Below, piece by piece: positions 1 to 37,211 of a stretch of DNA of 37,211 nucleotides (its first letter is position 1; every line of letters starts with the position of its first letter). The position numbers and the translations under genes are program-made. The notes beneath the pieces are model-generated. The model saw nothing but the letters and a program-made list of their open reading frames with translations. It was not told the origin of the DNA and ran no database searches. This DNA is from Desulfurococcales archaeon (GTDB lineage: Archaea; Thermoproteota; Thermoprotei_A; Sulfolobales; AG1), in NCBI GenBank assembly GCA_015521765.1, contig WANO01000064.1:1-37211 (forward strand), in the 5' to 3' direction.

Positions 1-158
1 CCGGAACCAATAAGCCTGCCACCAAGATAGAGAACACCGATAAACATGTAGACTATAAGCACTATAGAGACGAGCTCAGGGACCTCGCGGGCAATCACCC
101 TGAACTGAGACTCAACTATAGCTAGGTAAGGCCTAAGGCCTCTAAACAACGCTTTCAC
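1..158 (-). CDS. ABC-2 type transporter permease, N-terminal fragment (runs off window edge)
   Basis: Reverse-strand GTG start at 158 gives VKALFRGLRPYLAIVESQFRVIAREVPELVSIVLIVYMFIGVLYLGGRLIGS; hydrophobic; start overlaps the 3' end of the upstream ATPase gene. Confidence 0.6.
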   Translation of the reverse strand, partial: MKALFRGLRPYLAIVESQFRVIAREVPELVSIVLIVYMFIGVLYLGGRLIGS

Positions 159-1128
159 CGCCTACAAGATCTATAAACACATCCTCTAAACTGGGCTCCC
201 TAACGCTAAGAGCAAGAACCTTAAAACCTCTATCCCTAAGCATACCGACCAACCTATCTACAGAAACATCCGAGGAGTCGGTGAGAGACGCCTTTAGATA
301 CATGATCCCGTCAACAACCCTCTCAACAACAAACTGCGGCGGGACCTTAGAGGGATCACCATACACCCTAGCCTCAACAACACGGGCCGCATTGCTCATT
401 CTCTTAAGCTCATCAACAGACCCCTGGGCTATAATCCTTCCAGATGATATTATAGCGATCCTGTCGCAGAGAACCTCAGCCTCCCACATGTTGTGTGTAG
501 TAACCATAACCGTTTTCCCTCTACTCGAGAGGTCCTTGATAACGGACCTAATCTTTCTGGCCGAAACAGGATCCAAACCCAAAGTGGGTTCATCCAAAAT
601 AACGACATCTGGATCATGAATCAAAGCTTTAGCTATAGATAGCCTAGCCTTCATACCCAAGCTATACTCCTCATAAAGCCTATCCCGGGACTCGCTAAGC
701 CCAACTAGATCTAGAAGATCATTAGCAACCCTCACAGAATCAGATCTAGACAACCCATATAGCATACCATAGTAAACAAGGTTCTCCCTACCAGTCAACT
801 TGCCATAGAAACCCTTATCAACACTAAGAACAACACCCAAAACCCTCTTAACCCTATCAGGCTCCCTAGTAACCGAGAAACCATCTATATAGCCATCGCC
901 AGAATCGGGGAGAAGAAGCGTTGAGAGAATCCTAACAGTAGTTGTTTTCCCAGCACCATTAGGGCCCAACAACCCAAAAATACTGCCCCTATCAACAGAG
1001 AAGGACACCCTATCAAGTGCTGTCACATCCCTTCGCACCTTCCTAAATAGCCCAAGCCTGATATATGTGGAGTACCTCTTCACAAGATCAACAGCCTCAA
1101 TAGACTTCCTACCCATCCAGCAACACAC
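142..1128 (-). CDS. ABC transporter ATP-binding protein (ABC-2 exporter type)
   Basis: Walker A GPNGAGKTT, signature YSLGMKARL, Walker B VVILDEP, H-loop TTHNMWEAE. True start may be the internal Met of MGRKS. Confidence 0.93.
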   Translation of the reverse strand: MCCWMGRKSIEAVDLVKRYSTYIRLGLFRKVRRDVTALDRVSFSVDRGSIFGLLGPNGAGKTTTVRILSTLLLPDSGDGYIDGFSVTREPDRVKRVLGVVLSVDKGFYGKLTGRENLVYYGMLYGLSRSDSVRVANDLLDLVGLSESRDRLYEEYSLGMKARLSIAKALIHDPDVVILDEPTLGLDPVSARKIRSVIKDLSSRGKTVMVTTHNMWEAEVLCDRIAIISSGRIIAQGSVDELKRMSNAARVVEARVYGDPSKVPPQFVVERVVDGIMYLKASLTDSSDVSVDRLVGMLRDRGFKVLALSVREPSLEDVFIDLVGGESVV

Positions 1129-1197
1129 CTAGATTCCACGCAAGCTGGATATAGGATCTAAACCAGCTCTATAGCTGTAGTCCTCCATAGTAAAGTT

Positions 1198-2913
1198 GTG
1201 TACCCCAATAATAATTCTATCCATACCAACTATATAGCGGAGACCGAAATGCTAAGCGAGTTATGCCCAAACACTCTGGAGACAAAAGTTGTTAGGGTTG
1301 AGCAGGCAGTAAGATGTGTGGATGACAGATCTGTGGTGGCTATATCAGGCTTCAACATGGCTACTACCCCGGAGTACCTTATAGTTAATCTCTATAAGCG
1401 CTATAGGGATACCGGGCATCCCAAAGAGCTGTTTATAGTTTCCGACGCTCTACCGGCTGTTCCCGATCGGGGTCTTGATCTAGTTGCTAAGGACATGTAT
1501 CAATCAAAGGAAAGCGAGTTCATTAGGGGGATACTTATACCCTACCTAGGATTCTCGCCATGGCTCCAGAAGCTGGTTAACGATAACCTGATAGAAGCCT
1601 ACGCCTGGCCCCTAGGTATTGTTGCCTACTGGTTTAGGGAAGTAGCCTCTGGACGTCCTGGGGTGCTTACCAAGATCGGGTTAGGCACATATCTAGATCC
1701 TAGGATCGAGGGTGGCGCTCTAAATCAAATAGCTAGAGAGAGGTCTACATGCAGGATAGACGTGATCACGATAGAGGGTGACGAATACCTATTCTATAGA
1801 GCGCCGAAGCCTACATACGCGCTTATTAGAGGATCTACAGCTGACGAGTTTGGGAACCTAACCCTTGAGGATGAGGGCATTAGGGGTACAGTACTGAATA
1901 TAGCGCAAGCGGTTAAGGCTAGACCGGATCAGGGTATAGTTATAGCTCAGGTTAGGTGGATCACTAGGGTAGGATCGCTAAACCCAAGGATAGTGGAGGT
2001 CCCGGGACCCCTAGTAGACTACGTGGTCCCGTCGCCTAAAGAGTATCATTGGCAGGCTGGATCATTCGAGTACGATCCCAGAGTCAGCCATAGGGTTATA
2101 CCACCAATATATAGAGAGCTTATAGAGGCTGCAGACATAGATAAACCAAGAGACTTTGAGATAGTTATAGCTAGAAGGGCCCTGCTGGAAATACTGAAGA
2201 TACTCAGGAGAAAGAGACCTCCAGCAGTAGTGAATCTTGGGGTAGGGATACCAGCACTCATATCAAGAATAGCCATAGAAGGCAACGTATCCAGCCTAAT
2301 AACCCCAGTGATAGAGTCAGGCCCGTGGGGAGGTCTGGCCCTTACCGGGATAAACTTCGGGTTAGCCATCAGCCCCTACGCACTGACAACGATACCAGAT
2401 ACCTTCTCTATTTTCGAGGGGGGAGTAATCGATGTAGCTGCACTGGGGTTCCTGCAGGTGGACTCCAAAGGTAATGTGAACCCGTCGGCGCTACCTGGAA
2501 GAATACCTGGCCCTGGAGGATTTCCCGTTATAGCTGGAGGATCGCCAAAAATAATATTCGCAGGTGGATTCACAGCAGGCAAGAGAGATATCAGGGTAGA
2601 AGATGGAAAGCTAAAGATAGTTAGGGATGGAGACATAATTAAATTCGTGGATAGAGTATACAAGATATTCTTCAACGGCGAATACGCACTGAAATACGGG
2701 AAGGAAGTAACCTACATTACTGAAAGAGCGGTATTTAAGCTAACCGAAGAAGGCCTTCAGCTGGTGGAGGTGGCTCCAGAGATAGATATCGAGAAACATA
2801 TACTGTCCAAGATGGAGTTCAAGCCCATAATAGGGAAAATAGATGTTATGGATAAAGAGATCTTCAGAGATAAACCTATAGATATGAGAGCGTTGATAGA
2901 CACCTATCTATGA
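1198..2913 (+). CDS. Family I CoA-transferase, both domains in one polypeptide (acetate/propionate/3-oxoacid CoA-transferase type)
   Basis: GSTADEFGNLTLEDE in the first half and NLGVGIPALISRIA...TPVIESGPWGG in the second half, typical of fused alpha-beta CoA-transferases. GTG start; internal ATG at 1249 is an alternative. Confidence 0.8.
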   Translation: MYPNNNSIHTNYIAETEMLSELCPNTLETKVVRVEQAVRCVDDRSVVAISGFNMATTPEYLIVNLYKRYRDTGHPKELFIVSDALPAVPDRGLDLVAKDMYQSKESEFIRGILIPYLGFSPWLQKLVNDNLIEAYAWPLGIVAYWFREVASGRPGVLTKIGLGTYLDPRIEGGALNQIARERSTCRIDVITIEGDEYLFYRAPKPTYALIRGSTADEFGNLTLEDEGIRGTVLNIAQAVKARPDQGIVIAQVRWITRVGSLNPRIVEVPGPLVDYVVPSPKEYHWQAGSFEYDPRVSHRVIPPIYRELIEAADIDKPRDFEIVIARRALLEILKILRRKRPPAVVNLGVGIPALISRIAIEGNVSSLITPVIESGPWGGLALTGINFGLAISPYALTTIPDTFSIFEGGVIDVAALGFLQVDSKGNVNPSALPGRIPGPGGFPVIAGGSPKIIFAGGFTAGKRDIRVEDGKLKIVRDGDIIKFVDRVYKIFFNGEYALKYGKEVTYITERAVFKLTEEGLQLVEVAPEIDIEKHILSKMEFKPIIGKIDVMDKEIFRDKPIDMRALIDTYL

Positions 2914-3081
2914 TTAGAGGTCCCCAACCAGCTATCAAACGTAGGCTATAGTTAAGCCGAAAAGATGTTTGGGGAGACCTAATCTATATAACCATAAATA
3001 TATAGTTATCATTTATAGATCTCTTAGGATGATCTATAATCAGAAAAGTATTTCAGAAGAGTATTTTGTATCTGTGGAAAG

Positions 3082-5040
3082 CTACTTACCATCTCTAAGT
3101 ATAACTGTTTCCGCTCCTTCTTTAACTACTTTTTCAACAGCCATAACTACCTCGCTCTCGGTAATGGGCCTGCCAGTCCATTTCAGGGCTTTATGTTTGA
3201 TCAGTATACCTGTCTCCATAGCTATAACCCTTGCTGCTTGCCCAAGATAGTTGTTTTCTATATCAATAACTATTTTTGATCTCGATAGAACCTCCCTCAC
3301 GATATTTCTTGGGAACGGGCTGAACACCTTTATCTGGAGAAACTTAACGTTGTAGCCCCTGCTCTGAAGAGAATCCATAGCGTCTAGAACAGCTCCCTTC
3401 ACGCTCCCCCAGCCAACTATAGCTATGTCTGCATCGTGATCACCATAGAGTATAGCCCTCTCGGACTCAGGTATCTCTTTGTCTGCGAGCTCAAGCTTCT
3501 TGAGCCTCTTCTTATACATCTCATATCTTGTTACAGGATCCTCGGTTATATGGCCATACTCATCGTGCTCGTCACCAGTATACCATACAAGAGCTTTATG
3601 TACGCCTATCAACGCTCTGGGCGACACACCGTTATCCTGGAACTCGAATCTCGCGTATGATTTATTTTCGTTCTCGTCTGAAACCAGATGCCCCCTATCA
3701 ATACTTATTAGATCTCTTTTAGGCGGCTTAACCATCATCCAAGAGTTAGCCAGGTTCTTCTCAACCAAATGAATGACTGGAGTTTGATATCTTTCAGCCC
3801 AATTTAATGCTTTTACCGCGTCATAGATCGCTTCCTCATGATCACCTGAAGACAGTACTATTCTAGGAAACTCACCGTGTCCTGCTGACAATGCGAAAAG
3901 CAGGTCTGATTGGCTGTCCCTGGTTGGGAGCCCTGTGCTGGGACCTCCCCTCATGTAGTAGGTAACTACAACAGGGACCTCGTTAATGCCGGCCCAGCCC
4001 AGCCCCTCAACCATTAGCGAGAAGCCCGGGCCGCTTGTAGCTGTTGCTGCTCTAGCACCAGTCAATGCTGCACCCGTAGCCATGTTTATTGCTGCCATCT
4101 CGTCTTCTGCTTGGAAAACAACTATTCCTGCCCCCTTCAGTATTTCCGCTTCCTCGCTGAATTCTGGATCGATCTGAAGCTGCTCGTGGGCTTCAAGAAA
4201 GAAGCTTTCATCAGCTGCAGGAGTTATAGGATAGTATGTCTGGAAAGTTAAGCCTCCAAGGATCTTGCCTATGGCTATTGCTTCGTTTCCGTTCAGTATG
4301 GCCATAGGCTCCTTTCTAGCGTTATCATCCTTATTGCCCCCTATAACCTTATGGAATGGAGGGAAATTGCTCTTTACATAGTCATAGACTATATCCGCAA
4401 CAATGAGATTCTGCTCTACTGCCTTTGGCTTCCTTGCCCCGAAAACATCCTTTAGGCCTGATTCAAGATCTTCTCTTGGAAGGCCTATTAGAGCCGCCAC
4501 CGCACTCAAGACAACCGTATTTAGAAACCTCTGAACTATAGCTAGGGACTGCACATTTAGCTTCTTGGCCGCTTCCTCAAGCATCTGCTTATATGGGAGT
4601 GGATAGAGCTTAGCGTTTAGTTTTTCTTCTGCATACATTAAAGCCCCCTGCACACTAGGATCGTAGCCCTCCGACTTAAGCCTCTTTATCAGATGCTCCT
4701 TAGTGTCTGGCTCCATCATTGGCATAGCTACAATTTTCGTGTTTACGAATGAGGGATCATATATTATCGCTCCACCATCAACTATATCATCGAAATGTGT
4801 AGCTATAGACTCGGCATCAAGTCCAGCTACAATATCTACCTTGCTTCTAACGGATCTAACAGGCCTATCCCTGGCCCTAACCTGAAAATAGCTGTGTCTC
4901 CCCATGATATTTGAGAAGTACTCTCTTTTACCATACACATAGTATCCTGCTCTCGCTAAGGACCTGATAAATATCTGTGCAGCTGTTTCTATACCTCCAC
5001 CTTGGGGACCTCCTAGAATAACTTCAATCTCTTTAGCCAA
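3082..5040 (-). CDS. 2-oxoacid:ferredoxin oxidoreductase, fused gamma-alpha subunit
   Basis: N-terminal gamma-type domain (GGPQGGGIETAAQIF), then YPITPAADES pyrimidine-type motif and ATSGPGFSLMVEGLGWA, typical of archaeal OFOR alpha subunits. Confidence 0.92.
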   Translation of the reverse strand: MAKEIEVILGGPQGGGIETAAQIFIRSLARAGYYVYGKREYFSNIMGRHSYFQVRARDRPVRSVRSKVDIVAGLDAESIATHFDDIVDGGAIIYDPSFVNTKIVAMPMMEPDTKEHLIKRLKSEGYDPSVQGALMYAEEKLNAKLYPLPYKQMLEEAAKKLNVQSLAIVQRFLNTVVLSAVAALIGLPREDLESGLKDVFGARKPKAVEQNLIVADIVYDYVKSNFPPFHKVIGGNKDDNARKEPMAILNGNEAIAIGKILGGLTFQTYYPITPAADESFFLEAHEQLQIDPEFSEEAEILKGAGIVVFQAEDEMAAINMATGAALTGARAATATSGPGFSLMVEGLGWAGINEVPVVVTYYMRGGPSTGLPTRDSQSDLLFALSAGHGEFPRIVLSSGDHEEAIYDAVKALNWAERYQTPVIHLVEKNLANSWMMVKPPKRDLISIDRGHLVSDENENKSYARFEFQDNGVSPRALIGVHKALVWYTGDEHDEYGHITEDPVTRYEMYKKRLKKLELADKEIPESERAILYGDHDADIAIVGWGSVKGAVLDAMDSLQSRGYNVKFLQIKVFSPFPRNIVREVLSRSKIVIDIENNYLGQAARVIAMETGILIKHKALKWTGRPITESEVVMAVEKVVKEGAETVILRDGK

Positions 5041-5122
5041 ACGAGTACACCTAATACATATTATAATTCTTTAATATGAATTTAAATATTGTAGTTATTG
5101 ATAATACTTGATTTAACTCTAC

Positions 5123-5284
5123 CTACCTAATTTTAATTTTTCTAGTTCTTAAATTATAGCTCTTGCATCTCCTGCACTTTACAGCTCTAGGTGAGTTGAG
5201 GGCTCCACATCTTCTGCATATCTTCTTGTTTAGCACCCTGTTATATACTATATTCCACGTCTCTTGCTCGGCAAACATGCTCAT
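5123..5284 (-). CDS. rpl40e: 50S ribosomal protein L40e
   Basis: Own translation of the reverse strand: MSMFAEQETWNIVYNRVLNKKICRRCGALNSPRAVKCRRCKSYNLRTRKIKIR (53 aa), zinc-ribbon CxxC...CxxC in the L40e pattern. Below the ORF-track length cutoff. Confidence 0.9.
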   Translation of the reverse strand: MSMFAEQETWNIVYNRVLNKKICRRCGALNSPRAVKCRRCKSYNLRTRKIKIR

Positions 5285-5342
5285 TTCGGCTAACCTATAA
5301 TTCTATATTTTATGTGGAAAATATATTTAAACTCCTATATTT

Positions 5343-5909
5343 CTAGATCGATAAGCCAGACTTCCTCAACCTACCGATAATCTGAGCCTTATCATCCTCG
5401 AATAGACTTGCATACTTCTCTATACTATTTAGGCTTATATTGAGCTTCTTCCTCTTCAGTAGATTAATATATATAGCTAGCTCCTCAACAACCCCTTCAA
5501 CGCCAGATCGTGCCTTTAGAACTAGATACTGCTCCGGGGTCAACATCTTTAGATAGTATCCATCGATATTCATGACCCTTGCATCTTCAGCAAATTCTAT
5601 TGGAATATAGAAATCGTAGAAATTCTCGTATAGCTCGATGATGACTTCCTCGTCACGCACCTTATATATTATTGATGGGGTCCCCATATCAGTCTGACCT
5701 ATATCCCATCTCTTCTTAGAGGCCAACGCTCTCAGCTCGTCTTCGACAGCCATCGATGAGCCTTCATATATAAAAAGATCTAGATCATCATCAAACAGCC
5801 TCTCACCAAGGGCATATAGTATAGAGGTGTTACCTATAACGACAAATTTGAGCGATAAGGCATCTAGGCTTTTGAATATATCTATAAGATCATTGAGTTT
5901 ATAACCCAA
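5343..5909 (-). CDS. Nucleotidyltransferase-fold protein
   Basis: LKFVVIGNTSILYALGERLFDDDLDLFIYEG resembles the G-S/T...DxD pattern of nucleotidyltransferase-like proteins; adjacent to L40e. Confidence 0.55.
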   Translation of the reverse strand: MGYKLNDLIDIFKSLDALSLKFVVIGNTSILYALGERLFDDDLDLFIYEGSSMAVEDELRALASKKRWDIGQTDMGTPSIIYKVRDEEVIIELYENFYDFYIPIEFAEDARVMNIDGYYLKMLTPEQYLVLKARSGVEGVVEELAIYINLLKRKKLNISLNSIEKYASLFEDDKAQIIGRLRKSGLSI

Positions 5910-6031
5910 CTAATATTCCCTGTATAATAACCATTGATAGGTTTATAAAAGGAACAACCATCAAAACACGGAAATTCAGGGGCTTAAATAAATGATTAAT
6001 AATACTATATATTAAACAGGCATGGATTAAA

Positions 6032-7492
6032 ATGGCTAGCAACGCTATCGATAACGTCTATAACGATCTATTAAAAGCCATCGGAGAAAATAGGGTATCC
6101 AACGATCCTGTTGAAATAGGTCTACACATTGTCGATGCATCATCATATTACTTCGATTTAGATACACATGAATACAGAAACTATATACTGGTGAAACCCT
6201 CAAACGAAAGGGAGGTTGTAGAGACCGTAAGGACAGCGCTAAAGTATAGGATACCTATTATTCCTCAGGGATCATCAACAAGCCTAGCTATGGGATCCGG
6301 AGTAATCTATCTGGACGAGCTTCTCCAATACAGGGCTCTTAGATCCGCGATAATAGTTAATTTATCGAAAATGAATAAGATAGTAGATATACGCCCTACA
6401 GACCGTATCGCTGAAGTTGAGCCTGGAGTAAGAATAGATGATCTCAACACAAAGCTGAAAAGCTACTCGCTATTCTTTCCCATAGACCCTGCATCAGCGA
6501 GAGTTGCTAGCGTTGGTGGAGCGATTTCTACAGGGGCAGGTGGGTTAAGGGGTGCTCGATTTGGAACCATGAGGGATTGGGTTCTTGCGATTAGATTCGT
6601 TGATGGTTTAGGTAGAGTTCATAGTGTGGGTTGCTATACTATTAAGTGTAGGCAGGGGCTAGATCTAGCTAGGCTTTTTGTGGGTTCAGAAGGTGTTCTG
6701 GGAATAGTCACTAGGGCTGTACTTAAGCTGTGGCCTGCTCCTAGGCATGTGTATAGATTCTTAATGTTTTTCCACGATTTTCTAGACGCTTATAGGACGT
6801 TTATAGATATTAGATCTAGAAGGCAACCGCTAGTCGCCGAATACGTTGAGGATAGGATAGTTAAAATGATATCTGGATCCCTGGGATTGAAACTCCCATA
6901 CGCCCACATGCTGCTGATCGACATCGAACTAAACCTGCTAGATGAAAAGGCGCATATATACAAAACAGTATACGAAGAGGCGAAGAAGCATGGCGTGATA
7001 GAGATCCGTAGCTCCCTAAATGATGAGGAGGATTTCGAGAAGCTCTATATGATTAGGAGAAGCATGTTCCCATCTATACTGAGAATGAAGAGGAAGCCCC
7101 ATTTGATAGCCGAAGACACGGTTGTGCCTGTATCAAAGATCCCTGAATTCGTGGAGCGTGTTAAAGCTATCGAAAAGGAACATGGCGAAGACGTTCTTCT
7201 AGGCGGTCATCTTGGAGATGGCAATCTGCATCCCCATGTTGAGTGCGATCTTAACGATCCCGAGGATAGAAGGAAAGCTATGGATATAGCTGCAAAGATA
7301 GCTGTGAGTGCTTTGAAGCTCATGGGTAGTGTGAGCGCTGAGCATGGTATTGGATCCCTTAAGCTAGATCTACTTATAAAGGAGCTTAAATTCAAAAACT
7401 CTATCCACTCACTAGATCTTATGAAAGGCATCAAGAAGGTTTTCGATCCATACAACATCCTGAATCCCGGAAGGGTGATCCCCCCTGACTGA
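6032..7492 (+). CDS. FAD-binding oxidoreductase (glycolate oxidase GlcD / D-lactate dehydrogenase type)
   Basis: IIPQGSSTSLAMGSG, SVGGAISTGAGGLRGARFGTMRDWV, GGHLGDGNLHPHV, SAEHGIGSLK motifs of the FAD_binding_4 / FAD-oxidase_C family. Confidence 0.92.
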   Translation: MASNAIDNVYNDLLKAIGENRVSNDPVEIGLHIVDASSYYFDLDTHEYRNYILVKPSNEREVVETVRTALKYRIPIIPQGSSTSLAMGSGVIYLDELLQYRALRSAIIVNLSKMNKIVDIRPTDRIAEVEPGVRIDDLNTKLKSYSLFFPIDPASARVASVGGAISTGAGGLRGARFGTMRDWVLAIRFVDGLGRVHSVGCYTIKCRQGLDLARLFVGSEGVLGIVTRAVLKLWPAPRHVYRFLMFFHDFLDAYRTFIDIRSRRQPLVAEYVEDRIVKMISGSLGLKLPYAHMLLIDIELNLLDEKAHIYKTVYEEAKKHGVIEIRSSLNDEEDFEKLYMIRRSMFPSILRMKRKPHLIAEDTVVPVSKIPEFVERVKAIEKEHGEDVLLGGHLGDGNLHPHVECDLNDPEDRRKAMDIAAKIAVSALKLMGSVSAEHGIGSLKLDLLIKELKFKNSIHSLDLMKGIKKVFDPYNILNPGRVIPPD

Positions 7493-7514
7493 AAACAGAA
7501 ATGATCCATACAGG

Positions 7515-7847
7515 GTGGCGGAGACCGAATACAGCAAATGCGTATTCTGCGGCTTCTGCGAAAATACGTGCCCAACACTACACAGCACTGGTGAGCGCGG
7601 TTACGGTCCCAGAGGAAGGGTAAGGGTTGTAGGCCTTCTCCTGAAAGGCATTGTTACACCAAAAACAGTAGAGTATCTATATACATGCCTACTATGCTAC
7701 GCATGCCTTAAGCCATGCCCAGCAGGTGTAGATATCCCGAAGCTTGTTGTTGCCGGTAGACAGCTCTTAACCTCAAAATATAAGGAGCAAAACAGCAACA
7801 ATAATTTGAAGGCTGAAATGATGAGGCTCGAAAGGGCAGATGCGTGA
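7515..7847 (+). CDS. Short 2x[4Fe-4S] ferredoxin-type protein (GlcF N-terminal-like, no CCG domain)
   Basis: CVFCGFCENTCP and CLLCYACLKPCP motifs; ends at 110 aa with no CCG repeats. Start uncertain (frame is open back to 7479; candidates CTG 7485 or GTG 7515). Confidence 0.82.
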   Translation: MAETEYSKCVFCGFCENTCPTLHSTGERGYGPRGRVRVVGLLLKGIVTPKTVEYLYTCLLCYACLKPCPAGVDIPKLVVAGRQLLTSKYKEQNSNNNLKAEMMRLERADA

Positions 7848-7930
7848 AGAGCCCGCGCAGGTCTGATCAGTAGCTAATAAATACAACAAATATTTTTAAC
7901 TTCTATCTCGCTATATACATATGATGACAT

Positions 7931-8941
7931 ATGGAAGAAAGAACAATCCAGGAGATTAGGGGTTCATACGCCATCTATCTTCCAAGATCCTGGTGTATAA
8001 GTAATAATCTAAGGAAAGGGTCTAAGATACTGGTGAAGGATCTCAGTGGAAAGTTAATTATAGAACCTTCAGACATGGCTCACAAGCCAGTTGAATTCAA
8101 TATAAATATTGATGAATACACCAAAGACGAGCTTAGATATATTATAATCTCTCTATATATACTAGGTGCTGATTACGTAAAGCTAGAGTCTAAAAGGCCA
8201 ATAAAACCTAAGGTCAGAAGTATTGTTAGAGATGCATTGAGGTTCCTAAACGGTTTCGAGATTTTTGATATGGGCAAGAACTATATTGTGATAAAGCAAT
8301 CTGTTCCAGGGATCGATATAGAAAACCAGATGTATGAAGCTATAAATAAAACCAGATCCATGTTCTCATATATATATGAATCTCTAAAGGATGAGGGAAG
8401 AATAGACTATGACACACTTATAGATCTATCATCAATAGACGATGAGATAGATAGAGCTAGAAATATTCTGGAAAGACAACTAAATAAATCCTTAACCACC
8501 TTAAATCTACCCAATAATCTTAATTTGAGACAGTTATCGTTTCTCGTTAATATAGCTAGGATCTCAGAAAGGATTGCAGATCACCTGTACTATATAGCTA
8601 ACCTATGTGTCGATAAAAACAGATCGTGCTCACTAAATATTGCCGAGACTCTTAGAGAGTTGCAGAATATTTTTGAGAAATTGACAATCTATATAGGTGC
8701 TTTTCTAGATCATAGAGAGAACCGCATGAATGGTGACTACAGAGAAAATGGATCAAACCTCAAATTACGTGATCTAGTCTCTATAATAGAACATAAAGGT
8801 GATTTCCATAAGTCTCTAGAGAGGCTATCTTCCGAAAGCTCTATTCTCATATATCATCTTGGACGTATATACGACTATTTAACTGATATAGCCGAAAACC
8901 TTCTTGATCTGACCATAGGTAAACATATGGAGCCATATTGA
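7931..8941 (+). CDS. PhoU-family protein with N-terminal SpoVT/AbrB-like domain
   Basis: RTIQEIRGSYAIYLPRSWCISNNLRKGSKILVKDLSGKLIIEP is AbrB-like; helical PhoU-like remainder; directly upstream of pstS. Confidence 0.8.
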   Translation: MEERTIQEIRGSYAIYLPRSWCISNNLRKGSKILVKDLSGKLIIEPSDMAHKPVEFNINIDEYTKDELRYIIISLYILGADYVKLESKRPIKPKVRSIVRDALRFLNGFEIFDMGKNYIVIKQSVPGIDIENQMYEAINKTRSMFSYIYESLKDEGRIDYDTLIDLSSIDDEIDRARNILERQLNKSLTTLNLPNNLNLRQLSFLVNIARISERIADHLYYIANLCVDKNRSCSLNIAETLRELQNIFEKLTIYIGAFLDHRENRMNGDYRENGSNLKLRDLVSIIEHKGDFHKSLERLSSESSILIYHLGRIYDYLTDIAENLLDLTIGKHMEPY

Positions 8942-8972
8942 AAAAATTATTATCCTATATCTGTTTAAACTA

Positions 8973-10193
8973 TTGGTGGCGTATTTGGTATCAATGAATA
9001 TAAGCAAGCTTATACTTATTTCATCAATATTAATACTATTTATAGTAGGCATATCAGTATTTTATATGTCCCAAACAAACATAAACCCTATACAGCAGGA
9101 AGGGAGAGCTGGGTACACCATAACTATAGTTTATGACGGGCAATCCATATCTCTTGATCTACCTTCAACACCCATAGTGATTATAGGAGGAGGTTCAACA
9201 TTCGTAAATCCACAGATGCAGGCCTGGGCGACTAAATTTAGAGATCTGTCTAAAGGGCTAGTTACCGTAAATTACCAGAGTATCGGTAGCGGTGCAGGAG
9301 TAGCTAAATGGAAAAGCCAAGCCCTTGATTTCGGCGCCTCGGATATTCCACTACCTAAAGACATATATAGTGAAATAAAGGGTACTGGTAGACAGTTTAT
9401 TCAAATCCCCATAGTTGCCGGAGCTATAGCCGTAATATATAATCTTCCTGAATGGGATGAAGCAAAATGCGGTAATCTAAGGCTTTCTGGAGAGGTCTTG
9501 GCTGATATATATCTAGGGAACATAATCAAATGGAACGATCCTAAAATAGTTAGCCTACAGGATAAGTGTGGCGACCTGCTACCAGACAGCCCTATTATAG
9601 GAATACATAGAAGCGATGGAAGTGGTACAACAGCAGCATTCACCTTATATCTAGCCTTGGTTAGCGATGAGTGGAAGAATAGTGTGGGGTGGGGATACAC
9701 TGTTGAGTGGCCTAGGGATCAGCTTGGCTATGGGCTAGGTGGTAAAGGTAATGAGGGAGTCACACAAAAGGTGGTATCTACACCATATTCTATAGGATAT
9801 GTAGAGTTAGCTTACGCGTTAAAGTCTAAATTGCCTGTTGCTGAACTGCTCAATAAAGCAGGCAACTTTGTACTGCCAAACGCAACAACCATAAGTGAGG
9901 CAGTTAAATATGCATCGAAAAAGTTCCCTGATCCAGCTGATGACTGGAGCATTATAGCTGATAAACTACTCTATCTCGAAGGTGAACTCTCATACCCGAT
10001 AGTAACATATGTATATCTAGTACTAGATCTAGACTATAATGACGATAATAAAAATAAAGCTATCAAGGCTTTCTTAACTTGGATCCTAACTGAGGGACAA
10101 AAAAGCGAGAATATTGTGGAAGGATATATAGCTCTACCTAAGGAGGCTCTCGACATAGCGTTAAAAGCCGTTGAAAAAATAGGCAGTAGCTGA
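8973..10193 (+). CDS. pstS: Phosphate ABC transporter substrate-binding protein PstS
   Basis: Signal peptide, IIGGGSTFVNPQMQAWATKF, SIGSGAGVAKW, ASDIPLPKD, HRSDGSGTTAAFTLYLA. True start is probably ATG 8994 (MNISK). Confidence 0.93.
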   Translation: MVAYLVSMNISKLILISSILILFIVGISVFYMSQTNINPIQQEGRAGYTITIVYDGQSISLDLPSTPIVIIGGGSTFVNPQMQAWATKFRDLSKGLVTVNYQSIGSGAGVAKWKSQALDFGASDIPLPKDIYSEIKGTGRQFIQIPIVAGAIAVIYNLPEWDEAKCGNLRLSGEVLADIYLGNIIKWNDPKIVSLQDKCGDLLPDSPIIGIHRSDGSGTTAAFTLYLALVSDEWKNSVGWGYTVEWPRDQLGYGLGGKGNEGVTQKVVSTPYSIGYVELAYALKSKLPVAELLNKAGNFVLPNATTISEAVKYASKKFPDPADDWSIIADKLLYLEGELSYPIVTYVYLVLDLDYNDDNKNKAIKAFLTWILTEGQKSENIVEGYIALPKEALDIALKAVEKIGSS

Positions 10194-10220
10194 ATACCCA
10201 AAATATTGTTGGGTGTGTAA

Positions 10221-11102
10221 ATGTCCAGATTGATAGAGCATCCGCTAGGAATCGTAATGCTTCTAGTTATTTCTATAATCTCTGTCATGATTATTTTCCT
10301 AATTATCCAGTCCATCCCGATTCTTCTCTACAGGGGCCTTGAGTTTCTGACAACATCGTCATGGAACCCCGTGAAAGAGGAGTATGGCATTTTATTTGCT
10401 CTAGGAGGAAGCGTTGTTGTCGGCTTGATATCTGTAGCTCTCGGAGCTGTATTGTCGATTTCTCTAGCTGTATTCGTAGCTGAAATCTCACCTGTAAGGT
10501 TGAGGAGTATATTTGTGACCTTAAACGATATTGGTGCGGCTGTACCCACAGTGATCTATGGGCTGTGGGGATTGATCTATTTAGCTCCCTTCCTATATGA
10601 CTATGTTATGGCTCCACTATCTACATTTTTATCCAACGTCCTAGGGGTCCCTTCGAGACCAGGGACCTCGATATTTACAGCATCTGTATTAATGGCTATA
10701 ATGATTGTTCCCTTCTCATCCGCAATTATTAGGGAGGGTCTCCTATCTATTCCAACACATCTTAGAGAAGCTATAATATCTATAGGGGCTACCAAATGGG
10801 AGCTCATATGGATCCAGGTAAAGATGGTGAAGAATTATATTATAGGAGGATTACTGATAGGATTCGGACGAGCCGTAGGGGAAACCGTTGCTGTAGCTAT
10901 GGTTGTTGGAAACGTTATTCAACCGGAGTTCTATAAGATCTTTCTTCCCGGCTACACGGTATCGAGCCTGATAGCGGATCAGTATCAGAATGCCGAGGCC
11001 TACACCTATATGGTTTCAGCACTTTTTGCTGCATCCCTTTTCATATTCATTGTCGGCTTGCTTGCCAATATGGTTGGCCTATCGATGGTGAGGAGAAAAT
11101 GA
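10221..11102 (+). CDS. pstC: Phosphate ABC transporter permease PstC
   Basis: Multi-TM; GLWGLIYLAP, EAIISIGATKWELIWIQV, GFGRAVGETVAVAMVVGN; overlaps pstA by 4 nt (ATGA). Confidence 0.93.
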   Translation: MSRLIEHPLGIVMLLVISIISVMIIFLIIQSIPILLYRGLEFLTTSSWNPVKEEYGILFALGGSVVVGLISVALGAVLSISLAVFVAEISPVRLRSIFVTLNDIGAAVPTVIYGLWGLIYLAPFLYDYVMAPLSTFLSNVLGVPSRPGTSIFTASVLMAIMIVPFSSAIIREGLLSIPTHLREAIISIGATKWELIWIQVKMVKNYIIGGLLIGFGRAVGETVAVAMVVGNVIQPEFYKIFLPGYTVSSLIADQYQNAEAYTYMVSALFAASLFIFIVGLLANMVGLSMVRRK

Positions 11103-11995
11103 TCGATTTAAGAGGTCTCAAATCGAAAGTTATGGTCGCCGCCATATCTATACTGGCAATCCTGCCCTTTATACCAATAGTTCATCTATTCTTTACTGTT
11201 GTTGTTAACGGTATCTATGCTATATCCCAAAACTTTCCAGGATTCTTCTATATGGAGAGAAGCATCCCTGGTAGTGGAGTTATAGGTGGTGTAGGCCCCT
11301 ATATTATTGGTACAGCTATCCTTGTGTCTATAGCAACGTTGATTGGGGTCCCGCTATCGATACTTATAGCTATATATGCGTCGGAGTTTATTCAAAGCAG
11401 ACTAACTAATGTCGGCGATGTTATTATAACCACACTGTTTGAGTTTCCAACAATCATTATTGGACTAATGACTTTTGCCTTGATATCTGTATTGAATGAT
11501 ATGATAAGGATATATCTACTCATTGATGTCGAGCTTCCCAAGTTCAGTGTGCTTTCAGGATCTATAGCACTAACTATAGTTATGTTGCCGTTTCTGTATG
11601 TTCAGATCAAGGAGTCATTGAGATCTATACCGATCAGCATAAGGGAGGCTGCATACTCGCTTGGGTTAAGCAGGATTAAGGCTAACTTCTATATCTTTCT
11701 GGTGTATGCTAGAGGCAGTATAGTTACCTCTATATTGATAGCGATATCAAAAATAATGGGTGAGACCGCCCCACTACTATTTACGGCTTTTGGAAGCGAT
11801 TTCTACACCATATCGGATCCTGGATTTCTCTTCAAGCCGATCGGCTCTCTTACCTTAGCTATATATAATCTAGGTCTATCACCATATGAGGAGTGGATCG
11901 CTACCGCGTGGGGTGCTGCATTTATATTGTTATTAATGGTACTCTCGCTATATATTATTGCTAGATATATAGCTAGGGGTGCTTATTTGAGATGA
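11099..11995 (+). CDS. pstA: Phosphate ABC transporter permease PstA
   Basis: Multi-[51 protein letters not shown]; overlaps pstB by 4 nt. Confidence 0.93.
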
Positions 11996-12738
11996 TCACG
12001 ATCAAAGATCTTAATGTATGGTATAGAGATAACAAGATCCTGGACAACATAAATCTAGATGTACCCAGAAACGTCATACTAACTATAATGGGTCCTTCAG
12101 GTAGCGGTAAATCCACGTTGCTGAGAGCGATCAATAGGCTGATCGAGATATATCCAGGTGTCAGGGTTGAAGGAGAGATATATGTTGATGGAGTCAATGT
12201 TTTTAAAGCTAGAACGGAGGATGTAAGAAGAAATATAGGTATGGTTTTCCAGATTCCTAACCCAATCCCTAATATGTCTATCTTCGATAATGTGGCTTTA
12301 GGGCCCAAGCTAAATAAGCTTGTTAAGAGTGAGAGCGAGCTTAGAGATATAGTTAAATGGGCTCTAGAGAAAGCTTATCTTTGGGATGAGGTTAAGAATA
12401 GATTGAAGGAGCCAGCAGCTAAATTGTCTGGAGGGCAGCAGCAGAGGCTATGTATAGCTAGAGCTTTAGCTATGAAACCTAAGGTTATATTGATGGATGA
12501 ACCGACTTCCAACCTCGATCCTGTAGCAACAAATAGGATTGAAGAGCTCATGGTTGAGCTAAAAAAGATAGTTACTGTTGTGCTGGTAACGCACAATCCT
12601 GCTCAGGCTGCCAGGGTTTCTGATTACGTTGCATTCCTCTATAAAGGTAGATTGGTTGAGGTGGGGTCATCGTCGCAGATATTCACATCTCCGAAAAACG
12701 AGCTAACCGAAAAATATATAACTGGTAGGATAGGGTGA
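11992..12738 (+). CDS. pstB: Phosphate ABC transporter ATP-binding protein PstB
   Basis: Walker [39 protein letters not shown], gene order. Confidence 0.96.
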
Positions 12739-12746
12739 TGAGCTAA

Positions 12747-13346
12747 ATGAGACCTATAGATAGAGAGTTTGAAAAGCTGAAATCTAAGCTTCTAGAGATA
12801 GCTAATCTATCGATCGAGCTTGTCGAGCTGGTCACTACAGAAATACCTCAAACAGATGTGTTGAGAGACAAGGTCGAGAAATCTATGAGCCTAAGAAGGA
12901 GCGTACATGAGCACTCTATAGAGATTATAGCTAGGTTCCAGCCTACAGCTTCAGATCTTAAGTTCCTCATAACAGCACTTGAAATCTCTTATGGCCTATA
13001 TAGGTTATCTAGATACGCATTTGATATAGCTACATTGTTTGGAATTATAGAGAGGGGTCTTGGTGTAAGATGTCCCCTTCCTATATCTTCATCGATTAAG
13101 TCAAATGTTCTTAAGATGGTTAAGCTGAGTGTTACTGCATATATGGAGAGAAAATATGATCTAGCTTCAGAGGTCGTTGAGATGGATGAAGATATCGATA
13201 ACGCCTTAAGGAGGAGTATAGATAGTGTTGTCGCTGGGAGAGGTGATATATGCACATTTATGGATCTAATAATGGCTATATATCTTGAAAGAATGGCAGA
13301 TCATTCAGTATATATAGCCAAAGATGCGATATTCATGAAGCAGTAA
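12747..13346 (+). CDS. phoU: Phosphate uptake regulator PhoU
   Basis: Helical PhoU pattern (VEMDEDIDNALRR, YLERMADHSVYIAKD) immediately after pstB. Confidence 0.85.
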   Translation: MRPIDREFEKLKSKLLEIANLSIELVELVTTEIPQTDVLRDKVEKSMSLRRSVHEHSIEIIARFQPTASDLKFLITALEISYGLYRLSRYAFDIATLFGIIERGLGVRCPLPISSSIKSNVLKMVKLSVTAYMERKYDLASEVVEMDEDIDNALRRSIDSVVAGRGDICTFMDLIMAIYLERMADHSVYIAKDAIFMKQ

Positions 13347-13353
13347 CTAAAAT

Positions 13354-13545
13354 TTATCGCCTACCTCTAGACATATATCTGTTTGTCCACGCAAGCTTTT
13401 TAGGATCCTTCTTCATCTTATAGTATTTAAAGCATTTACTTGAGCAGAACCATAGTACTGAACCATTGTTAAGAACATACATTATCCCTGTCCCACGCTC
13501 TATCTGTGAACCGCAGAATGTACATCTATTCTGTGTCATTGACAC
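13354..13545 (-). CDS. rpl24e: 50S ribosomal protein L24e
   Basis: CTFCGSQIERGTGIMYVLNNGSVLWFCSSKCFKYYKMKKDPKKLAWTNRY matches the L24e zinc-binding pattern. Confidence 0.95.
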   Translation of the reverse strand: MSMTQNRCTFCGSQIERGTGIMYVLNNGSVLWFCSSKCFKYYKMKKDPKKLAWTNRYMSRGRR

Positions 13546-13633
13546 TTGTCTTCACCTCCTATATTACTGAGTATTATAGGAATAATAAGACTTATTTTTA
13601 GCCTCAAATAAATATATCTACGTGTGAGAGGAT

Positions 13634-13879
13634 ATGAGCAATACTGAGGAAAGTGAGGTAAATATTGTTGAGGAGATAGGTTTTCCAGCTGAGGTTATAC
13701 AGATTATCGGTAGAACGGGCGTTACTGGTGAGATTACCCAGGTAAGGGTTAGGGTTCTTGAAGGAAGAGACAAAGGAAGAATCATAACGAGAAATGTGAA
13801 GGGACCTGTAAGGATAGGTGACATTGTTATTCTTAGAGAAACTGAGAGGGAGGCAAGAAAGCTGACTACAAGCAGGTAA
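13634..13879 (+). CDS. rps28e: 30S ribosomal protein S28e
   Basis: [58 protein letters not shown] is the S28e pattern. Confidence 0.95.
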
Positions 13880-13955
13880 GGTGCCTAGTAAGACAGCTTT
13901 TTACTCCATGTACTATAAAATATAATATTAAATAGAACCTATTTTGTTGATATAG

Positions 13956-14192
13956 GTGATATTTTTGGCGAAGCTAAACGTTTATATAGTGGCTTATAAT
14001 GATAATTTCATTGAAGAGGTGAATAGGGAATTATCAAAGGTTACTGAAGTAGTTAAATACTACAGGAGTAAGATCGTCAAGAGTTTTCATTATTATGTAG
14101 TTAACACCAATGAACCCTCTCAAGTAGAGGAATTAGTTAAGGAATTGAAGGAGAGAGGCTATATTAGCTGGTTCAAAATTGAGAGAGCTTAA
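13956..14192 (+). CDS. Small conserved-looking protein of unknown function
   Basis: 78-aa ORF with GTG start, 11 nt upstream of ileS on the same strand; compact alpha/beta composition. Confidence 0.55.
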   Translation: MIFLAKLNVYIVAYNDNFIEEVNRELSKVTEVVKYYRSKIVKSFHYYVVNTNEPSQVEELVKELKERGYISWFKIERA

Positions 14193-14203
14193 GGTGTAAT
14201 CCT

Positions 14204-17200
14204 ATGAAGAGCCAATTCACTATAGGTTTGGGTAAAAACTATAATCCACATGATATAGAGGAGAAAGTAAAGGTATTCTGGGATGAGGAGAATATATATG
14301 GTTTAGTTAAGGAGAAGCTTAAGGGGAGGAAAAGATTCTACTTTCTCGATGGACCACCGTATCCTAGCTCACCTACATTCCATCCTGGGACTGGCTGGAA
14401 CAAGATAATTAAGGATTCTGTGCTTAGATATAAGAGACTATGTGGCTATGATGTTGTTGATACTCCTGGATACGATACCCATGGACTGCCTATAGAGGTT
14501 AAAATCGAGAAGGAGCTTGGAGTCAATACAAAGAAGGATATCAGCACTAAGCTTGGTATAGACCTGTTTATAGAGAGATGCAAGGATTTTGTTCTTAAAA
14601 ACGTTGATGCGTTAACTAGAGGGTTTAAGGATCTAGGAGTGATGATGGATTGGGAAAAGCCATATCTAACTCTACATAACAGCTATATCGAAAATTCATG
14701 GCAACTTATAAAGATGGCTGATGAGAAGGGGCTTCTAGATATCGATCTTAGAGTGGTGCATTGGTGCCCTAGATGTGAAACTGTGCTAGCGGACTATGAG
14801 GTGTCTCAGGAGTATAGGGAGATTACGGATCCCTCTATATATGTTAAGTTCCCTGTGGAAGGTGAGGATAAAACCTATATTGTTATTTGGACAACAACAC
14901 CGTGGACCATTCCGGCTAATACATTTGTTATGGCTAGAAGTGATGCCCCATATGTAAAGATAAGGTATCAGGACGAGTATCTAATTATGAGTGAGGTTTC
15001 AGCTAAGAGGTTGTTTAACGAAGATGAATATAGTGTTGTTGAGAGATACTTTGGTAAAGATCTTGAGGGTCTGAGGTATACGCATCCTCTCCATGATCTT
15101 GTTGACATACAGAAGAAACTGCATGAATTCCATAAAGTAGTGCTTGCGGACAAATACGTTAATCTAGAGGAGGGTACAGGTTTCGTTCACTCAGCTCCAG
15201 GACATGGTGCTGAGGACTTCGATGTAGCTAAAACAATTAATGCTCCTGTGTACTCGTTGATTGATGATGAGGGTAGATTCACTAGAGATGCAGGAAAATA
15301 CTTTGGGATGTACTTTAGAGAGGCTAATGATGAGATCATAAAGGATCTCGAATCCAGGGGCTATCTTCTTAGGAAGGGTAGAATAACCCATAGGTATCCT
15401 CTATGCTGGAGGTGCAAGACACCTCTACTGCTGAGGGCTACTAGGCAGTGGATTATTAGAGCATCTAGGCTTAGGGACCTCGCCGTGTCAGAGATCAATA
15501 AGGTTAATTGGATACCTAGATGGGCTCATGATAGGATAGCATCTGTAGTTGAGAATATGCAGGATTGGGTTATATCTAGACAGAGGTTCTGGGGTATTCC
15601 ACTACCTATATGGGTATGTAGCAGCTGTGGAAATAGAGTTGTTGTAGGAAAGGTTAGTGAGCTGGCTAACTATAGCCCCAATATATATCCGCCTAAGGAT
15701 CTTCATAGGCCCTGGATCGATCAGGTAGAGCTGAAATGCCCAAAATGTAATGGAACAATGAAGAGGGTGCCAGACGTTGCCGACGTATGGCTCGACTCGG
15801 GCGTTGCCTTCTATGCGTCTCTAGGTGATAATGGGCTAGATAAGTTCAATAAGCTGGAAAATGTTGACTTCATTGTTGAGGGCCACGATCAGACAAGAGG
15901 ATGGTTCTTCAGCTTGTTGAGAAGCGGCTTAATACTTGTTGGGAGGTCCCCATATAAAACTGTTTTGGTTCATGGGTTCGTCCTGGATGAGAAGGGCAGA
16001 GAAATGCATAAGTCTCTTGGAAACTTCGTTGAGGTAGCTGAGATAATTAGGAAGCATGGAAGAGATCCATTTAGACTATTTATGCTGTCGAGCACTGTTT
16101 GGGAGGATCTTAGATTCTCGGACAAGAAGATACAGGAGGCTAGGAGGATCCTTAATATTGTATGGAATGTGTATTCTTTCGCTAAGAGCTATATGGAGGT
16201 TGATAACTTCAAGTTTGATAGATCTAGTATCGATAAGTACAGCGGTATCCTACGTGTAGAGGATAGATGGATCTTATCGAGATTCTATAGCGTTCTTAAG
16301 AATGTTAGTGATAAGCTAGAGGGGTATAGAATACATGAGGCCGTTGATGAACTCGTTGACTTTATGGTTAACGATATATCGCATCTATATCTCAGAATTA
16401 TCAAGAGGAGGGTATGGATCGAGGAGAATACGGATGATAAGCTTGCTGTCTATACTGTATTATTCAAGATCCTTAGAGACTGGATTATAGCGTTCTCAAT
16501 TGTTGCTCCCCACATAAGCGAATATATATATCAAGGATTCGTTAGAAGTATAGATGGAAATAACCGTAGCAGCGTTAACCTAGAAAATTGGCCCAATATA
16601 GAGGAATACAGGAGATTCCATAATGATGAGCTTGAGAAGGCTGTTGATGTATTGAGGGATTTACATGAGGCTTTATTGTCGGCTAGAATGAAGGCCGGGA
16701 TCAAGGTGAGGAGACCTGTAGAGAAGTGTCTTGTGCTAACTAACAATGATCATATATCCAGCTCTATCAATACAGTTGGTAACCTGATAAAGGAGCTGGT
16801 TAACTGTAGCGAGGTAGTGGTTGATAACTTGAGTAATAAGGATAAATACATGTATAGGGATGTAGAGCCTGATCTGTCAAGGATCGGTAGAGAGTTCAAG
16901 GGCTTATCTAGCAAAATAGTTGATTTCGTTAAAAGTAATCAAGATCTAGTAATTAAAGAGCTAACTAGTAAGGGATACATTGAGTTCTCCGTAGATGGCC
17001 ATAAAGTAAAGATCACTAGAGACCATGTTAAGGTGCTAGAGAAGTTTAAGCCAGACTACGCTTTCGTTGAGAGGGACTGGGGATATGCGGGTATAACTCT
17101 GAAAGTTTCTGATGAGCTTCTGGCTTTAGGTATTGCTAGAGAGCTTGTTAGAAGGATTCAGGTTATGAGAAAGGAGCTGAATCTAGACCTGTTGGATGAG

Positions 17201-17398
17201 ATAAAAACAGCTATATATGTTGATGATCAGGATCTCGTGAACGTGATTATGAAAGTTAGGGATTATATAATGAATGAAACTAGATCTATAGAGTTGAATG
17301 TAACGAGCGGTAAAGAAGAGATCGGCAACATGGATCTAGTTAGGGAATGGGATATTGATGGCGCCTTATTCATAATAGGTATTGTAAAGGTAAGGTGA
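14204..17398 (+). CDS. ileS: Isoleucyl-tRNA synthetase
   Basis: FLDGPPYPSSPTFHPGTGWNKIIKDS, GYDTHGLPIEVKIEKELG, WTTTPWTIPANT, WVISRQRFWGIPLPIW, REMHKSLGNFVEV; 1064 aa. Confidence 0.97.
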   Translation: MKSQFTIGLGKNYNPHDIEEKVKVFWDEENIYGLVKEKLKGRKRFYFLDGPPYPSSPTFHPGTGWNKIIKDSVLRYKRLCGYDVVDTPGYDTHGLPIEVKIEKELGVNTKKDISTKLGIDLFIERCKDFVLKNVDALTRGFKDLGVMMDWEKPYLTLHNSYIENSWQLIKMADEKGLLDIDLRVVHWCPRCETVLADYEVSQEYREITDPSIYVKFPVEGEDKTYIVIWTTTPWTIPANTFVMARSDAPYVKIRYQDEYLIMSEVSAKRLFNEDEYSVVERYFGKDLEGLRYTHPLHDLVDIQKKLHEFHKVVLADKYVNLEEGTGFVHSAPGHGAEDFDVAKTINAPVYSLIDDEGRFTRDAGKYFGMYFREANDEIIKDLESRGYLLRKGRITHRYPLCWRCKTPLLLRATRQWIIRASRLRDLAVSEINKVNWIPRWAHDRIASVVENMQDWVISRQRFWGIPLPIWVCSSCGNRVVVGKVSELANYSPNIYPPKDLHRPWIDQVELKCPKCNGTMKRVPDVADVWLDSGVAFYASLGDNGLDKFNKLENVDFIVEGHDQTRGWFFSLLRSGLILVGRSPYKTVLVHGFVLDEKGREMHKSLGNFVEVAEIIRKHGRDPFRLFMLSSTVWEDLRFSDKKIQEARRILNIVWNVYSFAKSYMEVDNFKFDRSSIDKYSGILRVEDRWILSRFYSVLKNVSDKLEGYRIHEAVDELVDFMVNDISHLYLRIIKRRVWIEENTDDKLAVYTVLFKILRDWIIAFSIVAPHISEYIYQGFVRSIDGNNRSSVNLENWPNIEEYRRFHNDELEKAVDVLRDLHEALLSARMKAGIKVRRPVEKCLVLTNNDHISSSINTVGNLIKELVNCSEVVVDNLSNKDKYMYRDVEPDLSRIGREFKGLSSKIVDFVKSNQDLVIKELTSKGYIEFSVDGHKVKITRDHVKVLEKFKPDYAFVERDWGYAGITLKVSDELLALGIARELVRRIQVMRKELNLDLLDEIKTAIYVDDQDLVNVIMKVRDYIMNETRSIELNVTSGKEEIGNMDLVREWDIDGALFIIGIVKVR

Positions 17399-17472
17399 AG
17401 TAGAGCTTTATCCTTTTTAATCCTTATAAGTGATTCCTGAATCTATATTGAATCGGTAGTACAGGTGGGTAG

Positions 17473-18330
17473 ATGCGTTATCTATATTCAGATAATCATC
17501 TCCATTCAAACCCGATTAGAGGATCAGGAGTCGAGAGCATAGCTAGAAAACTAAAGAAATCAAACTTTTGGTTTGTTGCCCTAGTAGGTTTGCCTCCCAC
17601 AAGCTATGGTTTCTCATTGGATACGCAGGGCTTTAAAAAGGCTCTAGATATACTTGTGAAAGAGTGCAGTATTCTTAGATCTAGTGGCTTAAAGGTAAAG
17701 TGCCTTGGTGGATTCCATCCAGCGATCATAGATAAAATGGTTGAGAAGGGCAGGATGAGCATTGAAGAAGCGTTTAGGGAGTGTGAATCGATATTCAGGT
17801 TATCCTCTAGATACGTTAGGGATGGCTTGATCGATGGATTCGCCGAGATCGGCTGGCCCCACTACAGCACAAATCCACAGTATATTGTATTATCAGAACA
17901 TATTTCAGAGCTCTACCTGAATGAAGCTAAGGAGCTAGATGTGCCTGTCCATCTACATCTTGAAGATGGTGGATGGATAACGGCATACGATATATCATAT
18001 AAGATCAAGAGATACGGTCTAAATCCTCTAAAAATAATTATGCATCATAATAGACCTCGCACACTGAAGCATAGTGTAGATATGGGGATCATGTCGTCTG
18101 TCCCAGCTATATATGGTATCGTTCAGAGTATAGCTAGCTTGAATCCTAGATTCTTTGTTTTTGAAAGTGACTACCTGGATGATCCTAACAGACCTGGAAA
18201 GGTCATATATCCATGGGAGATCAAGCAAAATATCATGAAACTACATGAGCAGGACTCTATAGATGAGGAATTCATCTATATTACCCAAGTAGAAAATATA
18301 GTTAAAATATACGATATAGAGCCTCCATAA
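17473..18330 (+). CDS. TatD-like metal-dependent hydrolase (TIM barrel, archaeal variant)
   Basis: SDNHLHSNP, GFHPAIID, FAEIGWPHY, VHLHLEDGG, FVFESDYLDDP motifs in amidohydrolase/TatD order. Confidence 0.72.
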   Translation: MRYLYSDNHLHSNPIRGSGVESIARKLKKSNFWFVALVGLPPTSYGFSLDTQGFKKALDILVKECSILRSSGLKVKCLGGFHPAIIDKMVEKGRMSIEEAFRECESIFRLSSRYVRDGLIDGFAEIGWPHYSTNPQYIVLSEHISELYLNEAKELDVPVHLHLEDGGWITAYDISYKIKRYGLNPLKIIMHHNRPRTLKHSVDMGIMSSVPAIYGIVQSIASLNPRFFVFESDYLDDPNRPGKVIYPWEIKQNIMKLHEQDSIDEEFIYITQVENIVKIYDIEPP

Positions 18331-18346
18331 TCCAACTATAATGCAT

Positions 18347-19648
18347 CTACTGAGAAGATGAGGAAACTGCAGCCGTGGCCGAACCTGCAGCTATAGCAGA
18401 AAGTAGCGATGTATCGCCGCTTTTTCGTATTCTCGGAAATCTATCTGGAGACATCGCTAACAGTAGTTCTTCATCTATATTAGGTTTTCTGTCATTAACC
18501 ATGGAAGCAATTATATGCCCCGTCACTGGAGATAATGTTACACCTAGCCTACAATGGCCAGAAGCGATATAGATGTCCTCATATCCAGGTACCTTACCTA
18601 TAACTGGGAGGTTGTCTGGCGTACATGGTCTGAATCCCATACCATAATCTATTAATTCGACGCTATCCTCGTTAAACATTTTAATGTGCTTTGTAGCGAT
18701 CCTTATAAGGTTATTTACCCTGTCTTCTTCGATCCTTGTGTTGAAGCCTATAAGTTCAAAGTATCCCGTAAGCCTTATAACGTTATTTTTATGTATTGAT
18801 ACACCGATCCCATAGTCCTCCAATAGTGCAGGTTTATCTACTATTTTTTCCTTCATAGATCTATATAGCCTTACTATTCCTCTAGCTGGAAGTATATATG
18901 GATCATACCCAATAGCTCTACATATATCCCTGCTCCATGAGCCAGCCGCTATTATCAGTTTATCATAGGTTATCTTACCTAGCTTACCTGTAAAGATAGC
19001 GATCCTTTTATCGCTGGTTATCCTTATTCTTAAATCATCTACCGTTTGAAACTCTATACCCTGTTTCGAGATGTATTCATACAGATACCTATAGAGCTTA
19101 GCTGGATTAATAGCTATTTCATTATCGATGAGCACTGCTCCATCGAATCCTTTATATCCTATCTCCTCAATGTCTCTCTGATCGATAAGCCTGCCCCCAA
19201 CGAGTTTATGCATGTCTTCAGCATCTTTACTCTTCATGAATAAAGCTAAAACACCTTTGACCATGTCTAGATCTGCATTGCTTTCATTGATGAATTCATA
19301 ATACATATTTAGGCTTATTTCAGCGAGTCTTTTTCCCAATTCAGGATTTTTATTTATTGATCTATACGCTTTCAGGAACCATTTGAGGTTTTTAAATAGT
19401 TCACCTAATCCAACTCTAATAGGTGAGTTTCTAGCAGTAACGTATCTTGCTATATCAGATATACTTAGATCAGGTAATGGGGAAAACGATGGAGTTATTA
19501 ACCCTGCGTTATATATTGAGGCTTTATGTTTTTGATCTATAGATTTATCTATAATTCTGATCTTTAGACTACTATCTAGCTTATTGAGATAGTACGCTAT
19601 AAATAAACCAACTATCCCGCCACCGATTATCGCTATATTTCTGCTCAT
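18347..19648 (-). CDS. FAD-dependent oxidoreductase, DAO family
   Basis: IAIIGGGIVGLFIAYYLNK dinucleotide-binding motif; GMGFRPCTPDNLPVIGKVPGYEDIYIASGHCRLGVTLSPVTG C-terminal DAO motif. Confidence 0.9.
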   Translation of the reverse strand: MSRNIAIIGGGIVGLFIAYYLNKLDSSLKIRIIDKSIDQKHKASIYNAGLITPSFSPLPDLSISDIARYVTARNSPIRVGLGELFKNLKWFLKAYRSINKNPELGKRLAEISLNMYYEFINESNADLDMVKGVLALFMKSKDAEDMHKLVGGRLIDQRDIEEIGYKGFDGAVLIDNEIAINPAKLYRYLYEYISKQGIEFQTVDDLRIRITSDKRIAIFTGKLGKITYDKLIIAAGSWSRDICRAIGYDPYILPARGIVRLYRSMKEKIVDKPALLEDYGIGVSIHKNNVIRLTGYFELIGFNTRIEEDRVNNLIRIATKHIKMFNEDSVELIDYGMGFRPCTPDNLPVIGKVPGYEDIYIASGHCRLGVTLSPVTGHIIASMVNDRKPNIDEELLLAMSPDRFPRIRKSGDTSLLSAIAAGSATAAVSSSSQ

Positions 19649-19674
19649 GTTAAGCCCGATTAGGGATCTTAATA

Positions 19675-19938
19675 CTAGTCCTGAAATATCGTTTTATGCA
19701 CATAAAGCAGTATTACACCAACGCTACCTATAATATATATAGTCAAGAATATATCGACGAAAACGGATCTAACAAAAGGATCATTAACCGTATACCCAAA
19801 TAAACCAGCACAGAACGCTAGGAAATCAGCTATAGCGTCTCTAACTCCAAGCTCGGCTGATATTGATAGGATCAGTACTATAAACGGTGCTAGGAGCATC
19901 GATAAAATAAGAATTAATCCACCAACAGTTAACGCCAT
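19675..19938 (-). CDS. Small membrane protein of unknown function (2-3 TM segments)
   Basis: 87 aa, two long hydrophobic stretches; same strand and close to the flanking genes. Confidence 0.5.
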   Translation of the reverse strand: MALTVGGLILILSMLLAPFIVLILSISAELGVRDAIADFLAFCAGLFGYTVNDPFVRSVFVDIFLTIYIIGSVGVILLYVHKTIFQD

Positions 19939-19983
19939 AGGCGTCTTACCTAAATAATATTTTGGATATATAGATAAAATACT

Positions 19984-20571
19984 TTAGTTCTTATAGATCC
20001 TTATGATGCAAGATGAACCATTATTAACCATAGATGTTACCAGCTCAACACGCTTATCAAGCATCTTTGTAAACATATCAGCCTCAAAACTGCATATCTC
20101 GGGATATGATTTAGCGATTTTCATTATAGGGCAGTTATATTTTATTATCTCGATATAGTCTTTGCCTTCCCTTAATTCAGGAATGTATCCTTCTTTATTC
20201 ATTATATCGACTAATCTAGATACTTTAGCTCTTATATTTCTCTCTGTCAAAATGTATAGATTATATTTATTTAAATTATCCTGCATCTTTGATTTCAGAA
20301 ATTCGAGGACTTTCTCTCTACCTAACTTATCTTCAGCGTATTTAATTATATCAATAGCCCACTCCTCGTAGTTTTTCGGAAACAACTCATCCGCATAATC
20401 ACTAAGCTTAATATAGCATCTGGGTCTCCCTCTACCCTTTACAATGAATCTTCTTTCCACAATTCCTTGGGACTCCAACTTATTTATGTGTTTTAATACA
20501 GCTGGCTTTGATATATTTAATTCCTTTGCCAGATCATCTAAAGCTAGATACGTCTTTTTCCTCAGCAACAT
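19984..20571 (-). CDS. HTH transcriptional regulator (ArsR/SufR-like), possible Fe-S or metal sensor; true start probably upstream of 20571
   Basis: DDLAKELNISKPAVLKHINKLESQGIVERRF winged HTH; C-terminal NCP-x-C-x-C arrangement; frame is open upstream of the ATG and encodes the apparent first HTH helix. Confidence 0.75.
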   Translation of the reverse strand: MLLRKKTYLALDDLAKELNISKPAVLKHINKLESQGIVERRFIVKGRGRPRCYIKLSDYADELFPKNYEEWAIDIIKYAEDKLGREKVLEFLKSKMQDNLNKYNLYILTERNIRAKVSRLVDIMNKEGYIPELREGKDYIEIIKYNCPIMKIAKSYPEICSFEADMFTKMLDKRVELVTSMVNNGSSCIIRIYKN

Positions 20572-20711
20572 AATTATGTCTCTTACTGTCTTATGGTTAA
20601 ATAAGGTATTAATAATGTTTACTCTTGAAATGGTACCCCCGAATATATTATATTTATAAACCCTATTAAAAATAAATTATGCATCTATATACTACTCTGA
20701 TCATGTTTATA

Positions 20712-22253
20712 TTAATATATCTCCTTACTTATACTTAAAAGTCTTCTATAGTATTTATACATGAGATACGATCTCGATGGATTTATCAGAGCCAAGCTAA
20801 CCATAATCGATGGAAATATACTATTACTGATTTCTTTGGCTACACCCCGATCACTATTGATTCGATAATAAGATTTAATTATAGCATCTAATTCTTCCAG
20901 GATTACTGTTGCTTTCTTCTCTGATACCATAAATGAGATGTAATATATGAATGACACTATATCCCAAGCTTTATGGGTGTTATTGTTGCATTTAGATATC
21001 TGTTCAAGATCTATAATATATATGTTGTTTTCGTTATCAACTATAAAATTATCTGGCTTCGAATCACCGAAGCATATATCTCTTTTATGCGTCTTAGCTA
21101 TGGATTCTATTATCTCTTTTATGAGATCTACTATATATCGCTTTGAGCCGGCTTCCTCGATAATCTGAACAAGATCTTTTCCAGCTATATATTCTCTCAC
21201 TATAGCTAATTCCCAAGGATCTATATATAGTATCCTCGGGATTCTAAATCCAACAACAGAGTTGTTCAACCATACACTGTACTCGTTCCAGAATCTCTGT
21301 GTGGAGCTTATAGTTAGCTTGATTCCTATCATTTTAAGCATCTCAACGGCTGGTGACATTATTATCCATTTCAGGTTTGATGGATCATTAAACCTTTTAA
21401 GAACAACAATTCTGCCTGATTTAGTATCATACATCTTTTTTGATACTCCAACGCTACTTGATAATTTAGAAACTAATGACGATCTTGATTTACTGTCTGA
21501 ATCTGATTCTTCTATAAAAATGTTGTGCCTCACATATGTTTTGACATTTTTTATAACTTTTCCTTGTGGGGCTCTTATTAGGTTGTAGGGATCGTATCTC
21601 CCAACAAGGTATTTTTCTAAGGAGTCTATTTTGTGCTTGCCAATAACCTTGTATATGGGATTTATATGTTCTTCAACGATCTTAGCTACTGAAAGCAGTG
21701 ATGTAGCTAGCCTATGCCATGGAGAGATCACGTCGTCTATATCTATTCTATATATAGATCTAATACTGATCGATGAAGGATCATAGTTGCCCACATCGTC
21801 ATTGAGTTTTGTAAGATATGAATAAAGTTTCTCGTCTACTGAATGGCTAGTGTCTATGTATTTTTCTAGAATAGACGCTATTAACGAGCTCTCGGTTCTT
21901 ATAAGCTGGCTGTATATTGCTGAGGCAAGAGGAAATTTTATGTTCACTAAAAACTCGATGTTGAGGTCTTTAAATACAAGGAGCTCCTGATACATTCTAA
22001 CGCTTAGTCTTTTAATAGCTAGATCTATGTATCGCTGATCTCTGTTGTGGTTAGATAAAATATATAGGTAACATAGATTGAATCCCGCTATTTCCGTTAT
22101 GCAGTCGAGTTCAAGTAGTTTTGAGGGGACCTCAATAACGTATATTTCTATATGGCCCTCTGGCTCCTTATCCACAGAGTCTTTTGACACGCTTATTTGT
22201 TTTAACGTGTCTATAGGTGTTATCTTTATGTTTGGCTGATTTCTAACCTTCAA
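20712..22253 (-). CDS. Protein with C-terminal protein-kinase-like fold (Bud32/Kdo-kinase/APH-like) and N-terminal domain of unknown function
   Basis: VVLKRF (candidate ATP-binding Lys), VREYIAGKDL hinge-like region, DICFGDSKPDNFIVDNENNIYIIDLEQ resembling catalytic loop HGDxxxxN and DFG. Confidence 0.7.
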   Translation of the reverse strand: MKVRNQPNIKITPIDTLKQISVSKDSVDKEPEGHIEIYVIEVPSKLLELDCITEIAGFNLCYLYILSNHNRDQRYIDLAIKRLSVRMYQELLVFKDLNIEFLVNIKFPLASAIYSQLIRTESSLIASILEKYIDTSHSVDEKLYSYLTKLNDDVGNYDPSSISIRSIYRIDIDDVISPWHRLATSLLSVAKIVEEHINPIYKVIGKHKIDSLEKYLVGRYDPYNLIRAPQGKVIKNVKTYVRHNIFIEESDSDSKSRSSLVSKLSSSVGVSKKMYDTKSGRIVVLKRFNDPSNLKWIIMSPAVEMLKMIGIKLTISSTQRFWNEYSVWLNNSVVGFRIPRILYIDPWELAIVREYIAGKDLVQIIEEAGSKRYIVDLIKEIIESIAKTHKRDICFGDSKPDNFIVDNENNIYIIDLEQISKCNNNTHKAWDIVSFIYYISFMVSEKKATVILEELDAIIKSYYRINSDRGVAKEISNSIFPSIMVSLALINPSRSYLMYKYYRRLLSISKEIY

Positions 22254-22287
22254 CCCTGTAATTAAATGCTCAATCTACATTTAAAGG

Positions 22288-22896
22288 CTATTTCCTTAAA
22301 ACTATAAATCCTTTTTTCATCAGATTATGTATATCTTTCTTAACTCCTTTAGCCAGAAGCTCTATCACTCTTATTGCGGGTAGCGATGTTTCATCGAACT
22401 TTATTCTTACTCTCTTGGCGATCGAACTTGTGGTGGCTAAGCATAGATCAACTAACACGCATTTCCAGCATTTATTTATTATATCTTTATCCTCGATTAT
22501 AGTGATCATACCATATATGTTGTCTATGAAAGCTCCTTTATGCTCTAATATCTCTAGGGCGATATTGCTTTCTGAGCTAACTATTCTATATACCAGATAC
22601 ACATTCGATGTTAGATAATAGTTCTCGTTTTCCTTAGTTATCCATCCATACGACTGGAGATAGTTTAGATGCCTATATATTGCTGTCCTTCCTATACCTA
22701 TATTTTTCGCTAGCTCTGACGCCTTTGAAACTCCTTTCGCTAAGAGCATCAAGATCTTTAGTCTCTGATCATTAGAAACTGTAGCGTTAAAGTTTTCTTC
22801 ATGTATTAGTACAACTTTATTTAGTCCTAACCCTTCTTTTAGAGCTATAGGGACCTTCATGTCTGTCTTTGATGCCCGCCTATCTATCCTAAGCAA
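22288..22896 (-). CDS. HTH transcriptional regulator (ArsR-like winged helix)
   Basis: NDQRLKILMLLAKGVSKASELAKNIGIGRTAIYRHLNYLQSYGWITKENENYYLT; distal KCWKCVLVDLC cysteine cluster. Confidence 0.75.
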   Translation of the reverse strand: MLRIDRRASKTDMKVPIALKEGLGLNKVVLIHEENFNATVSNDQRLKILMLLAKGVSKASELAKNIGIGRTAIYRHLNYLQSYGWITKENENYYLTSNVYLVYRIVSSESNIALEILEHKGAFIDNIYGMITIIEDKDIINKCWKCVLVDLCLATTSSIAKRVRIKFDETSLPAIRVIELLAKGVKKDIHNLMKKGFIVLRK

Positions 22897-22979
22897 CTTT
22901 TACGTAACCTCCTCTATTTAATTTATTGCATCACTAGAATATATTCTCTAAACAATTATATTTAGGGGGACCTCTATAA

Positions 22980-23729
22980 ATGAGCGATCCATATATTGAT
23001 TTCCATTGCCACCTATATAAATACGGAGCTAGAGAAATAAGTAGCTTTATTGAAAGATACGGGATCAAGATTGTTGGTGTTAGCGATGACTATAGATCAT
23101 CGATAGAGATGCTTAAACTAGCAGAGAGCAATAGAGGCCATATAGTTCCTTGCGTAGGTGTCCATCCATGGACAGTGTCCGAAATCGAGAACTACAGAGA
23201 GGAGATAGATTCTATACTAAGGATCCTAAACAGTAATCCTGACATAAAGTGTATTGGCGAAGTGGGCCTCGACAAGAAGTTTGTTCCAGCAGATGCATAC
23301 GGTAGGCTTCTCGAGTCATTCAAAATATTTGTTAGCTATGCTAGTGAGAGAAATATGGTTCTGAATATTCATGCTGCCGGAGCGTGGAGGGAGGCTTTTG
23401 AGGTTGTTAATAATTCTGGTGTTGATAAAGCCATTTTTCACTGGTATACTGGTCCACTTGATCTATTAAAAGACCTTTGTTCTGCTGGCTACTATATAAC
23501 TATAAATCCAGCTGTTAAGATCCAAAATAAACATAGGATCGTTGCTGAAAATGTTGATCTTAAATGCATGCTTGTCGAGAGTGATGGGCCTTACAAGTAT
23601 AGGGGTTTGAATCTTGATCCTCCTATGATCATTGAAACCATAGAGTACATATCTAACCTTAGATCTATAGAGCCGAAAGATATAGTTAGCTCCATCATCT
23701 CTAGCTTTAGGCATCTATTTCAGGCATAA
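22980..23729 (+). CDS. TatD family hydrolase
   Basis: YIDFHCHLYKYG, CVGVHPWTVSE, CIGEVGLDKKFVP, NIHAAGAWREAFEVV, LVESDGPYKYRG. Confidence 0.85.
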   Translation: MSDPYIDFHCHLYKYGAREISSFIERYGIKIVGVSDDYRSSIEMLKLAESNRGHIVPCVGVHPWTVSEIENYREEIDSILRILNSNPDIKCIGEVGLDKKFVPADAYGRLLESFKIFVSYASERNMVLNIHAAGAWREAFEVVNNSGVDKAIFHWYTGPLDLLKDLCSAGYYITINPAVKIQNKHRIVAENVDLKCMLVESDGPYKYRGLNLDPPMIIETIEYISNLRSIEPKDIVSSIISSFRHLFQA

Positions 23730-23731
23730 AT

Positions 23732-24862
23732 CTAGGAGTATCTCATAAGGATTTTAGTGTGTGTTAAATCTATATTTCTGCATATTGCTTTAAGAAGCAC
23801 ATCTATATTGGTTTTCCTTAAAGCTGATACAGCTACATGGTCTGTAACGTTTATCTTATTTAGTGACTTTATATAGTTGACAACGATCTTGATTCTTTCA
23901 TCAACATCCTTTTCGTCTAACCTATCTACTTTATTAAAAACAATCACGCTGGGGATGTAGTTGATTTTAAACATATCTATTATCCTGGCCACGGAATCTA
24001 TTTTCGATAGAATTTCATCTATATCTTCTGAAATATCGACAACTATAAGGAGCATGTCGGAATATATCATTTCGGCGATAACGCTATGGAAGACGTCTAT
24101 GATTTCCTCAGGCATCTTTCTTATGAAGCCAACAGTATCTGTGAATATTACGTCGCCACACGCTATATTTGAGAGCCTACTTTTAGGGTTAAGCGTTTTG
24201 AAGGGCTCGGGACCTATCCTTTTTGAGTCTCCTGTTAGAGCGTTATATAGGGTTGTTTTACCGGCGCACGTATAGCCTATTATAGCTATATGCGGGAATC
24301 CTTTTTTGCTTCTTGAAAATACCTGAAGCTCTCTTCTTCTCTTGATCTTTGCGAGTTCCCTTGATATTTTTACTGACTTTCTCTTTAAAGTTTTTAATAG
24401 AGATTCGTAGCCATATACTCCTGGACCCATAAAGCCTACTTGTTCTCCTAGCTTCATCATTCTAATGTATTCCTTGACAAATGGTATCTGGTGTTTTATT
24501 CTAGAGAGCTCTATCTGCAGTTTTGCTTCCTTTGTGCCTGCGTGGATCTCGAATATCTTAAGTATCAACATTATGAGATCCCATATCTCGACCCCAAGAT
24601 CCTTAGTTAGATAGTAGTGTTGCCATGGCCTTAACTTATCGTATATAACTATTAGCTTTGGCCTATTGCCGTTTCTCATTCTAAAAACTATATCTTGCTG
24701 TATATAGTACCTGTGGTTTGGTTTTTTAACGTAGTGTACAGTGACATTCTCGAAATTTAGGACGTTAAGTAGAGATAGGGCCTCATCCGTATATTTTTTG
24801 TCTTCTTTCTTTAATACCAGGAGAACTGTATTACTGTTTATATGATCCCTAGCAGTCACCAA
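23732..24862 (-). CDS. hflX: GTPase HflX
   Basis: LRPWQHYYLTKDLGVEIWDLIMLILKIFEIHAGTKEAKLQIELSRIKHQIP, G1 GYTCAGKTTLYNALTG, DTVGFIRKMPEEI, FNKVD. Confidence 0.93.
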   Translation of the reverse strand: MVTARDHINSNTVLLVLKKEDKKYTDEALSLLNVLNFENVTVHYVKKPNHRYYIQQDIVFRMRNGNRPKLIVIYDKLRPWQHYYLTKDLGVEIWDLIMLILKIFEIHAGTKEAKLQIELSRIKHQIPFVKEYIRMMKLGEQVGFMGPGVYGYESLLKTLKRKSVKISRELAKIKRRRELQVFSRSKKGFPHIAIIGYTCAGKTTLYNALTGDSKRIGPEPFKTLNPKSRLSNIACGDVIFTDTVGFIRKMPEEIIDVFHSVIAEMIYSDMLLIVVDISEDIDEILSKIDSVARIIDMFKINYIPSVIVFNKVDRLDEKDVDERIKIVVNYIKSLNKINVTDHVAVSALRKTNIDVLLKAICRNIDLTHTKILMRYS

Positions 24863-24907
24863 AGATTCATATTATAAGGTGAAATAAAAATTTTGAGGTT
24901 ATATTAA

Positions 24908-26500
24908 TTATTTTTCCTTGGTCTCCCTAACTATCGTTCTGGCTTGCTCTCTTATATAGTTGAGCAGATAGTATGGTCCTCCAACACCCTTGCCTGTGGC
25001 TCCACTTGCCTTCCAGCCAACAAAGGTCTGTGCTCCCGGCCAAGCACCTGTTGTTGCACCGCCCCTCCTATTGGCGTAGGTTACTCCAAACTCTATGTTT
25101 TCGAAGAAGTACTTGATCTCGTTTTCATCCTCGCTGAAGATTCCTGCAGTTAAGCCGTACTCTGTATCGTTAGCCTTCTTTAATGCTTCCTCGAGAGTAT
25201 CGAATGAGTCTACAACTATGAGTGGGATGAATAGCTCCTCCTTGAATAGCCTATGTCCGTGTGGTAGCCCGTCTATGATTGTTGGCTCGACATAGAATCC
25301 TTTACTGAATTCACCTTCATTAAGTACTCTACCACCTATCAAAACCCTGCCGCCAGATTTCAATGCTTCCTCTACGGCTTTCTGGAATTTCTCTACTGCT
25401 GCTTTATTTATTATTGGCCCTAGGAACACTTCTTTCTTTCTCGGGTCCCCTATAACTATCTTTCTTGTTCTCTCTATGAGTTTCTCTAGGAATTTATCTT
25501 TTATGGATGACTGAACATATACTCTCGATGTAGCACTGCACTTCTGACCGCCATATCCAAATGCTGCTCTAACTATACCTTCTACAGCTTTGTCCAGGTC
25601 TGCTTTCTCCGTCACTATTGTCGGGTTCTTGCTGCCCATTTCAAGCACTATAGGCTTCGGGTATGGCTGCTCGGTATGGAATCTCCTGAATAATCTCATG
25701 CCAACATCTCTTGAGCCTGTAAATGCTATGCCTTCGACCTTTGGATTAGTGACGAATTCGTCTTCAAACTCTCCTCCGGGTCCTGTAACTAGATTTAGGA
25801 CGCCCTTAGGTATTCCGGCGTCCATATATGCTTTATAGAGGAGGATAGCTGTTAGTGGTGCCTCACTTGTTGGTTTCCATACTACGGTGTTCCCGGTTAG
25901 GATCGCTCCAAGCATCATTCCGCTTGCCAGCATTAGTGGGAAGTTGAATGGGGATATAACCACCCATACACCGTATGGTCTTGGTATGCTCCATGTCTCC
26001 TCGCCTGGTGCTCCCGGGCTCATTCTCTTTATGTAGCCATTTTCTTTCTCCATGAGTTCTGTATAGTATCTTATTGCATCTATAGCCTCGTACACTTCAG
26101 CTAGTGCTTCAAGTCTGTTTTTGCCTACCTCATATGTTATTGTTGCGGCTATTTTGAATCTTTCTTTGGTTAGTATGTCCTGGAGCTTTCTAAAGATCTC
26201 TACACGTTCACGCCAATCCGTTGATCCCCATTCCTTAAAGGCTCTATGCGCAGCCTCTATCGCCTCTCTAGCGTGTGTTCTTGTTCCTTTCTGGAATCTT
26301 CCTACTATGATCTCGGTGTTTATCGGTGATCTTTTCTCGAACACCCCTCTATCGGAATAAACCTCTTGGCCATCTATATACATAGGATAGGTCTTCCCTA
26401 AAAGCTCGTTCTCAACTACCTTTAGCGCTTCCTCATAGTTTGGGTGGATGGTTTCGTCGAGAGTCAGTGAGACGTAGGTTATTTTGGGTTGGGAACCCAT
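24908..26500 (-). CDS. Aldehyde dehydrogenase family, 1-pyrroline-5-carboxylate dehydrogenase type
   Basis: PFNFPLMLASGMMLGAILTGNTVVWKPT, FTGSRDVG, LEMGSKNPTIV, GYGGQKCSATSRVYV (catalytic Cys), GPIINKAA. Confidence 0.88.
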   Translation of the reverse strand: MGSQPKITYVSLTLDETIHPNYEEALKVVENELLGKTYPMYIDGQEVYSDRGVFEKRSPINTEIIVGRFQKGTRTHAREAIEAAHRAFKEWGSTDWRERVEIFRKLQDILTKERFKIAATITYEVGKNRLEALAEVYEAIDAIRYYTELMEKENGYIKRMSPGAPGEETWSIPRPYGVWVVISPFNFPLMLASGMMLGAILTGNTVVWKPTSEAPLTAILLYKAYMDAGIPKGVLNLVTGPGGEFEDEFVTNPKVEGIAFTGSRDVGMRLFRRFHTEQPYPKPIVLEMGSKNPTIVTEKADLDKAVEGIVRAAFGYGGQKCSATSRVYVQSSIKDKFLEKLIERTRKIVIGDPRKKEVFLGPIINKAAVEKFQKAVEEALKSGGRVLIGGRVLNEGEFSKGFYVEPTIIDGLPHGHRLFKEELFIPLIVVDSFDTLEEALKKANDTEYGLTAGIFSEDENEIKYFFENIEFGVTYANRRGGATTGAWPGAQTFVGWKASGATGKGVGGPYYLLNYIREQARTIVRETKEK

Positions 26501-26592
26501 ATAACTTCACCCAGGATATATTATGCTTAGATAGAAAAATAATGTTAGATTACTAATTCTTAATGGCTGAATAATATTTATGGGAGCTGGAT

Positions 26593-27006
26593 ATGGAGCA
26601 CGTAAACGAGTCCGCTGTATTATTCTATGATAACTACTGTCCTCTATGCTATAGAATAGCTAAGATAGTATGGATATTGAGCAGAAAAAGGATAAAGATC
26701 ATAGGCATGTATAGTGATGACGCAAAATACATAAGGGAGTTAATAGATCTCGAGGAATACCAATTGATGCCCTGGCTAATCTACAGAGGCAAGATATACG
26801 GTGGGAGAAAAATAATATTCCCCATATTAAAGGAGATCCTAAAAGGCATATTGAAGCCCGGAAACCACAGCTTCAATGATGAATACCCAACAACGTGCTC
26901 AGCCATACTACCATGTAAAGGATTAAGCGGATTCATATACAGAACATGGAGCCTTCTATCCAAATCGAAAATAATAGAGGCGGAAGAGCTCAAACACAAA
27001 CAGTGA
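26593..27006 (+). CDS. DCC family thiol-disulfide oxidoreductase-like protein (DUF393)
   Basis: VLFYDNYCPLCYRIAKIVW: DxxCxxC motif near the N-terminus plus thioredoxin-like downstream pattern. Confidence 0.72.
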   Translation: MEHVNESAVLFYDNYCPLCYRIAKIVWILSRKRIKIIGMYSDDAKYIRELIDLEEYQLMPWLIYRGKIYGGRKIIFPILKEILKGILKPGNHSFNDEYPTTCSAILPCKGLSGFIYRTWSLLSKSKIIEAEELKHKQ

Positions 27007-27112
27007 TTAAAATCTTATTAACTGATAGAAACCTATAAATACTTAGAAACGGTAGACACCTCTAAACCTTGTAGCTATGAATATTAGCCAAGTTAGATAA
27101 TTAGAAATAATG

Positions 27113-27200
27113 GCGGGGGTGCCCGAGCCAGGTCAAAGGGGACGGGCTGAGGCCCCGTTGGCGTAGGCCTGCGTGGGTTCAAATCCCACCCCCCGCACCA
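27113..27200 (+). tRNA. tRNA-Leu (anticodon GAG), CCA encoded
   Basis: Acceptor GCGGGGG/CCCCCGC, anticodon arm ACGGG-CTGAGGC-CCCGT, long variable arm, T arm GTGGG-TTCAAAT-CCCAC, 3' ACCA. Confidence 0.95.
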
Positions 27201-27306
27201 CATATAGTAGTCAGCTAGACTTCTACTCTAAATCAACATTTAGTCTGGATGCTACATCTTATTTGATGATCTAGCTATGCTTAACTTTATTAGCTAGGGG
27301 ATATAT

Positions 27307-28239
27307 CTATCTTCTTGACACTTTCTTTTTTCTGTATCTCCGGTATCTCAATTTCTTCAGTCTTTTCCTTTCTTTCCTTATGTTTATGGCCTCATACATT
27401 ATTGGTGCGAGGGTTAATCCCACTAGTAGGATTGATAGAGGTATGTTGTCTGTAAGATAGAGGTATATAGCGGCTATGTCGCCCCTGAATTCTATAGGTC
27501 CGTAACCTACCTTCAGCATAATATCTATGTTATCGACGTTTGATTGTGTGAAGTTATATACGCATAGATCAGTTGAGCACAGATCCAGTTGAAGAACAGA
27601 TTCTTTTTCGTTTAGATGCTTAACCCTTAGAACAGGCTGGATATAATCTGGGTTATTAAGTCCTTCATAGTCGATCATCATATTGAGCCTATAGCTCTTC
27701 TCGATCTCACCAATAAGGTATCCTATATATAGATATGTCTCATATATCATATCCGCAGAGTAGGGACCTACAACACCAGCGAACGTCATCGATTCCGTTG
27801 CCGTATCCCTAACGAATATTTTGAAGGGGCCATCACCAGATACAGGGATCCTTAAGGTCAGCTCCGGCTTTATCTCCCTATTTGGGGTTATATTAAACGA
27901 CCCCAAGTAATACCATTTGTTTCCATCGATCGAGATATATACATCTGTTTTATTGTAGCTTCTATTACCCCCTAAAGTAGCTTCAAATAAGCTTCCTATA
28001 CTAGCTCTATACAGCGTTATTTTAAGGTAACTAACCTCCTCAAGCCTATAGTTTACCTTGCCCTGAATATCATATCCAACTAAGGGAATATCGAGAAAAA
28101 TTAGAAGAAGTAGAATAACCATAATGATCGATGGAATAGCCAGCTTAATCTTTCTAGAGAACCGAGCCCTAGACCTCATGTAGGCATCCACTATAGAAAA
28201 ATATCTAGATAAATTATAAATTAAATGAGTTAGTAACAA
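27307..28239 (-). CDS. Membrane-anchored protein with large extracytoplasmic domain (two TM segments), ABC-cluster associated, unknown function
   Basis: TM AIPSIIMVILLLLIFLDIPL near N-term, beta-rich ectodomain, second TM SILLVGLTLAPIMYEAI, basic tail; 6 nt after the dppC-like gene. Confidence 0.65.
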   Translation of the reverse strand: MLLTHLIYNLSRYFSIVDAYMRSRARFSRKIKLAIPSIIMVILLLLIFLDIPLVGYDIQGKVNYRLEEVSYLKITLYRASIGSLFEATLGGNRSYNKTDVYISIDGNKWYYLGSFNITPNREIKPELTLRIPVSGDGPFKIFVRDTATESMTFAGVVGPYSADMIYETYLYIGYLIGEIEKSYRLNMMIDYEGLNNPDYIQPVLRVKHLNEKESVLQLDLCSTDLCVYNFTQSNVDNIDIMLKVGYGPIEFRGDIAAIYLYLTDNIPLSILLVGLTLAPIMYEAINIRKERKRLKKLRYRRYRKKKVSRR

Positions 28240-28245
28240 AAAGAG

Positions 28246-29805
28246 CTAGGCGCTCATCCTTCTCATTCTAAGCCTCGGATTAACGATCTCATCCAGCGCA
28301 AGCCCTATCAAGGCAAATCCTAAAGCTATAGTAACTATCCCGGCGATAGGTAGAATGAGCCACCACCACGCACCAGACAATATAGCTCCGCCATAGAACG
28401 CTTCATTAAGCATCTTACCCCATGACGGGAATCCAGGATCACCAAACCCTATAAGCTGGATCGCAGCCTCGGTAAATATAGCTGCCGGAACATCAAGAAC
28501 TATAAAGTATACCATAAGCGGTGTTAGCTGGGGGAATATATGCTTAAACAGTATTCTCGATGTACTAGCACCTAGGCTTCGGGCAACCTCAACATACGTT
28601 TCGTTTCTCAATGCCAGGGTCCATGATCTGATCAATCTAGCCGAGCCGGGCCACGATAGAAGCGTTAAAACTATGAAGATCACAAATATGCTTCTCCCAA
28701 ACACTATTCCAGCAGCAAGTATCAGCGGGAGTGCCGGTATAAAGTACACTACATCTATAAAGTACGTTAATATATGATCGATTTTCCTTCCACCATAGTA
28801 TCCCGCAACCATACCAACAACAACCCCTATAGCAGCTATAGCTAGGGCAACGCTTATGCCGAAGATTATAGCTACTCTAGCTCCATAAACAAACTGTGTC
28901 CATACATCCGCACCCAGATAAGTTGTCCCGAACAAACCATAGGCTAATCCATAGATATACACATTAACAGGATCAAACTCGAATCTCAATCCATCACCAG
29001 AACATACCACTATAAAGTCATTCGGGTTACAATAGTATGTTATGTTTATACCGATAACCACACGTGTATCTTTAGCCAGCAATAACTCGTTAACTGGATT
29101 AACAAATTCCGGCAATTCATAAGGCTGCTTCGGATGCTCAATATAGTATGGAAGTCTCTTTGAAACACCTCTAGAACCTAGCTGATCTGAATACTCGAAA
29201 ACCGCACCAGGCTGAAATCCTGGGAAGTCTTCAACTATATAGAAGCCCATTGGAATAATATAGGTCTCTCCACCCTGCGTTATTGTAGCGTTTTTACCAT
29301 AGAGATCTAGATTCTTGACATATATTACTACTTTATACCATACCTTTCCAGTACTTAGATTATATACCGTATAGTTATATGAAACCAACATTGATTTAGC
29401 TGGATTATATGGATAATCTATATACTCCTCACTCTCAAATACAACAGTCCCAACACCCTTCCCTCTAAATTCAACTATCAAGTTGCCATCAGCGGCTTCA
29501 TAACCGAAATCTACACCCTCATCAATATTGGTATCAACCACTTTCCACTTGGTAAAGGTTTTCTCAATATTCCTTGGAAGATCGGGATCAGTTATAGCAG
29601 CATACCACTCAGGCACCGCAAGTATATCGGCTACATTCATACTAGCTATAGGATCATATGGAGTAGTCATGGGACCTATAGTGCCCAAAACAACATAGAA
29701 TAATATGATAGCTAAACCAGCCCTGCCTTTTCTGCTTCTCAATATAGCTTCAGCGATCTCTTGGGCTATGCTTAATTTTCTGAATGTCCGTCTTCCAAGG
29801 CTCAT
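28246..29805 (-). CDS. ABC transporter permease, DppC/OppC type, with large extracytoplasmic insertion
   Basis: GLFGTTYLGADVWTQFVYGARVA corresponds to the usual GTDxxGRDVxSRxxYGARxS; EVARSLGASTSRILFKHIFPQLTPLMV EAA loop; 519 aa. Confidence 0.9.
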   Translation of the reverse strand: MSLGRRTFRKLSIAQEIAEAILRSRKGRAGLAIILFYVVLGTIGPMTTPYDPIASMNVADILAVPEWYAAITDPDLPRNIEKTFTKWKVVDTNIDEGVDFGYEAADGNLIVEFRGKGVGTVVFESEEYIDYPYNPAKSMLVSYNYTVYNLSTGKVWYKVVIYVKNLDLYGKNATITQGGETYIIPMGFYIVEDFPGFQPGAVFEYSDQLGSRGVSKRLPYYIEHPKQPYELPEFVNPVNELLLAKDTRVVIGINITYYCNPNDFIVVCSGDGLRFEFDPVNVYIYGLAYGLFGTTYLGADVWTQFVYGARVAIIFGISVALAIAAIGVVVGMVAGYYGGRKIDHILTYFIDVVYFIPALPLILAAGIVFGRSIFVIFIVLTLLSWPGSARLIRSWTLALRNETYVEVARSLGASTSRILFKHIFPQLTPLMVYFIVLDVPAAIFTEAAIQLIGFGDPGFPSWGKMLNEAFYGGAILSGAWWWLILPIAGIVTIALGFALIGLALDEIVNPRLRMRRMSA

Positions 29806-30851
29806 CTTCTTTCACCTATTCTGACTCTAGGATCCAATATAGCTATGAGTACATCAGCTATAAATAGTGAGATAACTAGCAACATTGCAGATATAACGAA
29901 AAATGCTGATATAACTGGGTAGTCAAAGTTCACGAATGCTTGGAACGAGTAGTACGCTACACCGGGCCATGAAGAGATTATCTCAAGAATTAATGAACCA
30001 CCAAATATGCCTGGCAGTGTATAGGCTAATCTAGTTATTATAGGAGGCTTTAGATTGGGAACCACCTCCTTCTTTATAACTGTTGAATCTGAGAATCCCT
30101 TAGCCTTGGCTGTGGTAACATAGTCGTTTTCTATTTCAGCTATCATAGTTTGCCTAAAGAAGTACGTCCATGAGCCGAAGAAGGCTGCTAGAGTTGCTAT
30201 ATATAAGGGGGATAGATACCATAGTACATACCTGATATTTTCTAAACTGAAATCGCTAAGTGATGGAGTCCTTACTGGCAGAGGCAGAAGAGTTATTCCG
30301 AACTGTGCCTTTGGAAGGTATGCTAGAAAGTAGTATATGAGTAGAATTATTATCCATGATGGCATTATAAACGAGAATATACCCATCATAGTTATCAGTG
30401 AATCTATAAATTTACCCCTGTGCTTAACGGCTAGGATTCCCGTATAATACCCTAAGAATATAGGCACTATAATCGCATATACATATAGTGCTAACGTATA
30501 GGGTAGCCTAATCAGTATCTCGTCTGAAACCTTTCGGAGCGAATACATTGAATAGCCGAAATCGAATATAAACACGTTCTTAAGGAATAATATTAGCTGG
30601 TTGGGTAATACAGGCTGCTCCAGTCCAAATAGCTTTAGTGTATAGTCTATCCATCCTGAAAATCTAGGATCCTCTTGAGTTCTCTTTATAGCCTGTATTA
30701 CTGGATCGACAGCCTGCATGGGCTCAAATGGGTTGCCTCCATAGAGTATTATTGGCAAAACACGCATTAGTATAAAGAATATGATTATAGATATTAGAAA
30801 CGTAAAGAATAGTGCTAATCCTCTAGCTATAATATATCTACCTATAGCCAT
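29802..30851 (-). CDS. ABC transporter permease, DppB/OppB type
   Basis: DFGYSMYSLRKVSDEILIRLPYTLALY and DYVTTAKAKGFSDSTVIKKEVVPNLKPPIITRLAYTLPGIFGGSLILEII; overlaps the next gene by 4 nt. Confidence 0.92.
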   Translation of the reverse strand: MAIGRYIIARGLALFFTFLISIIIFFILMRVLPIILYGGNPFEPMQAVDPVIQAIKRTQEDPRFSGWIDYTLKLFGLEQPVLPNQLILFLKNVFIFDFGYSMYSLRKVSDEILIRLPYTLALYVYAIIVPIFLGYYTGILAVKHRGKFIDSLITMMGIFSFIMPSWIIILLIYYFLAYLPKAQFGITLLPLPVRTPSLSDFSLENIRYVLWYLSPLYIATLAAFFGSWTYFFRQTMIAEIENDYVTTAKAKGFSDSTVIKKEVVPNLKPPIITRLAYTLPGIFGGSLILEIISSWPGVAYYSFQAFVNFDYPVISAFFVISAMLLVISLFIADVLIAILDPRVRIGERR

Positions 30852-31020
30852 ATTAGGCTCACCATATGTAGTACTCTAAATTATTTCAATATTTAGTGAT
30901 ATAAAAATATTTTTCTTTGGAAATAATAAAGTGATTTATATCAACTTAAAAAAGTATCCAATATAAAATATATTAAAAATATTATAATTGAGTTATTTAA
31001 ATATATTTAATGGCTTAAAC

Positions 31021-33291
31021 CTATCTTCTAACGAATCTAGCTACAGCAGCGACAACAAGCCCTATTACTGCAATAACCATAGCCATAGTTGTTGATGTAG
31101 CATCAAACGCTGTTTCAGGCGCTTTAACTTCCACAGCCTCTATGGATGGTGGTGTTGGCGATACCTCCTCTACCTGTGGTGGTGGCTGTATCTCAACCTG
31201 AACACCGGCTACTTCAACAGTTATGGGCTTAGCCTCTACAGGCCCTGGTGTTGGAGCTACAGCTACCTCACCTACACTAAGTGTGAAGCTCTTCTCGTTC
31301 GTTAACTGCCACAGCATTATTGGCATTGACGCCTTTACGGTAACTGTGTATTGTCCTGCATCTAATGCCGGTATTGATGCCTCGAAGACTCCTCCGCCTG
31401 TATGTGTCATTGGTACCTCTACAGTTCTTGGTCCGCTAACCACTAATGTTGCTGATGCGTTTGTTGCTGGGTTGCCCAGATAGTCTGTTAGCTGTACTCT
31501 TACTGTGAATGGTGTTCCAGCATCAACGGCTGAAGGTGCTTCTAGAACCTCTATTTGGACTGTTCTCTCTGGCACTCTGAATACGTATTCAGGATACCAT
31601 ACTACCTCTGTATAGCCTATCTCTCTTTTAGCTAGGAAGAATGGACCGCTACCTATCATTGCCGTTAATCCTGGCTTTGTTGGATGCGGTATGAATGATG
31701 GATCATCTAGTGGGTTCTCTAACCTCTCGAATATGTGTTTTGGCAACACTCTAAACTCTGTGAAGCCATATAGATCGATCCATCCGAATGCACTTAGGTA
31801 GATCTCTATTGTTCTTTCATCAACAACCTCCATTCTAACTATCGCCTCTATATCGGGTCCATAGTATCTCCTGGTCTTCAGCTCCATACCGAACTTTCTT
31901 ATCGTGAACTCTATATCTTCCGCAGTTAATGGTACGCCGTCATGCCACTTAACTCCTTCTCTAACCACCAGGGTTACTTTGGTTAGCGTCTTTCCATCCT
32001 CCTCAACTTTCTCTATAGAGTAGCTCTCGAACAGCACTGGGAGCCTGGGCTCTGCGTAGATGTTTTCTGCTCTAGTCACGTAGCCGAACGTGTATATTCT
32101 GCTTATTATCTGGGACTCGGTTGCCCACAGATAGATGGCCGGATGTAGCGTTGTTAGATCAACGGTGTTGTAGTATCTTATGGTTCCTCCAAATGGCTTA
32201 TCCTTGAATCTTATATTTGACCACCAGAAGTGGTTGAACCCTACAGGATCCTTTAGCGGAGGTGCGTAGTTGAGTACTAGAGTATCTCTGTCTAGCTCAC
32301 CGCTTAATGCAGTTATACCTATACCTGTATATACAGGTATCCATGGGACTATCTCTTCAACAAGTATTTTCTGTACTTCTAGTGCGTATTTCTGTGCCTC
32401 CTCTATGGTTTCTGCATAGTAGAACTTGTCTAGCAACTCATCAACCCTGGGATCGCTAACTCTCCACTCGTTCCATCCACCTGGCCTTATCTGGGATGAG
32501 TGCCAGAAGTAGTACATGAATAGTGGGAACCTGCCTAGAAGCCATCCGATTATCCATGCCTGGGCTGTGCCTGATGCTGTTCTAGCGTCTAGCTCTCTGC
32601 TTGATACTGGAACTATCTTTATTGATAGGCCTATCGCTTCAGCCTCAGACTTTAGATATTGGGCGAACCACCAGAATGTTGGTGAGGTTGCCTCTGGTAG
32701 GGTTAGCAACTCTATCTCTACCTTCTTCATGCCCTCATTAGGATCACACCAACTGTTGGGGTCGTCTGGACATGGATCAAATACCCTATCCAATAGCTCT
32801 CTAGCCTTCTCACGGTCATATGGATAAATCTTCTCAAAGTCAGCTTCCCTATTTACCCATACACCCTGTGTTGGTGGAACTATAAATGAGTTCTTAATAG
32901 CTATACCCTGCAGAGGTGACTCAGCGATCATTTTATCCCTGTTTATTAGATGGGCTAGTGCCTGTCTTACCTCCAGATACTTTACTGGCCAGTTCTGCAC
33001 GTTAAAGTGTATCGTGCCTAAAGCCGTGAAGCCTGCAGTAAATATTATGTGCGCATCTGGCCTGTTCTTCCTTATTCTATCAAGGTCTTTAGGCAATACG
33101 CCTACTAGATCAAATTCTCCAGCCTCGAACGCAAGTAATCTTAGGTTGTAGTCTCTCTGAACAGTAAATGTTATTCTATCGATGTATGGCCCATATCTTA
33201 TATCGACTTCCTGAGCCATATAGACGGGGGCAGCAAATATGGAAGATACCATAGCTACTAGAAATATTAGCCCTATGATCCATCTTTTCAT
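31021..33291 (-). CDS. ABC transporter solute-binding protein, family 5 (SBP_bac_5), apparently circularly permuted, C-terminal Ig-like segment and TM anchor
   Basis: Signal peptide, VRQALAHLINRDKMI, LVEEIVPWIPVYT, then VVREGVKWHDGVPLTAEDIEFTIRKF, VLPKHIFE, GSGPFFLAKRE; C-terminal AMVIAVIGLVVAAVARFVRR. Confidence 0.9.
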   Translation of the reverse strand: MKRWIIGLIFLVAMVSSIFAAPVYMAQEVDIRYGPYIDRITFTVQRDYNLRLLAFEAGEFDLVGVLPKDLDRIRKNRPDAHIIFTAGFTALGTIHFNVQNWPVKYLEVRQALAHLINRDKMIAESPLQGIAIKNSFIVPPTQGVWVNREADFEKIYPYDREKARELLDRVFDPCPDDPNSWCDPNEGMKKVEIELLTLPEATSPTFWWFAQYLKSEAEAIGLSIKIVPVSSRELDARTASGTAQAWIIGWLLGRFPLFMYYFWHSSQIRPGGWNEWRVSDPRVDELLDKFYYAETIEEAQKYALEVQKILVEEIVPWIPVYTGIGITALSGELDRDTLVLNYAPPLKDPVGFNHFWWSNIRFKDKPFGGTIRYYNTVDLTTLHPAIYLWATESQIISRIYTFGYVTRAENIYAEPRLPVLFESYSIEKVEEDGKTLTKVTLVVREGVKWHDGVPLTAEDIEFTIRKFGMELKTRRYYGPDIEAIVRMEVVDERTIEIYLSAFGWIDLYGFTEFRVLPKHIFERLENPLDDPSFIPHPTKPGLTAMIGSGPFFLAKREIGYTEVVWYPEYVFRVPERTVQIEVLEAPSAVDAGTPFTVRVQLTDYLGNPATNASATLVVSGPRTVEVPMTHTGGGVFEASIPALDAGQYTVTVKASMPIMLWQLTNEKSFTLSVGEVAVAPTPGPVEAKPITVEVAGVQVEIQPPPQVEEVSPTPPSIEAVEVKAPETAFDATSTTMAMVIAVIGLVVAAVARFVRR

Positions 33292-33537
33292 CTGACGCTC
33301 ACCCTCAAAATCATATATTATTTGGAATATTTAAAATTTACTTTAGTCAGAAACGTTTCATACCGAAAAATATTATTATATTTATCTATAGAAATAATCA
33401 GGATACAAGTTCCAGAAATAGATTAATAAATTAGTTTATAAAAATCTTAAGACGTATCCGAAAAATAATTTAAAAATATTTATAGTGTATTATGGAGCAT
33501 ATGGTGGAAAACAAAAATAAGTATTGGTTTATATACA

Positions 33538-34710
33538 CTATTTCCTTGCAAACCCAACTATAGCTAGTCCGATCAGCAGTACAGCAGCTATAACTATCAG
33601 CGCCTGAGACAAGCTTCCAGAAAGCGATGAGACCGACTCAGACATCGAGCTTAAGCTCTCCTCAACATTTGATGCGAGAGTCCTGAGGTTGTTGTTGACC
33701 TCCTCAGCCAGTTTATCTATCCTCTCGTTTGTCCTCTTTATATTGTCGTTTAGGTTGGCCAGATACGAGTTAACAGAGTTCCCAAAATCCTGAAACGCCT
33801 GGGCAAGACTCGTTAGCTGACCGTTCAAATCTTCAATAGCACCGCTTAAGCTTCTTAAAGACTCCTCAGCAGCATCCAGCCTGCTTGAATGCTCATTCAA
33901 TGTACCCTCTATACTGGCAAGCCTGCTGGCTAGCTCAGCCTCTCTCTGCTGAGATGCAGCTATAAAGGTTAGAAGAGCTTCCGAAGCTATTGAGGCAGCC
34001 CTCTCCGACACCTCGTCATACATGCTTATAGCCTGCTCAACATTACCGAAGCTATAGAGCTGAGTGTCTGCTTCAGCAAGCAGATTTTGCACCTCTTCCA
34101 ACGCAGATCTGAGATCTGCAAGGGCTAGCCCACCAACAGTCTCAACTATAGATACAGTATTTCTAGCGTTCTCAAATTTAACTAGAGCCTCAACCCTCTT
34201 GTTGTCTACAACAATATGATCCAGTATGGCTAGAGTAAACGTTCTAGATGTTGAAATATCAAATGACTGGTCACCCACCTTCACAGAGCCCATTATACTT
34301 ACCTCCAGCTCACCCCTACCAGCTACAGCGCCAAACGGTATCGGTACTCTAGCCACCAAAAGATCTCTTACCCTGAATGTTTCGCCATCAACAGTAACAG
34401 TGACTGGAGCCCTAGGACGCACGTATGCCAGTTGCACCTCTTCAACTATACCTGCTCTCAGTACTGCTTTACCTTCAAGAGCCTCTAGAGATCCGCCAGA
34501 AGGAACAAATATGAATGCCGTTACTTCAACCCATTGATAGCCTCTATACACGGTTGTTTTATCCACTCGTATATCAACGACTCTAGGCTCTTCTTGTGCG
34601 TATGCTGTATTAAACGTCAGTATTCCAACAACTATAAGTGAGAGCAGCAGTAGATGGATCCCGTATACGGCTTTGCGTGCATCTTTAGATCTAGCCATAG
34701 CACCACCCAT
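33538..34710 (-). CDS. Secreted, C-terminally anchored coiled-coil protein (surface stalk-like)
   Basis: N-terminal signal (LLLLSLIVVGILTFNTAYA), beta-rich segment, long heptad-like coiled coil (residues ~240-365), C-terminal TM ALIVIAAVLLIGLAIVGFARK. Confidence 0.65.
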   Translation of the reverse strand: MGGAMARSKDARKAVYGIHLLLLSLIVVGILTFNTAYAQEEPRVVDIRVDKTTVYRGYQWVEVTAFIFVPSGGSLEALEGKAVLRAGIVEEVQLAYVRPRAPVTVTVDGETFRVRDLLVARVPIPFGAVAGRGELEVSIMGSVKVGDQSFDISTSRTFTLAILDHIVVDNKRVEALVKFENARNTVSIVETVGGLALADLRSALEEVQNLLAEADTQLYSFGNVEQAISMYDEVSERAASIASEALLTFIAASQQREAELASRLASIEGTLNEHSSRLDAAEESLRSLSGAIEDLNGQLTSLAQAFQDFGNSVNSYLANLNDNIKRTNERIDKLAEEVNNNLRTLASNVEESLSSMSESVSSLSGSLSQALIVIAAVLLIGLAIVGFARK

Positions 34711-34857
34711 CGTGATATTTTAAATGATAGCTATTAAATAAACTTTACTTTATTATTCAAGAATAAGATATATAGATTTTTTAAATCTAGATACAATATT
34801 TCGTGAATCAAATAAATTTAGCGCCTATAACAATACTAAAATTTTAGTGCATAAATA

Positions 34858-35349
34858 ATGAGGCTACTGGCTCTAGGCGGAGCAATGCTTATTCTATCAA
34901 TAGTTCTTATAGCTATACCCTATACGCTTACTGAGTATAGAGTGGACGCTGTTAATGTTGAAGTCACCGTTACCGATGAAAAAATCTTTAAGCCTGTAGA
35001 GAACCTATTGAGGCTTCCCGAAGGATATAAAGAGCTTGTAGATATAAACCTAACTGTTAAATCCCTATGCTTTTCAGAGTCTGTCGTTGTGGTTCACTAC
35101 TCTATATATGAGAGGATGGCTGAGGCGCTATATCCTAACGAGTCTATATCTCTATCTATAAAGGATCTATCCAACTTTATCGAGATAAACGCACCTAGAG
35201 GCTGCAGGTTTGCGTTGGATGGCCGTGTTGAGTATTATCTAAACAGATACATCTGGCTATTTCTTCCAGCCTTTATTGTGGGGGTGGTGGGAGGATTGAT
35301 ACTTTTAAGATACATAGCGCATCAGGCTAGGAAGCGTTTAGAGGCTTAG
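34858..35349 (+). CDS. Membrane protein with two TM segments and an extracytoplasmic domain, unknown function
   Basis: 163 aa; hydrophobic N-term LALGGAMLILSIVLIAIPY and C-term LFLPAFIVGVVGGLILLRYIA. Confidence 0.6.
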   Translation: MRLLALGGAMLILSIVLIAIPYTLTEYRVDAVNVEVTVTDEKIFKPVENLLRLPEGYKELVDINLTVKSLCFSESVVVVHYSIYERMAEALYPNESISLSIKDLSNFIEINAPRGCRFALDGRVEYYLNRYIWLFLPAFIVGVVGGLILLRYIAHQARKRLEA

Positions 35350-35407
35350 GGATCCAGGTTCAAATCAATAATTTAAACTCTATAAAGAAAGTATTTTAGA
35401 TAGAGGT

Positions 35408-36046
35408 ATGGTTGCTATGGCTACACAGAAAGCTATAGAGGAGAGAACACCCCCAGGGCAGAAGTGGATTCCTAAGTTCATAATATACGCTGAGCTTGGC
35501 ATACCTAAGGTCGATATAGAAACCTATAGGCTTGTTGTTGATGGTCTTGTGGACAACAAGTTGAGCTTGAGCTATAAGGATCTCGTTAACATGATCGATA
35601 TGGAGTATGTCGATGATTTCCACTGCGTAACCGGTTGGAGCGTGAGAAACGTTAAATGGAGGGGTGTGTCCCTTAAAAAGATCATGGACATGGCAAGGGT
35701 TAGCGAGAAAGCTAAGTGGCTATATACTGTATCGCTTGATGGATACACGACTGTGATACCCATCGAGGATGCGAGATCACCAAAAGCTATTATTGCTTTA
35801 ATGATCAATGATAAGCCTCTAAGCATTGAGCAGGGGTTTCCAGCCAGGATTATAATACCGCATCTATATGGGTGGAAGAGTGGTAAGTGGCTAAACAAGA
35901 TCATGTTTATAGATGGCTATATAGATGGCTACTGGGAGGCTAGGGGGTATCATGAGAGAGGTAATGTGTGGTATGAGGAGAGGTTTAAGGGCCAGGGAGA
36001 GTATAGCCATAGCAGGAGAAGGGTTGTGGGGTTTATGGATAGGTAG
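35408..36046 (+). CDS. Molybdopterin-dependent oxidoreductase, sulfite oxidase/YedY-like fold
   Basis: [40 protein letters not shown] (conserved Cys), [25 protein letters not shown]. Confidence 0.87.
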
Positions 36047-36047
36047 A

Positions 36048-36779
36048 TCAGGAGAGTTTTCTTAGAGGCACGAATAGGCATGGCTCGCTTCTATATATAT
36101 TGATCTTTCCATCGGGATCTTTATCTATTATATGGAGGTACTGTATATCTGTACCCACCGGGATAACCATTCTACCACCTCTCTTAAGCATGGATAGAAG
36201 GTTGTGGGGGACCTCGGGCGCTGCTGCACTAACCACTATTCGGTCAAACACCTCTCTGCCGCTGGTGAATAGCGTGCCATCAGCTACTATAATAGATACT
36301 CTATCGGTTAGCTCTAGCTTCTTTAGGCTTTCCATAGATCTTTCTGCCAGCTCAGGATGTATCTCAACACCTATCAGATAGCCATCTACAACTATTTCAG
36401 CTAGTACAGCTATGAGATATCCGCTTCCTGAACCTACCTCGAGAACAAGATCTCTTTTCCCGGGGTTAAGCTTCTCAACCATTATAGCCACCATGTGCGG
36501 GGCTGATATAGTTTGGCCGAACCCTATAGGTAGAGGTCGATCGTCGTAGGCGAACCGTTTAAGATCCTCGGGAACAAAAATCTCTCTTGGAACCTTCAGA
36601 AAAGCGTCAGCCACCCTACGTGATCTGATATATCCCATAACCTCTAGCCGCCTAACTAGATTCTTTCTAGCGCTAGCGTAGTCGCCGTTATCATACATCA
36701 TTATATACCAAATTAAGAAATAGAATCTATCAATATATTCAGCTATACTACTTAATATAGTAAAAACATGATTAATCAA
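36048..36779 (-). CDS. pcm: Protein-L-isoaspartate O-methyltransferase
   Basis: VPREIFVPEDLKRFAYDDRPLPIGFGQTISAPHMVAIM, LEVGSGSGYLIAVLAE; likely internal start at MYDNGDYASARKNLV. Confidence 0.93.
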   Translation of the reverse strand: MINHVFTILSSIAEYIDRFYFLIWYIMMYDNGDYASARKNLVRRLEVMGYIRSRRVADAFLKVPREIFVPEDLKRFAYDDRPLPIGFGQTISAPHMVAIMVEKLNPGKRDLVLEVGSGSGYLIAVLAEIVVDGYLIGVEIHPELAERSMESLKKLELTDRVSIIVADGTLFTSGREVFDRIVVSAAAPEVPHNLLSMLKRGGRMVIPVGTDIQYLHIIDKDPDGKINIYRSEPCLFVPLRKLS

Positions 36780-36794
36780 TGGCTAGTGGTGAAA

Positions 36795-36998
36795 ATGACC
36801 ATATACTGGGAAAGATGCGACTGGTGCGGAACATATATAGGGGTGAAAAGATGCTATCTACAGCCATCAGACAACATATGCCCAACATGCTGCATACTAT
36901 GCAGAAAAAGAAGCGAATGCCCCAACCCCGCCTGGAGCCCATGGCTGAAAACAGCAAAACCGAAGAAGACGAATATACGGATCAAGAGCAAAATATAA
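36795..36998 (+). CDS. Small Cys-rich (putative zinc-binding) protein
   Basis: MTIYWERCDWCGTYIGVKRCYLQPSDNICPTCCILCRKRSECPNPAW: multiple CxxC pairs. The ORF-track start at 36768 would overlap the pcm ORF; the Met at 36795 is more plausible. Confidence 0.55.
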   Translation: MTIYWERCDWCGTYIGVKRCYLQPSDNICPTCCILCRKRSECPNPAWSPWLKTAKPKKTNIRIKSKI

Positions 36999-37021
36999 AA
37001 TTAATAATCCTAGATAAAGAA

Positions 37022-37029
37022 ATATAAAT
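37022..37029 (+). promoter_or_regulatory. Candidate TATA box for tRNA-Ala
   Basis: Sequence atataaat about 20-27 nt upstream of the mature tRNA 5' end. Confidence 0.4.
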
Positions 37030-37048
37030 AACTGGAACACGCAAAAGA

Positions 37049-37125
37049 GGGCCCGTAGCTCAGCCCGGAAGAGCGCTCGGTTTGCACCCGAGAGGTCCCG
37101 GGTTCAAATCCCGGCGGGTCCACCA
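37049..37125 (+). tRNA. tRNA-Ala (anticodon TGC), CCA encoded
   Basis: Acceptor GGGCCCG/CGGGTCC including G3:U70, anticodon arm CTCGG-TTTGCAC-CCGAG, T arm CCGGG-TTCAAAT-CCCGG, 3' ACCA. Confidence 0.96.
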
Positions 37126-37211
37126 CATACCATATATATTAACTTAGGCTCCTAGCGAGAGCAGGACTCCCAATACCTATTTATAGCCCGCGAACATATC
37201 TACAATAATCC

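Follow-up and report, generated by a model that had tools for sequence, protein, structure and literature searches.

Does the gene at 31021-33291 (minus strand) of a Desulfurococcales archaeon contig encode one solute-binding protein whose chain has been circularly permuted, and, if so, does the product still serve an importer? The window, i.e. the whole stretch of DNA analysed (37,211 nt), holds this gene as an intact open reading frame with an ATG start, encoding 756 aa. Normal family-5 solute-binding proteins (SBP_bac_5, cluster C, PF00496) carry three segments in the order N-M-C, while the order here is M-C-N. Circular permutation seldom occurs in nature in a large protein that is mechanically active.

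Order of the segments

The chain runs from a signal peptide through M, C, a short join and N, followed by an Ig-like domain, a linker rich in Pro and Thr and finally a transmembrane helix (all on the minus strand):

33214-33291, minus: signal peptide, residues ~1-26 (sequence MKRWIIGLIFLVAMVSSIFAAPVYMA)
32785-33189, minus: segment M, residues 35-169, the middle of a normal family-5 protein (segment HMM)
32257-32718, minus: segment C, residues ~192-345, the normal C-terminal part (segment HMM)
32188-32256, minus: fusion region, old C-terminal tail and old mature N-terminus, residues ~346-368 (hhalign columns 294-325)
31576-32190, minus: segment N, residues 368-572, the normal N-terminal part (segment HMM)
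31264-31554, minus: putative Ig-like beta domain, residues ~580-676 (weak profile matches and model)
31099-31263, minus: Pro/Thr-rich linker, residues ~677-731 (translation)
31024-31098, minus: C-terminal transmembrane anchor, residues 732-756 (translation)

Three segment HMMs, made from 11 normal proteins of the source genome and related genomes and run over all open frames of at least 250 aa in the fetched loci, each gave one match to the protein: M at residues 35-169 (model 1-134 of 137; 70.9 bits), C at 192-328 (model 3-138 of 146; 74.4 bits) and N at 376-558 (model 7-169 of 185; 74.8 bits). An earlier note made from the sequence had proposed, with no strand stated, that the two halves are swapped and each present once, with the junction near residue 365 (about nt 32196); the HMMs place M, C and then N, one match apiece, and the N half starts with GGTIRYY at residue 368 (nt 32190). 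Read in translation, the fusion region (WWSNIRFKDKPFGGTIRYY) joins a full C-terminal tail (…WWSNIRF) to the mature N-terminus (GGTIRYY…), with about five linking residues (KDKPF) in between. The family motifs WHDG.P.TA.D, GSGPF and VRQAL are kept.

The PF00496 model scored 137.3 bits (cut-off 32.4) and, as the same note had predicted, matched in two stretches of reversed order, the better being residues 35-266 (profile 146-364), with no colinear full-length match in the native order. Against DppA/OppA-like chains in the PDB, residues ~35-320 aligned with ~204-460 and residues ~420-530 with ~50-165. The profile of the M-C-N class compared as-is with the normal profile (hhalign) likewise gave 1-294 to 187-481 and 325-528 to 1-187; after rotation a single alignment of 1-478 to 1-481 was obtained (E 8e-111), so that the proposed circular permutation holds over the whole length, the rotated sequence matching the normal family from one end to the other and each segment occurring once. 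Chance domain matches were rejected because the segment, PDB and profile-profile scores are too high. At the level of family profiles no segment is lost or doubled in the class, which by these alignments is a permuted variant and not an ordinary SBP_bac_5 member. Among the NCBIfam equivalogs DppA, Opp4A, NikA, GsiB, SapA and OppA, the best match reached 73.3 bits, against a cut-off of 650.

AlphaFold models from a five-sequence input had low confidence for both the full length (pLDDT 53.5) and the core only (46.9), and Foldseek on the low-confidence full-length model returned weak, low-TM local matches to family-5 structures; from the alignments we infer a permuted two-lobed fold. The Ig-like segment and the C-terminal anchor that had been described after the core are both present: weak Big_1, MG4 and Invasin_D3 matches to the former all lie under curated cut-offs, and its strands are locally confident in the AlphaFold model (approximately residues 580-650, where pLDDT is about 85), with MG4-like fold matches in Foldseek.

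The 756-aa protein is thus very probably the substrate-binding subunit of an ABC importer of the Dpp/Opp type, built on the family-5 fold with its chain circularly permuted. Had two separate binding-protein genes fused instead, one giving the C-half and the other the N-half, the fold would be identical but no single gene would have rotated. In several close orthologs (e.g. L010) the N segment scores below its length expectation relative to M and C, and the halves could therefore differ in history; however, the segments are complementary, with neither overlap nor gap, as rotation predicts, and we consider such a fusion unlikely. Rotation of one gene would usually proceed by gene duplication, fusion and trimming.

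Operon and DppC insertion

The genes around the permuted gene are as follows:

33538-34710, minus: membrane-anchored coiled-coil protein, directly upstream (conserved neighbour)
29802-30851, minus: DppB-type permease (PF00528, 3.2e-30; position kept in orthologous loci)
28246-29805, minus: DppC-type permease, 519 aa (PF00528, 2.4e-22, residues 327-513; position conserved)
28936-29637, minus: DppC insertion separating TM1 from TM2, residues ~57-290, predicted extracytoplasmic (alignment)
27307-28239, minus: protein with two transmembrane helices and a beta-rich region, fourth operon gene (homologs at equal position in L009, L010 and L165)

As expected for a Dpp/Opp importer, DppB- and DppC-type permease genes adjoin the binding-protein gene. 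The coiled-coil neighbour, with a beta-rich start and a long coiled coil, gave no family match beyond coiled-coil noise and has 32-41% identical homologs at equal position in L009, L010, L011 and L165; no Pfam match was found for the two-helix protein. The full gene set is kept in L009, L010 and L165; the short contigs L011 and L012 carry some of its genes. No ATPase gene (DppD/DppF with oligo_HPY) lies beside the permuted gene within the window; ATPases with oligo_HPY adjoin the deeper relatives L155 and L157. In Desulfurococcaceae archaeon AG1 (L009, 12293-14193), genes for DUF4350 and MoxR-type AAA proteins come after the importer genes.

These surroundings bear on another reading, that the permuted domain was kept while import was lost, leaving a tethered surface receptor or sensor. 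The Ig-like domain, the long linker, the coiled-coil neighbour gene, the operon without an ATPase gene and the DUF4350 and MoxR genes next in AG1 would suit such a role. However, at the closely related loci L009-L012, L164 and L165 the gene is directly followed by DppB and DppC, ABC ATPase genes adjoin the deeper relatives, and a simple motif scan found no neighbouring ATPase in many normal-order systems here either; we consider loss of import unlikely. The family motifs are retained, as are the signal peptide, the anchor and the permeases, which favours a working importer subunit: the best reading is a functional binding protein tethered to the membrane, with a tether that would leave from a different surface, and we infer a complete transporter.

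The insertion makes DppC roughly 200 residues longer than normal. In 10/10 non-basal M-C-N systems examined DppC has 478-526 aa, in two basal M-C-N systems 309 and 337 aa, and in 18/18 normal-order systems 280-311 aa with the insertion absent; the ~200-residue insertion (window, L009, L152-L155) was seen only with M-C-N proteins among those compared. The short DppCs of the basal systems suggest that the permutation probably preceded the insertion. In this modest sample the relation between insertion and permutation is an association, short of demonstrating that the two are functionally linked.

Distribution and a second rotation

The survey covered the phylum of the source genome and plasmids, plus one close-relative scan of genome contigs. 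The ortholog search for a shared order, which the earlier note had called for, found M-C-N orthologs (E < 1e-40; 51-63% identity) in 14 of the 197 genomes of the source's order, several copies being present in some. A wider sample of the phylum added 20 further genomes with relatives that are 27-34% identical and give a single colinear alignment with the window protein; among the loci of these distant relatives that were read, all proteins with three recognised segments are M-C-N. Within the class, 33/37 members have a hydrophobic N-terminus and 33/37 a C-terminal transmembrane helix. That assembly or binning wrongly joined the halves of two genes has a negligible probability, fragmented and 64% complete as the window's genome is, and is refuted, in line with the earlier note, by the same order in orthologs of independent assemblies (Desulfurococcaceae archaeon AG1 and Thermoprotei, Desulfurococcales and Pyrodictiaceae MAGs, other projects' included; 58-63% identity) and by the joining of the halves as a single gene in every intact ortholog. 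Relatives were not found among the viral contigs searched, and M-C-N order was not seen on plasmids, where the best matches listed are all in two pieces.

Altogether 110 distinct proteins with all three segments were recognised (55 N-M-C, 37 M-C-N and 18 C-N-M), counts that do not represent frequencies because similarity to permuted queries decided which loci were fetched. Non-cyclic shuffling was rejected, with zero cases among the 110. The family thus shows all three cyclic orders, in full operons, and some genomes contain two or even all three. In a tree built from re-cyclised sequences all M-C-N proteins form a single clade (SH-aLRT 98-99), and one origin is claimed for this class on the basis of that tree.

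The C-N-M class was found in Thermoproteota, haloarchaea and alphaproteobacteria, its cut site following the helix that ends M and preceding the first C strand. Its profile compared as-is with the normal one aligned 174-496 to 1-320 and 2-147 to 335-481, and in the PDB every relative listed with a C-N-M query has the normal order. A plasmid tblastn search with a query across the C-N join gave one-piece matches in haloarchaea and alphaproteobacteria. A C-N-M query was covered to at least 80% by 43 plasmid records, and those among the matches listed are haloarchaeal or alphaproteobacterial. Twelve plasmid regions were read: ten are C-N-M (L188-L195, L197, L198; hosts Nitratireductor, Halorussus, Halalkalicoccus, Roseomonas, Ketogulonicigenium, Maritalea, Neorhizobium, Microvirga, Halostagnicola and Natrialba), one is normal (Cytobacillus) and one is split (Neorhizobium L199), the binding-protein gene of the last being divided in the annotation and showing N-M alone in the one frame that was read. 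Where annotated, the plasmid C-N-M proteins are named "ABC transporter substrate-binding protein", and most are encoded inside permease and ATPase operons. M28 peptidase genes adjoin several of these genes. In L199 (6299-7894; Neorhizobium galegae VafX2), a 531-aa permease appears to be a fusion of DppB-like and DppC-like parts.

The C-N-M proteins occupy about four places on the tree, where deep branches are weak. The AU test speaks against a single clade of these proteins (p 0.019), and with it against one origin for the whole class, but some pairs of subgroups are not separable (p 0.44 and 0.17). By these trees the C-N-M order probably, not certainly, arose more than once. One C-N-M subgroup (L159, L160 and Nitratireductor L188) has a different, repeat-rich DppC insertion at the equal site, and no DppC insertion was found in the other C-N-M systems compared. 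The DppC genes with this large insert, which by eye is propeller-like and lies in the first outer loop, are:

L159:2784-4541
L160:3084-4832
L188:7074-8747

Proposed mechanism and known counterparts

Because the old N- and C-terminal ends are close together, the permuted chain would be expected to fold into the ordinary two-lobed clam-shell, bind its solute in the usual cleft and pass it to the DppB/DppC channel. After rotation the anchor would follow the N segment instead of the old C-terminus; the protein would therefore be tethered by a different surface and may be presented differently to the permease. In DppA both chain ends are in lobe I. The M-C-N cut (DppA about residue 209, from the PDB alignment) presumably falls in the same lobe, whereas the C-N-M cut, which the PDB alignment puts at about residue 340-360, would be in lobe II. 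The M-C-N rotation would have occurred once, before DppC gained its extra domain.

With DppA/OppA/NikA-type family-5 proteins (PF00496) the M-C-N proteins share the three segments, the family motifs, the signal peptide and the partner permeases; they differ in having M-C-N instead of N-M-C order, which all the PDB relatives listed have. Archaeal Dpp/Opp-class proteins that carry a C-terminal anchor, such as L003 and L004 of the same genome, have in common with the window system a signal peptide, a Thr/Pro-rich linker, a transmembrane anchor and DppB/DppC, but their order is normal and DppCs of this type (280-311 aa) carry no insert. Tp0684 (MglB-2) of Treponema pallidum, a glucose-binding protein of cluster B, is likewise a natural, membrane-tethered permutation of an ABC binding protein (PMC4990184). 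It is cut in another fold, and its permuted part is about 100 residues long and poorly conserved (PMC4990184), whereas in the M-C-N proteins the rotation involves the entire family-5 core and each segment can still be recognised. A permuted cluster-B protein is thus known, and a search of open-licence PubMed Central papers yielded no account of permutation in family-5 binding proteins.

Tethering was suggested by the authors on MglB-2 as a driver of its permutation (PMC4990184). The idea fits the M-C-N class, as 33/37 are anchored; a C-terminal anchor was found in 0/10 plasmid C-N-M proteins, so tethering is not the whole story. It is possible, and we propose it tentatively, that family-5 proteins were permuted several times at two sites, yielding lasting lineages, as an adaptation of both tethering and docking on the permease, with some DppCs gaining extracytoplasmic domains in response.

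Evolution has rearranged a well-known protein family on more than one occasion, in two rotations, M-C-N and C-N-M. Co-occurring orders offer matched pairs for testing the roles of chain order, tether position and folding order in a clam-shell protein and its transporter. The plain annotation "ABC transporter substrate-binding protein" hides the structural class, and colinear domain models under-score the permuted one.

Elsewhere in the window, 20712-22253 encodes a 513-aa protein in which, by eye, an unrecognised N-terminal region precedes a Bud32-like kinase C-terminal part (DSKPDNFIVD).
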